Below, one piece after another: positions 1-64,000 of a stretch of DNA of 64,000 nt (position 1 is its first letter; every line of letters begins with the position of its first letter). This DNA is from Geothrix fuzhouensis (GTDB lineage: Bacteria > Acidobacteriota > Holophagae > Holophagales > Holophagaceae): positions 930,001-994,000 of the forward strand of contig NZ_JANHMQ010000001.1 of NCBI RefSeq assembly GCF_024609325.1, in the 5' to 3' direction. The notes beneath the pieces were generated by a model, which had not been told where the DNA came from, did not search any database, and saw nothing but the letters and a program-made list of their open reading frames with translations. The position numbers and the translations under genes are program-made.

Positions 1-1038
1 GAGGATTGCTGTGAAGCGTTCCAGATTCGCCAGGAAGAGATCCACCAGGTGGGGGTCGAAATGGACGCCCCGGCCCCTCTGGATGAGTGCCACAACCTGG
101 TCCTCGGGCCAGGAGTCCTTGTAGTGCCGCCGGCTGCTGGCCGCATCGAACACATCCACCAAGGTGGTGATGCGGGCCTCGATAGGAATGGCCCCACCCT
201 TGAGGCCCTTCGGGTAACCCGTGCCATCCCATTTTTCGTGGTGGCCGAAGGCGATGCGGGCCCCCATCTGGATGAACGGCACCTTCGACCCCTTCAGGAT
301 GGTGGCGCCCATGGTCGTATGCCGTCGCATGGTCACCCACTCCTCCTCGGTGAGGGTTCCGGGTTTCTGGAGGATGGCATCCGGCACCCCGACCTTCCCG
401 ATATCGTGCATGGGTGCGGCGGACCGGATGGTTTCGACGGCCTCCTGGTCCCAGCCGAGCAGCTTCCCCATCTCCGCAGCGTAAAGGCCGATGCGGCGGA
501 CATGCGTGCCTGTTTCGTGGTCACGATGTTCGCTGGCGGAGATAAGTCGGAGGGCCACTTCCTCGCGAGAGGCGCGGATCTGTTCGGTCTGTTCGCGGAC
601 CTTTCGGGCCAGCTGGGCTTCGCGGTCCCGGAAGGCGATCTCGAGCATGCGCCGTCGCAGGGCCGCGTTCACCTGTACCACGATCTCCCTGGGCTGGAAG
701 GGCTTCAGGATGTAGCCGAAGGCGCCCTGCTGGAGGCACTCGATGGCCGTCTCCGCCGCCTCCGTGGAACTCACCATGATCACAGAGATATCCGGGATGC
801 GCGGCTGGAGCGCCTTCACCAGGTCAAGTCCCGAGGCGCCCGGCATCTGGATGTCGCTGAGCACCAGGTCCGATGGCTCTTCCTCCAACGCCTTGAGGGC
901 ACGCGGCACGTCCTCCGCCACCCGGCAGCGATAGCCGGCCTTCGTGAGAATCCGCTCAAGCGAGAGGCGGATGATGGGCAGGTCATCCACAATCAGGATG
1001 CTGACCTGCTGAGGCACCACCTGGATTTCTTCGCCCAT
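1..1038 (-). CDS. response regulator with HD-GYP domain (c-di-GMP phosphodiesterase), 3' end cut by window edge
   Basis: The frame opens with MGEEIQVVPQQ at 1038 and stays open for 346 codons to position 1, so the C-terminus lies outside the window. Residues about 12-125 form a receiver domain: IVDDLP supplies the acidic pair, LVLSDIQMPG the phosphoacceptor Asp, and YILKPFQP the conserved Lys. A short coiled linker leads to an HD-GYP domain with SEHRDHETGTHVRR, MHDIGKVGVPD and HHEKWDGTGYPKG, the metal-binding HD and GYP motifs. The family hydrolyses cyclic di-GMP under control of phosphorylation from a sensor kinase. No partner kinase is adjacent on the visible side. The motifs make the family call secure; the input signal is unknown. 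Confidence 0.93.
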   Translation of the reverse strand, partial: MGEEIQVVPQQVSILIVDDLPIIRLSLERILTKAGYRCRVAEDVPRALKALEEEPSDLVLSDIQMPGASGLDLVKALQPRIPDISVIMVSSTEAAETAIECLQQGAFGYILKPFQPREIVVQVNAALRRRMLEIAFRDREAQLARKVREQTEQIRASREEVALRLISASEHRDHETGTHVRRIGLYAAEMGKLLGWDQEAVETIRSAAPMHDIGKVGVPDAILQKPGTLTEEEWVTMRRHTTMGATILKGSKVPFIQMGARIAFGHHEKWDGTGYPKGLKGGAIPIEARITTLVDVFDAASSRRHYKDSWPEDQVVALIQRGRGVHFDPHLVDLFLANLERFTAIL

Positions 1039-1164
1039 GGACCTTCCCTGGATCGGACTTCAATCGCGTGTCTGTTGGATGTCTGCCGCCATCGATGATC
1101 GCATGGCCAGAAAAAACCAAGAAACTTCCTTGCCTGGGCTACGGACCTCTGGCCTTTACCCCCC

Positions 1165-1611
1165 CTACCGGGCCCACTCCAGGGAATCGCGCTTGGCTGT
1201 GTAGTGGGCTCCCAATTCCAGCGCGATGGCTCGTTCGCAAAGCTCCAGCGCCGCATGGAAGTCCCCCAGCTCGCTGTGGGCCTGGATGCCCCGCTCGAAG
1301 CAGGTCAGGCCCTCCAGCAGCCGCCGGTACTCGTGGGGGAAGGCCGCTTCGAGATCGCCCAGATACCCGAGCACTGACGCCACGGAGCCGGCGCACTCTT
1401 CCCACAATCCGCATTGTGCCTGGGCCTCCGCCATCAGATCGTAGGCGATGGCCTTCACGGCGTTCGGCAGGCTGGCCTGCCCTTCGAACGTGCGGCGCAG
1501 GTACTTCAGGGCGGATTCCGGTCCGCTGAAGGCCGCCTCGCGGTGCCCCGCCAACAGATCCTCGAGGACATCCTTCACCGACTTGCGGACGGGTTCCTGT
1601 CGCTTCGCCAT
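1165..1611 (-). CDS. hypothetical TPR-like helical protein
   Basis: A 148-residue protein starting MAKRQEPVRKSVKDVL. It has no signal peptide or membrane segment and is predicted almost entirely helical. Alternating small and aromatic residues (AAFSGPESALKYLRRTFEG, ALELCERAIALE) resemble tetratricopeptide hairpins. I recognise no catalytic motif and no named family. It stands between guaA and the HD-GYP regulator on the same strand, separated from guaA by an inverted repeat, so it is probably transcribed on its own. A longer overlapping frame exists but has the arginine and proline richness of a shadow. Function unknown; a small protein-interaction module is the most I would infer. Confidence 0.6.
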   Translation of the reverse strand: MAKRQEPVRKSVKDVLEDLLAGHREAAFSGPESALKYLRRTFEGQASLPNAVKAIAYDLMAEAQAQCGLWEECAGSVASVLGYLGDLEAAFPHEYRRLLEGLTCFERGIQAHSELGDFHAALELCERAIALELGAHYTAKRDSLEWAR

Positions 1612-1653
1612 TGAAACCTGTAAAGAAAAGAACGTTTTTGAAACCGGAGATCT

Positions 1654-1720
1654 CGCAGATGGGCGCAGATAAACCCCTGCACCATGTCCTCCCCCAGCTG
1701 CGCAATCTGCGTCATCTGCG
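1654..1720. repeat. inverted repeat built from CGCAGAT units, possible guaA terminator
   Basis: Two CGCAGAT units spaced by GGG (1654-1670) face two ATCTGCG units spaced by TC (1705-1720). They can fold into an interrupted stem with a loop of about 34 nt. The repeat sits just after the guaA stop codon (guaA reads leftwards) and before the next gene. It could act as a terminator or be an extragenic palindromic repeat. No clear U-run follows on the minus strand. Confidence 0.5.
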
Positions 1721-1728
1721 GTTAATAC

Positions 1729-3258
1729 TCATTCGTATTCAATCGTGGCGGGCGGTTTCGAGGTGATGTCGTAGACCACGCGGTTGATGCCCTTGACCTC
1801 GCGGACAATGCGCTGGGCGATCTTCTCCAGCAGCTCGTGGGGCAGGCGGGCCCAATCGGCGGTCATGAAGTCTTCGCTGGTCACGGCCCGGAGCGCGCAC
1901 ATCCACTCGAAGGTGCGCTCATCGCCCATGATGCCCACGGTCTGGACCGGCAGCAGCACAGCAAAAGCCTGGCTGGTCTTGCGGTACCAGCCGCTGTCCT
2001 TCAGTTCCTGCATGAAGATGGCATCGGCGTTCTGCAGGATGGTTGCCCGCTCGCGGGTGATGGCGCCAGGGAGGCGCACGGCCAGCCCAGGCCCCGGGAA
2101 AGGGTGCCGCTGGTTCATCTCCTCGGGCAGACCGAGCGCCAGGCCCGTGGCCCGGACTTCATCCTTGAACAACTCGCGGAGGGGTTCCACCAGCTTGAGC
2201 TTCATGCGCTCGGGCAGGCCACCCACGTTGTGGTGGGACTTCACCAGGATGGCGCCGCCGATGCCGCTGGATTCGATGACGTCCGGATAGGTGGTGCCCT
2301 GGCCAAGGAAGTCTGCCTTCACCTTGCTGGCTTCGCGTTCGAAGACTTCGATGAACTTGCCGCCGATGATCTTCCGCTTCTGTTCGGGATCGGTAATGTC
2401 CTTGAGTGCCCCCAGGAATTCGTCCGAGGCATCCACCCAGATCACATTGAGCTCGAAGGGCTCGAAGTAGGTCTGCACCTGCTTCATCTCGTCTTTGCGC
2501 ATGAGGCCGTGATCCACGAACACGCAGGTGAGCTGCTTGCCGATGGCCTTGTGCAACAGCAGGGCCGCCACGCTGGAATCCACACCGCCGCTGAGCCCCA
2601 GCACCACCGTGCCCTGCCCCACCTGCCCCCGGATGACCTTCACCTTCTCCTCGATGAAGTTGCCGGCGTTCCAGTCGAGCGCCATGCCGCAGTGCTTGAG
2701 GAAGTTCAGCAGCAGGGGCGTGCCCTGAGTGCTGTGGGTGACTTCCGGGTGGAACTGGAGGCAGTAGATCTCACGTTTGGGATCTTCCATGGCCGCCACG
2801 GGCACGCTGGGCGTCGTTGCCGTGACGGTGAAGCCGGCCGGGGCGACTTCCACGTGATCACCATGGCTCATCCACACCTGCTGGATGTGAGGCAGCCCCT
2901 CGAAGAGCATGGATCCCTCAGGCATGGCCTGGATCTCCGCCTTGCCATATTCCCGGCTCGCGGAGCGATGCAGCTGACCACCGAGGTTCCGGGCCAGGAG
3001 CTGCTGGCCGTAGCAGATGCCGAGGATGGGCACGCCCAGGCCAAGAATGGCCGGATCCAGATCCGGCGCCCCCGCCTCCAGCACCGAGTTAGGCCCACCT
3101 GACAAGATCACGCCCTTCAGGTCCGATCCCGCGATCTCCTGCGCCGTGGCCCCACTGTTGTAGACCAGCCCGAAAGCCCCCAGCTCGCGCAGCCGCCGCG
3201 TGATGAGCCGCGTGTACTGGCTGCCGTAGTCGATGATCGCGATGCGTTCGTGGTGCAT
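1729..3258 (-). CDS. guaA: GMP synthase (glutamine-hydrolysing)
   Basis: A 509-residue enzyme that aminates XMP to GMP with glutamine and ATP, the last step of guanine nucleotide synthesis in the cytosol. The N-terminal class I glutamine amidotransferase starts IAIIDYGSQYTRLI and carries the nucleophile Cys in GICYGQQLL and the His-Glu pair in LQFHPEVTH. The ATP-pyrophosphatase domain has the P-loop GLSGGVDSS near residue 220. The C-terminal dimerisation domain ends with the characteristic KPPATIEYE. I chose the ATG at 3258 (MHHERIAIIDYG). The open frame continues upstream, but that part overlaps glyS and has no family similarity. The gene follows glyS by 8 bp on the same strand, so glyQ-glyS-guaA may be one transcript. 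Confidence 0.97.
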   Translation of the reverse strand: MHHERIAIIDYGSQYTRLITRRLRELGAFGLVYNSGATAQEIAGSDLKGVILSGGPNSVLEAGAPDLDPAILGLGVPILGICYGQQLLARNLGGQLHRSASREYGKAEIQAMPEGSMLFEGLPHIQQVWMSHGDHVEVAPAGFTVTATTPSVPVAAMEDPKREIYCLQFHPEVTHSTQGTPLLLNFLKHCGMALDWNAGNFIEEKVKVIRGQVGQGTVVLGLSGGVDSSVAALLLHKAIGKQLTCVFVDHGLMRKDEMKQVQTYFEPFELNVIWVDASDEFLGALKDITDPEQKRKIIGGKFIEVFEREASKVKADFLGQGTTYPDVIESSGIGGAILVKSHHNVGGLPERMKLKLVEPLRELFKDEVRATGLALGLPEEMNQRHPFPGPGLAVRLPGAITRERATILQNADAIFMQELKDSGWYRKTSQAFAVLLPVQTVGIMGDERTFEWMCALRAVTSEDFMTADWARLPHELLEKIAQRIVREVKGINRVVYDITSKPPATIEYE

Positions 3259-3266
3259 GGGTGCCC

Positions 3267-5339
3267 CTACTGCCAAAGACTGAAATCGGCCACGCGCAGG
3301 AAGGCCTGGCGGAGGCGATGGAGGAGGCTGAGGCGGGCGGCGCGGAGGGCCGGGTCCTCGCACTTCACCATGACGGCATTGAAGAAGGCCTCCAAGGGCT
3401 CGGCGAGATTCGCCAGCGCGGCGAGCAGCGAAGCCTGGTCGGGTGCGGACTCCAACTCCTTCAGGCACGTCGCCAGCACCTTCTCCTCGGGCTGCGCCAG
3501 CAGGCTGCCATCGAAGTCAGTCGAGAGGGCTTCGTCCTTCAGGATGTTCCCGATGCGCTTGGCGCTCTGAGCCAGGCTGGCGAAGCGGGGATCCTCGGCA
3601 AAGGCGGACAGGGCCTCGCAGCGCGCCTTGAGGTCCACCAGGTCCTCCCAACCCGCAGCCAGAGCGGAACGGCGCACGGAGCCTGCGTAGCCGACGAGTT
3701 CCAGCTGGTAGGCCACACGATCCTTGAAGAAGGCCAGCAGGGCTTCGGTTGTTTCGGCCTCGGGTTTCGTAGCTTTCGCTCCCACGGTGCGGAGGGCGGC
3801 GGCGATGAGATCGGCGGGGGTGAACGCCCAGCCGCGCTCCCAGAGGATGCGCACGATGCCCTGGCCAGCCCGGCGGAGGGCGAGGGGATCCTTGGACCCG
3901 CTGGGGATGAGGCCCACCGCAAAGCAGCCGGCCACCGTGTCGAGCTTGTCACAGAGGGACAAGAGGCAACCCGTTGGGGTGCCGGGAATGGCGTCGTCCG
4001 CGCCGACAGGCCGGTAGTGTTCCTTCACGGCCTTCCAGACTTCCTCGTGGGCGCCTTCATACCGGAGGTACTCGCCGCCCATGATGCCCTGAAGCTCTGG
4101 GAACTCGCCCACCATCAGCGTGCGCAGGTCGCACTTGGCCATGCGGGCGGCTTCCAGGGCTCGGTCGATATGGTCCATGTCGTCTGACAACCGGGTAGCC
4201 AGGTTCTTCGTCAGCGCCACCACACGGCCCGTCTTGGCGTGGTAGCTGCCGAGATCCCGCTGGAAGGTCAGGGCCTGCAGCTTCTCCAGGCGATCCGCCA
4301 GGGGGTGCTTGCGATCCTCCGCGAAGAAGAACCGGGCGTCGTAGAGGCGGGCCTTCAGCACCCATTCGTTGCCAGCCTTCACGAAACCCGCGGGGTCGTC
4401 GGTGCGGTTGGCGGCGGTGAGGAAGCAGGGCAATAGAGCCCCGTCCAAGCCTTCAATGCAGAAACTCTTCTGGTGCTCGCGGAGGCTTGTGACCAGGACC
4501 TCCTTCGGGAGTTCCAGAAAATCCGCCGGGAACTCGCCGCGCACGATCTTGGGGAACTCCACGATCTCCGCGAGGGTGTCCAGCAGCTCGGCATCGGCGA
4601 CGACGTGGCCTTTCACCTCAGCAGCCAGGACCTCCAGCTGCTGGGCGATGCGGGTACGGCGGGCCTCCATACTGACTACGATTCCGGCCGCCTCCAGCGC
4701 TGACTCATACGCTTCAGTCGTGGCGATCTTCACCGCTTCGGGATGCTCGCGGTGGTAGAGCCGGTGACCCCAGGTGGTGTTCGTGGCCGTCACACCATCC
4801 ACGGTGATGGGCACGACCTGATCCCCGAAGAGGCACAGGATGTTGCGGATGGGGCGCACGAACTCGAACTCGGACGTGCCCCAGCGCATGGCCTTGGGCA
4901 CATGCAGCCCGGCGATGAGCCCCGGCAGGGCTTCCGCCAGCAGGTCCACGGTCGGACGGCCCTGCTTGGTGATCGTCACCACTGCGCAAGGTTCCTTCCT
5001 ACCGGCGGGCTGCTCGAAGCGCACGGCGCTGAAATCGACACCCCACTTCTCCGCGAACTTCAGGCCCTGGAGGGTGGGCTTGCCGTCCTCCCCGACACAC
5101 ATGCGCTGGGGCGGACCCACCTGCGTATCGGTCTGGTCGGGCTGGGAGGCGGGAAGGGATGCCCCGCGCCAGGCCAGCTTGCGCGGGGAATAGAAGGCTT
5201 CAAGACCGGCTGAGGCCAGACCTTGATCACTGGCCCAGGCGGTAAAGGCCGCTGAAAATTCCTCGATCAACGGCGTGAGAAACCGCGCCGGAATCTCCTC
5301 GCAGTGCAGTTCCAGCAGGAAGGTTTTGGTGCCGCTCAC
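3267..5339 (-). CDS. glyS: glycyl-tRNA synthetase beta subunit
   Basis: A 690-residue beta chain of the bacterial alpha2-beta2 glycyl-tRNA synthetase, which charges tRNA-Gly. It starts [20 protein letters not shown], with the family signature LHCEEIPA at the N-terminus. The central [16 protein letters not shown] and the following [33 protein letters not shown] match the HD-like region of GlyS. The C-terminal helical domain, near the end of the protein, binds the anticodon side of the tRNA. Length is normal for the family (about 690). The start codon overlaps the glyQ stop by 4 bases, so translation is probably coupled and gives balanced subunits. Confidence 0.97.
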
Positions 5340-6250
5340 TTCGCACCTCCCTTCCCGGCGGCTTCCACAGGCACGGCGGCGCCCTCCTGGTGCTCCAGGT
5401 AGGCTCGAGCGCAGGCGCAGGAGAGGTCGCGCACGCGCTTGATGATGCCTGGGCGCTCGGTGGTGCTCACGGCGCCGCGGGCGTCCAGCACGTTGAAGGT
5501 GTGGCTCATCTTGAGGGCCTGCTCATAGGCGCTGAGGAAGTGGCCGTGGTCCTTGAGCAGGCGCCAGCCCTCTTTCTCGAAAGCGTCGAAGAGGGTGCGG
5601 TGCAGATCGATGTCCGCGTGTTCGAAGCTGTACGCACTCAGCTCGAATTCCTCACGCTGGCGCATCTGGCCGTAGGTGACGGGGAAGACGCCGTCGTCCG
5701 TCTTCACCTCGCCATGCACCAGGTCGAAGATGTTGTCATAACCGCCCAGGAACATGCAGATGCGCTCGATGCCATAGGTCAGCTCAGCACTCACGGGCCG
5801 GCAGTCCAGGCCGCCCACCTGCTGGAAGTAGGTGAACTGGCTGATCTCCATGCCGTCCAGCACCACCTGCCAGCCCACGCCCCAGGCACCGAGGGTGGGG
5901 GATTCCCAGTTGTCTTCCTCGAAGCGGAGGTCGTGCTTCGACAGGTCGATCCCGAGCGCTTCGAGGCTCTCGATGTAGAGGTCCTGCACCTTGGCCGGGC
6001 TGGGCTTGAGGATCACCTGGAACTGGAGGTGCTTGTAGACGCGGAAGGGATTCTCGCCGTAGCGGCCGTCCGCCGGGCGGCGGGAGGGCTCCACGTAGGC
6101 TACATTCCAAGGCTTGCTCCCCAGGGCACCGAAGAAGGTCAGCGGATTCATGGTGCCCGCGCCCTTTTCCAGATCGTAGGGCTGGCCAATGAGACAGCCC
6201 CGGTCGGCCCAGAACCGCTGGAGGCGGAGGATCAGTTCCTGGATGTGCAT
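5336..6250 (-). CDS. glyQ: glycyl-tRNA synthetase alpha subunit
   Basis: A 304-residue catalytic alpha chain of the tetrameric glycyl-tRNA synthetase, a class II enzyme forming glycyl-adenylate. It starts [19 protein letters not shown]. It contains the highly conserved stretches [31 protein letters not shown] and [17 protein letters not shown], and the length is typical. It is the first gene of a glyQ-glyS-guaA run on the minus strand, divergent from a GNAT gene with only 58 bp between. A good sigma-70-type promoter lies about 20 bp upstream of the start codon. Confidence 0.97.
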
Positions 6251-6270
6251 GGGGGCTCGCCAAAACGAGC

Positions 6271-6299
6271 ATTGTAGCGGGTTTTCGCCACTTTAGTAA
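6271..6299 (-). promoter_or_regulatory. candidate sigma-70 promoter of glyQ
   Basis: Read on the minus strand, TTACTA (6294-6299) and TACAAT (6271-6276) are separated by 17 bases. The -10 box matches the consensus at 5 of 6 positions and the -35 box at 3 of 6. Transcription would start near 6264, leaving a short leader of about 14 nt that contains a small GCTCG/CGAGC hairpin just before the ATG. I see no T-box-like leader, since there is no room for one. Confidence 0.5.
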
Positions 6300-6308
6300 G
6301 CTGGAGGC

Positions 6309-6842
6309 ATGGTGCTCCGAGCCGCTCTTCCCGCCGATGCCCTGGATCTGGCGATCCTGGGGGAGCGCCTCTGGCGTGAGACGTACACAGGGCTCATCCC
6401 TGCCTCGAATCTGGAGCTGCACTTGGCGAAGACCTTCGGGGCCACCCAGCAGGCTGCGGAATTGGCCGATCCGGCCTGTCGCACCCTGGTGCTCGAACAC
6501 AACGGCGCCCTGCTGGGCTATGCCCTGCTCCGGATCGGCGATCCAGAGTTTGAAAAGCCCGCTTTCCACTTCGTCAAAGCGCTTGAAGTGGCCCGATTCT
6601 ATGTGGATGCCATGCTGCATGGCCAAGGCGCCGCTCAGGAACTCATGGCTGCTGTCCTGGACCAGGCTGCCGCGGCAGGCCACGATGGGGTCTGGCTCCA
6701 GGTCTGGGAGCGGAATGCCCGCGCGATTCGGTTCTATTCCAAGGCCGGGTTCAGCGACGCCGGGGAGGCCACCTTCCGCGTGGGTGAGCAGGTGGATCGG
6801 GACCGGTTGCTCGTGCATGACTTGATGGTTCGTCCACTGTGA
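6309..6842 (+). CDS. GNAT family N-acetyltransferase
   Basis: A 177-residue protein starting MVLRAALPADALDLAILGERL, preceded by a GGAGG Shine-Dalgarno. The order of elements is that of the GNAT fold: the N-terminal strand and helix, LLGYALLRIGDP, then VARFYVDAMLHGQGAAQELM, which is the motif A strand and acetyl-CoA loop (normally Q/RxxGxG/A). WERNARAIRFYSKAGFSDAGE is the C-terminal motif B with the Tyr that often acts as general acid. The substrate cannot be read from sequence; small molecules or protein N-termini are the usual targets. It is divergent from glyQ and followed 50 bp later by arcC on the same strand. Confidence 0.88.
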   Translation: MVLRAALPADALDLAILGERLWRETYTGLIPASNLELHLAKTFGATQQAAELADPACRTLVLEHNGALLGYALLRIGDPEFEKPAFHFVKALEVARFYVDAMLHGQGAAQELMAAVLDQAAAAGHDGVWLQVWERNARAIRFYSKAGFSDAGEATFRVGEQVDRDRLLVHDLMVRPL

Positions 6843-6892
6843 TGGTCGTCGGCTCAACACCTTGCTAGAATCCCCGTTTCCCGGGGCACTGC

Positions 6893-7840
6893 ATGACCCG
6901 AAAGATCGCACTCCTGGCCATTGGTGGAAACGCGCTTCTAAAAGAGAAGGAGCGCGGGCTCCAAGAGGAGCAGCTGGAGAACGCCCGGGAGACGGCGGAG
7001 ATGCTGGCGCGGGTCGTGGCGGAGGGCTACGCGCTGTGCGTGGTGCATGGCAATGGGCCCCAGGTGGGCAACCTGCTCATCCAGCAGGAGGCCGGCTCGG
7101 GCCAGATTCCGCCCTACAGCCTAGATATCTGCGGCGCCATGACCCAGGGCTCCATGGGCTACATGCTGGAGCGCATGCTCATCAACCGGCTGCGCTTCAT
7201 GAAGCTCGACGCGCCCGTGACCTCCGTGCTCACCGAGGTGGTGGTGGACAAGGAGGACAAGGGCTTCCAGGACCCCACCAAGCCCGTGGGACCGTTCTAT
7301 CCCGAGTTCCGCGCCCTGGAGCTGATGCGGTCCAAGCGCTGGAAGATGAAAGAGGATTCGGGCCGCGGCTGGCGCAAGGTGGTGCCCTCGCCCAGACCCA
7401 TCGAGATCGTCCAGCTCGAGGCCATCAAGACCCTGCTCCAATCCGGCAGCTCGGTCATCGCGGGCGGCGGGGGCGGCATCCCCGTGATCCGCGACGCCAG
7501 CGGCTTGCTGGTGGGCGTGGAGGCCGTCATCGACAAGGACCGGCTCAGCGCCCTGCTGGCGGCCCAGTTGGGGGCCGACCTCTTCATCATCCTCACGGGC
7601 GTGGCCAAGGTGGCCATCGACTTCGGCAAGCCCACCCAGCGCTGGATGGACCGCATCACGGCGAGTGAAGCCCGAAAGCACCTGACCGAGGGCCAGTTCC
7701 CGGCTGGCAGCATGGGCCCCAAAATCGAGAGCGCCCTGGCCTACCTGGAAGACGGCGGCCACGAAGTACTCATCACCACGGCCGAGGCCCTGGCCACCGA
7801 GGATCCTGCCACCGTGGGGACGCGCATCGTCCACGATTGA
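6893..7840 (+). CDS. arcC: carbamate kinase
   Basis: A 315-residue amino-acid-kinase-fold enzyme, MTRKIALLAIGGNALLKEKE. It interconverts carbamoyl phosphate plus ADP with carbamate plus ATP. Family motifs are IGGNAL, VVHGNGPQVG, VIAGGGGGIPV, DKDRLSALLAAQLGADLFIILT, and the C-terminal EGQFPAGSMGPKIESA. The length is normal. No arginine deiminase (arcA) or catabolic ornithine carbamoyltransferase (arcB) is visible nearby, so the source of carbamoyl phosphate is elsewhere. A CCCCG/CGGGG hairpin (6872-6886) ends 6 bases before the start codon and includes the likely ribosome-binding G-run, so translation might be modulated by its folding. That last point is inference. Confidence 0.95.
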   Translation: MTRKIALLAIGGNALLKEKERGLQEEQLENARETAEMLARVVAEGYALCVVHGNGPQVGNLLIQQEAGSGQIPPYSLDICGAMTQGSMGYMLERMLINRLRFMKLDAPVTSVLTEVVVDKEDKGFQDPTKPVGPFYPEFRALELMRSKRWKMKEDSGRGWRKVVPSPRPIEIVQLEAIKTLLQSGSSVIAGGGGGIPVIRDASGLLVGVEAVIDKDRLSALLAAQLGADLFIILTGVAKVAIDFGKPTQRWMDRITASEARKHLTEGQFPAGSMGPKIESALAYLEDGGHEVLITTAEALATEDPATVGTRIVHD

Positions 7841-7863
7841 AGGTCTGAATCAGAGGAGTCTCC

Positions 7864-8157
7864 ATGTACGCTCTCATCCTCGTCCGCTACCGCCGTCCGC
7901 TCGCCGAGGTCGAAACCGTTACCGAGGCCCATCGCGCCTACCTCGGCACCCTGAAGGCGCAGGGCATCCTCCTGGCTTCGGGCCCCTTCGACCCCCGCTT
8001 CGGGGCCGCCTGGCTGGTGCGGGTGCAGGACGAGAACCCCCTCGCTGACCTGGATGTCCTGCGCGAGGGCGATCCCTTCTACAAGGCCGGTCTCGCGAAC
8101 TACGAACTCCTGCCCTGGAACGTGATGGCGGGAAAGGACGCGTTCGACCGGATGTGA
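7864..8157 (+). CDS. YciI-like protein
   Basis: A 97-residue protein starting MYALILVRYRRPLAEVETVTEAHRAYL behind a strong GAGGAG ribosome-binding site, 23 bp after arcC. The layout is that of the YciI/YCII-related ferredoxin-like fold: an N-terminal beta strand, ETVTEAHRAYLGTLKAQG with the conserved His, GILLASGPFDPRFGAAW, and a second half around DPFYKAGLANYELLPWNV. The His and Asp that line the putative active site in this family are retained. Family members are mostly uncharacterised; some act in catabolism of aromatic or halogenated compounds. Co-transcription with arcC is likely, but a functional link is not established. Confidence 0.85.
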   Translation: MYALILVRYRRPLAEVETVTEAHRAYLGTLKAQGILLASGPFDPRFGAAWLVRVQDENPLADLDVLREGDPFYKAGLANYELLPWNVMAGKDAFDRM

Positions 8158-8165
8158 TCCCCGCC

Positions 8166-8196
8166 CCGTGGCCTTCACGGCCACCGTAGGCCACGG
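8166..8196. terminator. GC-rich alternative hairpins between convergent genes
   Basis: CCGTGGCC (8166-8173) can pair perfectly with GGCCACGG (8189-8196). The inner GTGGCC/GGCCAC pair (8168-8184) forms a competing shorter hairpin. The region lies just downstream of the YciI-like gene and close to the 3' end of the convergent kinase gene. There is no strong T-run, so it is a plausible but weak terminator. Confidence 0.4.
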
Positions 8197-8208
8197 ACTG
8201 TATCCAAT

Positions 8209-8228
8209 CCACCTTGAAAGCAGGTCCT
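8209..8228. repeat. solo terminal repeat resembling the end of the 270-bp palindromic element
   Basis: CCACCTTGAAAGCAGGTCCT matches the right terminal repeat of the element at 27202-27473 (CCACTTTGAAAGCAGGCCCT) at 18 of 20 positions. The rest of the element is absent. The following AG makes the CTA that is the complement of the kinase TAG stop codon, the same arrangement as at the waaA end of the second full copy. It could be a degraded copy or an insertion scar. Confidence 0.55.
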
Positions 8229-11200
8229 AGGTTTCCACCACAGGCCGAAGGCCGAAACCGGCCAGCTTCTGCTGGAGTTCCACCATGCTGTACGGTTTCT
8301 GGAGACCGGACACACGCGGAAACTGCTTGATCAGCGGCGCGATGTCCTGATCGCTGTAGCCCGAGACCATGAGGACCGCCAGGTCCGGGCGGAGCGCCTT
8401 GATGTACGGCAGCGTCTCCCCGCCTGTCATGCCGGGCATGTTCATGTCCAGGATCACCAGGTCTGCAGGCAGGCCCGCTTCAAGATGACCCAGGGCAGAG
8501 GCTCCGCCAGGCAGCGGTGTCACTTCATATCCGAGCATTTCGAGCAGGGAGGTCATGGACTCGCGGATCAGCTCATCGTCATCCACCAGCAGAATCTTCG
8601 AACCGACCTGACGGTCCACGGGCACCAGAGGAGCATTCTCGACCTGACCGCCGGGTTCCAACCGGGAAGCAGGAAACTGGAGTATCGCCTCTGTTCCCTG
8701 TCCCACCTGGCTGCACAACTCGAAGACTCCATCATGGGCCTTCATGGTGGCATAGACCATCGCCAGCCCAAGCCCGGTGCCCTTCCCATGGGGCTTGGTG
8801 GTGAAGAAGGGTTCCATGGCCCTTTCAAGCACTTCCGGGCGCATGCCCTCGCCCGTGTCCGACACATGCAGGGCCACCCCGCCGTCGGCCGTGGCCCTGG
8901 TCTGGATGCGGAGAATCCCTCCACTGGGCATGGCATCGACAGCATTCACGCACAAGTTCATGAGGGCATGGCTGAGGGCGCCCCCGTCGCCGCGCAGGGT
9001 TCCCAGCGAGTCCTGGAGATCCAGATCAAGCGAGATGCGCTTCAGGGTGGTGTGAGCCAGCAACTGGCCCATCTCCCTGACGAGCTGGTTGAGATCGATC
9101 GGCTGCTCCTCCTGGAGGTCCTTATGGGCGAAGTAGAGGAGGCTCTTTACCACGCCGCGCCCTCGCAGGCAGGCATTGATGATGGTGTTCAAGCGCTTGG
9201 CCGAAGCAGCCGGAAGGTCGCTGGATTCCTTCAGGGCCGAGGCCATCCCGAGGATCGCCCCCAGCACGTTGTTCATGTCGTGAGCGACGCCGCCGGCGAG
9301 ACTGCCAAGGCTTTCCAGTTTCTGGGACTGGTGGAGCTGGGCCTCCAGTGCCCGGTGTTTCTCTTCGGCCCGTTTCTGCTCGGTGATGTCCTCCTCGAGA
9401 GCGATGTAGCTGGTCACGGTGCCGATGGCATCCCTCACCGGAGCGATGGTCGCCCGCTCATGGATGCGTGTGCCGTCCTTTCTCACATTCTCGAATTCGC
9501 CCACCCAGACCTCCCCCCGGGTCAGGGTGTCCCACAGCTGCCGGTAGACCTCCGGCGGGGTGGAGGGCGATTTTAGGATCCGCGGATTCTCGCCGATAAC
9601 TTCGGCGTAGGTATAACCGGTTGCCTGGGTGAACCTCGGGTTCACGTACTCGATGGTTCCGCTACGATCCGTGATCACCACCGAGAGCGGGCTCTGCTCT
9701 ACCGCCACCGAGACCTTGCGGAGGGCCAGCTCATCTTCCTTCTGCTCGGTGATGTCCAGGATGGCCCCAACGAGGGTCACGGGCTGGCCTTTCGCGTCCA
9801 AGTGCAGTTCCCCCTGGTCACGAACCCAGCGGCGAGCCCCGTCAGAGAAGCGGATGATGGGATAGTCCAGGTTGAAGCGCTCCCGGCGCTCGATGGCCCC
9901 GGCGAGGGAGGCCTGCAGCTGGTCACGGGCTTCCGGAGCGATGAGGTTCAGCCATCCCGCCACCGTCCGGGGATGGTCTGGTCCGATACCGAAGATCCGA
10001 TCAAGGTAAAGGCTGCTCGTCCATTGATCCTGCTGGATGTCCCAGGTGTAGGTTCCGATCCCGCCGGCCTCCTGGGCCTCCCTCAGCAGCCGTTCACTCT
10101 CCTTCAGCGCCGCTTCGGTTACGCAACGGCGCTCCTCACTGACCAGATGGTCCAGGGCATAAGACACATCCAGGGCCGCCTCGATGAGAAGGGCTGCCTC
10201 CGGCGTGCCGAAGAAATCCTTCTCGGTGGCGTAGACCGCCAGGGCACCGACCACCTCACCGCCCTGCCGGATGGGGAAAGCCGCCGCGGAGGCGAAGCCG
10301 GATCGGAGCGCGGCTTCCCGCCAGGCGTCTGATTCCGGCAGGTTCAGGTAGTCGTTGAGAACACTGGGCTGGCCTTCCCTGATCGCTGTCCCCATGGGTC
10401 CATGGCCGGTGGGTGTGTCGTCGCTGTGCACCTCCAGTGCCTCCAGATAGCCCATCGTGTCCCCGTACTGGGCGGCCACGGCAACCCGGTGGGTGGCAGG
10501 ATCGTTCCATCCCACCCAAGCCATGCTGAATCGACCAAACTCCACCAGCACTCGACAGACCTTGGCGAAGAGGGCTTCCCGTGAATCCGTCCAGACGATG
10601 GCCTGGTTAACCTGGCTCAAGGCCGCATAGAGCTGGGTCATCCGCCGAAGTTCACGCTGCTGGGCCTGCTGTTCGGTGATATCCCGGACGAAGCTGATCA
10701 CAATCGCCTCGCCTTCCAGGTGAACCAGCTTGGCGCTGACCTCCACCGGGAACGTCGACCCATCTTTCCGGCGATGGACAGTCTCGAACCGAATCGAGCC
10801 GATGGTCCTCAACAGGGCAAACCGCTTCTGTGCCTCATCCCGGGCCTCTGGTGAACGAAGATCCACCATCTGCATCACCTTCAATTCCGAAAGGGTGTAG
10901 CCGTAGTGCTCCACGGCCTGAGCGTTCGCCTCCTGGATCCAGCCTTCCTCATTCATCAGGAAGATGATGTCGTTGGCTTGGCGCATGAGCCATTCGAAGC
11001 GCTGAGAAAGGTTGAGTTGCTCGCGGATCATCTCCGCGTCATGGTGGCGCACCATCAGGCCCAGTCCTGCCGCGACAAGGACCACCACCCCGAGCAGACC
11101 GATGCCACCGAGCCACACCCGCTGGCGCAGGGGACCGTACACCTCAGTCTCATCCACCTTTGCGACCATGCTCCAGGCCGTGCCCTCGATGGGATGCAGG

Positions 11201-12678
11201 GTGGCCAACACCGGCTCTCCACGGTAGTCCAGGCCCGCCACGAAGCTCTTCTGGGATCCCGTGGACAAGAGGGCAAGCATGAGGGGTTCGGCCCCCAGAG
11301 GCCTCCGGAGGCTCATGGCTGGCTGGGCCCGATGCCGCAGCTCACTCAGGTAGAGGACATCACCACCCTCCCGGCGGACCAACAGGGCCTCAGCCGTGGG
11401 GCTGGCCGTGGGCCAGGATTGGACAAGGGGGAGGAGGAAATTCTGAGGGTCCATCCTCAGCAACAGCGCCCCCTCAGCCAGGGCGCAAGGCTCGGGGCTG
11501 GCCCCGATCGGGACCCACAGACTCAGCTGAATACCCGTCTTCCCCGCGTTTTGATGGAGATCGCGCACCAGGACTTCCTTGGCGCGGAGGGCGGCCTGGA
11601 GTTCGGAGGCATCCCTGCCATCGGGGCTGAAAGCCCTTCCCGAAGGCACCGCGACCCGCACCCGGCCCTGCCGGTCGAACAGAACCATCTGCTGGTACGT
11701 CCCCTTCTGCAGGTCTTCCATCCAGGCGCGCACCTGCGGTTCTGCCGTTGCTGGAGATGCTCCTGCCAGGAACCGCCGCAGATCACCCTGGATCATGGCC
11801 CCGCGGAAGATCCGGTCAGCGTCAGCGCGGCGTTCCCCGAACCAGTCTTCGATCTGATGGGCCTTGAATTCCGCGATGGTGGAAAGCTCGGAGTGCACGC
11901 GGGCCTGGGTCGTCTTGAGCTGACCCCTCAGGAAGAACGAACCCCCGCTGAGCACCAGCACGCCGAGCAACAGAAACAGCGCGAGGGGACCGGTGGAGAA
12001 CCAATGGCGCTGTGGGTCGCGGCCCTTCCCAGGCACGAAGCCAAACACCGCCAAAGGCCAGGTGTCGCATCCCGCAGCGATCATCAACGCCAGACCGAGC
12101 CCCACCGAACAGAAGGCAGAAGGTAGGGACATGGGCGTGATCCCCGACTCGTACAACAAGGGGGCACCCGAGGCATAACTGACCAGCACCACCGTGCCGA
12201 TCACCAGGGGTATCTGCGCCAGGAGCGCGGCCCACTGCCGCGCTTGCCAGCGCGGCCTGGGGCCGGACCAGCGTGTGAATGCGGACAATGCAGCGAGGGA
12301 AACGGCCAGACCGGAGAGCAGAGAGGTTTGCCTCCCTAGCGCGGCCCATCGCCCGAAGACTGGAAGACGGCCCAGGAGGTACCCGCCCACCACCCCGAGA
12401 CCCAAGAGAAACACACCCAGGGCCACCCCCCTGGTCACTCGCCTTGCTCGCGCAGGGTCAAACCGGGACATCGCCACCAGGATGGCGCCAGCCAGCAGCA
12501 GCAGCAGCCCAGCCCCCAAGGGCGACATCGGAACATTGTCCCGGCCCAGAGCCGCGAGCTGCCGTGCCTCTATGATCGTCCCGAGAATCGCGAGACCAGC
12601 CAATGCGACGATCGCCAGGCAAAGCACGATTACCACGCGCCGGGCCACCTTCTGCATGAGCAAGGGATCGGTCCTCAA
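8227..12678 (-). CDS. very large membrane hybrid sensor histidine kinase (sensor-PAS-GAF-PAS-PAS-HisKA-HATPase-REC)
   Basis: A 1483-residue membrane sensor. The first about 250 residues hold several hydrophobic segments. An extracytoplasmic dCache-like region of about 270 residues follows, closed by a further membrane helix (WLGGIGLLGVVVLVAAGLGL). Cytoplasmic modules are a PAS domain (FEWLMRQANDIIFLMNEEG), a GAF domain (SREALFAKVCRVLVEFGRF), a PAS_3-like domain, and another PAS domain (SPLSVVITDRSGTIEYVNP). The HisKA phosphoacceptor is in SLAGGVAHDMNN, the ATPase G boxes in DTGEGMRPE and GKGTGLGLAMV, and a C-terminal receiver has DLVILDMNMPG and LQKPYS. The start used is TTG with GGAG five bases upstream; an ATG seven codons in (12659) is the alternative. 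The signal is unknown and no DNA-binding partner is adjacent. Confidence 0.93.
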   Translation of the reverse strand: MRTDPLLMQKVARRVVIVLCLAIVALAGLAILGTIIEARQLAALGRDNVPMSPLGAGLLLLLAGAILVAMSRFDPARARRVTRGVALGVFLLGLGVVGGYLLGRLPVFGRWAALGRQTSLLSGLAVSLAALSAFTRWSGPRPRWQARQWAALLAQIPLVIGTVVLVSYASGAPLLYESGITPMSLPSAFCSVGLGLALMIAAGCDTWPLAVFGFVPGKGRDPQRHWFSTGPLALFLLLGVLVLSGGSFFLRGQLKTTQARVHSELSTIAEFKAHQIEDWFGERRADADRIFRGAMIQGDLRRFLAGASPATAEPQVRAWMEDLQKGTYQQMVLFDRQGRVRVAVPSGRAFSPDGRDASELQAALRAKEVLVRDLHQNAGKTGIQLSLWVPIGASPEPCALAEGALLLRMDPQNFLLPLVQSWPTASPTAEALLVRREGGDVLYLSELRHRAQPAMSLRRPLGAEPLMLALLSTGSQKSFVAGLDYRGEPVLATLHPIEGTAWSMVAKVDETEVYGPLRQRVWLGGIGLLGVVVLVAAGLGLMVRHHDAEMIREQLNLSQRFEWLMRQANDIIFLMNEEGWIQEANAQAVEHYGYTLSELKVMQMVDLRSPEARDEAQKRFALLRTIGSIRFETVHRRKDGSTFPVEVSAKLVHLEGEAIVISFVRDITEQQAQQRELRRMTQLYAALSQVNQAIVWTDSREALFAKVCRVLVEFGRFSMAWVGWNDPATHRVAVAAQYGDTMGYLEALEVHSDDTPTGHGPMGTAIREGQPSVLNDYLNLPESDAWREAALRSGFASAAAFPIRQGGEVVGALAVYATEKDFFGTPEAALLIEAALDVSYALDHLVSEERRCVTEAALKESERLLREAQEAGGIGTYTWDIQQDQWTSSLYLDRIFGIGPDHPRTVAGWLNLIAPEARDQLQASLAGAIERRERFNLDYPIIRFSDGARRWVRDQGELHLDAKGQPVTLVGAILDITEQKEDELALRKVSVAVEQSPLSVVITDRSGTIEYVNPRFTQATGYTYAEVIGENPRILKSPSTPPEVYRQLWDTLTRGEVWVGEFENVRKDGTRIHERATIAPVRDAIGTVTSYIALEEDITEQKRAEEKHRALEAQLHQSQKLESLGSLAGGVAHDMNNVLGAILGMASALKESSDLPAASAKRLNTIINACLRGRGVVKSLLYFAHKDLQEEQPIDLNQLVREMGQLLAHTTLKRISLDLDLQDSLGTLRGDGGALSHALMNLCVNAVDAMPSGGILRIQTRATADGGVALHVSDTGEGMRPEVLERAMEPFFTTKPHGKGTGLGLAMVYATMKAHDGVFELCSQVGQGTEAILQFPASRLEPGGQVENAPLVPVDRQVGSKILLVDDDELIRESMTSLLEMLGYEVTPLPGGASALGHLEAGLPADLVILDMNMPGMTGGETLPYIKALRPDLAVLMVSGYSDQDIAPLIKQFPRVSGLQKPYSMVELQQKLAGFGLRPVVET

Positions 12679-13080
12679 CGACGCTCCAAAGATGGGGCTT
12701 GCCTAAAAAAGGAATTTGTCGCCCGCGCCCTGTACCTGGGATGTCATGGGCAAATTTACAATTCGATGTTCTCAAACTCATAGGACGATTAACCGAACCA
12801 GCCCAAGGGTCGTGACGAAAATCACTACCTAATGCTCAATAAGTCAACCTCATAAAGGTAGGTCGTTATCGGTAGGGTAAAAAATTCCACACCGAATCGA
12901 CCGCGGCATAGATGCGCCCACCGCGAACGAGTCGACATGACCCTTCCACCAATTCCGCGCTCAATGCCGATGGTCTGACGCGTTGATCGGTCAATCCATC
13001 TCAGGTCACACCCTCACCCATGACCTCCAAAGGCGGGATCGTGACTGTTCTCCACAACCTCACCCTGGAGGACCCGGACC
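12679..13080. other. gene-free upstream region of the large hybrid kinase
   Basis: This stretch of about 400 bases is clearly richer in A and T than the surrounding genes, especially 12700-12900. No frame in it looks coding. It should hold the kinase promoter, but I could not pick convincing -35 and -10 boxes. A decayed receiver domain begins directly to its right. Confidence 0.5.
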
Positions 13081-13346
13081 CTCAGCGCTGGTGGGGGCCT
13101 CCGCCGACTGGACGCAGGTTTACAGGTGGACCTCGTGATCCTGGATCACGGCAGGCCGAGGCTCCGCGGTGGTAACACCCTCCCGCGAATCCTCCAGCGC
13201 CACCCCATCCTGCGGGTCCTAGTGGCCATTGGCTACATGGACAACGACCCGAAGCTTCTGCTCGCCGGATTCCCCGCCGCCCATGTAATCCAGAAGCCCC
13301 ACTCCCTTGCGGGGTTGAGACAGATGCTTCGGGAAAGGCCAGGGGC
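13081..13346 (+). pseudogene. remnant of a response-regulator receiver domain
   Basis: Reading from 13081, the frame gives LSAGGGLRRLDAGLQVDLVI and continues LDHGRPRLRGGNTLP and VIQKPHSLAGLRQML. This lines up residue by residue with the C-terminal receiver of the neighbouring hybrid kinase (GGASALGHLEAGLPADLVI, LDMNMPGMTGGETLP, GLQKPYSMVELQQKL). The phosphoacceptor Asp and the Lys are kept. The normal Ser/Thr position has become Ile (LVAIGY for LMVSGY), the N-terminal third with the acidic pair is missing, and an in-frame stop lies at 13042. It is probably the decayed tail of a duplicated hybrid kinase or regulator, in opposite orientation to the intact one. The only available start is a GTG at 13126 without a convincing ribosome-binding site. 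Confidence 0.6.
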
Positions 13347-13366
13347 GGTGGGGTCCGGATCCAATC

Positions 13367-13921
13367 TCAGTGGGTCATCTTGATGTCCACCGGATTCTTG
13401 AAGGTGTCGTACAGGGGCGAGGTGCGGATCACCTTCTCGTGGAGCTCCTGGATCTGCGCTGGGGTGCCACTGCAGGCGAGATTCACCTTCACGCGAATCT
13501 GGGACAGTCCGGGCCGGATGTTCTTGTCCAATTCCAGGAAGCCCTGGAGATCGGAATCCGTCTCCATCTCGAAGCTCAGGCTGCTGATGTCCAGACCCAT
13601 GGCCGTGGCGTTGTAGGCATAGGTCACGCTGAGGCAGGCACTGAGTGCGTGCAGCGCCGCTTCGCCGGCATTGGGGGCCAGGTCCGTGCCCAGCAGGGCC
13701 TCGGGCTCATCGGCCTCCAGGAACATCGGCGTGGCCCGCTTGTGCTCCATCCCAGCCCCATAGAGCGAATCAAAGGTGCTCTGGGAGTGGGCGCCGTTGA
13801 TCCACTTGGCCCTGGATCGGAAGGTGAATTTGGCGAGGGCGGGGTTGGCCTTCACCATCGAGACGGTGGTGTTGAGGGCATCCACATTCACGCCGTTGTG
13901 GATGGTTGCGATGCTGCCCAT
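13367..13921 (-). CDS. OsmC family protein
   Basis: A 184-residue protein starting MGSIATIHNGVNVDALNTTV behind a perfect GAGGAGG ribosome-binding site. It has the OsmC/Ohr fold order: N-terminal strands with FRSRAKWINGAHSQST, the long central helix NAGEAALHALSACLSVTY with the peroxidatic-position Cys, then IRVKVNLACSGTPAQIQELHEKV. The position that usually carries the second, resolving Cys (CPV in Ohr) reads TSP here. Another Cys lies earlier, in LACSGT. OsmC proteins reduce organic peroxides, but many members of this longer subgroup are uncharacterised, so peroxidase activity is uncertain. Single gene on the minus strand, downstream of the Mla set. Confidence 0.88.
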   Translation of the reverse strand: MGSIATIHNGVNVDALNTTVSMVKANPALAKFTFRSRAKWINGAHSQSTFDSLYGAGMEHKRATPMFLEADEPEALLGTDLAPNAGEAALHALSACLSVTYAYNATAMGLDISSLSFEMETDSDLQGFLELDKNIRPGLSQIRVKVNLACSGTPAQIQELHEKVIRTSPLYDTFKNPVDIKMTH

Positions 13922-14040
13922 GGATCCTCCTCATGGATCGGGCGCTGCCCGGACGGGGTTCGGGCCTCCGTGGGGAAGCGCGTGTAGGACACCCACAAGG
14001 GCTCCGCAAGCCACGGGGCCCCCTGGAAAGAGACCCTCAG

Positions 14041-14103
14041 GATGGGCTCAGTTGAACCTGAATCAAGGTCGCAAATTTCGAACCAGGAGGCTGATAGCCC
14101 ATC
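14041..14103. terminator. possible hairpin downstream of mlaD-like gene
   Basis: GATGGGCT (14041-14048) and AGCCCATC (14096-14103) are perfect inverted arms around a loop of about 47 nt that can pair further. The hairpin lies just after the MCE gene read on the minus strand and may end that operon. I considered a tRNA, but the T-arm geometry does not fit. Confidence 0.3.
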
Positions 14104-14117
14104 TACTGAAGGGCCAC

Positions 14118-15083
14118 TTACTTCGGTACTGATGCTGCCTTGGCCGCTTCGAGCGCCTGCCTGGCCTTGGTCCGTTCCGCCTCCCCCGGCGTGCCCCACA
14201 CGGCTCGGCTGGGCTTCTGCTTCAACAGCTGCAGCAGCTCCTCCACGGAATCCAGGGAACGCCGCAGCGCCTTGAGGCTGGTCTCCAGCTCCGGCTGGTC
14301 TTCGGCGCGGAACCGGGTCAGCAGGGCATCCGACTGTTGGAGGACCGACGCCAGGTTCACCAGGACCTGATCGAGTTCTGGCGCCCGCTTCTCGAGGAGG
14401 GTCCGCGTCACGACCAGACTCCGATCCAGATCCAGCAGCGCCTTGTCCGCCTCGCCCATGCTGCGGTCCGCGTGGGAGGCCAGGCCGCGGCCGTCCCGGG
14501 CCAGGGCCTGGAACTCGCGCAGGGTGGCATCCAGCGAACCCAGCGCCCGGGCCACGGAGGGATGGTCCAGGAGGTCGCCCAGCCCCTTCGCCTGGAGGCG
14601 CTCGCGCACCGCGCCCAGGGAGGCGTTCAGGTTGGTCAGGAGAATGTCCGCCCGCTCCAGCACCCCGCCCAGGGAGACCCCCTCCTCGCCGGGAATCTGG
14701 TCGCCCGCCACCAGGGGCACCGTGCGGGCGCCAGGCGGCGGCAGCCGCAGGTCGAGAATCACGCTGCCCACTCCCTTGGGCGCCACCACCGCGCGGGAGC
14801 CACGCCACAGCTGGATATCCGAGCGCACCGCCAGCAGGGCGAGAAAGTGGTAGTCCGCATCCTCCCGTCGCATGTCCACCCGTTCCACCGTCCCCACACG
14901 ATAGCCCTTCAGCTCCACATCCGTGCCCGCCACCAGCCCCTCCATGCGGTCGAGCCGGACCACCAGCGGATAGGTCTTCTCGGTCACGGCGCCCGCGTTC
15001 CTGTAGGCCAGCAGCCCCACGAAGAGGCCCAGGGCCAGGAGCACAAAGAGCCCGAGGCGGGCGTCCTGCTTCTCGAAGTTCAT
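14118..15083 (-). CDS. mlaD: MCE/MlaD family lipid-transport periplasmic protein
   Basis: A 321-residue protein anchored by one N-terminal membrane helix (LGLFVLLALGLFVGLLAY). An MCE domain follows (YPLVVRLDRMEGLVAGTDVELKGYRVG to GSVILDLRLP). After the MCE core comes a long helical region of about 170 residues with heptad-like Leu spacing, likely the hydrophobic tunnel or coiled bundle that larger MlaD/PqiB relatives use to bridge the periplasm. In the Mla system MlaD is the substrate-binding hexamer on the inner-membrane MlaEF ABC complex that moves phospholipids between membranes. Its start overlaps the stop of the ATPase gene by 4 bases, giving mlaE-mlaF-mlaD order. Direction of transport and substrate are not deducible. 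Confidence 0.88.
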   Translation of the reverse strand: MNFEKQDARLGLFVLLALGLFVGLLAYRNAGAVTEKTYPLVVRLDRMEGLVAGTDVELKGYRVGTVERVDMRREDADYHFLALLAVRSDIQLWRGSRAVVAPKGVGSVILDLRLPPPGARTVPLVAGDQIPGEEGVSLGGVLERADILLTNLNASLGAVRERLQAKGLGDLLDHPSVARALGSLDATLREFQALARDGRGLASHADRSMGEADKALLDLDRSLVVTRTLLEKRAPELDQVLVNLASVLQQSDALLTRFRAEDQPELETSLKALRRSLDSVEELLQLLKQKPSRAVWGTPGEAERTKARQALEAAKAASVPK

Positions 15084-15745
15084 GGTGACTCCATGAGCGT
15101 GGGTGCCGGGGCCAGCTGAAGGCGATCCACTTCCAGTTCAGACAGGACCTGTACCTCCTCCGAGGCCAGCACAAGCGTGCAACGCGAATCCCCTACCCAG
15201 CCTTCGATCAGCTCCAGGGCCACGGCTCGGTCGACGGTGTCCAGTCCTTCCAGGGGATCATCCAGCAGGATCAGCTCCGGTTCGAGAGCCAGGACGCGCG
15301 CCAGATTCGCGTGCTTCCGCGCCGCGCCACTCACCGCATGGGGACGAAGCCGCGCGACCGATGCGAGCCCCAGCCGGTCCAGAGCACCTGCGGTCCGTCG
15401 TGCGACTTCGGATTTCGGCAGCCCCAGGAACCGCAGCGGCAAGGCCACGTTGTCCTCCAGGCTGAGGTTCGACAGCAGACCACCGCTCGCGAAGGCGAAG
15501 CCCATCCGGATCCGCCCCACCAGGGACAAAGCTCCCTCCCCGGGCCAGATGCCGATCCCTGCGATCCGGACCTCCCCGCGGCGGGGACGCTCAGTGCCGG
15601 CAAGCACCCTCAGCAGGCGGCTCTTGCCGGAGCCGCTGGACCCCGTCACCAGCAGGTTTCCGCCCGGCCTGACGGTCAGGTCCAGGCCCTCCAGCAGGGG
15701 CCGCCCCTCGGGCGATGCGCAGGCAAGGCCACGGGCTTGGATCAT
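15080..15745 (-). CDS. mlaF: MlaF-like ABC transporter ATP-binding protein
   Basis: A 221-residue ABC ATPase starting MIQARGLACASPEGRPLLEG. Walker A is GSSGSGKSRLLRVL, and the Q-loop region is RIMGFAFASGG-like (RIRMGFAFASGGLLSNLS). The signature motif is VSGAARKHANLARVL, degenerate from LSGGM, and Walker B is LILLDDPLEGLD. It powers the MlaE permease next to it. I chose the ATG at 15745, which shares one base with the mlaE stop codon (TGATG), instead of the longer frame that runs antisense-like through mlaE. The usual switch His after Walker B is replaced by LASEEV, an oddity for a canonical ATPase. The unusual signature and missing His suggest a weak or specialised ATPase. Confidence 0.87.
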   Translation of the reverse strand: MIQARGLACASPEGRPLLEGLDLTVRPGGNLLVTGSSGSGKSRLLRVLAGTERPRRGEVRIAGIGIWPGEGALSLVGRIRMGFAFASGGLLSNLSLEDNVALPLRFLGLPKSEVARRTAGALDRLGLASVARLRPHAVSGAARKHANLARVLALEPELILLDDPLEGLDTVDRAVALELIEGWVGDSRCTLVLASEEVQVLSELEVDRLQLAPAPTLMESP

Positions 15746-16533
15746 CAGAAGTACAGCAGCGCGGCGATGAGGCCGTCGAGGGCGAACACCGCCACCAGGG
15801 CGGACACCACGGTCTTGGTGACGGCCTGTGGAATCTCCGTCTGGCTGCGCTGGACCCGGAGGCCGAAGTGGCAGGCATGGAAGGTGATGGCGCCAGAGAA
15901 GAAGAAGACCTTCAGCAGGGTCGCCGCGAAATCGAGATTCGACAAAGCCTGTCGCACAGAGGCTATGAAGAATCCCCAGGTGATGCCGTACTTCAGCCGC
16001 GCCACGAGGAAACCGCCGCCCAGGGCCGCCGCGTCGAAGAACACGACTAGGGCGAAGACCGACACGAGCACGCCGAGCCACCGGGGCAGCAGCAGGTACT
16101 GGTAGGGGTTCACCCCGTGGGCCGCGAGCGCGTCCACTTCGCCATTGAGCTGCATGGCGCCCAGTTCCGCGGCGATGGCGGTGGAGCTGCGGCCGATGAC
16201 CAGCACGGCGGTGAGCAGCGGGCCCAGTTCCCGCAGGATGATGAGGACCATCAGCGTGCCGATGTAGTTCTCCGCGCCCAATCCCGAGAGCTGACTGAAG
16301 GCCTGGATCAGCGTCACGGCGCCCAGCAGCAGGGCCGTCCCAGCGACCAGGATCCAGGCGTCCAAACCCGTGAAGCGGGTCTGGAGGCTCGTCTGTCCGC
16401 CCACCACCGCCAGCTGATCCAAACGAAGCGCAAACCCGGCGCGGAGCGTCCGCAGCACCAGATGCGCCTGGTCGCCCAGAAACGCCAGGAAGCCGCGCAC
16501 CGGCGCGCCGAGCCGCGCAAGGAAAGCCATCAT
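15745..16533 (-). CDS. mlaE: MlaE-like ABC transporter permease
   Basis: A 262-residue integral membrane protein of the MlaE/YrbE family. Five or six hydrophobic segments include WILVAGTALLLGAVTLIQAF, NYIGTLMVLIILRELGPLLTAVLVIG and WLGVLVSVFALVVFF. The most conserved family stretch, LRELGPLLTAVLVIGRSSTAIAAELG, carries the Glu that contacts the ATPase coupling site. MlaE forms the transmembrane core of a phospholipid transporter with MlaF and MlaD, both encoded directly after it. Two adjacent ATGs (16533 and 16530) could start it. No mlaC or mlaA gene is visible; the beta-barrel gene 38 bp upstream may belong to the same transcript. Confidence 0.92.
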   Translation of the reverse strand: MMAFLARLGAPVRGFLAFLGDQAHLVLRTLRAGFALRLDQLAVVGGQTSLQTRFTGLDAWILVAGTALLLGAVTLIQAFSQLSGLGAENYIGTLMVLIILRELGPLLTAVLVIGRSSTAIAAELGAMQLNGEVDALAAHGVNPYQYLLLPRWLGVLVSVFALVVFFDAAALGGGFLVARLKYGITWGFFIASVRQALSNLDFAATLLKVFFFSGAITFHACHFGLRVQRSQTEIPQAVTKTVVSALVAVFALDGLIAALLYF

Positions 16534-16571
16534 TCACCCGAGGATTGGCTCCCAGGCTAGCAGAATACCGT

Positions 16572-17381
16572 TCATGGGCGGGCCGGTCCGCGCCCGGACG
16601 CCGGGGGCCAGACCGCCTCCAGGCTCAGGGTCATCTGGTAACCGAGGTAGACATGGCTCTCCCGGTCGCCCGACAGGTTCCGGCCCGCGCTGACCAGAAT
16701 GTGGTCCCGCTCCGACAGGTTGAGGATGGCCCCGACGTTGAACCCGCTCGAGGCCACCCCATCCAGCGTGGCCGCCGAGCGCCGAAACAGCTCCCCACCC
16801 AGGGTGACTCGCGCCGACAGATCCCGCTGGAGGAGCCAGCCGAGGTAGTGCCAGTTGCGCTGGCCTTCTCCCGGATTCCGCCACCAGCCATAGCCGCCGT
16901 AGCTGGTCCAGGGCCCCCAGCTCTTCTGGAGCCACAGCGGCAGATACACCTGGGTGTGCCCCGCGCCGAGGCCCCGCTCCGCCGAGCCCGTCGGAACCTC
17001 CACCAGCGGGAAGATGCCCACCTGGGGCAGAACTTCAGTTTCGTGCAGGAGCCGGACCTTGAGTCCGACCTCGGTATCGCCATAGCCCCGGGTCACGGGT
17101 TCGCCCGCGGGCTTGGCGTAGGCGAGGGGCGCCACGAGGTGAAACTGCGTGTCCGGCAGGATGCCCGCGTTGAACTCCACCAGGGGCAGGCTGCCCGACG
17201 CGCCACCGGGCGTCCGAGCCCCCATCCAGCTCAGGTAGAGCTCCATGTGGTGGAGTTCCACCGGCTCCGGGTCATCCGTGAAGAAAGGCGGACCCGCCTC
17301 CAGGCAGGTCCCCAGGAGCCCAGCCACCACCAGCGTTCGCCACCGTCCGGCCAGCGTAAGGAGGGTCCCGCCACGCCCCAT
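16572..17381 (-). CDS. outer-membrane beta-barrel protein of unknown function (putative transporter)
   Basis: A 269-residue protein with an N-terminal export signal (TLVVAGLLGTCLEA) followed by GPPFFTDDPEPVELHHMELY, a start typical of uncharacterised outer-membrane proteins. The rest alternates polar and aromatic residues in about ten short amphipathic strands (for example HTQVYLPLWLQKSWGPWTSY, YHLGW-type strands, SRVTLGGELF) and ends near a strand YLGYQMTLSLEAVW, as expected for a barrel. I chose the ATG at 17381 because a GGGAGG ribosome-binding site precedes it. It stands directly before mlaE on the same strand, so a role as outer-membrane partner of the lipid transporter is an attractive but unproven idea. 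Confidence 0.7.
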   Translation of the reverse strand: MGRGGTLLTLAGRWRTLVVAGLLGTCLEAGPPFFTDDPEPVELHHMELYLSWMGARTPGGASGSLPLVEFNAGILPDTQFHLVAPLAYAKPAGEPVTRGYGDTEVGLKVRLLHETEVLPQVGIFPLVEVPTGSAERGLGAGHTQVYLPLWLQKSWGPWTSYGGYGWWRNPGEGQRNWHYLGWLLQRDLSARVTLGGELFRRSAATLDGVASSGFNVGAILNLSERDHILVSAGRNLSGDRESHVYLGYQMTLSLEAVWPPASGRGPARP

Positions 17382-17391
17382 GCTGCCTCCC

Positions 17392-18021
17392 CTACGGGTT
17401 CGCCACGAATCCGTCCGCATAGTCGATGACTGTCACCACCCGGTAATCCCGGTGCGGCGCGGAGCCGGCGCCTGCTTGATGCAGTTCCGGGTTGAAGAGG
17501 TTGTGCCGGTGGCCACGGCTGGCCACGCCGTCATCGATCAGCAACTGCAGCACCACCTCGCGGGCGCCCTCCTCGCCCGTGCTTATGTTCTCCGCCACCA
17601 GCCCCTGCCACCGGCCCAGCCGGTTCAAGCGCTCCGAAAGGCGGGCGCCATCCGAGCCCACATGTTCGAGCGAGCCGCGGGGGCCGATGTCTTGGGCGTG
17701 CAGTCGGGCCGCTCGGGCCAGCCCTTCGTTGAAGCGCAGGGGCCCCATCGGTCGGGCGGACTCCAGGAAGGCGATGGCTTCATCCAGCGCCGCCACCCCT
17801 TCCTCTGTGCGTAATGGCACTCGACCAGGCCGTTTCCAGAGCTTGCCCTCGAAATAGGGCCGCAGCTCCCGTAGATGCTTCGCATAGGCCTTCGGCCGCA
17901 CGCGGACATCGCTCATCTCCTGGACCACCGCCCGCTCGAAGGCTGTGGCCCGCCCCGGCACTCCCGGGATCGCCTGGGCCGGAAGCAGCAGCGTGACAAG
18001 AGCTAGCGCGACGATCCTCAT
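17392..18021 (-). CDS. secreted CAP-domain (SCP/PR-1-like) protein
   Basis: A 209-residue exported protein with signal peptide MRIVALALVTLLLPAQA. The CAP fold shows as the N-terminal helix ERAVVQEMSDVRVRPKAYAKHL, then GLARAARLHAQDIGPRGSLEHVGSDG (His of the CAP site), LVAENISTGEEGAREVVLQLLIDDGVASRGHRHNLFNP (Glu and second His, the CAP1-like motif), and a final strand YRVVTVIDYADGF. Bacterial CAP proteins are secreted, often metal-binding, and mostly of unknown activity. The ATG at 18021 has GAGG five bases upstream; a GTG two codons earlier is possible. It lies between DUF4395 and the barrel gene on the same strand, ending 10 bp before the barrel gene. Confidence 0.88.
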   Translation of the reverse strand: MRIVALALVTLLLPAQAIPGVPGRATAFERAVVQEMSDVRVRPKAYAKHLRELRPYFEGKLWKRPGRVPLRTEEGVAALDEAIAFLESARPMGPLRFNEGLARAARLHAQDIGPRGSLEHVGSDGARLSERLNRLGRWQGLVAENISTGEEGAREVVLQLLIDDGVASRGHRHNLFNPELHQAGAGSAPHRDYRVVTVIDYADGFVANP

Positions 18022-18073
18022 GGCCACCTCAGGCAGATCCCCAAGGATAGGCGAACCGGGCCGCCCGTCTCCC

Positions 18074-18589
18074 TCAGATGGCTGGTTCGTCGATCCCGAC
18101 GGGGAGCGGCCGAACCGCCCTGCCCCGAATCCAAGGCAGCCAGGGGTGGACCTGGCAGGCTAGGCAGAACCCGAAGAAGGCCTCGAGCCCCGCGCAGAAG
18201 CCCAGGACGATGGCCAAGCCCACGCCCAGGGTCCGGAGGCCGGCCAGCAAGACCAGCCCGATGGCCAGGGAGAACAGGAAACCCACCGAGGCCGCAAAGC
18301 GTTTGGGACCGGCGTTGATCGTTCGCGCGGACAGACCCGACAGGCGGCGGAGGGCCCCCGCCGTGCGCGCCACCGGGCTGAAAGCCGGGCGACCTGAGGC
18401 ACGGAGGGCGAAATCGCCAGCCAGTGCCAGGACACCCCAGCCCCATCCACGCCAGACCACGAGCGCCAGAAAGCCCAGCGACAAGAAGGCGGCGATCCGC
18501 CCGGCGGTTTCGTCCACGAGATCGGCAGCGATGGGACAGCTGGGACCCGGGCGGGTCTCCTGTGGAATCAACTTTGTGCGCTTCGCCAT
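18074..18589 (-). CDS. DUF4395 family membrane protein
   Basis: A 171-residue membrane protein starting MAKRTKLIPQETRPGPSCPI. About four hydrophobic segments are present (IAAFLSLGFLALVVW, GVLALAGDFALRA, FLFSLAIGLVLLAG, VGLAIVLGFCAGLEAFFGFCLAC). The DUF4395 hallmark FGFCLACQVHPWL, a CxxC at a membrane boundary, is intact, as is the N-terminal Cys region. DUF4395 proteins are frequently encoded near thioredoxins, rhodaneses and other sulfur genes, but no activity is established. Its ATG lies one base after the cysK stop codon, so it is almost certainly co-translated with cysteine synthase. That suggests a role in sulfur or thiol handling, which is inference. Confidence 0.82.
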   Translation of the reverse strand: MAKRTKLIPQETRPGPSCPIAADLVDETAGRIAAFLSLGFLALVVWRGWGWGVLALAGDFALRASGRPAFSPVARTAGALRRLSGLSARTINAGPKRFAASVGFLFSLAIGLVLLAGLRTLGVGLAIVLGFCAGLEAFFGFCLACQVHPWLPWIRGRAVRPLPVGIDEPAI

Positions 18590-18590
18590 C

Positions 18591-19556
18591 CTAGATCGCC
18601 GGTCCATCGATCTCGGCGAAGAGCGGATGCGTGAGGTAGCGCTCGCCGGTATCGCAGAGCACGGCCACCACGGTCTTGCCTTCGCCCAGCTCCTTGGCCA
18701 CTTCCAATGCCGCGAATACGATGGCGCCGGTGCTGATGCCCGTGAGCAGGCCTTCTTCGCGCGCCAGACGGCGGGCAATGGCGATAGCGTCGTCGTAGCC
18801 CACCGGGCGGACGCGCTGGTAGGCCTTCTTGTTAAGGATGCCCGGCACGAAGTTCGGCCCCAGGCCCTGAAGCTTGTGCGGACCGGCCTTCCCCTCGCTC
18901 AGCAGAGGCGAGGTCTCGGGTTCCACAGCCACCACCAGGGTTCCGGGCTTCTTCTCGGCCAGCACCTCGCCCACGCCCGTCACGGTGCCGCCCGTGCCTA
19001 CGCCCGCCACGAAGGCGTCCAGCTCAGGCACTTGCTCGAGGATCTCCAGGGCCGTGGTGCGGCGGTGGACGGCGGGGTTGGCCGGATTGTCGAACTGCCG
19101 CACCAGGAAGAAGGTGGGGTCGCCATCCGCCAGTTCCTGGGCCTTGTCCACGGCGACCTTCATGCCGCCCGAACCCGGTGTCAGCACCAGCTGCGCGCCG
19201 TAGGCCTTCAGCAGGGAGCGCCGCTCCTGCGTCATGGTGTCAGGCATGACCAGCGTGATCTTGTAGCCCTTGGCCGCCGCCACGAAGGCCAGGCCGATGC
19301 CCGTGTTGCCGCTGGTGGCCTCCAACAAGGTCATGCCGGGCTTCAACACGCCACGGGCCTCGGCGTCCTGGATCATGCTCAGGGCGATACGATCCTTCAC
19401 GCTGCCGCCGGGATTGGCACTCTCCAGCTTCACGTAGACCTTGGCCGAGCCCTTGGGCACCAGGCGGTTCAAGCGCACCACCGGGGTGTAGCCCACCAGC
19501 TCGTAGGCGTGCTCGACGCGGTTGGGACGTTCGGTGGGACGGGTCGGCTGGCTCAT
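18591..19556 (-). CDS. cysK: cysteine synthase (O-acetylserine sulfhydrylase)
   Basis: A 321-residue PLP enzyme that makes cysteine from O-acetylserine and sulfide. It starts MSQPTRPTERPNRVEHAYEL with a GGAG ribosome-binding site. KLESANPGGSVKDRIALSMI contains the PLP Lys, LLEATSGNTGIGLAFVAAAKGY the substrate loop, GTGGTVTGVGEVLAEKKP the phosphate-binding glycines, and GISTGAIVFAALEVAKELG the C-terminal Ser near the pyridine nitrogen. Length and motifs are standard. It is divergent from an Rrf2-type regulator, with overlapping promoters between them, and followed at once by a DUF4395 gene. Cysteine-responsive control by the neighbouring regulator is likely by analogy with CymR and IscR relatives. 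Confidence 0.96.
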   Translation of the reverse strand: MSQPTRPTERPNRVEHAYELVGYTPVVRLNRLVPKGSAKVYVKLESANPGGSVKDRIALSMIQDAEARGVLKPGMTLLEATSGNTGIGLAFVAAAKGYKITLVMPDTMTQERRSLLKAYGAQLVLTPGSGGMKVAVDKAQELADGDPTFFLVRQFDNPANPAVHRRTTALEILEQVPELDAFVAGVGTGGTVTGVGEVLAEKKPGTLVVAVEPETSPLLSEGKAGPHKLQGLGPNFVPGILNKKAYQRVRPVGYDDAIAIARRLAREEGLLTGISTGAIVFAALEVAKELGEGKTVVAVLCDTGERYLTHPLFAEIDGPAI

Positions 19557-19598
19557 AGGGAGAGCTCCTTCATCCTTCGGGCACGGCCCGGATCCTAG

Positions 19599-19626
19599 AG
19601 TATGGAAAGGAATGATTAATTGTCAA
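19599..19626 (-). promoter_or_regulatory. cysK promoter
   Basis: On the minus strand, a perfect TTGACA (complement of 19621-19626) is followed after 16 bases by CATACT (complement of 19599-19604), which matches 4 of 6 positions. Its -35 box overlaps the -35 box of the opposite promoter for the Rrf2 gene almost completely. One bound regulator here could block both genes. Confidence 0.6.
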
Positions 19627-19648
19627 GTTTGTTAATTTGTTTTATTAT
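19620..19648 (+). promoter_or_regulatory. promoter of the Rrf2-type regulator
   Basis: TTGTCA (19620-19625) and TATTAT (19643-19648) are spaced by exactly 17 bases, and each box matches consensus at 5 of 6 positions. The 60-bp region is very AT-rich for this genome and contains two TTAATT repeats 16 bases apart that flank the shared -35 box, a plausible operator. Autoregulation by the Rrf2 protein is inferred. Confidence 0.65.
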
Positions 19649-19678
19649 GTATTACGTTAAGCTGAGTCGGGAGGCGCC

Positions 19679-20110
19679 ATGTTGAAGGGTTCAGCCAAGG
19701 GACGTTACGGGTTGCTGCTCATGGTGGAACTGGCCCTCCAGTCTGGCCGCGGCCCGGTCCTGGTGGCGGATATCGCCGAACGCCAAGCCCTTCCCGTCAA
19801 GTTCCTCCGCGTGCTGCTCGGCAGCCTCAAGACCGCGGGTCTGGTGAAGGTGCAGCGCGGCCCCAATGGCGGCTGCGAGCTGACGCGGCACCCCAGCCAC
19901 ATCACGGCCTTGGACGTGCTGGAGGCCCTCGAAGGCCGCTTCATCGCCGGCAGCCTACCTGCCGACGCGACCTATGGCGCCCGTGCCATCCGCGAACTCT
20001 GGTCCCGCAGCACGGAAGCCGCCCGTACCGTCCTCCGCGGCACCACCCTCGCCGACCTGGCCGACCGGCACCAGGCCTTGGAAGTGGATAGCCAGGGCTA
20101 CTCGATCTGA
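19679..20110 (+). CDS. Rrf2 family transcriptional regulator
   Basis: A 143-residue DNA-binding protein starting MLKGSAKGRYGLLLMVELAL with GGGAGG upstream. The winged helix-turn-helix is seen in VLVADIAERQALPVKFLRVLLGSLKTAGLVKVQRGPNGGCELTRHP, the diagnostic Rrf2 pattern in which ALPVKFLRVLLGSLK is the recognition helix. The three-Cys Fe-S cluster loop of IscR/NsrR types is absent; the only Cys is in the wing. It therefore resembles CymR-like, cluster-free members that sense cysteine metabolism through the CysK protein. The divergent arrangement with cysK supports this, but direct evidence is lacking. The C-terminal dimerisation helix ends at LADLADRHQALEV. Confidence 0.9.
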   Translation: MLKGSAKGRYGLLLMVELALQSGRGPVLVADIAERQALPVKFLRVLLGSLKTAGLVKVQRGPNGGCELTRHPSHITALDVLEALEGRFIAGSLPADATYGARAIRELWSRSTEAARTVLRGTTLADLADRHQALEVDSQGYSI

Positions 20111-20129
20111 GGGCTGCTCAACCCAGACC

Positions 20130-21611
20130 CTAGCCTGGCGAAGGCCGCATCGCCAGGGCCCTCTGGAGAGCTTCCTGGAACTCCGCGAGCCGATAAGGCT
20201 TCTTGAGGAGCCCGGCCAGCCCCTCGACGAACAGGTCCGTGTTGGAAACGTTGTAGCCGCTGCTGAGCACCACCGGGACACTGCGGTCGATTTTCCGCAT
20301 TTCCCGGAAGGCTTGCTGCCCATCCATGCCCGGCATGATGAGGTCCATGAGCACCATGGCCAGCTCCCCATGGTGCAGGCGAAAGAGTTCCACAGCCTCC
20401 AGGCCATCTCTGGCTTCAAGGACCGAGAACCCGAAGTGCTCCGCCATGCTCCGGGCCACGGTGCTCACAGTCAGTTCATCATCAACCACCAGGATCTGGC
20501 CCTCCCCCCGCCAAACCGGCGGCAGGGACTCCGCGGGCGGAGTCCCTGCGGAGCCCGCCAGGGCGGGCATGAAGATCTTGAAGGATGAGCCACCGTCGGG
20601 CTCGCTTCCCACCCAAAGCCCACCCCCATGGCTGCGGATGATTCCCATCACGGCGGCCAGGCCCAACCCGCGGCCCGTGAATTTCGTCGTGAAGAAAGGT
20701 TCGAAGGCCCGCTTCACCAGCTCGGGCGTCATCCCCTCGCCCGTATCCGCCACCTCCAAGCTGGCATAGCGGCCCGGCGTCAAAGGCAGTACCCAGTGGC
20801 CCGTCCCGAGGGCTGCCTCGTCCACCGTTTCTTCCCGAGTCCGGATGGTGATCCGGCCCACCACGCCTGCCGGGCATGCTTCGGCAGCATTGGTGATCAG
20901 GTTCATCAGGACCTGGAAGATCTGGGTGGCATCGCCGTGCACCAGCGGGAGCCCCTCTGCCAGGTCGCTGTGGAGGGCCACGTTCCGCGGCAGGGAGGCA
21001 GTGAAGACCTGGATCGCCTCCATGGCGACAATGCCGAAGTCGACCTCGGCCATCACGGGTTTTCCGGTCCCCGCGTAGGCGAGCAGTTGGCGAGTGAGGC
21101 TGGCCGCCCGCATGGCCGCCTTTTCGATGGCCTCGAAGTAGGGTGTTACGTCGCGACCCTCCTCCGCGGACATGGTGCCCAGGTTCGCATTGCCCAGAAT
21201 GGCGGTGAGGAGGTTGTTGAAGTCGTGGGCCACACCACCAGCCAGCACGCCGAGGGTCTCCAACTTCTGGGCCTCAAGGAGCTGGGCTTCGAGATTCGCA
21301 GTGTAGGAAATATGGGCTGCGGCTTCCGCGGCGACCTGGGCCATGGTTTGGGCATTGACCGTCGCGACGACGAGGTTCTCATTCGCCTCCCGCAGTTGAT
21401 CAGCGGCCCGCTCCGCTGCCTCCGCCATGGTCTGGGCAGTGACGCTCGCGAGGACAAGGCGCTCATTCGCCTCTCGCAACTGCTCGTCACTGACCGCACC
21501 AGGCTCGGCGATGGAATCCGCCGCAAGTGGGGCCGGGCCTGGCATATGTTCATCCACCCCAGGCGGAGTTTCAGCCAGGCCTGGCTGGCGGGCGCGGGCA
21601 CCGTTGCTCAT
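20130..21611 (-). CDS. cytosolic hybrid histidine kinase with C-terminal receiver
   Basis: A 493-residue soluble kinase. Residues about 44-99 contain two near-identical 28-residue signalling-helix repeats (QLREANERLVLASVTAQTMA and QLREANENLVVATVNAQTMA), a tandem coiled coil. The HisKA box has His129 in VLAGGVAHDFNNLL. The ATPase has N and G boxes (NLITNAAEACP, DTGEGMTPE, GRGLGLAAVMG), and the receiver (ILVVDDELT, LIMPGMDG, LLKKPYR) ends the protein. No sensor domain or membrane segment is present, so input must come from a partner protein. Its ATG overlaps the stop of the KaiC-like gene by 4 bases, making the KaiC ATPase the obvious candidate partner. Its phosphorylation target is not in the window. 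Confidence 0.93.
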   Translation of the reverse strand: MSNGARARQPGLAETPPGVDEHMPGPAPLAADSIAEPGAVSDEQLREANERLVLASVTAQTMAEAAERAADQLREANENLVVATVNAQTMAQVAAEAAAHISYTANLEAQLLEAQKLETLGVLAGGVAHDFNNLLTAILGNANLGTMSAEEGRDVTPYFEAIEKAAMRAASLTRQLLAYAGTGKPVMAEVDFGIVAMEAIQVFTASLPRNVALHSDLAEGLPLVHGDATQIFQVLMNLITNAAEACPAGVVGRITIRTREETVDEAALGTGHWVLPLTPGRYASLEVADTGEGMTPELVKRAFEPFFTTKFTGRGLGLAAVMGIIRSHGGGLWVGSEPDGGSSFKIFMPALAGSAGTPPAESLPPVWRGEGQILVVDDELTVSTVARSMAEHFGFSVLEARDGLEAVELFRLHHGELAMVLMDLIMPGMDGQQAFREMRKIDRSVPVVLSSGYNVSNTDLFVEGLAGLLKKPYRLAEFQEALQRALAMRPSPG

Positions 21612-23095
21612 CGTGATTTGCCTACGTGTGGACGGGCGAGTGTCGGGGTTGGCTGGCCGCCGAGGAGCCGTTCGTACTCGACCACCGGATCACCGATCAC
21701 AAGGCCTTCATCTGTGATCTCGTACTGGCGCAGCTGATCGCTGTGCTGGCTCCCGCGCACCTTGACGACAGCCATGACGCGCTTCAGACGGCTGTTCATC
21801 TCGATGTAGCGCTGGACGATGATCGCGTCGGTGAGGAACGCCGATCCATAGGAGCTGAACCGCAGGTCCGTATACCGGTCTTCGAGCTCCGAAGTCATCA
21901 GCACTGTCACACCAAGGCCGGACAGGACGGTGATCATGCGGAACAGCGATTCGCGGAAATCCTCCCGGAAAGTCGGCGCCACCGCCAATTCGAACCCGGA
22001 CAGCGAGTCGATCACCACTCGGGTCGCTTTCATTTTTTGGATGAGGACGATCAGGCGCTGGACAATCTCGTCGATGGACAGATCCATCAGGCGGGTGTTG
22101 ATCAGGCCGATCTTCCCGGCCCGGACAAGCTCGTCGATCGTGTGGGTCCACGACTGGCTCGGGGTCTGCTCGAAGGCCACGATCACGCCTGGTTCGCCCC
22201 GGCGCACGCCTTCGGCCAGGAAGGCCGTGGCGAGGACCGTTTTCCCCGACCCGGACGGCCCCGCCACCAGCAGCGAATAGCCGGCTGGCAACCCGCCGCC
22301 CAGCATGTCATCGAGGCCGGGTACGCCCATGGCCAGCCGCCGCTCGGAGTGCCGGCGATCGGGTGGGGGGCCCAAGGTTTCGCTATCACTGGGGATGCTG
22401 GCCGCTGGGAAGACTTCGATGCCATCGCCGGTGATGCGGAAGGTATGAATCCCAGGGCTGGTCTGCTGCCCACGCATCTTCAGGATCTGGATCTTGCGCA
22501 CCATCGAGTTCCGGTAAACGCTCTGATTCAGTGACAGCAGACCATCGGCCACCGAGAAGACCGGGTGGGCGTCCTCGTCGGGAGTGTATTCCCCGATCAG
22601 GAAGGTCGTCGCCTGCCATCCGCTCAGCTTGATCCCAAGTTCCTGCATGAACTGAAGCGGGCTGAGCGTCTCCTTGGCGTGGTGGCTCGCCTCCAGCATG
22701 AGCGAACGGAAGGAATCGACGAACACAAACCCTGGGGAGAAAGCTTGGACCTCCTCCATGATGCGTGCCAGGACCTGGTCGAAATGCCCCGTCACGACAT
22801 GGTCATTCAAATTGACGAACTTGATCGATCTATCGATTTTTTTAGGATCGAAGAATGAGAACTGCTGTTGATAACGAAGCATCTTCAGAGGCGGTTCCCC
22901 AAGGACAGTGAAAAACAACGCCCGGCGCTCCGGTTTCGCCAGAGTGAACATGATCTGGTGGGCCAGCGTCGTTTTGCCGGATCCTGGGCAACCGGCAATC
23001 AGATTGAAGGAGAACTCCGGGAGACCCCCACCCAAGATCGAATCCAGACCAGGGACCCCAGTGGCAAGCAGGGAGATATTCACTCTTTTCCTCAT
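21608..23095 (-). CDS. KaiC-like double-domain RecA/circadian-clock ATPase
   Basis: A 495-residue protein with two tandem KaiC domains. The first has Walker A GCPGSGKTTLAHQIM and Walker B FVFVDSFRSL; the second has GPSGSGKTVLATAFL and VVIDSLSGFE. GVPGLDSILGGGLPE and GVPGLDDMLGGGLPA are the classic openings of the two repeats. In the first domain the usual catalytic EE pair is reduced to GE (VLGEPPLKM); the second keeps FEQTP. The neighbouring-subunit Ser-Thr autophosphorylation pair of cyanobacterial KaiC is not recognisable in the region SSYGSAFLTDAIIVQRY. So this is a KaiC paralogue of the kind common outside cyanobacteria, likely coupling ATP state to the kinase encoded next. It overlaps both neighbours by 4 bases (ATGA). 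Confidence 0.93.
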   Translation of the reverse strand: MRKRVNISLLATGVPGLDSILGGGLPEFSFNLIAGCPGSGKTTLAHQIMFTLAKPERRALFFTVLGEPPLKMLRYQQQFSFFDPKKIDRSIKFVNLNDHVVTGHFDQVLARIMEEVQAFSPGFVFVDSFRSLMLEASHHAKETLSPLQFMQELGIKLSGWQATTFLIGEYTPDEDAHPVFSVADGLLSLNQSVYRNSMVRKIQILKMRGQQTSPGIHTFRITGDGIEVFPAASIPSDSETLGPPPDRRHSERRLAMGVPGLDDMLGGGLPAGYSLLVAGPSGSGKTVLATAFLAEGVRRGEPGVIVAFEQTPSQSWTHTIDELVRAGKIGLINTRLMDLSIDEIVQRLIVLIQKMKATRVVIDSLSGFELAVAPTFREDFRESLFRMITVLSGLGVTVLMTSELEDRYTDLRFSSYGSAFLTDAIIVQRYIEMNSRLKRVMAVVKVRGSQHSDQLRQYEITDEGLVIGDPVVEYERLLGGQPTPTLARPHVGKSR

Positions 23096-23640
23096 GGGTT
23101 GTTCTCCTGTTCAGCTGCAGGTGTTGGTGGCGTCCATACCGGCTCCAACAGGCGTTCAGTCAAGGACTCTCCAATCAGCGTTGCCAACAGTTCGGTAAAG
23201 ATCACCAGCCACGTAAAACTCCCTGCGGTACCGACCTCAGGGTCAAGGGTCTCGAGGCTCGCTCTGAGGTTCGTCAGAGGGTGGGCACTGTCCTCGGCCC
23301 CCCCAGCTTTTGAAAGCCAGGGGAAGGTAGCACTTGCGATCTGTAATGAGCGACCCAAGAGGGCCTCGACGCCCTTTCCACCGATGACTGGGGCAAGTCG
23401 TACCGCGATCTGGCCCCAGAGGCGGAGGGTGGCCTCCGCCACACCGTGGGAGCTCGGGGCAATGCCGGCGGACAGCGCCAAGGTCCTTCGAATCGAATCG
23501 CGCCACATGATTTCCTGGCCCTTAACCGTGGTTACCCGAGATCCCGGCAAGGGAATGGGCGGGGCGATGAAGCCGGGGTACGGATGGACGAGGTGCGAAA
23601 TTCCACCGCTGACTCTGGCCGAAGCAATTCGAGCAAACAT
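23092..23640 (-). CDS. small unknown protein heading the KaiC operon
   Basis: A protein of up to 182 residues that I cannot assign to a family. It has helices around MWRDSIRRTLALSAGIAPSS, GVAEATLRLWGQIAVRLAPV, GKGVEALLGRSLQIASATFP and FTWLVIFTELLATLIGESLT, and no signal peptide. The last hydrophobic helix is borderline for a membrane segment. The C-terminus is proline-rich (WTPPTPAAEQENNP). The stop overlaps the KaiC start by 4 bases, so it is the first gene of the operon. The start is uncertain: ATG at 23640, or more convincingly ATG at 23508 with AGGAA five bases upstream, giving 138 residues. It could be an input or KaiB-replacing component; there is no thioredoxin-like signature of KaiB. 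Confidence 0.6.
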   Translation of the reverse strand: MFARIASARVSGGISHLVHPYPGFIAPPIPLPGSRVTTVKGQEIMWRDSIRRTLALSAGIAPSSHGVAEATLRLWGQIAVRLAPVIGGKGVEALLGRSLQIASATFPWLSKAGGAEDSAHPLTNLRASLETLDPEVGTAGSFTWLVIFTELLATLIGESLTERLLEPVWTPPTPAAEQENNP

Positions 23641-24021
23641 GTGATAAATCCGCTCCCCTCATCCCCTGATCTCCTTATGCCCACAGCTGACATGGAAGTA
23701 CTCAGAGTTCCTCTTGGTTATCTAGAGCACGATCTACGCCACAAGTTATGGCCAATGGATTTAATTGTTTGCAAAATTATCATTTATCTATAAATCGGCT
23801 CATCCAATCAAAATGGATTGCATGCCCCTCCAATTTGACGCATCAACCCGACGCGCAGGACGGCCTCAGAAGGGTCGATGAACCAGAGCACCGAGGCGGG
23901 CTCGTGGAGAAAGCGGAATCGAAGGGGTGCGCCCGGCTGCTGATAACTAAGCCAGGGCGCACCCCCTTCCACCACAGTGGGGCCGCCCATCAGGCGACCT
24001 GCACCCTATGCAAGAACAGCC
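23641..24021. other. AT-rich intergenic region between the KaiC operon and the C45 hydrolase
   Basis: About 380 bases without a convincing gene. The part near 23740-23830 is unusually rich in A and T for this genome and has two AATGGATT direct repeats. It should contain the KaiC operon promoter, but I could not choose boxes with confidence. The right part holds a strong hairpin (separate entry). Short frames on both strands here match nothing I recognise. Confidence 0.5.
23921..23969 (-). terminator. long hairpin, likely terminator of the C45 hydrolase gene
   Basis: GAAGGGGTGCGCCC (23921-23934) pairs with GGGCGCACCCCCTTC (23955-23969) with one bulged base. The inner GGCT/AGCC extends the stem. 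It lies about 50 bases past the stop codon of the minus-strand hydrolase gene. On that strand the stem is followed by a pyrimidine-rich but not uniform T tract, so termination is plausible. Confidence 0.5.
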
Positions 24022-27000
24022 TCAGGGCTTGAGGTCCACCACCATCCCCTCGGTCGGGGCCTGCCCCTTCTCCTTCACGTCAGCGCCGCGGTAGAGGGTC
24101 CAGCCGGGGAGCCCCCTGGGAATGGCCTTGGTCATGGCCCATTCCTGGACACGGCTGTTGGAGATCATGAGCACCAGCATGCGCTTGGGGTTCCAGGGGT
24201 TGGGGAAGGTCGCCAGTAAACCGTCGTCCGGCCGTCCGTAGGTGCGGCCCTGCCACTTGAACCAGCCTGGCCCACCTTCGAAGGGCAGCTTGCCCTCGGC
24301 CAGTAAGCGGGCAGTGAGGCCATTCTCGGCGGGGCCACCGAAGACCAGCAGATCCTGGGTGGCCAGGTCGGCATCGGTCACTTCCGCATCGGGCTTCAGG
24401 GGCAATAGCACTTCCGTCATGTTGTCCGCGAGGGCCTCGCGGTAGTTCAGGGCGAGGGTGCGCTGGGCCTCCACCTCGCGGGCCGTGCCAAACACCAGCA
24501 GCGTGGCACTCCAGTCATCCAGCACGTTGCCCGGCACCCAGAAGTTGGCCCGGGGCATGGGAAGGTCGTTCCCCGCGTTGAACACCAACCGCGTGGGGCG
24601 CGCCTCGCTGCGGAAGGTGAGAGCGGCCTTGGCGCCCGTCACCTCCACCCGTTCCAGCTTCGAGCCCTTCTCCGTTTCCAGGCTCGCGAAGGCCACGAAG
24701 GGATAGGCAAAGTCCGTCTGTTCGACTTCCAGTTTCACCGCATAGCCTTCGCCCGCCTTCTCGACGCGGGCCCGGACTTTGGGTGCTGGAAGGTCGGCGC
24801 GCTCGAGCCAGGGTTTCAGGATGGGGGCAACATCCCTTCCGGCGCCCTCGGACAGGGCCTTCAGGATTTCAGCCGTGGAGGCCGTCTGGCCCTGGAAGCG
24901 CCTGTGGGCTGCCTGCATGGCCTTGGCGAAGGCGGCATTGCCCAGGTGCAGCCGCAGCTGGTGCAAGGCGAACACGCCGCGGATGCGGGGGATCTGGTAG
25001 GCGCCATAGCGGTCGTAGTCCGTCGTGGTGGCCAGCGGGGCCTTGACGCCCTCCTTGGCGTCCAGCCAGAGGTGGCGGGTGGCCAGGTCCGCCAGGGCTG
25101 CGGACTGCACCTCGAAGGCCTTGGCGGGCACAGGCGGCAGGTGCTTCAGCTGCTGCCAGTACGCGGCGGAGGCGCTCACGAACCAGTTGTCCGCGTCCGA
25201 GGCAGGCTTGACAGTCCCTGTCCAAAGTCCCTTCGGGGTGAAGCTGTACGCCTCCTTCACACCCGTCACATCGGGCGAAGGTGCAGCCTTCGAAGGCTTT
25301 CCGTCACTCCAGGCCGCTTTGGCGGCCTGGAGCTTGGCCGTCACCCAGATCGGACTGAACGCCGTATACCCATAGGTCAGGTGGGGCGTGGCGCCCGGCA
25401 GATCCGCGATCCAGCGGCCGCCCACCATTTTTTCACGTTGGGTGGTCTTGCCCTGGTGGGCGATGAACACGAGCTTTTCGGCCATTTCTGAGGTGGTCAG
25501 CTTCCCGTCGCAGGCGTGGGGGCGGTTGATGGGGCTGCTGGCCATGAGGCGCGTGGAGGCGTCGATGTCGAAGCCGCCCTTGCCGTAGGTCTTGAAGGCC
25601 TCCTGGAAGGCGATGTCGCGGTTCCAGGTGTTGAAGGCCAGGTCCGCGGGGGCATTGTCGGGATTTCCGGTGTATTCACCGCGCACCTCCAGGTCGCGGT
25701 TGTTGTTGTTGGCCCAGATGAACTCGCGGTGATGGCCGGGCGTGTCGGCCGCCTTGCCCTTGGCGCCGGTGCGCCACATCCGCGTCTTCCCGGTGCCCAG
25801 CAGGAAGCAGGCGCCTTCATCAGTCTTGGTGTCGGCCATGGTCCAGTCGTTGGTGTAGAGGCCGTTGTTCTGCCTGAAGAGGATTTCGGCGGCCTCGTCG
25901 ATGCCACCGGCATACTGGGCGGCCTTGCGGATGCGGTTGCTCTGGGGCGTGCCGTCGGGGTTGAAGGGCGTCTGGCCCACGGTGGTCTCGCCCATCACCA
26001 GTCCCGCGGCATTGAGGTACCAGTCCGTGCCGCTGTGGATGCCGCCGGCGAAGGTCTGCATCACGAAGCGGTGGCCCTTCTCGGGGGCGACGTCCAGCAT
26101 CACGTTCCATTCAGTGCCCGTGTACCCGTTCCACATGAACATCTGGGTGAAGATGAAGCGGCCGCTCCGGGTGGCGTCCTTGGTGGCCACAAAGGAGGAG
26201 CAGTGGTCGCCCTCCCCGCCCTTGGCCATCTCGTCCTCGCCGGTCATGAAGGTCCGGCCGGTGAGGGGGTTCGCCGCGCGAGCCAGACCCTCCTGGAGGG
26301 AGCTCATGTCCACGGCGCTGTTCAGCGTCACGATGTCGAGCAGGTCCACAGGGCGCCCCTTGAACGCCGCGCCGACCTTCGCCGCGCCGTCCGCGATGCC
26401 CTTCATCTCCTCCAGGAACTCCACATCGTACTTGCGGAAGAAGAGGGCATCCGCCAGCTGCCGCTGGTCGGCCCAGCCGCGGGCGGGATCGGCCGCGTTC
26501 TTCAGCACGCCCAGCTTCGTCATGTAGCGCACGATCTCGTCGGCCATGAGCTCGCCATGCTGGCGGCCCCGAGCGTAAGGCGCGCCCTCGATGTGCAGAA
26601 AGGTCCAGCCGCCCATCTCGTAGCGGAAGCCCTTCCCGGCCCAGCGCACGGTCTGCAGAGGAATGAACTGGGTGACGTCCTCCACCTTCTCCAGCTTGAC
26701 GGCGCTGAAGGTGACGGCGCCCGTAGCCTTCCCGTTGCGGCCCAAGTGGAGCTGCACGCGGTCCGTCGGGGCGGTGGCGAGGAACAGCAAGGAGACCTTG
26801 CGTTCGGATGTTCCGGCCACGCTCTGCGAGGCATTGGTGAAGGGGAAGCTCTCCATGGAGAGACAAGCGCCCAAGGCCGTGGGGTAGCGGGCCAAGGCAT
26901 CGGCCTTCACGCTTTCCGTCCTCACCGTGGCGCTGAGCCGGTACAGCTCGCCCACCTTCAGCATCACGGGGGACGAGACCAGCGTGGACTCGGAACCCGC

Positions 27001-27138
27001 CGGAGCCGCCACCATATGCAGGCCCTGGGCCTGGCCCGCGGACCCGGGCTTTAGGGTGAAGCCGGACGCAGGAAGATCAGCGGCATGGGCCAGTACTGCC
27101 AGGGCCATCAGCAGCCCGGCGCGAAGCATTCGGATCAT
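24022..27138 (-). CDS. secreted multidomain C45/phospholipase B-like hydrolase
   Basis: A 1038-residue exported protein with signal peptide MIRMLRAGLLMALAVLAHAA. I chose the ATG at 27138 because GGAGG precedes it; the open frame runs on into a repeat element. Residues about 20-150 look like a jelly-roll domain. Next comes an Ntn-hydrolase region: GAPYARGRQHGELMADEIV, DLLDIVTLNSAVD, then GEGDHCSSFVA with the candidate nucleophile Cys, and GGIHSGTDWYLNAAGLVMGET. This layout matches peptidase family C45 and phospholipase B-like proteins, amidases acting on acyl-amino or beta-lactam-like substrates. The C-terminal about 350 residues (GAYQIPRIRGVFALHQLRLH, AGRDVAPILKPWLERADLP) resemble the helical and beta tail of M1-type peptidases but lack HEXXH. 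The substrate is unknown. Confidence 0.82.
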   Translation of the reverse strand: MIRMLRAGLLMALAVLAHAADLPASGFTLKPGSAGQAQGLHMVAAPAGSESTLVSSPVMLKVGELYRLSATVRTESVKADALARYPTALGACLSMESFPFTNASQSVAGTSERKVSLLFLATAPTDRVQLHLGRNGKATGAVTFSAVKLEKVEDVTQFIPLQTVRWAGKGFRYEMGGWTFLHIEGAPYARGRQHGELMADEIVRYMTKLGVLKNAADPARGWADQRQLADALFFRKYDVEFLEEMKGIADGAAKVGAAFKGRPVDLLDIVTLNSAVDMSSLQEGLARAANPLTGRTFMTGEDEMAKGGEGDHCSSFVATKDATRSGRFIFTQMFMWNGYTGTEWNVMLDVAPEKGHRFVMQTFAGGIHSGTDWYLNAAGLVMGETTVGQTPFNPDGTPQSNRIRKAAQYAGGIDEAAEILFRQNNGLYTNDWTMADTKTDEGACFLLGTGKTRMWRTGAKGKAADTPGHHREFIWANNNNRDLEVRGEYTGNPDNAPADLAFNTWNRDIAFQEAFKTYGKGGFDIDASTRLMASSPINRPHACDGKLTTSEMAEKLVFIAHQGKTTQREKMVGGRWIADLPGATPHLTYGYTAFSPIWVTAKLQAAKAAWSDGKPSKAAPSPDVTGVKEAYSFTPKGLWTGTVKPASDADNWFVSASAAYWQQLKHLPPVPAKAFEVQSAALADLATRHLWLDAKEGVKAPLATTTDYDRYGAYQIPRIRGVFALHQLRLHLGNAAFAKAMQAAHRRFQGQTASTAEILKALSEGAGRDVAPILKPWLERADLPAPKVRARVEKAGEGYAVKLEVEQTDFAYPFVAFASLETEKGSKLERVEVTGAKAALTFRSEARPTRLVFNAGNDLPMPRANFWVPGNVLDDWSATLLVFGTAREVEAQRTLALNYREALADNMTEVLLPLKPDAEVTDADLATQDLLVFGGPAENGLTARLLAEGKLPFEGGPGWFKWQGRTYGRPDDGLLATFPNPWNPKRMLVLMISNSRVQEWAMTKAIPRGLPGWTLYRGADVKEKGQAPTEGMVVDLKP

Positions 27139-27201
27139 GGGAGCCTCCACCCCCCAGCATGCCAAATCCATCGCCAAATTGCCTCGCTTTTTGAGGCAAC
27201 A

Positions 27202-27473
27202 AGGGCCTGCTTTCAAAGTGGATGCGAGCCGCGACGCCGTCCAGCCGCGCGCATGGCCAGGCGGCGACCGAAGGGCGATGCGGGACATCGTTCGAGGTCG
27301 TCAACGCAGCCAGGGGTGCGGCTGGGCGACGTCGCGGAGGGCAAGGGGCGGCGCCCGGCGCGATGCCGCGTCAAGCTCCTCGTCGATAGTGCCGCTATCG
27401 CTTTCGTCGCTTTCCTTGCCTCGCTTGGGCGGCGCCCCTTGCGCGGCCACACCCCACTTTGAAAGCAGGCCCT
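27202..27473. mobile_element. 270-bp palindromic repeat element, copy 1
   Basis: The ends are perfect 20-bp inverted repeats (AGGGCCTGCTTTCAAAGTGG at the left, its complement at the right). Inside, GCAAGGGGCGGCGCCC faces GGGCGGCGCCCCTTGC with one mismatch. Within that lies the perfect hairpin CGATAG-TGCCG-CTATCG, and the left half has CGATG/CATCG and GCAGCC/GGCTG hairpins. The interior is about 97 percent identical to copy 2 at 44588-44858. It fills the gap between the divergent C45 hydrolase and pseudouridine synthase genes. No target-site duplication is evident. It encodes no transposase; a MITE-like non-autonomous element or a mobile structured-RNA element are the alternatives. Confidence 0.8.
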
Positions 27474-27497
27474 GTGAGCATCCGTTACGCTGGAGCC

Positions 27498-28367
27498 ATG
27501 ACGTTAAAAAAATGGACCTTTACCGTGGACCCCGAAGACGCCGAGCTGCGCCTGGACCAGATCATCGCCAAGCGCACGGATCTGTCGCGCCGGGCGGCCC
27601 GGGAGGCGCTGAAGCTGGGCGGAGTTCAGGTGGACCGCAAGCGCGTGAAGGTGGCGGGTAAGCTGGTGAAAGCCGGCATCGAGATCCGTGTGGCCTTCGA
27701 TCCCGACCTGCCCCCGGTGCCGACCACCGCCATTCCCATCGTGTTTGAAGACACCTGGATCCTGGCCGTCGACAAGCCCGCGGGCCTGGCCACGCAAGGC
27801 ACCTGGGCCACGGATCGTCACGACCTGCTGGCCCTCCTCAAGACCCAGCGGCCGGACCTGCAGCTGTTCCTGCATCACCGCCTGGACCAGGGCACCTCGG
27901 GCCTGCTGGTGCTGGCCAAGGACCCGAAAGCCAACAAGGGGCTGGCGGAGGCCTTCGCGGGCCGGGACCTGGAGAAGCTCTATCTTGTCCGGGTTTCCGA
28001 GCCTCTCGCGGCCTGCATCGTGGAGGCCCCCATCGGCAGGATTCGCGGCGCGGATCCCGGCCGCTTCGGCTGCACGGGCGACCTCATGGAGCCCAAGTCC
28101 GCCCGCACGGATTTCCGGCCCGCCACCGACGAGGAAACGGCCGGCCTCACCCCCGGTCACTACCTGGTGGCCCGCATCCACACGGGCCGCACCCATCAGA
28201 TCCGCGTGCATCTCGCCCACCTGGGCCGGCCCGTCCTCGGGGACACGCTCTATGGCGGCGAGCCCTCTGATCGCCTCTGGCTCCACGCCTGGCGATTGGG
28301 CCTGAAACGTCCAGTCACGGGTGGGGATCTGAGGCTGGAAGCACCGCCCCTCCGGTTCAAGGCCTGA
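27498..28367 (+). CDS. RluA family pseudouridine synthase
   Basis: A 289-residue RNA-modifying enzyme starting MTLKKWTFTVDPEDAELRLD. An N-terminal S4 RNA-binding domain (LRLDQIIAKRTDLSRRAAREALKLGGVQVD) is followed by the catalytic domain. HHRLDQGTSGLLVLAKDPKA carries the catalytic Asp, and GRTHQIRVHLAHLGRPVLGDTLYGG is the family C-terminal motif. Members isomerise uridines in 23S rRNA or tRNA; which site is modified cannot be told from sequence. I chose the ATG at 27498, where similarity begins. The longer open frame extends into the repeat element. The first gene of a plus-strand run, followed 80 bp later by a glycosyltransferase. Confidence 0.92.
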   Translation: MTLKKWTFTVDPEDAELRLDQIIAKRTDLSRRAAREALKLGGVQVDRKRVKVAGKLVKAGIEIRVAFDPDLPPVPTTAIPIVFEDTWILAVDKPAGLATQGTWATDRHDLLALLKTQRPDLQLFLHHRLDQGTSGLLVLAKDPKANKGLAEAFAGRDLEKLYLVRVSEPLAACIVEAPIGRIRGADPGRFGCTGDLMEPKSARTDFRPATDEETAGLTPGHYLVARIHTGRTHQIRVHLAHLGRPVLGDTLYGGEPSDRLWLHAWRLGLKRPVTGGDLRLEAPPLRFKA

Positions 28368-28446
28368 CCGGGCCGTTGGCCCCAACCTATCTCCTGGTCC
28401 AGAATGGGCCTACGGAGCCTCGAAGGGCCCTGCACGGAAGGCACGC

Positions 28447-29415
28447 ATGAACCTCCCTGCCCAAGCACTCGACCGGGTGGCAGTCCTCATTCCCTGTTTC
28501 AACGAAGAGGCAGCCATCGCTCGCGTCGTGGCGAATTTCCGCGCGGCCCTGCCCGGCGCGGCCCTCCACGTCTACGACAACAACTCGACGGACCGGACGG
28601 TGGAGGCGGCCCGGTCGGCGGGCGCCCTCGTGGGCTTCGAGACCGCCCAGGGCAAGGGCCACGTGGTGCGCCGCATGTTCGCGGACATCGACGCGGACGT
28701 GTACGTGATGGTGGACGGCGACGCCACCTACGACGCCGCCAGCGCCCCCACCCTGGTGGATCTCCTCCTGCGCCGCCAGCTCGACATGGTGGTGGGCAGC
28801 CGGGTCGAGACTGGAACCGAGGCCTACCGCCGGGGCCACCGCTTTGGGAACCGTCTGCTCACCTCCGCGGTGCGCCTGCTCTTCGGCCAGCGCTTCACGG
28901 ACATCCTCTCGGGCTACCGGGTGTTCTCGCGGCGCTTCGTGAAGAGCTTCCCCGCCCTGTCGCGGGGCTTCGAGATCGAGACGGAACTCACAGTCCACGC
29001 GCTGGAGCTGGCCATGCCCGTGGCCGAGCTGGCCACGCCCTACGGGGCTCGCCCCGAAGGCTCCGCCAGCAAGCTGCGGACATACGCCGACGGGTTCCGC
29101 ATCCTGCGGCTCATCGCCTCGCTCTACCGGAACGAGAAGCCGCTCCAGTTCTTCTCCGTGCTCTCGACCCTCCTGGCCCTAGCCGCCATCGGCCTGTCGG
29201 TGCCGATCTTTCTGACCTACTTCCGCACGGGCCTGGTGCCCCGGTTCCCCACGGCGATCCTCACCACCGGGATGATGGTCATCTCGGCGCTGGGCTTCAC
29301 CTGCGGCCTGATCCTCGACACCGTGACCCGGGGCCGCAAGGAGCTGAAGCGCATGGCCTACCTGGCCATCCCGCCCCTGGGCGGACGGCCGGCGGGAGTG
29401 GAGGGCGGCCGATGA
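28447..29415 (+). CDS. GT2 family glycosyltransferase (polyprenyl-phosphate sugar type)
   Basis: A 322-residue enzyme starting MNLPAQALDRVAVLIPCFNE. The GT-A fold nucleotide-sugar domain shows VLIPCFNEEAAIARVV, VYDNNSTDRTVEAA, and VMVDGDATYDAAS with the metal-binding DGD. SGYRVFSRRFVKSFPALSRGFEIETELTVHA is the acceptor region seen in dolichol-phosphate mannosyltransferase and ArnC-like proteins. Two C-terminal membrane helices follow (VLSTLLALAAIGLSVPIFL, AILTTGMMVISALGFTCGLI), which anchor such enzymes at the inner membrane. It probably makes a lipid-linked monosaccharide used by the GT-C protein encoded immediately after (ATGA overlap at 29412). Confidence 0.9.
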   Translation: MNLPAQALDRVAVLIPCFNEEAAIARVVANFRAALPGAALHVYDNNSTDRTVEAARSAGALVGFETAQGKGHVVRRMFADIDADVYVMVDGDATYDAASAPTLVDLLLRRQLDMVVGSRVETGTEAYRRGHRFGNRLLTSAVRLLFGQRFTDILSGYRVFSRRFVKSFPALSRGFEIETELTVHALELAMPVAELATPYGARPEGSASKLRTYADGFRILRLIASLYRNEKPLQFFSVLSTLLALAAIGLSVPIFLTYFRTGLVPRFPTAILTTGMMVISALGFTCGLILDTVTRGRKELKRMAYLAIPPLGGRPAGVEGGR

Positions 29416-30932
29416 CCCAGCTCCACCCGCGTGAAGGTTGGGCCTCCCGCCTGCGGGCCTGGGCCGCCCCGGCAGGCCTCCTCCTCTATGCCCTGCTCCT
29501 GTTCGGAGGCACGGCCTGGCTCCAGGAGGGCCTCTTCGAGCGGGACGGCTACTTCCACGCCCGCTTCGCGGCGCTGATGCCCGCCCAGGGCCTGTCGCGG
29601 GCCTTCCCGTGGACCCAGCTGAGCACCTGGCGGGAGCACTTCTGCGACAAGGAGTTCCTCTACCACCTGGCCATGGCCCCCTTCGCGCGGATCGGCGACG
29701 ATCCGATCCTGGGCGCCCGGATCTTCGGCGTGCTGCTGTCCGTGGCGGTCCTGGCCGCGCTCTACGCGGTGCTGCGGGCCCACGGCGTCCGCTTCCCGGC
29801 CTTCTTCACGGCCCTGACGCTGGCCACCGGCGGCCTCTTCATCGCCCGCCTGGGGATGATCCGCTCCCACGTGCTGAGCATGCTGCTGCTGGCCCTGGGT
29901 CTGCACTTCCTGTTGCAGAAACGCTGGAAGGCCCTCCTCGTCCTGGGCTTCATCTACGCCTGGGCGTACACCGTCCCCTTCGTGTTGGTCATGACGGCGG
30001 TCCCCTTCGTGCTGGGGACGTGGCTCGGCGGCGAATGGCCGGACCTCAAGCTGCCCCTGGCCGCGGGCGCCGGCTCCGTGCTGGGGCTGGCGATCCATCC
30101 CTACACGCCCCTCACGCTTGAGACCTTCCTTACCTACATCCAGGTCTTCCGCCTGGGCCTGCAGGGGTCGGCCGCGTCCGGATTCGAGCTGGGGAACGAG
30201 CTCTACCCCTACTCGTGGCCGGTCTTCTGGGACATCTACCCCCTCCTGCTGATGCTGGCCTTTGCGCTGCCAATGGCCCTCCTCTTCGTGCGGAAACGAC
30301 TCACCCCGGGCACCCTCGGCCTGGGCGCGGCCGCCCTCTTCTGGTTTGCCCTGACCGTCGCCACCCCCCGCTTCTCCGAATACTCGGCCCTGCTCGTGCC
30401 CGCGGCCTGGGCGCTGGTAGTCCGCGACCTGTGGCCCCTCCTGGAGGCGTCAACCTGGTGGACCGCTCCGCGCCCCGTCCGCCTGGCGGCGGGCGCGTTG
30501 GCTCTGGCCGTCCTGGTGGGATTTCACGCGAGATCCCTGACGTTCTACCGGGTCTACCAGTCCCAGGCGTCGCCTCCGCGCTTCTTCACCGGCGCCTGCG
30601 CCTGGATGGCCGGGAACCTGGGGCCGGGCGAGACGGTCATCAACCTCTACTGGGACGACTTCCCCGAGCTGTTCTACGACGGGTACCGGCAGAGGTTCCT
30701 CTGGGGCCTGGATCCCACCTATTCCCTGCGCGACGACGCGGACCGGGCGAGGCTCCTCGAGCGCCTGCGGCGGCACCAGGTCCGCCTGGACGCCGACCTG
30801 ATGAAGGCCCAGTTCCACGCGCGGTTTCTGGTCCTCCGCGCCGCCCGGGCGGCCGCGTACCCCGAGCTTCGGCAGGCCCCCTTCCGGGTGGCCTACGAGG
30901 ACCCCACCGCCCTGGTGGTGGCCCTGGATTGA
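29412..30932 (+). CDS. GT-C fold membrane glycosyltransferase candidate
   Basis: A 506-residue polytopic membrane protein, MTQLHPREGWASRLRAWAAP, with about ten hydrophobic segments (for example GLLLYALLLFGGTAWL, VLLSVAVLAALYAVL, LLVLGFIYAWAYTVPFVLVM, LLMLAFALPMALLF). Just after the first segment comes FERDGYFHARFAALM. The acidic ERDGYFH motif at the first periplasmic loop is what GT-C enzymes such as ArnT or PMT relatives use for catalysis. The final about 110 residues form a soluble domain after the last helix. Its start overlaps the GT2 stop, so lipid-linked sugar made by that enzyme is a likely donor. Acceptor (lipid, glycan or protein) is unknown. Confidence 0.8.
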   Translation: MTQLHPREGWASRLRAWAAPAGLLLYALLLFGGTAWLQEGLFERDGYFHARFAALMPAQGLSRAFPWTQLSTWREHFCDKEFLYHLAMAPFARIGDDPILGARIFGVLLSVAVLAALYAVLRAHGVRFPAFFTALTLATGGLFIARLGMIRSHVLSMLLLALGLHFLLQKRWKALLVLGFIYAWAYTVPFVLVMTAVPFVLGTWLGGEWPDLKLPLAAGAGSVLGLAIHPYTPLTLETFLTYIQVFRLGLQGSAASGFELGNELYPYSWPVFWDIYPLLLMLAFALPMALLFVRKRLTPGTLGLGAAALFWFALTVATPRFSEYSALLVPAAWALVVRDLWPLLEASTWWTAPRPVRLAAGALALAVLVGFHARSLTFYRVYQSQASPPRFFTGACAWMAGNLGPGETVINLYWDDFPELFYDGYRQRFLWGLDPTYSLRDDADRARLLERLRRHQVRLDADLMKAQFHARFLVLRAARAAAYPELRQAPFRVAYEDPTALVVALD

Positions 30933-30957
30933 GGGGACGAGCGGGTATCCTCGCCTT

Positions 30958-31905
30958 ATGAGACTTCCGATCCTCTTCAATCCCGCTTCGGGCACGACCC
31001 TGAAGGATCCAGACGCCCTGCTGCGGCCCCTCCCGAAGAACCTGCGGGACCGGGTGGAGATCATCCCCTTCGGGCCGCCTTGGGACTTTGGCCCCGCCAT
31101 CGACCAGGCCCGACGGGCGGAGGGTCCCCTGCTGGTATGGGGCGGGGACGGCACCATCCACCACGCAGCCCGGGCCCTGTTCGAACGAGGTTGTCCCGTG
31201 CCCCTCGGGGCCATCCCCGGCGGCAGCGGGAACGGTCTGGTGCGGGGCCTGAGGACTCCGCTGGAGCCTGCCGGCGCTCTCCAGCGGCTGCTCGAAGGCC
31301 GGGAAGTGCGCATGGACCTCCCGCGTCTGGACGGCGCCCCCTTCGTGAATGTCTGCGGCACCGGCTTCGAGGCCGCCGTGGCCCACCGCTTTGCGGGCCT
31401 CCCGGGCCGTGGCTTCGCCGCCTACGCCCGGGCCACCCTGGAGCTGTGGCGCACCTGGAAGCCGACAGCCTTGGCCTGGGAGGCAGATGAGGCGCCCATG
31501 CCCTCTTCTGACGGCCGGATCGAGCGCATCCGCGCCGCCTTCCACCCGGGTGCGCCAAGGCTGCCGGAAGCCGTCTGGAGCCTCTGTTTCGCCAACCTCC
31601 CCACCTACGGCAGCGGGCTGTGGATCGCCCCACAGGCCGACCCCACCGACGCCTGCCTCCAGTGGGCCACCCTGGCCCGGCCCACCTGGCTCACCCTGTT
31701 CACCGAGGGGCCGAGGCTCTTCCAGGAGGGCGGGCACACGGCCCTCCGCCACGAAGGACGGATCCGCCGCGCCACGCTGCGCCTAGAGCGCCCCTTGCCC
31801 TGGCACCTGGACGGTGAACCCGTGGCCGAACGCGACCGCGCCGAGCTGACGGTGGAGCCGCGGGCGTTCCGCATGCAGGTCACGGCCGCCTGTCCCTGGT
31901 CGTAA
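30958..31905 (+). CDS. diacylglycerol/lipid kinase family protein
   Basis: A 315-residue protein starting MRLPILFNPASGTTLKDPDA. The DAGK catalytic fold is shown by LFNPASG, then LLVWGGDGTIHHAARALFERGCPVPLGAIPGGSGNGLVRGL, containing the nucleotide-binding GGDGT and the GSGNGLVRGL loop. VNVCGTGFEAAVAHRFAGLPGRGF carries the second-domain substrate region. It ends with a strand typical of the family (RDRAELTVEPRAFRMQV). Members phosphorylate diacylglycerol, sphingosine-like bases or undecaprenol. The exact lipid is open. It lies 25 bp after the GT-C gene on the same strand. Confidence 0.9.
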   Translation: MRLPILFNPASGTTLKDPDALLRPLPKNLRDRVEIIPFGPPWDFGPAIDQARRAEGPLLVWGGDGTIHHAARALFERGCPVPLGAIPGGSGNGLVRGLRTPLEPAGALQRLLEGREVRMDLPRLDGAPFVNVCGTGFEAAVAHRFAGLPGRGFAAYARATLELWRTWKPTALAWEADEAPMPSSDGRIERIRAAFHPGAPRLPEAVWSLCFANLPTYGSGLWIAPQADPTDACLQWATLARPTWLTLFTEGPRLFQEGGHTALRHEGRIRRATLRLERPLPWHLDGEPVAERDRAELTVEPRAFRMQVTAACPWS

Positions 31906-31917
31906 GGCCTAGCCTCA

Positions 31918-31950
31918 CGCAGAAACGGCCCTGTCTGGGCCGTTTCTGCG
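31918..31950. terminator. bidirectional hairpin terminator
   Basis: CGCAGAAACGGCCC (31918-31931) and GGGCCGTTTCTGCG (31937-31950) form a perfect 14-bp stem around TGTCT. It sits between the 3' ends of the convergent lipid kinase and secreted-protein genes. The A-rich and T-rich parts of the stem make it suitable for both strands. Confidence 0.75.
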
Positions 31951-31966
31951 CAGGAGATCTGCCTGT

Positions 31967-32866
31967 CTAATGAGGGTAGACAGCGGGTCCGGTGAGGCTG
32001 GGCCCGCGGAACTCGGCACTGACGCTGGGGCTGGCGCCCCAGAGACCAGCCACCATCTTCACCTTGCCGAGGTCCGCCTTGGCGGGATCCCAGTCCCGGC
32101 GGACAGCCAGGGTGTAGGGATTCTTGGCGTCGGACCACCAGGCCGGATCGTCCACGATGACGTAGACGGCCGTGGCTTCCTTATTGGGATTCTTGTAGCT
32201 CACGAGAATCGGCTGGGGCGCGTAGGCAGCCTGCATCATGCCGCGTCCGGGCTGTCCCCACTTGTCCACAAGCATGAGGCGGAACCAACCCAGATTGGCA
32301 TGCTGGACCTCGATCTGGACGGTACCCCCCACGGGCACAGCGATGCCATAGGCCCGCCAGCCGGAAGGAACCTGGACGTAGTCTGTGAGGGCCTCCACGG
32401 TGTCACCGAGAGGGGTCACCGGGACGAATCCCCGGCGGGAGAGCCACTGGATCTCCGCCATGATGTCCCGGCGGCGCCAATAGCCGAGGTCCGGCTGGTT
32501 GGTGCACCGGTTCCAGGCGGGCGGCACCACCACGCGGGTGCCCGGATAGAGGTTGAGGTTGGTCGCCCGGGGCGCGAGGTCCGCCGGACGTGGATCCACT
32601 TGGCGTGTTCGGGGCCCTGGATGGCGGTCCAGCCGGTCCAGCCGATCCAGCCGGTCCCCCCGATCCCCGGTCATCGGCCCGGACATGGCCCTAGGATTGC
32701 CCGGGCGGGACATCTCGGGAGCCGAGCGGTCGACCGTGGGGCGCATCGGCTGTGGCGAATCGCGACGGCCTCGTTCCTGCTGTGGTGAAGCGCTACAAAT
32801 CGCCGCCGCCAGAAAAAGGGGCGAAAAGAGCGTTGCAGCTCTGAACTGCGGACTGTGGAACCTCAT
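31967..32866 (-). CDS. secreted protein of unknown function
   Basis: A 299-residue exported protein with signal peptide [21 protein letters not shown] low-complexity basic and proline-rich region follows ([20 protein letters not shown]) with the tandem [14 protein letters not shown], encoded by a 9-bp repeat. The rest is a folded domain of about 180 residues from [18 protein letters not shown] to the C-terminus, with many strands ([42 protein letters not shown]). I do not recognise a family; it might be a beta-sandwich. I chose the ATG at 32866 because AAGGGGGTG precedes it and it gives a clean signal peptide. It is convergent with the lipid kinase and divergent from murC. Confidence 0.72.
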
Positions 32867-32963
32867 CGCACACCCCCTTCGTTCCGCTGGAACACCATTA
32901 TCAAGCCAGAGCCATGCCAGTGCCTGGGTTATTCTGGCGGCGTCTAAACATGGGGGCCTCAAG

Positions 32964-34331
32964 GTGTTCGGCAAGATTCAGCATATCCATTTCGTGGGCA
33001 TCGGCGGCATCGGCATGTCGGGCATCGCCGAGGTGCTCGCCAACCTGGGTCACAGGGTCTCCGGCTCGGATCTCAAGGAGAGCGCCGTCACCCAGCGCCT
33101 GCGCGGGCTGGGTATCGAAGTGCACCTGGGCCATCAGAGCGAGGCCATCGAAGGTGCGCAGGTGGTCGTCATCTCCTCGGCCGTGAAGGGCGACAACCCC
33201 GAAGTCGTGGCGGCCCACGCCGCCAAGGTGCCGGTGATCCCCCGGGGCGAGATGCTGGCGGAGCTGATGCGCATGAAATACGGCATCGCCGTGGCAGGCT
33301 CGCACGGGAAGACCACCACCACCAGCATGGTGGCCCAGGTGCTCAGCCATGGCGGCCTCGACCCCACCATCGTCATCGGCGGCAAGCTCGGCACCATCGG
33401 CAGCAACGCCAAGCTGGGCAAGGGTCCCGTCCTGGTGGCCGAGGCCGACGAAAGCGACGGCAGTTTCCTCATGCTGAACCCCACCCTGGCCACCATCACC
33501 AACATCGACCGGGAGCACCTGGACCACTACAAGGATCTGGAGGAGATCCAGGATGCCTTCGTGGCCTTCGCCAACAAGGTGCCCTTCTACGGTTCCGTGT
33601 TCCTGTGCATGGACGATCCCCACGCCGCCGCCGTGCGCCCGCGCCTGAAGCGCCAGGTGCGTACCTACGGCACTCACCCCCAGGTGGACATCCGGGCCCA
33701 GGAGATCCGCCAGGAGGGCTTCCACACCTACTTCAAGGTTCGCGCCTACGGTGAGGATCTGGGCGCCTTCAGCCTGGGCGTGCCCGGCCACCACATGGTG
33801 CTGAACGCCCTGGCCGCCATCGGCATCGCGCTCGAACTCGACGTGGAGCGCGAAGTCATCCGCACCAGCCTGGCGGAGTTCACCGGCGCCGACCGGCGCT
33901 TCCAGCTCAAGGGTGAAAAGGACGGCGTGCTGGTGGTGGACGACTACGGGCACCACCCCACGGAGATCGCCGCCACCCTCGCCGCGGCCCGGGCCGGGTT
34001 CCCCGAGCGCCGCGTGGTGGCGGCATTCCAGCCCCACCGGTACAGCCGCACCAAGGCCCTGCTGGACGAGTTCGGCACTGCGTTCTTCGAGGCGGATTCC
34101 GTGGTGGTTACAGACATCTACCCCGCGGGCGAGCCACCCATCCAGGGCGTGGATAGCGCCGCCGTGGTGGAGGCCCTGCGCTCCCATGGTCAGAAGGACG
34201 TCCACCTCGCCGGCCGCGTGGAGGACCTGCCCGAAGTCCTCAAGCGCCTCACCCGCAGCGGAGATCTCCTCATCACCTTCGGTGCGGGCTCCATCACCCA
34301 GGCCGGGCCCGCCTTCCTGGGCCTGACCTGA
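32964..34331 (+). CDS. murC: UDP-N-acetylmuramate-L-alanine ligase
   Basis: A 455-residue Mur ligase that adds L-alanine to UDP-MurNAc in peptidoglycan synthesis. The N-terminal UDP-binding domain shows [22 protein letters not shown]. The ATP P-loop is [31 protein letters not shown] carries the metal-binding Glu and Asp, and [14 protein letters not shown] is the MurC/Mpl signature near residue 330. The ATP and C-terminal domains follow the usual spacing. The start used is the GTG at 32964 ([12 protein letters not shown]), chosen by family length. A longer open frame runs upstream through the divergent gene and is not supported. Unlike many bacteria, no other mur or fts cluster genes flank it. 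Confidence 0.95.
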
Positions 34332-34338
34332 GGTCGTC

Positions 34339-36957
34339 ATGAGGCACCCCCTCCGGTTGAGCCTCCCTGCCCTCCTCGCTCCAGCCTGTGTCCTGGCGGG
34401 CCTTCCGCCCGGCCTGCTGCCCGCCGGAGAACACCGCCCGGAGGTACCCCAACCCGATCTCGGGGCCCGGTACACCACCCATCCTGCGCTGCTGGCCTAC
34501 GTCCGCGCCTTGGCCGCCGCCGCGCCGGACCGCGTGAAGCTCTTTTCTCTGAACGTCACGGAGGAGGGGCGGGAGCAGCCTTTCCTCGTCATCAGTTCGC
34601 CCGAGAATATGAAGCGGCTGGACGAACTTCAGGCCCTCAACGCCAAGCTCGCGGATCCCCGGACCTGCGGTGAGGGCGAAGCCCGCCGCATCGCGGAGAC
34701 CAATCCCGCCTTCGTGTGGCTGGGCTACTCGGTCCACGGTTCCGAGGCATCGGGTTCCGAGGCGGCCCTGGCCGTGGCCTACCACTTCGCGGCGGGCCGG
34801 TCCCCCGAGGTCGTGAAGCAGCTCGAGCGCGTGGTGCTCCTCATGGATCTCACCCAGAACCCCGACGGGCTGGCGCGACACCGGCAGGCGGTGGCGGAAG
34901 CCACCACGCCCTTCAACACCAGCGATCCCATGGACGCGCAGAACACCAGCCGCTGGCCCGGCGGCCGCTTCAACCACCGACTCTTCGATCTGAACCGCGA
35001 CTGGGCCTGGCAGACCCAGGGCGAGTCCCGCGCCAAGGCCGCCGCCTTCCTGCGCTGGAACCCCCAGGTGCTGGCGGACCACCACGAGATGTGGGCCGAG
35101 GCCACCTACTACTTCCCGCCCACCATGCAGCCCATTCACGAGGCCCTCCCCGCCGCCTTCTCTGGCCGCTGGCAGGCAGCCTTCGGGAAGAGCGTAGCCC
35201 GGGCCTTCGACGCCCACGGCTGGGCCTACTTCAGCCGCGACGTGTTCGACCTGTTCTACCCCGGCTATGGCGATTCCTGGCCCACCTTCCAGGGTGCCGT
35301 GGGCATGACCTTCGAGGTGGCTGGCCAGGGCGGCCCCGCCTACAAGCGCCAGGATGGCGAGATCCTCACCCTTGAGGGACGCATCCAGCGCCACGTCGCC
35401 GCCAGCCTGGCCACCGTGGCCACCGCCGCGGCCGAGCACCAGGCCCTGCTCTGGGACTTCCAGCGGGCCCGCCGTGAGCGCGTGGCCGAAGGCAGCCGCG
35501 CCGGGGCCTTTCTCCTGGCAGAGGGACCGGACCCAGGCCGGACGCGCACCCTGGTCGATCTGCTGGGACGCAACGGCATCGAGGTTCTGCGCACCACGGT
35601 CGACCTGAGTACCGCTGGGCTCGAACCCATCGGCCTCGCCAAGGCACCCGGCCTGCCCGCCGGCAGCTACCTGGTCCCCTTGGATCAACCCCGCGGCGCC
35701 CTGGCCCAGGCCCTGCTCGAAGGTGAGGCCCACATGGGACCCAAGCCCACCTACGACCTCACCGCCTGGAGCCTGCCCCTCGCCTTCCATGTGCCCGCCT
35801 GGCGGGCGAAGGTGCGCCCCAAGGTCGCCACGGCCCCCCTTGCCGCCAGTGCCGACGCCGTGCTTCCCGCGGCTGGCTGGGGCTACCTGATTCCCGGTGG
35901 GCATGAAGGTGTCGAGCGCACGCTCGCGGCGCTCCTCCAGGAAGGCTTCAAGGCCACGGCCCTGGCCGAAGCCGCCATGTTCAAAAGCCAGCGGTACGGT
36001 CCGGGCACCCTGGTCCTGCCCCGCCGCACGAACCCGGACTCCCTCGGCGCGCGCCTGCAGGCTCTGGCCCGGGAGAATCATCATCCCGTGGTGGCCATGG
36101 ACACCGCCCAGATGGACGCGGGACCGGACCTGGGCTCCAATCGCGCCCTGATTCTCCGCATGCCCCGCATCGCCGTGCTCATGGACCGCCCCGCGAATCC
36201 CATGGCCTTCGGCGCCGTGGCCCACACCCTCACGGAAGCGGGCCTGCCCTTCGTGCAGCTCCGGGCCGACCGGTTCGGCGCCACACCGTTGGCGCGCTTC
36301 ACCCATGTCGTCGTGGTGGATGACGGAGCTCAGGGCAAGGCCTGGCAGCAGGCCCTCGGCGAGGGCGGCGCGGCCAAGCTGAAGGCCTGGATCACCGAGG
36401 GCGGCAGCCTCCTGGCCTTCCAGGGTGGCGCGGCCTACGCCTCCCGGGCGAGTCTGACGCCGACGGGCTACCACCTGCTGGCCAAGGCGGCCGAGGAGGC
36501 CCGGCTCAAGGAAAAAGATCCCAAGCGTGAGGCGCCCAAGGCCGATTCTGCGGACCTGGTGCGTCCCTGGGACAAGCGCGAAGAGCGGGCCCTGGAGGAG
36601 AGCGTCCCCGGCGCCTTCCTGAAAGTGGAAGTGGACGGTAGCCATCCCCTGGCCTGGGGCCTCCACGCCGAGGGCGGCGCAGCGGTGCTCGACACCAGCG
36701 ACCCCATCCTCGAGCTGAGCCAGGGTGGCGAGAACCCCCTCCACTACGGCAGGGAAGATCTGAAGGTGTCGGGCCTGGTGCCCAAGGCCATGGAAGCCAA
36801 GCTCCAGCAGACCGCCTACGCCATCCGCGAGAAGCTGGGCCAGGGCGCCGTGATCCTGGTGGCAGGTGATCCGGTGTTCCGCGGCCAGGAGCCCTTCACG
36901 CGGCGGCTCCTGTTCAACGCCATTTTCTTCGGGGCCTACCGGCCTGCTCCAGAATGA
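34339..36957 (+). CDS. secreted M14 family zinc carboxypeptidase-like protein
   Basis: An 872-residue exported protein with a long signal peptide region (LRLSLPALLAPACVLAGLP). The M14 catalytic domain occupies residues about 50-360. GYSVHGSEASGSEAALAVAY has the HxxE zinc ligands, LLMDLTQNPDGLARH and FDLNRDWAWQTQGESRAKA follow the family order, and LADHHEMWAEATYYFPP carries the later His. GMTFEVAGQGG has the catalytic Glu. The remaining about 500 residues include a flavodoxin-like or GATase-like segment (RIAVLMDRPANPMAFG, HVVVVDDGAQGKAW, GGSLLAFQGGAAYASRA), as in other large M14 proteins of this type. It starts 7 bp after murC, so it may be co-transcribed. The peptide substrate is unknown; cell-wall peptides are conceivable. 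Confidence 0.88.
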   Translation: MRHPLRLSLPALLAPACVLAGLPPGLLPAGEHRPEVPQPDLGARYTTHPALLAYVRALAAAAPDRVKLFSLNVTEEGREQPFLVISSPENMKRLDELQALNAKLADPRTCGEGEARRIAETNPAFVWLGYSVHGSEASGSEAALAVAYHFAAGRSPEVVKQLERVVLLMDLTQNPDGLARHRQAVAEATTPFNTSDPMDAQNTSRWPGGRFNHRLFDLNRDWAWQTQGESRAKAAAFLRWNPQVLADHHEMWAEATYYFPPTMQPIHEALPAAFSGRWQAAFGKSVARAFDAHGWAYFSRDVFDLFYPGYGDSWPTFQGAVGMTFEVAGQGGPAYKRQDGEILTLEGRIQRHVAASLATVATAAAEHQALLWDFQRARRERVAEGSRAGAFLLAEGPDPGRTRTLVDLLGRNGIEVLRTTVDLSTAGLEPIGLAKAPGLPAGSYLVPLDQPRGALAQALLEGEAHMGPKPTYDLTAWSLPLAFHVPAWRAKVRPKVATAPLAASADAVLPAAGWGYLIPGGHEGVERTLAALLQEGFKATALAEAAMFKSQRYGPGTLVLPRRTNPDSLGARLQALARENHHPVVAMDTAQMDAGPDLGSNRALILRMPRIAVLMDRPANPMAFGAVAHTLTEAGLPFVQLRADRFGATPLARFTHVVVVDDGAQGKAWQQALGEGGAAKLKAWITEGGSLLAFQGGAAYASRASLTPTGYHLLAKAAEEARLKEKDPKREAPKADSADLVRPWDKREERALEESVPGAFLKVEVDGSHPLAWGLHAEGGAAVLDTSDPILELSQGGENPLHYGREDLKVSGLVPKAMEAKLQQTAYAIREKLGQGAVILVAGDPVFRGQEPFTRRLLFNAIFFGAYRPAPE

Positions 36958-36979
36958 GGCCCGGAATGAGGGACACCCG

Positions 36980-37561
36980 ATGACCAACCCCGGCGACCTC
37001 CGCTTCACCCTCGCCATCACCGGCGCGTCAGGCTCGGCTTTCGGCGTGGCGGTGCTTCGCCGCCTGTCCGCCAGTCCCGCCGTGGCCGAGATCGCCCTGC
37101 TGCTGTCGCCCACGGGGAAGCGCTGCCTGCTGGACGAAACCGGCCTCACACCCAAGGACCTCGCCGCCCTGCCGAAAGTCGGCCTGCGGGACGAGCGCGA
37201 CCTGGGCGCAGACATCTCCTCGGGCTCGCACCGCCACGACGGCATGGCCATCGTGCCCTGCAGCGCCGGCGCCCTGGGCCGCATCGCCGCCGGCGTGAGC
37301 GAGTCCCTGGTGAGCCGCGCCGCGGACGTGTGCCTGAAGGAACGCCGCCCGCTGGTGCTCTGTCTCCGGGAGACGCCTCTGAACCGCATCCACCTGGAGA
37401 ACATGCTCCGCGTCCACGACGCCGGCGCCATCGTGATGCCGCTCATGCCGAGCTTCTACACCGCCCCCAAGGGCCTCGACGACCTCTACGACACCTTCGC
37501 CACGCGGGTGCTGGACCAGCTGGGCCTGGCGGAGGCGGATGCCCGACGGTGGAAGGAATGA
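36980..37561 (+). CDS. ubiX: UbiX/Pad1-type flavin prenyltransferase
   Basis: A 193-residue flavoprotein starting MTNPGDLRFTLAITGASGSA with GAGGGAC upstream. It has ITGASGSAFGVAVLRRL for the phosphate of FMN, SSGSHRHDGMAIVPCSAGALGRIAAGVSESLVSRAADVCLKERRPLVL as the core FMN and prenyl site, and LRETPLNRIHLENMLRVHDAGAIVMPLMPSFY near the C-terminus. These are diagnostic. The enzyme makes prenylated FMN, the cofactor of UbiD-type decarboxylases in ubiquinone or menaquinone-like and aromatic acid metabolism. No ubiD is visible in the window. Its stop overlaps the start of the PfkB kinase gene (ATGA). Confidence 0.95.
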   Translation: MTNPGDLRFTLAITGASGSAFGVAVLRRLSASPAVAEIALLLSPTGKRCLLDETGLTPKDLAALPKVGLRDERDLGADISSGSHRHDGMAIVPCSAGALGRIAAGVSESLVSRAADVCLKERRPLVLCLRETPLNRIHLENMLRVHDAGAIVMPLMPSFYTAPKGLDDLYDTFATRVLDQLGLAEADARRWKE

Positions 37562-38454
37562 TTCCTCCGGAGGTCGTCGTCGTCGGGTGCGCGGGCCTCG
37601 ACACCAACGTGTACCTTCCGCCGGCCGGCATCGACTGGACCGTGGAGGGGAACTTCACGGAGAACCTTGACTGCGTGGGCCAGGCCGGGGGCTATGCCAG
37701 CCTGGGCTACGCGGCCCTGGGGCGGCGCGTGGCCTTCATCGGCCATGTGGGCGAGGACGCCGCAGGTGGGGCGGTCCGAGCGCGGCTCGCCGGTGCAGGC
37801 GTCGACCTGCGCGGCCTGGGCGTGGACCCTGCGGGGACTGCCCGGAGCATGAATCTGATGTACCCCGATGGCCGGCGCAAGAACTTCTACGACGGGAAGG
37901 GGCGCCCCGCCCCCAATCTGGACCTGCCGCGCTGCCGCGAGGTGATGGCCGGCGCCCGGCTGGCGCACGTCAACATCCCGGACTGGGCGCGCCGCCTGCT
38001 GCCGGTGGCGAAAGAGCTGGGCCTCACGGTGGCCTGCGACCTCCAGGACGTCATTGACCCGGCGGATCCGTATCGGCGGGACTTCATCGAGCAGGCGGAC
38101 ATCCTCTTCTTCTCCGCCGCCAATCACGGCGATCCCGGCCCGCTCATCCAGGCCTTCCTGGAGGGGCACCCTGACCGCATCGTGGTGTCGGGCATGGGCG
38201 CGCAGGGCTGCGCCCTGGGCACCCGCGACGGCATCGCCTTCTTCCCGCCCGTGGCCGACGAACGGCTCGTAGTCGACACGAATGGCGCTGGCGACGCCCT
38301 GGCGGTGGGCTTCCTCACCAGCTACGTGCTGGAGCAGCGCTCGCTGGAAGTTTCCATCCGACGGGGCCAGCTCGCCGCCCGCCACGCCTGCACCCTGCGG
38401 GGAACCTCCGCCGGCCTCATCTCGGCCCGGGAGCTGGACGCCCGGTCCCGCTGA
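37558..38454 (+). CDS. PfkB family carbohydrate/nucleoside kinase
   Basis: A 298-residue ribokinase-fold kinase starting MIPPEVVVVGCAGLDTNVYL. The PfkB pattern is seen in GQAGGYASLGYAALGRRVAFIGHVGEDAAGG near residue 45 and in the C-terminal VDTNGAGDALAVGFLTSYVLE, which carries the catalytic Asp and the anion hole GAGD. The substrate is a sugar or nucleoside; motifs do not discriminate. It is translationally coupled to ubiX by an ATGA overlap, a pairing with no obvious biochemical reason. It ends 9 bp before the 3' end of the convergent ftsX gene, with no hairpin between. Confidence 0.9.
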   Translation: MIPPEVVVVGCAGLDTNVYLPPAGIDWTVEGNFTENLDCVGQAGGYASLGYAALGRRVAFIGHVGEDAAGGAVRARLAGAGVDLRGLGVDPAGTARSMNLMYPDGRRKNFYDGKGRPAPNLDLPRCREVMAGARLAHVNIPDWARRLLPVAKELGLTVACDLQDVIDPADPYRRDFIEQADILFFSAANHGDPGPLIQAFLEGHPDRIVVSGMGAQGCALGTRDGIAFFPPVADERLVVDTNGAGDALAVGFLTSYVLEQRSLEVSIRRGQLAARHACTLRGTSAGLISARELDARSR

Positions 38455-38463
38455 GGCCCGGAA

Positions 38464-39393
38464 TCAGCCCGCGCTCTCCATCAGGGCGGCCTCGGCGCGC
38501 TGGGCCCGGCGAGTGCTCCAGAAAGCCCAGAGGGCGCCCAGGGCACCGGTGGCGGCCCCGACGACGGCGAGCAGGGCCATGCTGCCAGCCGAGAAGAACC
38601 CCAGGCGCGCCAGGTCCACCAGCAGGGGTGACAGGCCGCCCATGCCCCGGGAGATCGGCAACCAGAGGCCGAAGAGGCCCAGCAGGGCCAGCAGGCTGCC
38701 GCCCAGACCCAGCACCGCGCCTTCCAGCACCAGGGGGGTGCGAATGAAGCTTTCGGAAGCCCCCACCAGACGCATGATGGCGATCTCCTCTTCGCGGGCC
38801 AGAATGCTCATGCGGATGACGTTCCCGGTGGCGAAGCCCGCGGCCACCAGAAGCACCGCGCCGAGGCTGGCCAGGGCCGAACGCAGCATGCGGGCCATGT
38901 GCTGGATCTGTTCCAGCCGTTCTTGATCTGCCAGCACGTCGCCCACGCCCGGGATGTCCCGCAGGCTGGCAGCCACTTCCACGGCCCTGGCGCCCTCGGC
39001 GAGATCCTGGCGGAGGCTCAGCTCCAGGCTTTCGGGCAGGGCGTCCTGTCCGGCACTTTCCAGCAGCAGGCCGGCCTCCCGGGTGGCGGACTGGAACCGC
39101 TGGCGATTCTCCGCAGCCGGAACGCGGCGCACCGCACGGAAGCGCGGATCGCGTCGGAGACGGGCCTCCGCTTCATCGAGGTTCTTGCCATCAGCGGCGT
39201 AGACGACGACCTTGGCCATGTCCTCCAGGCGCCCCACGAAGCGGTCGAGGCTCTCCACCAACAGCAGTCCCCCGCCCGCCAGAAGAAGGCCAGAGGCCAG
39301 GGTAAGTACGGCCAAGAGATACTGGCCCCGGTGCCGGAAGAGGTCCCGCATGACATCCTGGGTCAGCAATCCCAGCAGGCGTAGTGCGGTCAC
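38464..39393 (-). CDS. ftsX: FtsX-like cell-division permease
   Basis: A 309-residue membrane protein with the FtsX topology. There is one N-terminal helix (YLLAVLTLASGLLLAGGGLLL), then an extracytoplasmic region of about 130 residues containing VVVYAADGKNLDEAEARLRRDP. Three C-terminal helices follow (LASLGAVLLVAAGFATGNVI, VLEGAVLGLGGSLLALLGLFGLWLP, SAGSMALLAVVGAATGALGALW). VIRMSILAREEEIAIMRLVGAS is the conserved cytoplasmic stretch that contacts FtsE. FtsX with FtsE regulates cell-wall hydrolases at the septum. I chose the GTG at 39393, which overlaps the upstream lipoprotein stop (GTGA). No ftsE ATPase gene is adjacent, which is unusual. Confidence 0.9.
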   Translation of the reverse strand: MTALRLLGLLTQDVMRDLFRHRGQYLLAVLTLASGLLLAGGGLLLVESLDRFVGRLEDMAKVVVYAADGKNLDEAEARLRRDPRFRAVRRVPAAENRQRFQSATREAGLLLESAGQDALPESLELSLRQDLAEGARAVEVAASLRDIPGVGDVLADQERLEQIQHMARMLRSALASLGAVLLVAAGFATGNVIRMSILAREEEIAIMRLVGASESFIRTPLVLEGAVLGLGGSLLALLGLFGLWLPISRGMGGLSPLLVDLARLGFFSAGSMALLAVVGAATGALGALWAFWSTRRAQRAEAALMESAG

Positions 39394-40475
39394 GACGCGT
39401 TCCCATCCACGGCCACGCCCTTGAACAAGGAGGTGGTGGGCGCGGGGACGATGGCCTTGGCCGCCGTACCTCCCATGGGCGCTTTCCACAGGAAGATGGT
39501 GTCATAGGCCGTGCTGCCGCTCCCCCGCAGGCCCACCAGCCAATCCTTGGTGCCGGCATGGGCGATGACTCGGAGATCCGGCTGGTCCGTGGCGCTTCCG
39601 AGGGTGGCGGTGGGTGCCTGGTCGTAGGCTTGGCCGAACATCCCGGTGGTGAAGACCTGGATCGGCGCGGTGGAGACTCCCGCATCAACGTTGTGGCGGG
39701 CCACGAAGAGGTAGCCGTTGCCGGTGTCGAGTGCGAGGGAACCGTACTGGCCGATGAGGGTCGAAGGGCCGATGATCGTGTTGGCATCCGTGAAGCCGGA
39801 GGATGTGCCCTTGCGGAGCCGCGGCCCGGTATAGGTCGTCACAGCGCCCACGGTATCGCCCGAGAGCATGAAGGCGTATACCGCACCTGACGCGGAGGCG
39901 ACGCCGGTCCCGCCGGTATCCCCACTCACCGCGAGCGCAGTGAGCGCAATCGTGGCGCTCTGGGGCTGGCTGCTGGCATTGGTTACGACCCAGATTTGCG
40001 TGCCACTGCTGCCGTTCTCGGTGATGTAGAGGGTGTCGTTCTGCATGTCCAGACTGGCCTGACCGAAGGTTGAGGTGGACAGGCGACCTGTGCTGGCAAG
40101 ACTGAAGGAGACCACGTCCGAGCTGGCAACTTCTCCCATCTGCGAACGGATGTTCCTCACTCGGACAATGTTGCCGGTATCCGACACGAGGTAGAGATAG
40201 CCATTCTGTCGATCAAGGCAGAGCCCGCCCCAGGCCAGACTGGCGATCTTGCTGCTGAACACGGAAGACGTGATCGTCTTGGTCGGAGCCGCCGTCGTAC
40301 TGGTGCTGTCATACAGCGTGCTCAAATCGGTCCAGACAAACACCTCGCTGGTGGTGCTGTCATACGCGTAGAGGGCCACACCTGCGGTACCGCCAGAGGT
40401 GCCGTCGGGCTCCTTGCAACCCACGGCCACCAGCAGCACGAAGGCCAACAGGCCTGTAAGAAGACGTCGGATCAT
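39390..40475 (-). CDS. lipoprotein of unknown function
   Basis: A 361-residue lipoprotein with a clear lipobox (LLVAVGC, Cys20) after MIRRLLTGLLAFVLLVAVG. The mature part is rich in Ser, Thr, Gly and Ala and built from repeated short strands with the pattern G-Y-L-[YF]-[LV] (RQNGYLYLVSDTGNIVRVRN, TGNGYLFVARHNVDAG, NDTLYITENGSSGTQIWVV). That is what a beta-propeller would look like. No enzyme motif is present. It is encoded between a DUF4388 protein and ftsX, all on the minus strand with 9-bp spacing or overlap, so an envelope or division role is possible but unproven. Confidence 0.7.
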   Translation of the reverse strand: MIRRLLTGLLAFVLLVAVGCKEPDGTSGGTAGVALYAYDSTTSEVFVWTDLSTLYDSTSTTAAPTKTITSSVFSSKIASLAWGGLCLDRQNGYLYLVSDTGNIVRVRNIRSQMGEVASSDVVSFSLASTGRLSTSTFGQASLDMQNDTLYITENGSSGTQIWVVTNASSQPQSATIALTALAVSGDTGGTGVASASGAVYAFMLSGDTVGAVTTYTGPRLRKGTSSGFTDANTIIGPSTLIGQYGSLALDTGNGYLFVARHNVDAGVSTAPIQVFTTGMFGQAYDQAPTATLGSATDQPDLRVIAHAGTKDWLVGLRGSGSTAYDTIFLWKAPMGGTAAKAIVPAPTTSLFKGVAVDGNAS

Positions 40476-40484
40476 GGGGACCGC

Positions 40485-41516
40485 CTACTTGGTGGCGAAG
40501 AGCGCCTTGAGGTGGGTATTCAGGGTACGCACCATGTCGGCATCGCAACCGGCATCCACCGCACTCCGACTGATGGCCAGGGCGAGGTTCTTCACGGCCT
40601 CGGGACCATCTCCCGAGATGATCTGCTGGGTGGCCTTGGCCTGCAGCCGGTTCACCATCTCGTGCTGGGGTTCAGGCAGCACCATCTTGGCGGCCTGGGC
40701 GATGCGCTGGGTGAAGTTCATGAGCTTGACCATGCGTTGGGGGTCATCCGCCGGCGCGGGTTTGGCTGGAGCGGGCGGCGGCACCGCTGCCGCGAACCCG
40801 CCACCAACCGTTTCAGGCAGGGGGTCGTGACCCTCGGGGAAGCCCACGGGGCTCGGCGGGAGGAGCGGGGGGGGCGCGAAGGCCGGGATCTCCTCCCGGA
40901 TGGTCGGCATCGCTTGCGCCGGCGCTGGCTCAGGCGCAGTCGGCGCATCGAGCTTAGGCGGCTTGCCGGATCGGATGCCCTTCAACACCACATGACCGGC
41001 CATGACCAGGCCGTAGAGATCCTTGGCCGTGGTGAGCACGGGCTTCTGCATCGCCTCGGCCATTTCGCCGACGCTGTAGTAGCCCGTGGCCAGGGCCAGG
41101 ACCCGCGCCTCCCGGGCATTCACACCGTGCGGTGTCTCGCCGGGCAGCAAGGTGGAAGCGGGATAGAGGTCCACCGAGGGGACCTTCTGGCTGATGACGC
41201 GCCATTCGTCCATGCGGCGGCCCAGCTCCATGAGGATGGAGGCATTGGGCTTGGTGATGGTGGCTGGCACATCGGGCACCAGTTCCTCGAACCGGTAGCT
41301 GCCATCGAGCCACAGGGCCACTTCCATGAGGGCCTCGAAGCCCTCGCCAGCCTGGGTGACAGCATGGATGATCCGCCCGTCCTTGAGGTAGATCCGAGCC
41401 CGGGAGGCGTCCTGCTGCACATGGAAACACCCGGATTTCCCACCCTGGCTCACGAGCTGGATGATGTCGGGCAGCGGCGCCTCACGCATGGAGCCTTGAA
41501 TCACACCCTGGGACAT
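40485..41516 (-). CDS. DUF4388 (PATAN) domain protein
   Basis: A 343-residue protein starting MSQGVIQGSMREAPLPDIIQ behind AGAGGAA. The N-terminal about 100 residues are a DUF4388/PATAN domain. LPDIIQLVSQGGKSGCFHV, ARIYLKDGRIIHAV and GEGFEALMEVALWLDGSYRF are characteristic, and the domain is often linked to two-component and GTPase signalling. A winged-helix-like middle (AREARVLALATGYYSVGEMAEAM) is followed by a proline- and alanine-rich linker (FAPPPLLPPSPVGFPEGHDP). A helical C-terminus with QRIAQAAKMVLPEPQHEMV ends the protein. No membrane segment. The first gene of a three-gene minus-strand run with the lipoprotein and ftsX. Confidence 0.83.
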   Translation of the reverse strand: MSQGVIQGSMREAPLPDIIQLVSQGGKSGCFHVQQDASRARIYLKDGRIIHAVTQAGEGFEALMEVALWLDGSYRFEELVPDVPATITKPNASILMELGRRMDEWRVISQKVPSVDLYPASTLLPGETPHGVNAREARVLALATGYYSVGEMAEAMQKPVLTTAKDLYGLVMAGHVVLKGIRSGKPPKLDAPTAPEPAPAQAMPTIREEIPAFAPPPLLPPSPVGFPEGHDPLPETVGGGFAAAVPPPAPAKPAPADDPQRMVKLMNFTQRIAQAAKMVLPEPQHEMVNRLQAKATQQIISGDGPEAVKNLALAISRSAVDAGCDADMVRTLNTHLKALFATK

Positions 41517-41620
41517 GGGTCGTTCCTCTCGGGGAAAATGGAGGCCTTCAGGAGATGTTCAACCTTACCACGGAGTGCGCCCTTCCCCCCCGGGTCCTCC
41601 TGCGCGATGCTGAAGGGTCT

Positions 41621-42736
41621 ATGAACATGCGCCCCGATTCCCCCTTCGCCTCCATCGAGGAGGCCATCGACACCATCCGGCAGGGCCGCATGGTGGTCGT
41701 GGTCGATGACGAGGACCGGGAAAACGAAGGCGATCTCACCCTGGCCGCCGAGCATGTGACACCGGAAACCATCGCCTTCATGGCCACCCACGGCCGGGGG
41801 CTCATCTGCGCCGCCCTCGAGGGCCCCGTGCTGGACTGCCTCCAGATCCCCCTCATGGTGAGGGACAACACCAGCCCCTTCGAGACGGCCTTCTGCATCT
41901 CCGTCGAAGCCCGGGAGGGCACCACCACGGGCATCAGCGCCCAGGACCGGGCCCGCACCATCCAGGCCCTCATTGCTCCGGACGCCAAACCCCAGCACTT
42001 CGTGAAACCCGGCCATGTCTTCCCCCTGCGGGCCCGCCCCGGTGGTGTGCTCACCCGCACGGGCCAGACCGAGGCCAGCGTCGACCTGGCCCGATTGGCG
42101 GGACTCCATCCCAGCGGCGTCATCTGCGAGATCATGAAAGACGACGGCACCATGGCGCGCGTGCCCGACCTGGTGCCTTTCTGCAAAAAACACGGCCTGC
42201 CCCTGGTGACCGTGGCGGATCTGGTGGCCTACCGCCTCCGCCAGGAACCCCTGGTGACGCCCCTCGAAGTCCGGGCCATGGCCAGCCAGTGGGGGGCCCT
42301 GAAGGTCCACCGGTTCCAGAGCCTGCTCGATGGCGGCAGCCACCTCGCGTTCGTGCTGGGTGATCTGGCCGGGGACCCGCCCCTGGTTCGCGTCCATGTC
42401 GAGACTCTGCCGGACGATCTGCACGGCTTCGAGACCGGCCTGTTCCAGAAGGCCATGGCCGCCCTGGCCAAGGACGGTCGGGGAGTGCTGGTCTACCTCC
42501 GTCGTCATGCGCATACGCCGGGCGTCGCGGATGAGAGCCACGCCCAGCCCCAGGCGATGAACGACCGGGACTTCGGTGTGGGCGCCCAGATCCTGCGCCA
42601 GCTTGGGGTTGGAAAAATGCGCCTCCTCAGCCGCCACGAAACCAAGTACATTGGGCTCCGTGGCTTCGGCCTCGATATCTGCGCGCACGTGCCTCTGGAA
42701 CCGTCCCTGGACCAGCCCCATACGGATCGGCATTGA
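41621..42736 (+). CDS. ribBX: RibBX-type protein: DHBP synthase with degenerate GTP cyclohydrolase II-like half
   Basis: A 371-residue protein starting MNMRPDSPFASIEEAIDTIR with AAGGG upstream. Residues about 8-205 are 3,4-dihydroxy-2-butanone 4-phosphate synthase. VVVVDDEDRENEGDLTLAAEHV holds the active-site acidic cluster, and TTGISAQDRARTIQALI, GHVFPLRARPGGVLTRTGQTEASVDLARLAG and HPSGVICEIMKDDGTMARVPDL complete it. The C-terminal half follows GTP cyclohydrolase II in outline (RVHVETLPDDLHGF), but the zinc Cys of RVHSEC and the two later Cys are absent. Only the RibB reaction is therefore likely. This matches the RibBX variant described in Proteobacteria. It precedes a cNMP-binding gene by overlap. 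Confidence 0.9.
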   Translation: MNMRPDSPFASIEEAIDTIRQGRMVVVVDDEDRENEGDLTLAAEHVTPETIAFMATHGRGLICAALEGPVLDCLQIPLMVRDNTSPFETAFCISVEAREGTTTGISAQDRARTIQALIAPDAKPQHFVKPGHVFPLRARPGGVLTRTGQTEASVDLARLAGLHPSGVICEIMKDDGTMARVPDLVPFCKKHGLPLVTVADLVAYRLRQEPLVTPLEVRAMASQWGALKVHRFQSLLDGGSHLAFVLGDLAGDPPLVRVHVETLPDDLHGFETGLFQKAMAALAKDGRGVLVYLRRHAHTPGVADESHAQPQAMNDRDFGVGAQILRQLGVGKMRLLSRHETKYIGLRGFGLDICAHVPLEPSLDQPHTDRH

Positions 42737-43227
42737 TCGACACCCTCTTCCTGACCCGCTCGCCCCTGTTCCGTAATCTGGACGAGGCGGAGCGTGCCCA
42801 GATCCTGATGATCGGTCAGGTCCGCCAGGTCCGCGCGGGCGAGGTGATCTTCCGGGAGGGCGATGCCGGGGATGGGCTGTTCATCGTGCTTAAGGGCTCG
42901 GTGCGCATCTCCAAGCGGAGCGCCACCGGCGAAGAGGCTCTGGCTGTGTTGGCCCCCCCCGCGTTCTTCGGTGAGATGGCCCTCATCGATCTCGCCGCCC
43001 GGGCTGCGGACGCCATCGCCAACGACGATTCCGAACTGTTCTTCATCCCCCTCCAGGACCTCCGCGCCTTGATCGAGGCACAGCACAAGATCGCCCTCAA
43101 GCTTCTCTACGCCCTCTGTGAAGTGCTCGCCCAGCGCCTCCGGGAAACCAATGACCGCTACATGAGCATCTTCACCATTGCCCAGTGGGGGGGAGCCAAT
43201 CCTGGCGGCCCCCTTCCCGTACCTTGA
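42733..43227 (+). CDS. cyclic nucleotide-binding domain protein
   Basis: A 164-residue protein consisting of one cNMP-binding (Crp-like) beta-barrel. LTRSPLFRNLDEAERAQIL is the N-terminal helix, VRAGEVIFREGDAGDGLFIVLKGSVRISK the core, and APPAFFGEMALIDLAARAADAIA the phosphate-binding cassette with FGEMALID. The usual Arg after the cassette is Ala or Ala-rich here (ARAADA), so nucleotide binding is uncertain. A C-terminal helix bundle follows, but no helix-turn-helix is present, so it is not a DNA-binding Crp protein. The start is a TTG overlapping the ribBX stop (TTGA). It might also bind no ligand and act as an assembly module. Confidence 0.87.
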   Translation: MIDTLFLTRSPLFRNLDEAERAQILMIGQVRQVRAGEVIFREGDAGDGLFIVLKGSVRISKRSATGEEALAVLAPPAFFGEMALIDLAARAADAIANDDSELFFIPLQDLRALIEAQHKIALKLLYALCEVLAQRLRETNDRYMSIFTIAQWGGANPGGPLPVP

Positions 43228-43253
43228 TGACCCTGAACTTGAAAGGAGTTCCC

Positions 43254-43574
43254 ATGTCCGACCTTGTCGCCCACATCACTGACGCCGAGTTTCCCCAGGC
43301 GGTTGCCCAGGGCGTTACGCTCGTCGATTTCTGGGCCCCCTGGTGTGGCCCCTGCAAGATGATCGCGCCCGTCCTGGACGAGCTGGCCGCCGAAATGAAG
43401 GGCCAGGCCAAGTTCGTGAAGATGAACGTGGACGAGAATCCTCAGGTAGCCGGCCAGTTCGGCATCATGAGCATCCCCACCCTCATCGTCTTCAAGGACG
43501 GCAAGCCCGTGAACAAGCTCATCGGCGGCCAGCCCAAGCCCCAGCTCAAGGCGTTCGTGGAGAGTGCGTTCTAA
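43254..43574 (+). CDS. trxA: thioredoxin
   Basis: A 106-residue thioredoxin starting MSDLVAHITDAEFPQAVAQG after a strong AAAGGAG ribosome-binding site. VDFWAPWCGPCKMIAPVLDEL holds the redox WCGPC active site. KFVKMNVDENPQVAGQFGIMSIPTLIVFKDGKPV includes the cis-Pro of IPT, and the length is exactly that of classical thioredoxin. It reduces protein disulfides in the cytosol using thioredoxin reductase, not encoded here. It is the last gene of the ribBX-cNMP-trxA plus-strand run, ended by a strong hairpin. Confidence 0.97.
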   Translation: MSDLVAHITDAEFPQAVAQGVTLVDFWAPWCGPCKMIAPVLDELAAEMKGQAKFVKMNVDENPQVAGQFGIMSIPTLIVFKDGKPVNKLIGGQPKPQLKAFVESAF

Positions 43575-43593
43575 CCCTTCCGGCTTTTCAGCC

Positions 43594-43627
43594 CATGCCA
43601 AACGCCGGCTCGCCGGCGTTTGGCATG
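43594..43627. terminator. strong bidirectional terminator hairpin
   Basis: CATGCCAAACGCCGG (43594-43608) and CCGGCGTTTGGCATG (43613-43627) make a perfect 15-bp stem around the tetraloop CTCG. It lies between the 3' ends of trxA and the convergent response-regulator gene. It can terminate both transcripts. Confidence 0.8.
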
Positions 43628-43649
43628 TACGGCCTGCGGTCGGAAGAAA

Positions 43650-44561
43650 CTACTTCCTTCTAAGCACCAGCCGCACCTGATTGCCCTTCTCGTTGAAGTG
43701 GACTTCGTCCATCACGAGCAGAATGATGGGCAGCCCTCGGCCGCAATGGGGAGCCATCTCCGAGTCGAGCTGGGGCGGGGCGAGCTGGCCGGCGTCGAAA
43801 CCCCGGCCCTCGTCGCTGATCTCCACTTCGAACCGCTCGGTATCCATGGCCAGGCGCACTTCGATGAGCCGCCCTGCGTACTTGGGATCCGCCATGCGCT
43901 TCGCGCGGAGGGCCTCATAGGGATCCTCCTCCGCGAAGAGATCCACCTTGAGGCGCGAGTCCAGATCGAGGTTGCCGTGCTCCAAGGCGTTCACCAGGGC
44001 CTCGTGGAAGGCCATGGCGATCACATCGATGTTGCTGGCGGAGGCGAAGCCCATGGGCACCAGCCGGTCCGTGAGGTGGTGCATCAGGCTCGGGATGTCC
44101 AGCTCGTCAGAGCGGAACAGGAAATGCCGCCGCTCGTTCACCAGACCACGCAGACCGTCGTCAGCCTTGCGGAGATCCCGGTGGAGATCCACCAGCCGGA
44201 ACACGCTCTGCACCAGGTCCCGCAGGGCGAGCGGCTTCATGAACAGGTTGGAGGCACCGAGGCGCATGGCCTGGATCGCGTAGTCCACAGAGGCCTGACC
44301 CGTCATGAGCACCACCGGCAGGTGGGGATGGGTCGCCTTCACCTTGTGGACCACATCGAACCCATCCATCCCCTCCATGTTGATGTCACTGATGACCAGG
44401 TCGAAGGCGGGGGCATTGGGATTCTGGAGCAGTTCCACGGCCTGGGCCGCATCGGGATAGGCATGGACCTCCATGCCGTAATGGGAGAGAGCCGATTGGA
44501 CCATGTCGAGCACGGCGGGATCGTCATCGATGAGGAGGATGTGCGTCCCGCTGCGGATCAT
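43650..44561 (-). CDS. response regulator fused to an RsbW-like ATPase domain
   Basis: A 303-residue protein starting MIRSGTHILLIDDDPAVLDM with GGAG upstream. Residues 1-125 are a receiver: ILLIDDDPAV, LVISDINMEGMDG with the phosphoacceptor Asp, VVLMTGQASVD, and LFMKPLALRD with the Lys. Residues about 165-303 form a HATPase_c_2 domain like the anti-sigma kinase RsbW. IAMAFHEALVNALEHGN is the N box, VEISDEGRGFDAG the G1 box, and HCGRGLPIILLVMDEV the G2 region. Such receiver-ATPase proteins are thought to control partner-switching (anti-sigma factor type) pathways. No anti-anti-sigma or PP2C phosphatase gene is adjacent, so the partner is elsewhere. Confidence 0.9.
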   Translation of the reverse strand: MIRSGTHILLIDDDPAVLDMVQSALSHYGMEVHAYPDAAQAVELLQNPNAPAFDLVISDINMEGMDGFDVVHKVKATHPHLPVVLMTGQASVDYAIQAMRLGASNLFMKPLALRDLVQSVFRLVDLHRDLRKADDGLRGLVNERRHFLFRSDELDIPSLMHHLTDRLVPMGFASASNIDVIAMAFHEALVNALEHGNLDLDSRLKVDLFAEEDPYEALRAKRMADPKYAGRLIEVRLAMDTERFEVEISDEGRGFDAGQLAPPQLDSEMAPHCGRGLPIILLVMDEVHFNEKGNQVRLVLRRK

Positions 44562-44587
44562 GGAGGCTCCGGTGTTCCAGGATACCC

Positions 44588-44858
44588 GGGTCTGTTTTCA
44601 AAGTGGATGCGAGCCGCGACGTCGTCCAGCCGCGCGCATGGCCAGGCGGCGACCGAAGGGCGATGCGGGACATCGTTCGAGGTCGCCAACGCAGCCAGGG
44701 GTGCGGCTGGGCGACGTCCCGGAGGGCAAGGGGCGGCGCCCGGCGCGATGCTGCGTCAAGCTCCTCGTCGATAGTGCCGCTATCGCTTTCGTCGCTTTCC
44801 TGGCTTCGCTTGGGCGGCGCCCCTTGCGCGGCCACACCCCACTTTGAAAACAGACCCT
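44588..44858. mobile_element. 270-bp palindromic repeat element, copy 2
   Basis: The ends are perfect 19-bp inverted repeats (GGGTCTGTTTTCAAAGTGG at the left). It is aligned base for base with copy 1 at 27202-27473; internal differences are about six single bases, and the same nested hairpins are kept. Relative to copy 1, each terminal arm has changed at two places (GCC to GTC, GCT to GTT, with matching changes in the other arm), so base pairing is conserved. The element sits between the minus-strand regulator gene and waaA. Its right end continues into the TAG stop codon of waaA. No target duplication and no transposase gene are seen. Confidence 0.8.
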
Positions 44859-46134
44859 AGAAGGTCGCCGGCGCGGCGGGAACCTCCGCCCGAAGGGTCA
44901 GGTATGGTGCAAGCAGGCTGAGGGTGCGGTCGAGGGTGCCCTGAAGGGATGCGGGCAGCGGCGCCTGCCCGCTAGGTCGCAGCGGCGCGGAAGCCAGGGC
45001 TTCTATCAGGGCCCTGGCAAGATCAGGCGCCTCGACCACCCGGAGCATGCCGACCTCCCGAAGGGGCGGCACCAGGTCCTCGAAATTGGTGAAGCCAGGT
45101 CCGACGAGGGCTGGAACACCCACACGGACGGGTTCCAGCGGGTTGTGCCCGCCGTTCGCGGCCCAGCCCCCGGCCACCAGGGCCAGGGTGCCTTCGGCGT
45201 AGGCGGCGGAAAGCTCCCCGAGCGTGTCCAGGAGCAGCACCTCCACCTCCGACCACCCGTCGGCCTCTGGCCAAGGCTCCGAGGCTCGGCGGAAGGCCAG
45301 GCCCTGGTCCGCCATCAGACCCGCCACCGCCTCGAAGCGTCGAGGCTGGCGTGGGGCCAGGATGAGCCGCAAGCCAGGAATCTGCATCCGCGCCGCCCGC
45401 CAAGCCTGGATCACCAGATCTTCTTCGCCCGCCACGGTATTGCCTGCCACCACCACGGGGAAGGTGGACCAGGCTTCGCGCAGCGCGTCCCAGCCCCCAT
45501 GGAGGGGGCGTGGCGGGGGCAGATCGGCCTTGAGGTTGCCGCCGAGGTGCACGTCCGGAGCTCCGAGACGTTGGAAGGCCTCAGCGCTGGCCTCGTCCCG
45601 GGCCGCCACCAGACTGAGCCGCGAGGCCGCCCGGCGCAGCCAGGGGCCACCCCGCTGGAGAGACCGTTCCGTGAGCCGTCCGTTCACAATGATCCGGGGA
45701 ATGCCGCGGTCCTCGAGCGCCTGGAGCAGACCGGGCCAAAGTTCAGTCTCCAGGGCGAGGAATACGCTTGGCGCATGGCGGAGGAAAGGTTCCAGGCCCG
45801 CCGGGTCATCCAGGGGAAAGGCCCCGCCGCTGATCAACTCCGTTCCGGCGTCCCAGCCCGGCAGCCGCTGGGCCAGCAGATCCAGCCCCGCGGGCGTACC
45901 CGTGCTGAGATGGACACGGTGGCCCGCGTCGCGGAGACGCGCCACCAGACCATCCGCCAGCAGCAGTTCACCCACGCTCACCGCGTGCAGCCAGATCCAG
46001 CGGCCCGCGGGCAGGTCTGGCACCTCGGCCTCCAGCCTGAGTCGCCAGGCCTCTGGCAGACCCCGGGCGCAGGCCCGCGCCACTGCCCCCACCAACGAGA
46101 CCGTCGCCCAGTAGCTGAAGTCGAGGAAATCCAC
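44857..46134 (-). CDS. waaA: 3-deoxy-D-manno-octulosonic acid transferase
   Basis: A 425-residue GT30 enzyme that attaches KDO to lipid A precursors, the start of LPS inner-core assembly at the inner membrane. WIWLHAVSVGELLLADGLV is the acceptor-side motif of the N-terminal domain with the catalytic Glu. VHLSTGTPAGLDLL follows, FLALETELWPGLLQALEDRGIPRIIVNGRLTERS is the hallmark, and VVVAGNTVAGEEDLVIQAWRAAR opens the donor domain. GGWAANGGHNPLEPVRVGVPALVGPGFTNFEDLV closes it with the conserved GHNPLEP. The start is a GTG at 46134. Its TAG stop codon is formed at the end of the palindromic element. Confidence 0.95.
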   Translation of the reverse strand: MDFLDFSYWATVSLVGAVARACARGLPEAWRLRLEAEVPDLPAGRWIWLHAVSVGELLLADGLVARLRDAGHRVHLSTGTPAGLDLLAQRLPGWDAGTELISGGAFPLDDPAGLEPFLRHAPSVFLALETELWPGLLQALEDRGIPRIIVNGRLTERSLQRGGPWLRRAASRLSLVAARDEASAEAFQRLGAPDVHLGGNLKADLPPPRPLHGGWDALREAWSTFPVVVAGNTVAGEEDLVIQAWRAARMQIPGLRLILAPRQPRRFEAVAGLMADQGLAFRRASEPWPEADGWSEVEVLLLDTLGELSAAYAEGTLALVAGGWAANGGHNPLEPVRVGVPALVGPGFTNFEDLVPPLREVGMLRVVEAPDLARALIEALASAPLRPSGQAPLPASLQGTLDRTLSLLAPYLTLRAEVPAAPATF

Positions 46135-46179
46135 GAATCCACGCTCTCATGAATCCGCCCCTGACGGCATCATGGAGGC

Positions 46180-47190
46180 ATGCTCGAACGCGCCCCCCTG
46201 GAAGTCCTCATCGTCACCGGCCCCCTGGGCGCCGGGAAGACCACGGCGGTGAACCGCCTGCTCAAGGTCGAGGTGGCCGCAGGCCGACGGGTGGCGGTAC
46301 TCATCAACGAATTCGGGGCCGTCAGCGTGGATGGCACCCTGGTGGACGCGGAGCGGCCCGAGTTGGCAGGTGTGGAGAATCTGGTGAACGGTTGTGTCTG
46401 CTGCAGCCTCCGCAATGATGTGATCACCACCCTCCAGGCCTGGTGTGACCAGCCGGATGGCCAGCGGCCCGAGCGCGTGGTGCTTGAGACCACCGGCCTC
46501 GCGGACCCAACCGACCTCCTCGATCTGGAGCAGGAGCCGGCGCTGGCCGGGCGGCTGCGGCTGGCGGGCCTGCTCACGGTGGTTTCCAGCCTGGCCCCGG
46601 TGGACCACCTGAAAACCAAGCCCCTGCTCCATCGTCAGACGGCCTTGGCCAGCCTCATCCACGTGACCAAGGCCGATCTCGATCCTTCCGCCGCCATCGC
46701 CTGGGAAAGCGAGCTGCGCGCGGCCTTCCGGCAGATTCCGCTGGTGCTTTCACGACAAGGCGCCACGCCCGAAGGCAGCCCCGACCCCTGGCAGGGGGAT
46801 GTGCGCGACCTTCCCGAAGGCTGGGCACCGGCAAGCGGGGCCAGCTTCGCGGAAGCCCGCTCCCTCACCCTGCATTGGGACCATCCGGTTGATCCGGCCG
46901 CCCTGGAGGGCCTGCTTCTCGCCCCCCCAGCCGAGGGCGAGCTGCTGCGGGCCAAGGGCGTCTGCGCCTTCGCGGGCTGGGCCGTGCGCAACGACGGCAG
47001 CGACCGCTGGGCCTTCCAGCTGGCGGATGGCCGCCTGGAAATATCGCCCCTCCCCCTGCCCGCCGATGGTGTCGCGCAGGCCTGCGCCGCGGTCGTCATC
47101 GGCACGGGTCTCAATGCCCCCCATTGGAAGAAGGCCTTGCGGGACCTGGAACGCCCCCCCATGGGCCAGCGGCGGAAATTCTCGCTCTGA
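46180..47190 (+). CDS. COG0523 (CobW/YciC-like) GTPase
   Basis: A 336-residue G3E-family GTPase starting MLERAPLEVLIVTGPLGAGK with GGAGG upstream. It has the Walker A GPLGAGKTTAVNRLL, Walker B-like RVAVLINEFGAVSVDG, the metal-binding CVCC motif in NGCVCCSLRNDV, ETTGLADP, and the guanine-recognition HVTKADL. A C-terminal CobW_C domain of about 120 residues follows. Such GTPases deliver metals (zinc, cobalt, iron) to target enzymes or respond to metal limitation. No zinc uptake or cobalamin genes lie nearby to indicate which metal. It is divergent from waaA and followed 87 bp later by tex. Confidence 0.9.
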   Translation: MLERAPLEVLIVTGPLGAGKTTAVNRLLKVEVAAGRRVAVLINEFGAVSVDGTLVDAERPELAGVENLVNGCVCCSLRNDVITTLQAWCDQPDGQRPERVVLETTGLADPTDLLDLEQEPALAGRLRLAGLLTVVSSLAPVDHLKTKPLLHRQTALASLIHVTKADLDPSAAIAWESELRAAFRQIPLVLSRQGATPEGSPDPWQGDVRDLPEGWAPASGASFAEARSLTLHWDHPVDPAALEGLLLAPPAEGELLRAKGVCAFAGWAVRNDGSDRWAFQLADGRLEISPLPLPADGVAQACAAVVIGTGLNAPHWKKALRDLERPPMGQRRKFSL

Positions 47191-47277
47191 CGCCGATCTG
47201 TCACCCATAGGGGGCCAGATCCGCGCCCCCTTGGTATCATCGCCTTTCCCCCGATTTCGGGATCGCAAGGAGCAGGT

Positions 47278-49799
<2,522 letters not shown>

Positions 49800-49800
<1 letters not shown>

Positions 49801-50438
49801 TGCGTAAAGCTCTGCCGCTGGTGGCGCCTGCGCTCCTGCTGCTCTCACTGGCCTGCCAGCCGCGCCCGGCCTCGCCGGTGTACGGCCCCTGGGAAGAGGG
49901 CCTCACCCTGGCCTTCGAGGACCCGTCCCAACCGCAGCCCCAGCGCTCGGCAGATCGGCTGCAGGTGCGGGTGGCCCGATCATCCATGGCGCCAGGCCCG
50001 CCACGACTCGTGCAACTGGATCTGACCAACCTCCGGGGTCAGCTGAGCCTGGTGGTCCGGTACGAGAACGGCGGTACTGCCCTCCTGAGTGATAGCGGCC
50101 AGGTGGTCGCCCAGACGCTGCCACCGGGGTTCCCCGCCACCACCGCCTGGGTGGACCGGGGCGTCCAGTTTCGTGTGCTGGGGCGCGCGACCTGGGAGGG
50201 CGCCGCCCTCCTGCCAGGCACTTCCGATCCCGTGGGCGTGTGGGTGGAGGCTCAGCCGCCTCAAGGTCCCCGCCGCCGGACCCTCTACCTGCCCAACCTG
50301 GGCGAGGTGGAATCCCAGGAGGAGCGCGGCAACGGCTGGGTCACCGTGAACCGGTTGGTGGCTCGCGGCTTCGTGGACCTGCCCCCGGCACCCCTGGCTG
50401 GTCCCCTCGCCAGCACCCTCGCCAAGCCACGTCCCTGA
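49800..50438 (+). CDS. lipoprotein of unknown function
   Basis: A 212-residue lipoprotein starting MRKALPLVAPALLLLSLACQ with a lipobox LSLAC (Cys19). The start codon ATG shares a base with the tex stop. The mature part is a mainly beta protein (SADRLQVRVARSS, RLVQLDLTNLRGQLSLVVRYENGG, VDRGVQFRVLGRATWEGA) without catalytic motifs, and ends with a proline-rich tail. I recognise no family. It lies between tex and lepB in a plus-strand operon, so it is co-expressed with the signal peptidase. Confidence 0.7.
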
Positions 50439-50459
50439 TCGACCATTCCCGGAGCCGAC

Positions 50460-51338
50460 ATGGCCGCTGACACCGCTTCCGACAAGACTCCCGAAACTGA
50501 GATCGAGCTGCCTCCTGGCGCCGCCAAGGGGGCCGTGCGGGACAATCTGGAAGTGATCTGCTTCGCGATGATCCTGATCCTGTTCTTCAAGACCTTCGTG
50601 GGCCAGCAGTTCAAGATCCCCTCTGCCTCCATGCGCAACACCTTGATGATCGGGGACCATCTGCTGGCCAACAAGTTCATCTTCGCCCAGCCCCAGTGGG
50701 CCTGGGAGGAGAAGCTCTTCCCCATGCGGAGCGTGAAACGAGGCGACATCATCGTGTTCCGCTACCCCATCGACCGGGACCAGGACTACGTGAAGCGCTG
50801 CGTGGCCCTGCCGGGTGACCTGGTGGAAATGCGCAACAAGCGCCTCTACGTGAACGGGAAACAGATCACTGGCGCGTTCGAGTTCCAGTTCGGTCGCGAC
50901 CCGGAAGGTCCCACACCCGGGCCGTGGCCCCCCCAGCGGTATGCCGGAGAAGCCGAGCGCCCCGTGGGCCTCTGGCGCCACGCGGATCCGGAAGTGCTGG
51001 CCCTCCATGACCACAACCAGATGCAGTCCATGAACAGCCTCATCCAGGAGGGATTCAAGGACTACCTGGGGCCGGTCCGGGTGCCGCCTGGCCACATCTT
51101 CGCCATGGGTGACAATCGCGACAACAGCATGGACAGCCGCTACTGGGGCTTCCTGCCCATGGATCACCTCCGGGGCCGGCCCTTCATCGTGTGGTGGAGC
51201 TTCCGCGAGGGCGATACGGACAACGACAACGGCCGTGTTCCCGAGGGACCCACGGATGTGGCCGCCGACTTCATCGACGCCGCCCGGCATTTCTTCACCC
51301 GCACCCGCTGGGAGCGGACCGGCACCATCCCCGAGTAG
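50460..51338 (+). CDS. lepB: signal peptidase I
   Basis: A 292-residue type I leader peptidase. One N-terminal membrane helix (VICFAMILILFFKTFV) is followed by the catalytic domain. IPSASMRNTLMIGDHLLANKF contains the nucleophile Ser57 (box B). RGDIIVFRYPIDRDQDYVKRCVALPGD carries the general-base Lys (box D), and GDNRDNSMDSRYWG is the C-terminal box E. It releases mature proteins after Sec or Tat export at the inner membrane. The start ATG follows GGAG. An insertion of about 40 residues between boxes D and E (EFQFGRDPEGPTPGPWPP) is larger than in E. coli-like short forms. It follows the lipoprotein by 21 bp and precedes a nuclease gene by 6 bp. Confidence 0.95.
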   Translation: MAADTASDKTPETEIELPPGAAKGAVRDNLEVICFAMILILFFKTFVGQQFKIPSASMRNTLMIGDHLLANKFIFAQPQWAWEEKLFPMRSVKRGDIIVFRYPIDRDQDYVKRCVALPGDLVEMRNKRLYVNGKQITGAFEFQFGRDPEGPTPGPWPPQRYAGEAERPVGLWRHADPEVLALHDHNQMQSMNSLIQEGFKDYLGPVRVPPGHIFAMGDNRDNSMDSRYWGFLPMDHLRGRPFIVWWSFREGDTDNDNGRVPEGPTDVAADFIDAARHFFTRTRWERTGTIPE

Positions 51339-51344
51339 CCGGAC

Positions 51345-52175
51345 GTGAAGACCCCTCTCCTCCTGCTGCTCCTGGTGGCCTTACCGCTTTCTGCCTGGGG
51401 TGACAAGGGCCATCGCGTCACCTGTACCCTGGCCCTGGAAGGCCTGCCGCCCAGTCTCCATGCCTGGTACGCGGGGCGTGAAACGGAGGTGGAAGACCAC
51501 GCCTCCGATCCCGACCACTGGCGCAGCGATCGCAAGGAGGGCCCGCGCCACTTTCTCGACATGGAGCCCTACGGCGGCCCGGACCAGCTTCCCCGCACGC
51601 TGGAGGCAGCCCAGGCCAAGATCGGGGGGGACTATTACCGCCGGGGTGTGGTGCCCTGGATCATCCAGGACCGGTGGCGGGATCTGGTGGATGCCTTCAA
51701 GTCCGGTGATGCCTCGCGCGTGACCATGGCCACGTCGATCCTAAGCCACTATGTCGCGGACGCCCACGTGCCCCTCCACACCACGGAGAACCACGACGGC
51801 CAGGCCACGAACCAGCGAGGCGTCCACAGCCGCTGGGAATCCGGTCTGGTGGAGCGGTATCTCCAGGTCGAGGCGATCAAGGCCCTCCCGGCGGAGGCCG
51901 ACCCGCACATTTTGGAGCGCCCCTGGGACTGGCTCCGCGACTCCCACGCCCTGGTGCCGCAGCTGCTGGAGGATGACCTGAGCGCCGATCGCACCACACC
52001 CACGGACGGCCAACGCAAACAGCGCACCCAGGCCTATTGGATGATCTTCTGGGCCAAGCAGGGGCCTGTGGTGAAGGGCCAGCTCCAGCTGGCTGGGAAG
52101 CACCTCGGAGATGCCATCCTCACCGCCTGGATAGCGGCAGGCAAACCAGCCGGTCCGGCGAAGCCGGCCCACTGA
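51345..52175 (+). CDS. S1/P1-type zinc nuclease or related phospholipase
   Basis: A 276-residue exported protein with signal peptide MKTPLLLLLLVALPLSA cut before WGDKGHRV. The mature N-terminal Trp-Gly and the first His of GHRV are the zinc ligands in S1/P1 nucleases and the related phospholipase C superfamily. Later come LSHYVADAHVPLHTTENHDGQ, which supplies further His and Asp ligands, and RGVHSRWESGLV. This order matches the family, which cuts single-stranded nucleic acids or nucleotides in the periplasm. The start is a GTG at 51345, as the upstream lepB stop lies 7 bases earlier. It is the last gene of the tex-lipoprotein-lepB run. Confidence 0.85.
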   Translation: MKTPLLLLLLVALPLSAWGDKGHRVTCTLALEGLPPSLHAWYAGRETEVEDHASDPDHWRSDRKEGPRHFLDMEPYGGPDQLPRTLEAAQAKIGGDYYRRGVVPWIIQDRWRDLVDAFKSGDASRVTMATSILSHYVADAHVPLHTTENHDGQATNQRGVHSRWESGLVERYLQVEAIKALPAEADPHILERPWDWLRDSHALVPQLLEDDLSADRTTPTDGQRKQRTQAYWMIFWAKQGPVVKGQLQLAGKHLGDAILTAWIAAGKPAGPAKPAH

Positions 52176-52178
52176 GCT

Positions 52179-52194
52179 CGCCGCGGCCGCGGCG
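52179..52194. repeat. 16-bp perfect GC palindrome between convergent genes
   Basis: CGCCGCGGCCGCGGCG reads the same on both strands. It lies between the 3' ends of the nuclease gene (plus) and the small minus-strand gene. It could form a short hairpin and serve as part of a terminator, but no T-run follows. Confidence 0.35.
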
Positions 52195-52213
52195 GTTTCA
52201 ACAGGGACCGGAC

Positions 52214-52678
52214 CTAGGGAGCCTCCTCCCAGCGCCGGCGGTCCAGCCAGACCTGCTCGTCCTTGCCGCGAGGATCCCTGCCCTGCCAGTGCAGCTTCAG
52301 GGGGCCGGTGGCGTCCTTCTTCAACACGGAAACGCCCGGCCCCTCGCCGCCCCGGAGCATGCGCAGCAGGGCCTCGACACTGGCGACCTGGGGCAGGAAG
52401 GGCAGCGGCAACTCCGCCAGGGTGGCGGCCCGCTGGTCGAGCTTCTGCCGGGGTACCTGCAGGTGATAGCCCGTGGCCCGGTCGCCCTCCAGGAGCAACA
52501 GGCGCTCCCCGAGCCCATGCAGCTCCGCCACCAGCCGGCCAGAACCAGGCTCCATCAGCAGGTTCAGGGTGCCTGTGCCCTCCCCGCCAGAGCCGGAATA
52601 GCCCCAGCCGTACTGGGCGCGCACGGGCGTCGCCGCGGCGGGCGCCACGACGGCCGGTGGGGTCTGGATGGGCATCAT
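52214..52678 (-). CDS. small protein of unknown function at the end of the aroB operon
   Basis: A 154-residue protein starting MMPIQTPPAVVAPAAATPVR. The first 30 residues are Pro/Ala-rich and disordered, with no lipobox. The rest (GTLNLLMEPGSGRLVAELHG, ERLLLLEGDRATGYHLQVPR, GPLKLHWQGRDPRGKDEQVW) is a chain of strands with a final Trp-rich end that resembles the LolA/LolB-like fold, but the match is weak and no family is certain. The start overlaps the stop of the TPR gene by 4 bases (ATGA). If it is a LolB-like factor it would need a lipid anchor, which is missing. Confidence 0.6.
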   Translation of the reverse strand: MMPIQTPPAVVAPAAATPVRAQYGWGYSGSGGEGTGTLNLLMEPGSGRLVAELHGLGERLLLLEGDRATGYHLQVPRQKLDQRAATLAELPLPFLPQVASVEALLRMLRGGEGPGVSVLKKDATGPLKLHWQGRDPRGKDEQVWLDRRRWEEAP

Positions 52679-54543
52679 GGCTGCTCCTCGTCGTCGTCAT
52701 CCGGTGGGGCATCCGGCGCGGCTACCTGGGCGCCTTCGACCTTCTGGGCCTGCTCCCTGGCGATACGGATGCGGAGTTCCCCTAGCCGCTTCTCCAGGGC
52801 CGCTCGGTCCGGGAAGACGAACGCCAGGGCCCGTTCCCACTGCTCGGCCGCCTCGGCCAGCTTGCCCTGCTTCACCAGCACCTCGCCCAGGTGCTTGCGG
52901 ACTTCCGGGCTGAAGGGACTTAACTCCGCAGCGCGGCGAAGGGTGGCTTCCGCCTCGACGATCTTCCCCAGCTTGAACTGGGCCCAGCCCAGGCTATCGA
53001 CCACATTGCCATTATCCGGCGTGGCCTTGGCGCTGGCCTCGATGAGAGCAGCCGCCTCCTCCAGGTTCCGCCCCTGCTCCAGCAGCTGGTAGCCCAGGTT
53101 GTTCTGCACCATGGGGTTGTTCGGATTGGCCTTCTGGGCCTCGCGGAGGACCCGCAGGGAATCCTCGGTGCGCCCCAACTGATCGTAGGCGCTGCTCTGC
53201 ATGAGCAGGATGTCCACGTTCCGGACGGGGCCCAACGCGCGGGCCCGCTCCAGCGCCTCCAGGCACTTGTCCCAGCGTCGGAACTCGGACCAGATGGCCG
53301 CCATGCCCTCCAGATGAAGTTGTTCCAGGGCCGCGCGACTCTCCTTCCGCGAGAAGAATCGGTATTCCAGGTACTCGGGTGGAAGCGCTGCCGCCTGTTG
53401 GAAAAAGGGGACCTTCGGGAAGTGTGCGATGCCATCTTTCAGCGCCACCAGGGCGCTCTTCCAGTCGTTGCGGCTGATGAGGGCCTGGCAGGTGAACACC
53501 TGCAGTTCACCCGCGACCTGGGGCCGGCCCGGATGTTCCTTCAGGTAGGCCAGCAGGGCACCGCCTTTGCCTTCCAGCAACAGCGTCTCCGCGTACAGGG
53601 CCTGGGAGCCGTCGGCGATGATGTCTTCATCAATCTTCCCTGCGAGGAGGGTCGCCAACCTGGCCTCGGCCTCCTTGAACCGGCCCAGGTTCATGAGGGC
53701 ACGGGCCGTGTTGAAGGTGGTCCGGGGGGTGATCTTGATGGCTTCGGCCTTCTTCAGGCTGTCCAGGGCCTCCTCGAACCGCGAGGTCTGGAGCCGCACC
53801 AGAGCCACGTTCTCCCACAGGCCCGGCTCCTGCGGGAGGTGCTGGGCGAGCAGCAGGAAGCTCTCCTCGGCGTGCGCCAGGTAGCCGGCCTGGATCTGAT
53901 CCCGGGCCAGGTCTTCCAGGAGCCGGAGGTGGCGTTCGTCGGGAGTCCTGGCATTGAGGGCCAGCACCGCCTCCCGCCTGGCCTCGTAGTTCTGGAGGGC
54001 CCGGGCATGGATGGCAGCCCGTTCCCAGGCCGACTGGAAGCTGGGGCGCAGCCGTCCCAGGTGCAGCCAGGCCTGGAGGGCGCCTTCGCCATCCTTCATC
54101 TGTTCTGAGACTTCGCCCAGCCGCGCCCACAGCTCGGGATCCTGGGGCAGCAAGGTCGTCGCCACCCTCAATTCCCGGGCCGCTTCCGGCGCCAGGGCGG
54201 GATCCTTTTGAAAGAGCTGATACAGGAGCAGACCAAGGTGGGCCCTGACTTCGGCATTCCGCGGCGCCAGCGCGACGGCCCGCCGGGCGGGCGCCAGGGC
54301 ACCCTGGACATCCTGGGATTCCTGGAGGGCTTCGGACAACCGCAGGTGGACCTCGGCGCTCTGCGGCACCAGGGCAGCCACCCGTCGGTAGATGGCCACG
54401 GCCGCGACGGGATCCGTGCCACCGCCACGCAGTTGTAAGGCGCGTGCCTGAAGCATCAGCGCCCGCACATCTTCCGTCGGCGGCGCGGAGGCGAGCCCCG
54501 CCGTCAGTAGCACGGCCAAGAAGGAAAGCCGGAGATCAGGCAC
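52675..54543 (-). CDS. exported TPR-repeat protein
   Basis: A 622-residue protein with signal peptide VPDLRLSFLAVLLTAGLASA. It is followed by about twelve tetratricopeptide-type helical hairpins (VAIYRRVAALVPQSAEVHLRLSEAL, PARRAVALAPRNAEVRAHLG, AEQWERALAFVFPDRAALEKR) and an acidic C-terminal tail (DAPPDDDDEEQP). I chose the GTG at 54543, which has GGGAGG seven bases upstream and overlaps the aroB stop by 8 bases. The longer frame would remove the signal peptide from its natural place. TPR proteins of this size in the periplasm act as scaffolds; the cargo is unknown. It is in an overlapping operon with M28 peptidase, aroB and the small gene. Confidence 0.87.
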   Translation of the reverse strand: MPDLRLSFLAVLLTAGLASAPPTEDVRALMLQARALQLRGGGTDPVAAVAIYRRVAALVPQSAEVHLRLSEALQESQDVQGALAPARRAVALAPRNAEVRAHLGLLLYQLFQKDPALAPEAARELRVATTLLPQDPELWARLGEVSEQMKDGEGALQAWLHLGRLRPSFQSAWERAAIHARALQNYEARREAVLALNARTPDERHLRLLEDLARDQIQAGYLAHAEESFLLLAQHLPQEPGLWENVALVRLQTSRFEEALDSLKKAEAIKITPRTTFNTARALMNLGRFKEAEARLATLLAGKIDEDIIADGSQALYAETLLLEGKGGALLAYLKEHPGRPQVAGELQVFTCQALISRNDWKSALVALKDGIAHFPKVPFFQQAAALPPEYLEYRFFSRKESRAALEQLHLEGMAAIWSEFRRWDKCLEALERARALGPVRNVDILLMQSSAYDQLGRTEDSLRVLREAQKANPNNPMVQNNLGYQLLEQGRNLEEAAALIEASAKATPDNGNVVDSLGWAQFKLGKIVEAEATLRRAAELSPFSPEVRKHLGEVLVKQGKLAEAAEQWERALAFVFPDRAALEKRLGELRIRIAREQAQKVEGAQVAAPDAPPDDDDEEQP

Positions 54544-55600
54544 GGGTAGCCTCCCGGTCGAGCAGGTCGATGAGTCGGGCATGGGGGGATTCCCAGGCCT
54601 CGGGGGTCAGCGTCCGTTGGATCGCCGGCTCCCCGGAACGCGGCAGAATGCAGTGGATCTCCGTGGTCGGCTCGGCCCCGGCGGTCCCTGGAACATGCTT
54701 GGCCTTCTTGTCGCGGAGCAGCAGGGGCAGGCAGGCGGACCAGGGGGCGATCTTGGGCGCCAGAGGCGCGAGGCGCTGGGCCAACGCTTCGAGGAACGCG
54801 GAGGGGAAGGCCTTCAGGCCGAGTTCCTCGGTCAGCAGGCAGGAGCCCAGCAGCCCCAACCCCACCGCCTCGCCGTGGAGCAAGTCATAGCCAGAGGCCG
54901 CCTCCAGGGCATGGCCCAGGGTATGGCCGAGGTTCAGCAGACGCCGCTCGCCCGCCTCGCGGGGATCGCGGTGCACCACGCCAGCCTTGTAGGCCAGGGC
55001 CCGTTCCACCCAGGGGACCTTTACCGGCGTGTCCTGCAACATCTCGGTGGCCCAAGCCATCTCGCCCTGGATGAGCGCCGTCTTGATCAATTCCCAGCGC
55101 CCGTTCTCCAGGTGCCGGATCGGCAGGCTCTCCAGGAACGACGTGCAGGCCACCAGGCGACGGGGGGGATGGAAGGCTCCCACCAGGTTCTTTCCGGCGG
55201 CGAGGTCCACACCGGTCTTGCCACCCAGGGCCGCGTCCGCCATGGCCAGCAGGGTGGTCGGCCAGACCTGCCAGGCGACGCCCCGCAAGTAGAGGGCCGA
55301 GGCCAGGCCCGTCATATCGGACAGGACGCCGCCGCCCAGAGCTACGACGGTCGCGTCCCGGTGCAGGGGAACCCGGGCCCAGTGCTCCAGCCAGGGGAGG
55401 ATGGTCCGGAGCTTCTTCTCCTCCTCGGACACCGCCACCCAGAGGGCATGGCTGGGCTCGGGCAGGCCCGCACCGGTCCAGGCTTCCCGAAGGTGCAGAT
55501 CCCCTACCAGGGTCCAGGAACCCTCCGGCAGCAGGTCCGGTTCCGGAGCTTCCTGGAGGAAGACTTCCGTGGCGAATCCGGTGGGCGTGGCGAGCCTCAT
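54536..55600 (-). CDS. aroB: 3-dehydroquinate synthase
   Basis: A 354-residue NAD- and metal-dependent enzyme, second step of the shikimate pathway, starting MRLATPTGFATEVFLQEAPE. Family features are ATVVALGGGVLSDMTGLASALYLRGVAWQVWPTTLLAMADAALGGKTGVDLAAGKN (glycine-rich NAD site), the metal-binding RELIK-like GRWELIKTALI, and LNLGHTLGHALEAASGYDLLHGEAVGLG with two metal-binding His. The length is standard. The start used is the ATG at 55600, overlapping the M28 peptidase stop; a longer N-terminal frame is not supported. A shikimate kinase is encoded 6 kb away as a fusion partner of ThiE. Confidence 0.95.
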   Translation of the reverse strand: MRLATPTGFATEVFLQEAPEPDLLPEGSWTLVGDLHLREAWTGAGLPEPSHALWVAVSEEEKKLRTILPWLEHWARVPLHRDATVVALGGGVLSDMTGLASALYLRGVAWQVWPTTLLAMADAALGGKTGVDLAAGKNLVGAFHPPRRLVACTSFLESLPIRHLENGRWELIKTALIQGEMAWATEMLQDTPVKVPWVERALAYKAGVVHRDPREAGERRLLNLGHTLGHALEAASGYDLLHGEAVGLGLLGSCLLTEELGLKAFPSAFLEALAQRLAPLAPKIAPWSACLPLLLRDKKAKHVPGTAGAEPTTEIHCILPRSGEPAIQRTLTPEAWESPHARLIDLLDREATRA

Positions 55601-57345
55601 GAGCGGCCTTTCAGCGTGGCCTCGGCCTGCATGGTCTGATCCCCCCGAAGCCATTGGACCACGGCTTTGTCACCGGGCTTGTGGGCGGCAAGGGCATCCA
55701 TGAAATCGTAGATGTTCTTCACGGGCCGATCACCGAATTTGATGATGATGTCGCCCGCCTGGAGGCCGATGGCCTCGGCCGTAGACCCCCGGGTCGCCCC
55801 GTTGATGCGGAACCCCTTCGGGTTATCTGCGTAGTCCGGCAGGGTGCCAAAGGCCACACGCAGGGGGTTGCCGTCACCCCGCATGACCACCTTGGCGGTC
55901 TCCGGATCGTAGGCCGGCAGTGTGTCAGCATTGGCCAAGTCCAGCGCCACAGTTCGGCCGAAGGTGGCCAGCTTCGCCATCCCGGCGAAGTTGATGCGGG
56001 CCGCGGTGTCCGTGGGACGGTGGTACTCGCCATGGATCCCCGTGAAGAAGAAGAACGTGGGGATCTTCGCCTGGGAGAAGCTCATGTGGTCCGAACCGCC
56101 CACGGCCGCGCCCACATCGATGCTGATGGAGAACCCTTCCGGCGCGAGTTTCTTCGCGGCTTCCAGCGCGGCTTTCGGTGCCCCCAGGCCACCCATCAAC
56201 AGCTTGGGCGCGGTGGGATCCAGGCGGCCCACCATGTCGAAATTGAGCATGAACTTCACGGATTCCAGGGGGTGGGTGGGGTGCTGGATCCAGTAGCTGG
56301 AGCCCAGCAGGCCTTCCTCCTCTCCTCCGAAATGCAGCAGCAGGATGGACCGCCGGGGCCGTGCCTGCTTCAACTCCCGCGCCAGCTCCACCACCATAGC
56401 CGCGCCCGAGGCGTTGTCGTCGGCGCCCGGATGAACCTGCCCCCGGGTCTCCGCGCCGCCCAGGCTGTGGCGTTCGCCCAGACCCAGGTGATCCAGGTGC
56501 GCCCCCAGGACGATGTATTCCTTCCGCAGCTTCGGATCGCGGCCGGGAATCACTGCCACCACGTTGGGCACCTGGGCCTCCTCGCGGCGGAGCTTCAGCT
56601 TCAAGGTGAGCGTGGTCCAGGGAGCGTAGATGAAGTCCTGGCTGGCGGGTTTGCCCGTCTCCCGGATGGTCTTGAGCCGGGCCTGGAGGTCGCCGCAGGC
56701 GGTTCCCAGGGCATCCGCGGCCAGGCTGAGCACGGGGATGTCCATCTTCACCGGCCCCTCCTCTCGTTGCAGGGGGCGTGTGGAGCCATTCTCCAGTACG
56801 AGCACCGCGGCAGCCTTGGCCAATTCCAGGCGCTTGACGCGGGCCAGCAGGCTCCGCTCGCCCCGGGGCAGGTGGGCGAAGGCGTCGATGTCTGGCAGGG
56901 TGCGGACGATGATCACCACCCGGTCCTTCACTTCCACCCCGGCGAGATCGTCATAGGTCCCGGGGATCTGCACGCCATAACCAAGGAAGGCGAGGGGCTT
57001 CAGGCGGAAGTCCGCATCGCCGCTATAGCCCAGGGCCTCGATGTCCCGGCCCCACACGAGCGGCCGAGCCTCCTCGCCGTGCGTCAAAAGGGCACCCTGC
57101 TCATCCCGGATCACCTTCGCGACGAAGGGGAAGTGTTGGACCTGCGCCTTCAGGCCGAGGGCCCGCCATTCCCGGACAATGTGAGCGGCGGCCTGATTCA
57201 GTTCTGGATACCCGTTGCCTCGGCCTTTGAGCGAGGGCGACGCGAGGAACTCCACCTCCCGCTGCAGCCTGGCCGCGACCCGCGCCTCGGGCGGCGTCTG
57301 CGCCACGAGGGCGACGGCGAGGAAGGCGGAAATCCAGGGGCCCAT
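55597..57345 (-). CDS. secreted M28 family zinc aminopeptidase with PDZ domain
   Basis: A 582-residue exported peptidase with signal peptide MGPWISAFLAVALVAQ. An apical PA-like insertion (DDLAGVEVKDRVVIIVRTLP) precedes the catalytic domain. YIVLGAHLDHLG has the first His-x-Asp pair of zinc ligands, GADDNASGAAMVVELA the bridging Asp, LHFGGEEEGLLGSSYWIQHP the catalytic Glu pair, and FDMVGRLDPTAPK and GIHGEYHRPTD the last ligands. A C-terminal PDZ domain follows (GSTAEAIGLQAGDIIIKFGDRPV). M28 enzymes release N-terminal amino acids in the periplasm. It is the first gene of the overlapping aroB operon, divergent from an ABC transporter gene. Confidence 0.93.
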   Translation of the reverse strand: MGPWISAFLAVALVAQTPPEARVAARLQREVEFLASPSLKGRGNGYPELNQAAAHIVREWRALGLKAQVQHFPFVAKVIRDEQGALLTHGEEARPLVWGRDIEALGYSGDADFRLKPLAFLGYGVQIPGTYDDLAGVEVKDRVVIIVRTLPDIDAFAHLPRGERSLLARVKRLELAKAAAVLVLENGSTRPLQREEGPVKMDIPVLSLAADALGTACGDLQARLKTIRETGKPASQDFIYAPWTTLTLKLKLRREEAQVPNVVAVIPGRDPKLRKEYIVLGAHLDHLGLGERHSLGGAETRGQVHPGADDNASGAAMVVELARELKQARPRRSILLLHFGGEEEGLLGSSYWIQHPTHPLESVKFMLNFDMVGRLDPTAPKLLMGGLGAPKAALEAAKKLAPEGFSISIDVGAAVGGSDHMSFSQAKIPTFFFFTGIHGEYHRPTDTAARINFAGMAKLATFGRTVALDLANADTLPAYDPETAKVVMRGDGNPLRVAFGTLPDYADNPKGFRINGATRGSTAEAIGLQAGDIIIKFGDRPVKNIYDFMDALAAHKPGDKAVVQWLRGDQTMQAEATLKGRS

Positions 57346-57435
57346 GTCGTCTCCGGAGATCTACTACTTTACCGGCGAGCGGGGGATCCGTCCTGATTGG
57401 AGCCGGAATCGGGGCGGCTGTGGGAGAATGAGCCC

Positions 57436-59223
57436 ATGTCCGAACAGGGAGCCTTCTTTCAATCCGACCGGATGGACCAGCGGCCCATGCGCCATACGCT
57501 GCTCTGGCGCCTGGCCGGCTATCTGCGTCCCCAGTGGGCGGCGCTTCTGGCCCTGTTCGGCCTCATGGCCCTCGGCGCCTTCCTGGAGGTGATGCCCTCG
57601 GAGCTGACCCTCCGGCTCATCAACCGGTTCATGGCCCAGGGCAGCCTGAAGGGGGCGGCCCCCATGATCGCGGGCTTCCTGGGTGTGCTCTTCGCCGGCT
57701 TCTTCGTCAGCTTTGCCCGCTACTTCCTGCTGGCCCGAGTGGGGCAGAAGGCCATGCTAGAACTGCGGGTGCAGCTCTTCGCGCACCTCATGGGCCGCAG
57801 CACGGACTTCTTCCACCGCAATCCCGTCGGCCGTCTCATGACCCGCGTCACCAGCGACGTCCAGAACCTGAACGAGATGTTCGCCTCGGGCTTCGTGGCC
57901 ATCGTGGGGGACGCACTGTCTCTGCTGGCCATCGTCATCTGGATGTTCTGGACCCACCCGGGCATGGCCCTGGTGGCGCTGGGGATTCTGCCCTTTCTGC
58001 TTGTGGCCACGGAGATCTTCCGCCGCCGGGCTGGCGAGGCCTTCCGGGAGACCCAGCGGCGCTATGCCGCCATCAACGCCTTCCTCCAGGAGCAGATCTC
58101 GGGCATGGGCCTCGTGCAGGTTAACGCCCAGGAATACCGCAGCGACCTGCAGTTCAAGGAGCTGAACGAGGATTACTTCCAGGCCTTCCTGCGCACCATC
58201 TTTGCTTACGCGGTGTTCTTCCCCGTGGTGGAGTTCATCACGTCCGGCACCCTGGCGGCGCTCATCTTCTACGCGGGCTTCAAGCTCCAGGCCGGGGCCA
58301 TCACCTGGGGCCTGCTGCTCGCCTTCATCCAGCAGTCGGGGCGGTTCTTCCGGCCCATCCGGGAACTGGCCGAGCGCTACAACGTGATGCAGACGGCACT
58401 GGCCTCCAGCGAACGTATCTTCCGCCTGCTGGACAACCAGGAAGAGATCCCCGAGGCACCGGACGCCAGGCCCGCCGCCTTTGCCGGCGAGGTCCGACTG
58501 GAGAACGTCAGCTTCGCCTACGAAGAGGGCGGCCGGAAGGTGGTGCGTGGCCTGAGCGGCGTCATCCCCAAGGGCCGGCGCGTGGCCGTGGTGGGCCACA
58601 CCGGGGCCGGCAAAAGCACCCTCATCAACCTGCTCATGCGTTTCTACGACGTGCATGAGGGCCGCATCACCGTGGATGGCGTGGACGTGCGGGACCTGAA
58701 GCTCCGCGGCCTGCGGGACCTCTTCGGCCTGGTGCTCCAGGACGTCTTCGTCTTTTCCGGCACCCTGCGCGACAACATCGTGCTGGACCGGCCCATGGAC
58801 GAGGCCCGCCTGGCCTCGGTGCTGGAGCAGAGCCAGCTGAAGGACCTGGTGGGCCGGCTCCCCCTGGGTTTGGATACGCAGGTGGGTGAGCGCGGCCAGA
58901 AACTCAGCGCCGGTGAGCGGCAGCTCCTCGCCTTTGCCCGCATGCTCTATCTGGAACCCGCCGTGCTGCTGCTGGACGAAGCCACCGCCAACATCGATTC
59001 CGAGACCGAAGCCAAGATCCAGACCGTCATCGAGCGAGTGAGCCACCGCCTGACCACCTTCACCATCGCCCACCGGCTCTCCACGATCCGCGACGCCGAC
59101 GAGATCTGGGTCATGGACCAGGGCGTCCTCGTCGAGCGCGGCACCCACGACGGCCTCATCGCCCAGGATGGCGTCTACGCCAAGCTAGTGCGGCTGCAGT
59201 TCGCAGATGGTGAGGCGGCCTGA
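57436..59223 (+). CDS. ABC transporter, fused membrane and ATPase domains (MsbA-like exporter)
   Basis: A 595-residue half-transporter. The N-terminal six-helix exporter domain covers about residues 35-320 (ALLALFGLMALGAFLEVM, AGFLGVLFAGFFVSFARYFLL, ALSLLAIVIWMFWTHPGMAL), with TDFFHRNPVGRLMTRVTSDVQNLNEMF as intracellular loop. The nucleotide-binding domain has GHTGAGKSTLINLLMRF, the Q-loop FGLVLQDVFVFSG, the signature LSAGERQLLAFAR and AVLLLDEATANID, with the switch His in IAHRLSTI. It likely works as a homodimer exporting lipids or drugs. I chose the ATG at 57436 because GGGAG lies upstream; a TTG at 57397 is possible. Lipid A export (MsbA) fits the LPS context, but the sequence alone does not prove it. 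Confidence 0.9.
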   Translation: MSEQGAFFQSDRMDQRPMRHTLLWRLAGYLRPQWAALLALFGLMALGAFLEVMPSELTLRLINRFMAQGSLKGAAPMIAGFLGVLFAGFFVSFARYFLLARVGQKAMLELRVQLFAHLMGRSTDFFHRNPVGRLMTRVTSDVQNLNEMFASGFVAIVGDALSLLAIVIWMFWTHPGMALVALGILPFLLVATEIFRRRAGEAFRETQRRYAAINAFLQEQISGMGLVQVNAQEYRSDLQFKELNEDYFQAFLRTIFAYAVFFPVVEFITSGTLAALIFYAGFKLQAGAITWGLLLAFIQQSGRFFRPIRELAERYNVMQTALASSERIFRLLDNQEEIPEAPDARPAAFAGEVRLENVSFAYEEGGRKVVRGLSGVIPKGRRVAVVGHTGAGKSTLINLLMRFYDVHEGRITVDGVDVRDLKLRGLRDLFGLVLQDVFVFSGTLRDNIVLDRPMDEARLASVLEQSQLKDLVGRLPLGLDTQVGERGQKLSAGERQLLAFARMLYLEPAVLLLDEATANIDSETEAKIQTVIERVSHRLTTFTIAHRLSTIRDADEIWVMDQGVLVERGTHDGLIAQDGVYAKLVRLQFADGEAA

Positions 59224-59251
59224 GGGAGTAGGCTGGAACCTCGGAGGCAGG

Positions 59252-60389
59252 ATGCGCCTGGCAGCGATGGGACTTGGGCTGGCAGTGCTGTTCCCTCAGG
59301 TGCAGGGCTCGGCCCAGTCGATCCCCATGGAACCGAATCTGTTTGGGATCCCGGTAATCAAAGTCCACCTCCTACGTGATGACGGCACCTCGAAAGAAGT
59401 GCGCATGGTGGTAGACACAGGATCCGAGATAACCACGCTCGACCGATCGATTGGTCCTGACTTCTGGACCCGGGACGTGGAGCTGGAGGGAAAAAGGTCC
59501 AAGCCATCACAGCCGGAGGATCGGCCGTATCTGCAGAACCCGTCCGGGTCCATCAACTCCAATGCGGTCCCTTGCAGGCCCGCGCTTCCCAGGCGATTCT
59601 GCTCGACCTAGCGCCCTGAACCAGACCATGGATGTTCCCGTCGCAGGCCTGATCGGCATGAACTTGCTTCAGGAGCAGGCCTTCCTGATGGACTTCCGCA
59701 ACCAGGTGATCCGCTGGAGTGGCGGCCCTGAAGGGGCTTACTTGCGGGACTTGGCTTTCAAACATTCGAAGGGGGTGCCTCTCGTCCAGTTGGACATCGC
59801 AGGACTTCTGCTCGAGGCCGTCTGCGACACGGGCCTGACGGGATTCCTTTCCGTTTCAGACCGGGTAGTTAAGGGCATCCCAAAGCAAACGATTCCGGGT
59901 TCGACTTCCATCTCGTTGACAGTGGCCGGCACGGAAGCACCCCAGCAGGTCCGATCAGCTTCAACGACTGTCGGCATCGGCGCAAAACAGTGGTGCGACT
60001 CTGAGGTGGAAGTCGAGGATGAGAATCTCCTGGGGTTATCGGCCATGTGGCCCGCGATCTGGCTCGATTTCAAACGAGCCCAAGTGGGGTTCAAGGTCGG
60101 GCCCCGCGGATGCTTGGAGGCGAAGCCTGTGGTCCGGCAACCTCTTCATGCCGTCTGGGACCGGTCAGGGGTAACCCCTAGGCTGGTCATCCTTGGCGTC
60201 AAACCGGGTAGCGTCTATGAGCGTGCAGGACTCCGGGCGGGAGACCGCCTGCTGGCTTTTGGGGATCTGCAGGGGCCTTCCCTCAACCTCGCCACGCTTC
60301 GGGCGGCCGTGGTCAGCGGAAAGACCCATTCACTGTCCATCCTGCGAAACGAGGGACCAGTCCGAATCGAACTCCCTGAATCGAATTGA
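59252..60389 (+). pseudogene. retropepsin-like aspartic protease with PDZ domain, interrupted by two frameshifts
   Basis: The reading frame starts MRLAAMGLGLAVLFPQVQG with GGAGG upstream and has a signal peptide and the active-site motif VVDTGSEITTLD. The frame is lost at an A5 run (59491-59495); the next frame continues KVQAITAGGSAVSAEP to LLDLAP. It is lost again at a C3 run (59614-59616), where the third frame resumes LNQTMDVPVAGLIGMNLLQE. A second catalytic half follows (LLLEAVCDTGLTGFLSVSD), and a PDZ-type end (KPGSVYERAGLRAGDRLLAF). Each change equals one missing base in a homopolymer. It may be a true pseudogene or an artefact of sequencing. Intact, it would be about 380 residues, like secreted bacterial aspartyl proteases. 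Confidence 0.75.
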
Positions 60390-60477
60390 TTTTTCGAGCG
60401 AGAGGCGGCTGTTTGATGTGGTGAATTCCAGACTGGGGAGCTGGGCCTCCCTTTTCTGGCCCAGGTACACTGCCACC

Positions 60478-61629
60478 ATGCTCCACCTGCCCCCCCTCTA
60501 CCCCATCACTGATGCCGCGAGTCCCGAGCCGCTGTCGGCCCAGATCCGCCGACTGGGTGAGGCGGGCTTTCCGCTGGTGCAGTTTCGCGGCAAGCTCCTG
60601 GATGCGAAGGCCCAGTGGCTGGAGCTGCACGTGGCCCTGGCGGAGGCGGCGGCGAATGGTGGCTGGCCCTTCATCTGCGTGAACGACCGGACGGACCTGG
60701 CCATGCTCGCAGCGCGTGAAGGACTCGCCCCCTGGGGCCTGCACCTGGGCCAGGGCGACCTCCCGGCCGCCGAAGCAACCCGCCTGCCTGGGCTGGGTGG
60801 TTGCCATATCGGCGCCTCGACCCACAGTCCCGCCGAGTGGGACGCTGTGGATGCTGCTTGCGATCATGCCGGCGTCGGTCCCTTCCGGGGGACGGCCACC
60901 AAGTCCGATCATGCCGAACCCATCGGGTTGGATGGCCTGCGGGTTGGCTGCACCGCGCTTCGGGCCCGAGGCCTCGCACCCATTGCCATTGGGGGCCTGG
61001 GCCCTGCGGATGCCAAGGCCTGCTTCGAAGCGGGAGCCGAAGCCCTGGCCATGGTGGGTGAGTTGCAGCGCTCCACCGATCCCGCCACCCTGGGCTGGGA
61101 GATCCAACAGGCGCGATGGCAGGTCCGCCCACCCTTTCGTCGAGACCAGGGCATCGTGCTCCTGGGCGGCAGCGGCGCCGGGAAGAGCACCCTCGGCCGG
61201 CTCCTGGCCCGGCGGCTGGGGCTGGCCTTCCATGACCTGGACGACGTGATCGAAGCCAACCAGGGCGTCCCCGTGAGGGCCATCTTCGCCGAGCTGGGCG
61301 AAAGTGCCTTCCGGGCTCTGGAATCCACTCTGCTGCCTGGCCTGCTGGCCGAACCGGGCGTGGTGGCCTTGGGTGGGGGTGCCTGGGAAGCCCCGGTCAA
61401 CCGGGATCGGGTCGCCGCCGCCGGTTTCGTCCCTCTCTGGCTCGCCGAGCCCCCGGTCCGGGCCTGGGAACGGGTGGGCCGGGATCCCCAGCGCCCCCTC
61501 GCCCAGGACCGGAGCGCTTTCATGGCCCGATGCGCAACCCGGGCCACCGCCTGGTCCCTGGCGCCCGTCCTGCTTCCTTTCGGCCGGGGTCCGGAGGATC
61601 TTGCCTCCGCCATGATGATGGCTTGGTAG
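60478..61629 (+). CDS. fusion of thiamine-phosphate synthase (ThiE/TenI) and shikimate kinase (AroK)
   Basis: A 383-residue bifunctional-looking protein starting MLHLPPLYPITDAASPEPLS. Residues about 1-205 are a TIM barrel of the ThiE/TenI type: LVQFRGKLLDAK (R and K for pyrophosphate), FICVNDRTDLAMLA, WGLHLGQGDLPAAEA, GASTHSPAEW, GVGPFRGTATKSDHAE and PIAIGGLGPADAKACFEAGAEALAMV. Residues about 220-383 are shikimate kinase: IVLLGGSGAGKSTLGRLLAR (Walker A), FHDLDDVIEANQGVPVRAIFAELGESAFRALESTLL with the FRxxE-type motif, VVALGGGAWEAP, and VGRDPQRPLAQDR. ThiE joins thiamine moieties; AroK phosphorylates shikimate. The two pathways are unrelated, so the fusion is odd. The start codon has no clear ribosome-binding site. 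Confidence 0.85.
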   Translation: MLHLPPLYPITDAASPEPLSAQIRRLGEAGFPLVQFRGKLLDAKAQWLELHVALAEAAANGGWPFICVNDRTDLAMLAAREGLAPWGLHLGQGDLPAAEATRLPGLGGCHIGASTHSPAEWDAVDAACDHAGVGPFRGTATKSDHAEPIGLDGLRVGCTALRARGLAPIAIGGLGPADAKACFEAGAEALAMVGELQRSTDPATLGWEIQQARWQVRPPFRRDQGIVLLGGSGAGKSTLGRLLARRLGLAFHDLDDVIEANQGVPVRAIFAELGESAFRALESTLLPGLLAEPGVVALGGGAWEAPVNRDRVAAAGFVPLWLAEPPVRAWERVGRDPQRPLAQDRSAFMARCATRATAWSLAPVLLPFGRGPEDLASAMMMAW

Positions 61630-61657
61630 ACTAGACGTCCTCCCCAGGAATATCCCA

Positions 61658-62398
61658 GTGGACCTGATCCTTTCCGATCTGCATTCGAACCTGCATGCCC
61701 TCCGGGCCGTGCTGCGGTTCGCGCGGCGGCGGGCCATCCATCGTTTCGTGCTCCTGGGGGATCTGGTGGGTTACGGCGCCCATCCCAATCAGCTGCTGGA
61801 CAAGGTGCGTGAACTCCGGCCCCGGTTCATGGTCCGGGGCAACCACGACAAGGTCTGCGCGGGCCTGGAGCCGTACGACTCCTTCAGTCTGCCGGCCCGC
61901 CAGGCGGCGGATTGGACCCGGGAGAAGCTGCGCCAGGACAACTGGCGCTTCCTGGCAGACCTCCCGGTCGGGCCCCAATGGGTGGGTGAGGACTACCAGA
62001 TCGCCCACGGCTCGCCGGTGGATGAGGACGCCTACCTGCTCCACATGCGCGAAATCGGCCAGGCCTTCGACGCCTTCGAAGGCCCCCTTTGCTTCTTTGG
62101 CCATACCCACCTGCCGGGTTGCTTCGAGCTGGACGAGGCCCAGGGCCGGTTGAACTGGATCTGCCTCCAGCCCGGCGAGTGGTTCGAGATGCAGCCCCAC
62201 TCTCGCTACCTGGTAAACCCCGGGTCGGTAGGTCAGCCCAGGGACCGTGATCCGAGGCTCTCGTTCATGACCTACGATCCCAAACGCCGGCGGGTACGCC
62301 TCCACCGGCTGGACTACGATGTGCATGGCGCCGCCAAGGCCATCCTGGCCGCAGGGCTGCATGTCAACCTGGCAGACCGGCTGAGCCAAGGCATCTGA
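61658..62398 (+). CDS. calcineurin-like metallophosphoesterase (YfcE-like)
   Basis: A 246-residue phosphoesterase starting at a GTG (MDLILSDLHSNLHALRAVLR). The five metal-binding blocks are visible in order: SDLHSNLHAL, LLGDLVGYGAHP, VRGNHDKVC, IAHGSP, and GHTHLPG. NPGSVGQPRDRDPR near the C-terminus is the YfcE/MJ0936 signature. Such enzymes use two metals to cleave phosphodiesters or phosphoproteins; the natural substrate is not deducible. It lies 28 bp after the ThiE-AroK gene and 13 bp before a PilZ-like gene, so they are probably one transcript. Confidence 0.92.
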   Translation: MDLILSDLHSNLHALRAVLRFARRRAIHRFVLLGDLVGYGAHPNQLLDKVRELRPRFMVRGNHDKVCAGLEPYDSFSLPARQAADWTREKLRQDNWRFLADLPVGPQWVGEDYQIAHGSPVDEDAYLLHMREIGQAFDAFEGPLCFFGHTHLPGCFELDEAQGRLNWICLQPGEWFEMQPHSRYLVNPGSVGQPRDRDPRLSFMTYDPKRRRVRLHRLDYDVHGAAKAILAAGLHVNLADRLSQGI

Positions 62399-62411
62399 AA
62401 GGCACTACCCC

Positions 62412-63113
62412 ATGGGAACTCCCATTTCCGCCCTGTCGGCCCCCGTTCTGGAACAGTTCCTCATCCAGGCACGCCTCACGAAGGCCGTGGCGAGCCTCCG
62501 GCTTCAGGGCGTCAACTCCAGGTTGCTGGGCGATCTTCGCCTCCACAGCTTCCGTCCCGGTTCGACCCTGGAACTGTCCGGCATCCATGCCCGGGACGCA
62601 GTGCCCGCCGAAGGCACACCCGTCACGCTCACCCTGCTGCTGGGAGAGGAGGTGCTCACCCTGGAATCCATCCTGCTCCCTCCCCTTCCGGGCGAGGACG
62701 GGGACACGCTCCTGTGTCTCGATTGGCCGCATGAATCGGCGCAGTTGCACCGCCGCCGAGACATGCGCGTGGCCGCCCCGGAGCAGTCCCCCCTAAAAGT
62801 CCGCGTGGGCCTCGGTGGACAGATCCACGACGCCCTGCTGGTGAACCTCACGGAAACCGGCGTCGGCCTCGCCCTGGAGGAATCCCTCGTCGTGGACCTC
62901 CACGCTCCCGTGGACATCGACGCCGAGCTGCCGGATGGTTCAGTCCTCCACTGTCCCGGTGAAGTGCGACACCTGGCGTACCTCGAAGGCCAGGATTTCC
63001 CCACCCGGCTCGGCGTGGTCCTGCTGCCCGGCCCCGACACGGATCTCGAACCCATCCACCGCTTCATCCAGGCCCGGCGCACCGACCGGTCCCATCGGTT
63101 CAAGCAGGACTGA
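62412..63113 (+). CDS. YcgR-like PilZ domain protein
   Basis: A 233-residue protein starting MGTPISALSAPVLEQFLIQA. The N-terminal half is a beta domain like the YcgR N-domain (GSTLELSGIHARDAVPAEGTP). The second half is PilZ: LHRRRDMRVAAPEQSPLKVRV carries the RxxxR c-di-GMP motif and LVNLTETGVGLALEESL the D/NxSxxG-like motif, here NLTETG. It probably binds cyclic di-GMP and controls motility or exopolysaccharide output. Together with the HD-GYP protein at the other end of the window it points to c-di-GMP signalling in this organism. No flagellar genes are near. Confidence 0.82.
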   Translation: MGTPISALSAPVLEQFLIQARLTKAVASLRLQGVNSRLLGDLRLHSFRPGSTLELSGIHARDAVPAEGTPVTLTLLLGEEVLTLESILLPPLPGEDGDTLLCLDWPHESAQLHRRRDMRVAAPEQSPLKVRVGLGGQIHDALLVNLTETGVGLALEESLVVDLHAPVDIDAELPDGSVLHCPGEVRHLAYLEGQDFPTRLGVVLLPGPDTDLEPIHRFIQARRTDRSHRFKQD

Positions 63114-63125
63114 CCGGGCCTGGAA

Positions 63126-64000
63126 TCAGGCCTTGCGGAGGCTGACGAGGGTTCCGCCGGCACCCAGAGCCAGCATGATCACCGCCTGGACCAGGGTCTT
63201 GTAGGAGACCGAGTCCCCGGAGACGGCCGACCAGACGAAAAGCACGCCCGCGACGAGCAGCAGGACGTAGATCCCCAGCATGATCTTCCGGGCCTTCTCG
63301 TTCGTTTCTGGCGTGTCCTCGGAGAAGATCCGGTCGTAGAAGATGAGGCCGATCGCGGCGAGGACATTCAAAGCCACGAAGAGCAGCCAGAAGAGCCTGG
63401 CCGCCGCGGGCCCCCCAGGCTGGCCCACCAGAGGCTTCAGCATGGAGCCGTAGAGGGCGCCACCGAGGCTGGAGCCGATGAGGCTGCCGATCACTCCGTA
63501 CAGGAAGGCATAGCCCATGTAGACGGCCTTCTTGTCCGCTGGCGCCACCAGGCCCACATAGCTGTAGTACTTCGGGTGGGCCGTCATTTCGCCGATGGAG
63601 AAGACCGAGATGCCCAGGATGAACACCCATACGTTGGTGGAGGCCGCCAGGCAGAGGAACCCGAGGGTACCGATGACGATGCCCGACACCATGGTGGGGA
63701 GCGGCCGGATGTTCTTCACGAGCCGGCTGACGAGGACCTGCAGCAGGATGATGGTGCCGCCGTTGACCACCGTGACGTGCTCGGCGTCGAACTTCAGCGG
63801 CACGCCGAAGGAGGCGAAGAACCGGTTCACCGGTGTGGCGTCCACGAAATCGCGTAGGTACCAGAGCACCGATCCGAAACTCTGGAAGTACAGGATCCAG
63901 AAGCCTGAATAGACCACGATCATCAGCATGAACCGGGCGTCCCCCAGCACCAGGGCCGCGCCATGGGCCACCTCGCGCAGGCTCTTGGTGTTGGCGGGCT
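63126..64000 (-). CDS. MFS transporter, N-terminal part beyond window
   Basis: The frame is open to the right edge, so the N-terminal half is missing. About 290 residues remain, with hydrophobic segments such as FMLMIVVYSGFWILYFQSFG, TMVSGIVIGTLGFLCLAAS, VFILGISVFSIGEMTAHP, YAFLYGVIGSLIGSSLGGALYG and LFWLLFVALNVLAAIGLIFYD. Two more helices follow after a charged linker (SEDTPETNEKARKIM). The pattern GEMTAHPKYYSYVGLVAPADKKAVYMGYAF is seen in MFS members near the peptide-transporter (POT) branch. Substrate unknown. It is convergent with the PilZ-like gene, 12 bp apart. Confidence 0.85.
   Translation of the reverse strand, partial: PANTKSLREVAHGAALVLGDARFMLMIVVYSGFWILYFQSFGSVLWYLRDFVDATPVNRFFASFGVPLKFDAEHVTVVNGGTIILLQVLVSRLVKNIRPLPTMVSGIVIGTLGFLCLAASTNVWVFILGISVFSIGEMTAHPKYYSYVGLVAPADKKAVYMGYAFLYGVIGSLIGSSLGGALYGSMLKPLVGQPGGPAAARLFWLLFVALNVLAAIGLIFYDRIFSEDTPETNEKARKIMLGIYVLLLVAGVLFVWSAVSGDSVSYKTLVQAVIMLALGAGGTLVSLRKA

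Follow-up and report, generated by a model that had tools for sequence, protein, structure and literature searches.

A 270-bp element that occurs twice in the analysed stretch of Geothrix fuzhouensis DNA (64 kb; hereafter the window) is very probably a type II MITE composed of inverted homologous arms of ~100 nt and IS-type TIRs, with a conserved body, exchangeable ends, and several IS as carriers. The sequence-only reading that preceded this analysis had described two near-identical copies with nested inverted repeats, and the two copies, which are 96% identical, with their perfect 19–20 bp ends, inner stems, and CGATAG-TGCCG-CTATCG hairpin were all recovered; it had missed that the arms are homologous and inverted, that several unrelated end types exist, and that the element is present in another phylum.

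Copy 1 occupies positions 27203–27472 (plus strand), as delimited by BLAST and by the relatives G025, G007, and G015, in which the region lacks the element; its flanks are AA and TG, with no intact TA duplication. Its left TIR, GGGCCTGCTTTCAAAGTGG (27203–27221, plus strand), is of a type common to IS5-family IS of genome G020, and the right TIR (27454–27472, minus strand) repeats it perfectly in inverted orientation. Arm P3 (27233–27332, plus strand; covariance model R1, E = 2e-21, and predicted folds) consists of a stem, internal loops, and the apical hairpin GGCGATG-CGGGA-CATCGTT (27274–27292), and arm P4, its inverted homologue (27348–27436, minus strand), carries the CGATAG-TGCCG-CTATCG apical hairpin at 27384–27400 and is matched by a P3-only model on the minus strand (E = 7.6e-4). 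Copy 2 (44588–44857, plus strand) was delimited by BLAST and by the empty site GGATAC-TAGAAGG in G015 and G007, and comprises the left TIR GGGTCTGTTTTCAAAGTGG (44588–44606, plus strand), the right TIR (44839–44857, minus strand), arm P3 (44618–44717, plus strand; model R1, E = 1.4e-21), and its inverted homologue P4 (44733–44821, minus strand; model R1 on the minus strand, E = 8e-4). Since a P3-only model matches P4 of either copy on the minus strand, the element is an inverted pair of homologous arms; the body is a quasi-palindrome, in which two inverted homologous arms of ~100 nt are closed by the TIRs. A covariance-model scan of the whole window gave no third copy.

The earlier description of the element as highly structured was borne out by folding copy 1 against dinucleotide shuffles (z = −8.4 as DNA; −8.7 and −7.4 as RNA for the two strands), none of 200 shuffles being as stable. 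The minimum-energy shape is a Y: after a TIR stem come two long arms (~100 nt and ~90 nt), both of which have internal loops and end in an apical hairpin whose loop has 5 nt. The genes on either side of copy 1 are divergent and of Phospholipase B-like and pseudouridine synthase type, the pseudouridine synthase start codon being 25 bp away; a GCCTC-GCTTTTT-GAGGC hairpin adjoins this copy (locus L001; empty-site relatives L280 and L281). The insertion point of copy 2 is the stop codon of a Kdo-transferase-like gene (44857–46134, minus strand), and the TAG stop is preserved despite the insertion exactly there (44855–44860); with a target of the CTAG type, insertions that preserve a stop codon would be common.

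Structural variants were observed as well. In L116 (335 bp, minus strand), L123:1480-1814, and G020:C1:3397832-3398168, the small hairpin at the junction of the arms gives way to ~72 bp with two further hairpins, by which the Y becomes a multi-branched junction. An optional hairpin module of ~42 bp, CAGATATCAGTTTGTCTCGCG...GATACCGAGAAGG, is found at the identical place in arm P3 of L006, L009, L020, and L111, which are otherwise different copies, and L020 and L021 have a further module in common in arm P4.

Distribution and mobility of the element

BLAST with copy 1 revealed eight full copies of its subfamily in its own genome (82–100% identity), i.e., more than the two of the window, and one internally deleted copy of 68 bp (L018, G000:C4:181101-181168), which, as do the remnants L240 (158 bp) and L318 (52 bp), keeps both ends. 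More distant relatives in this genome, with 71–79% identity to copy 1 over part of the length, are complete elements, mostly of 268–271 bp and some longer because of inserted modules, with the same body as copy 1 and other TIRs, including GAGTGTGTTTTAGAATTC, GAGTGCCTAACAAAACCC, and GAGCTCATATC. The total is ~22 copies, based on 22 matches to the P3-arm covariance model; the number lies at the low end of the earlier guess of dozens to hundreds. The same model detected the element in 36 of the 42 genomes of the genus, with 1 to 55 matches each, and gave no arm match in the other six; copy number varies widely between genomes (G032, G014, and others).

A DNA search of 23 genomes outside the genus gave no match. 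A search of public contigs with the apical-hairpin pattern yielded, among the matches listed, Geothrix, Holophagaceae, Thalassospira species, and a proteobacterial MAG, and the elements in Thalassospira and the MAG are 264–274 bp long, with the Y-fold as in Geothrix, unrelated TIRs, and mostly TA flanks; one pattern match in Pseudomonadota (G120/L249) was set aside as chance owing to the absence of TIRs. Furthermore, 40 of 385 Alphaproteobacteria (about 10%) have arm matches by covariance model, often at least 10 per genome and commonly paired plus/minus with 5–8 bp between them. Complete elements were delimited at 21 of 30 alphaproteobacterial loci, with lengths of 263–280 bp (usually 263–274 bp, with one exception of 313 bp), the fold seen in Geothrix, and many different TIRs, including GAGCAGTTTCC, GCCCGCATTTCTCACC, and ATACCAAGG. 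In the alphaproteobacterial L360, the apical hairpin unit GATGCGGCGGCATCC stands in tandem, giving 313 bp. No match was found in the viral contigs searched; a plasmid collection gave one partial match, on a Thalassospira replicon, with a Thalassospira element as query and none with another alphaproteobacterial copy.

Mobility was assessed by searching the joined flanks of 20 own-genome copies in four relatives. At 17 of the 20 sites, both window copies included, the element is absent from at least one relative, and base-level alignment showed precise insertion into targets that are single-copy in the empty orthologues. Copies with GGG-type ends add 2 bp, TA (clean in L003, L005, and L008, with the target CTAG), and those with GAG-type ends add 3 bp (TTA in L019, TGA in L014, and also in L020 and L010), so that the length of the duplication depends on the end type. 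TA on both sides of the GGG type could partly reflect an insertion preference, an objection that the clean empty sites answer for a few copies. Insertion of copy 2 at GGATAC-TAGAAGG added 2 bp, and the TA on its left is mutated; relatives lack copy 1 at its site, where the alignment is less clean. With their sites empty in related genomes, both window copies are mobile. According to a rough gene call, the copies sit between genes in all arrangements, with no orientation bias relative to their neighbors. A transposase gene would not fit into the usual length of 263–274 bp, and the short size, multiple copies, TIRs of 14–20 bp, target duplications, and empty sites are those of type II MITEs. The proposal of a MITE mobilised in trans, and the empty-site orthologues expected of it, are hence supported by the precise empty sites, the duplications of 2–3 bp, and the matching IS ends in sister genomes described below.

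Covariation and pairing in the arms

Within the arms, 130 cells are changed on both sides of a pair versus 38 in shuffled data, a signal that collapses with slid partners, and at least two Watson–Crick types occur at 47 of 60 positions of a strand-neutral pair set. Such strong covariation, together with stable RNA folds and two G.U pairs of the apical hairpin conserved on one strand, is also what would be seen in a structured non-coding RNA gene, or a structured element of an mRNA, that travels as cargo flanked by IS ends and is retained for a host function; the sequence-only reading, too, had offered a mobile structured RNA. One-sided stem intermediates in the strand-neutral set are G.T at 35 positions and A.C at 32, and summed over regions they amount to 59 G.U versus 81 A.C cells. 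An RNA function suggested by a plus-strand alifold (387 GT versus 95 AC) was rejected, as the asymmetry is gone in the strand-neutral set, the count having been biased by the choice of structure. Near-equal G.T and A.C without strand preference argues for pairing in DNA, not in one transcript. Against an RNA with a host function also stand the mixed orientation relative to genes, the difference in presence or absence at most sites, the six of 42 genus genomes without an arm match, and the absence of a match in Rfam 15 at gathering score, and this explanation is considered highly improbable. Relaxed Rfam thresholds returned only chance-level miRNA models. The two one-strand G.U pairs, which are accompanied in the apical part by invariant unpaired bases, fit a single-stranded or RNA role of that part.

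End types, matching IS, and the body tree

One body is associated with at least five TIR types in Geothrix. For four of them, sister genomes hold IS of the IS5 or IS1182 family whose ends match over 14–16 bp. The IS5-family matches are an IS of 861 bp in G020 (TA-GGGCCTGTTTTCAAAGT; 2 mismatches over both ends) and one of 869 bp in G028 (GAGTGCCTAACAATAC; 4 mismatches); those of the IS1182 family are an IS of 1537 bp in G034 (GGAGCCTGTCCAAGTA; 14/14 at both ends versus elements L049 and L050) and one of 1618 bp in G028 (GAGCCTGTCGCACAAC; close to L097 and L108, with 4 mismatches). The transposase of several matching IS is split over two frames, and their activity is therefore only putative. Transposase loci with ends at ≤4 mismatches number 7 of 45 (L266 among them) versus a mean of 0.55 with shuffled TIRs, and those at ≤2 mismatches number 3 versus 0; one of 20 TIR shuffles reached 8 loci, owing to the near-identical IS copies in G020. 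Similarity to the IS stops at the TIR, with nothing seen beyond it. A match to a described IS end had been named in advance as a refutation; the ends do match IS, but since only the TIRs do so, the match counts as evidence for mobility instead.

The own genome has no match to PF01609 (DDE_Tnp_1) or PF13358 (DDE_3), and TIR1, the GGG-type end, is found there at element ends only; as the genome thus lacks a transposase for these ends, mobilization in trans is inferred. IS630 (PF13358) was discarded as the TA-duplicating partner, since it is absent from most genus genomes. These observations bear on a rival explanation, in which a dedicated structure-reading enzyme, of HUH/tyrosine or other type, moves the folded arms, the ends need only pair, and their likeness to IS is convergent or recombined. 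Conservation of the arms, the apical loops, and the unpaired AAGG/AC bases far exceeds that of the ends, even between phyla, end types outnumber the IS partners found, and copies are present in genomes without the DDE families searched, all of which such an enzyme would accommodate; by contrast, duplications of 2 versus 3 bp according to end type fit different DDE transposases, and exact matches of 14–16 bp to IS of two families are not expected from it. On balance, a structure-reading enzyme is unlikely, and transposition by IS enzymes through the ends is preferred.

Left and right ends agree at 95.8% within the 91 copies compared, versus 53.5% for ends of different copies, and 61 different left ends occur among these copies. 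On a body tree of the 91 copies, from which the ends were left out, end types are strongly clustered (10 changes versus 43 in shuffles). IS1182-type ends (D) are nested inside the IS5-GAG clade (C; support 100/86), and others (E) stand beside the TTTTAGAATTC clade (B; support 98/95); such nesting among bodies with IS5-type or other ends indicates that a body lineage changed ends between IS families, an event that, on this tree, occurred within the genus at least twice. Independent origins of ordinary MITEs through internal deletion of several IS, with convergent bodies, would account for the separate main clade of each end type. However, resemblance to the IS was seen in the TIRs alone, a 220-bp alignable body with invariant motifs is common to all end types, and a single covariance model recovers all of them, and separate origins, already contradicted by the shared alignment, have next to no credibility.

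Filled sites common to two genomes allowed 11 comparisons, eight in the same orientation and three inverted (L001/L074, L020/L315, and L021/L316). At the eight same-orientation sites, end changes are all one-sided (10 vs 0) and arm changes mostly so; changes at both ends occur only in the three inverted pairs. Template switching is known to homogenize inverted repeats and to invert the sequence between them (PMC8604942); template switching, a second insertion, or replacement would each explain the inverted sites. L001 and L074 have identical, non-TA flanks, which favours one ancestral insertion, and the nearest relative of L001 is copy 2 of its own genome rather than L074. In-place homogenization of the ends by template switching was not established, as the same-orientation sites changed on one side only, i.e., no end-to-end copying in place was seen. 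Decay after insertion goes uncorrected, which suggests maintenance of pairing in the mobile cycle and not at rest.

Known systems and biological meaning

Under the preferred reading, different IS transposases would cut and paste the element in trans via its ends, and lineages that gain new matching ends would keep spreading after the old IS partner is lost. With less certainty, DNA pairing (as a cruciform or a folded single strand of either strand) may be kept because it aids the mobile cycle; for example, one end could template the other, so that new ends are made to match. A tentative extension is a "multi-vehicle" class, an inverted hairpin-arm dimer of Acidobacteriota and Alphaproteobacteria that repeatedly swaps both ends to those of active IS, with the fold matching the ends; if so, the fold would make the parasite independent of any one transposase.

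Type II MITEs of bacteria include QMITE2, Chunjie, and MITECca01 (reviewed in PMC10969869). The present element resembles them in being short, non-coding, and mostly intergenic, with TIRs, target duplications, and IS likeness at the ends alone; described type II MITEs are, as far as found, tied to one parental IS type, whereas this element is associated with several IS of two families, two duplication lengths, and two phyla. The Correia elements of Neisseria are likewise non-coding MITEs with strong structure, although with a different body, and are not known to change IS family at their ends. Inversion of Correia elements has been reported (PMC10969869). TIMEs are non-autonomous Tn3-derived miniature elements of 262 bp with conserved size and structured transcripts that are moved in trans (PMC4133298); their ends are always of Tn3 type and their body is less conserved than the ends, the opposite of the situation here.

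GTAG and CGTC REPs and REPINs comprise inverted dimers of hairpin units, and for the CGTC type, found mainly in Alphaproteobacteria, the authors suggested possible mobilization by a wide range of transposases (PMC3733652). A CGTC REP is 20–40 bp long, with an unpaired CGTC tag by an 8–9 bp stem that starts with AT and a loop of 4–5 nt (PMC3733652). The element shares the inverted dimer of hairpin units with REPINs and differs in having units of ~100 nt, closure by TIRs, and target duplications. Membership of the CGTC REPs or REPINs was rejected because of this unit size and because CGTC-like bases are not followed by the required stem. That of the GTAG REPs, which have GTAG-tagged hairpin ends and are mobilized by RAYT without target duplication, was rejected given the G(A/G)G ends within TIRs and the duplications of 2–3 bp. 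IS1272, of the IS1182 family, is an autonomous IS with stem-loop-replacing transposition and no target duplication (PMC5678879). Its transposase reads inverted-repeat structures, and some copies of the element have IS1182-type ends; unlike IS1272, the element is non-autonomous and has target duplications.

By every testable feature, the element is a bona fide MITE, unusual in its conserved body and exchangeable ends; the literature searched contained no paper on repeats in Geothrix or on a single MITE body that carries the ends of several IS. The element represents a new repeat family for annotation, present in 36 of the 42 genomes of the genus and ~10% of the Alphaproteobacteria sampled, and a marker of earlier IS activity where the IS itself has been lost from a genome. 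A stable body with the ends of several IS families suggests that one parasite can ride many unrelated transposases, which raises the testable question of how both ends are exchanged jointly and what part the fold plays. MITEs are usually viewed as leftovers of one IS, dying with it; a body that outlives its ends would be another strategy, i.e., carrier switching between transposase families.
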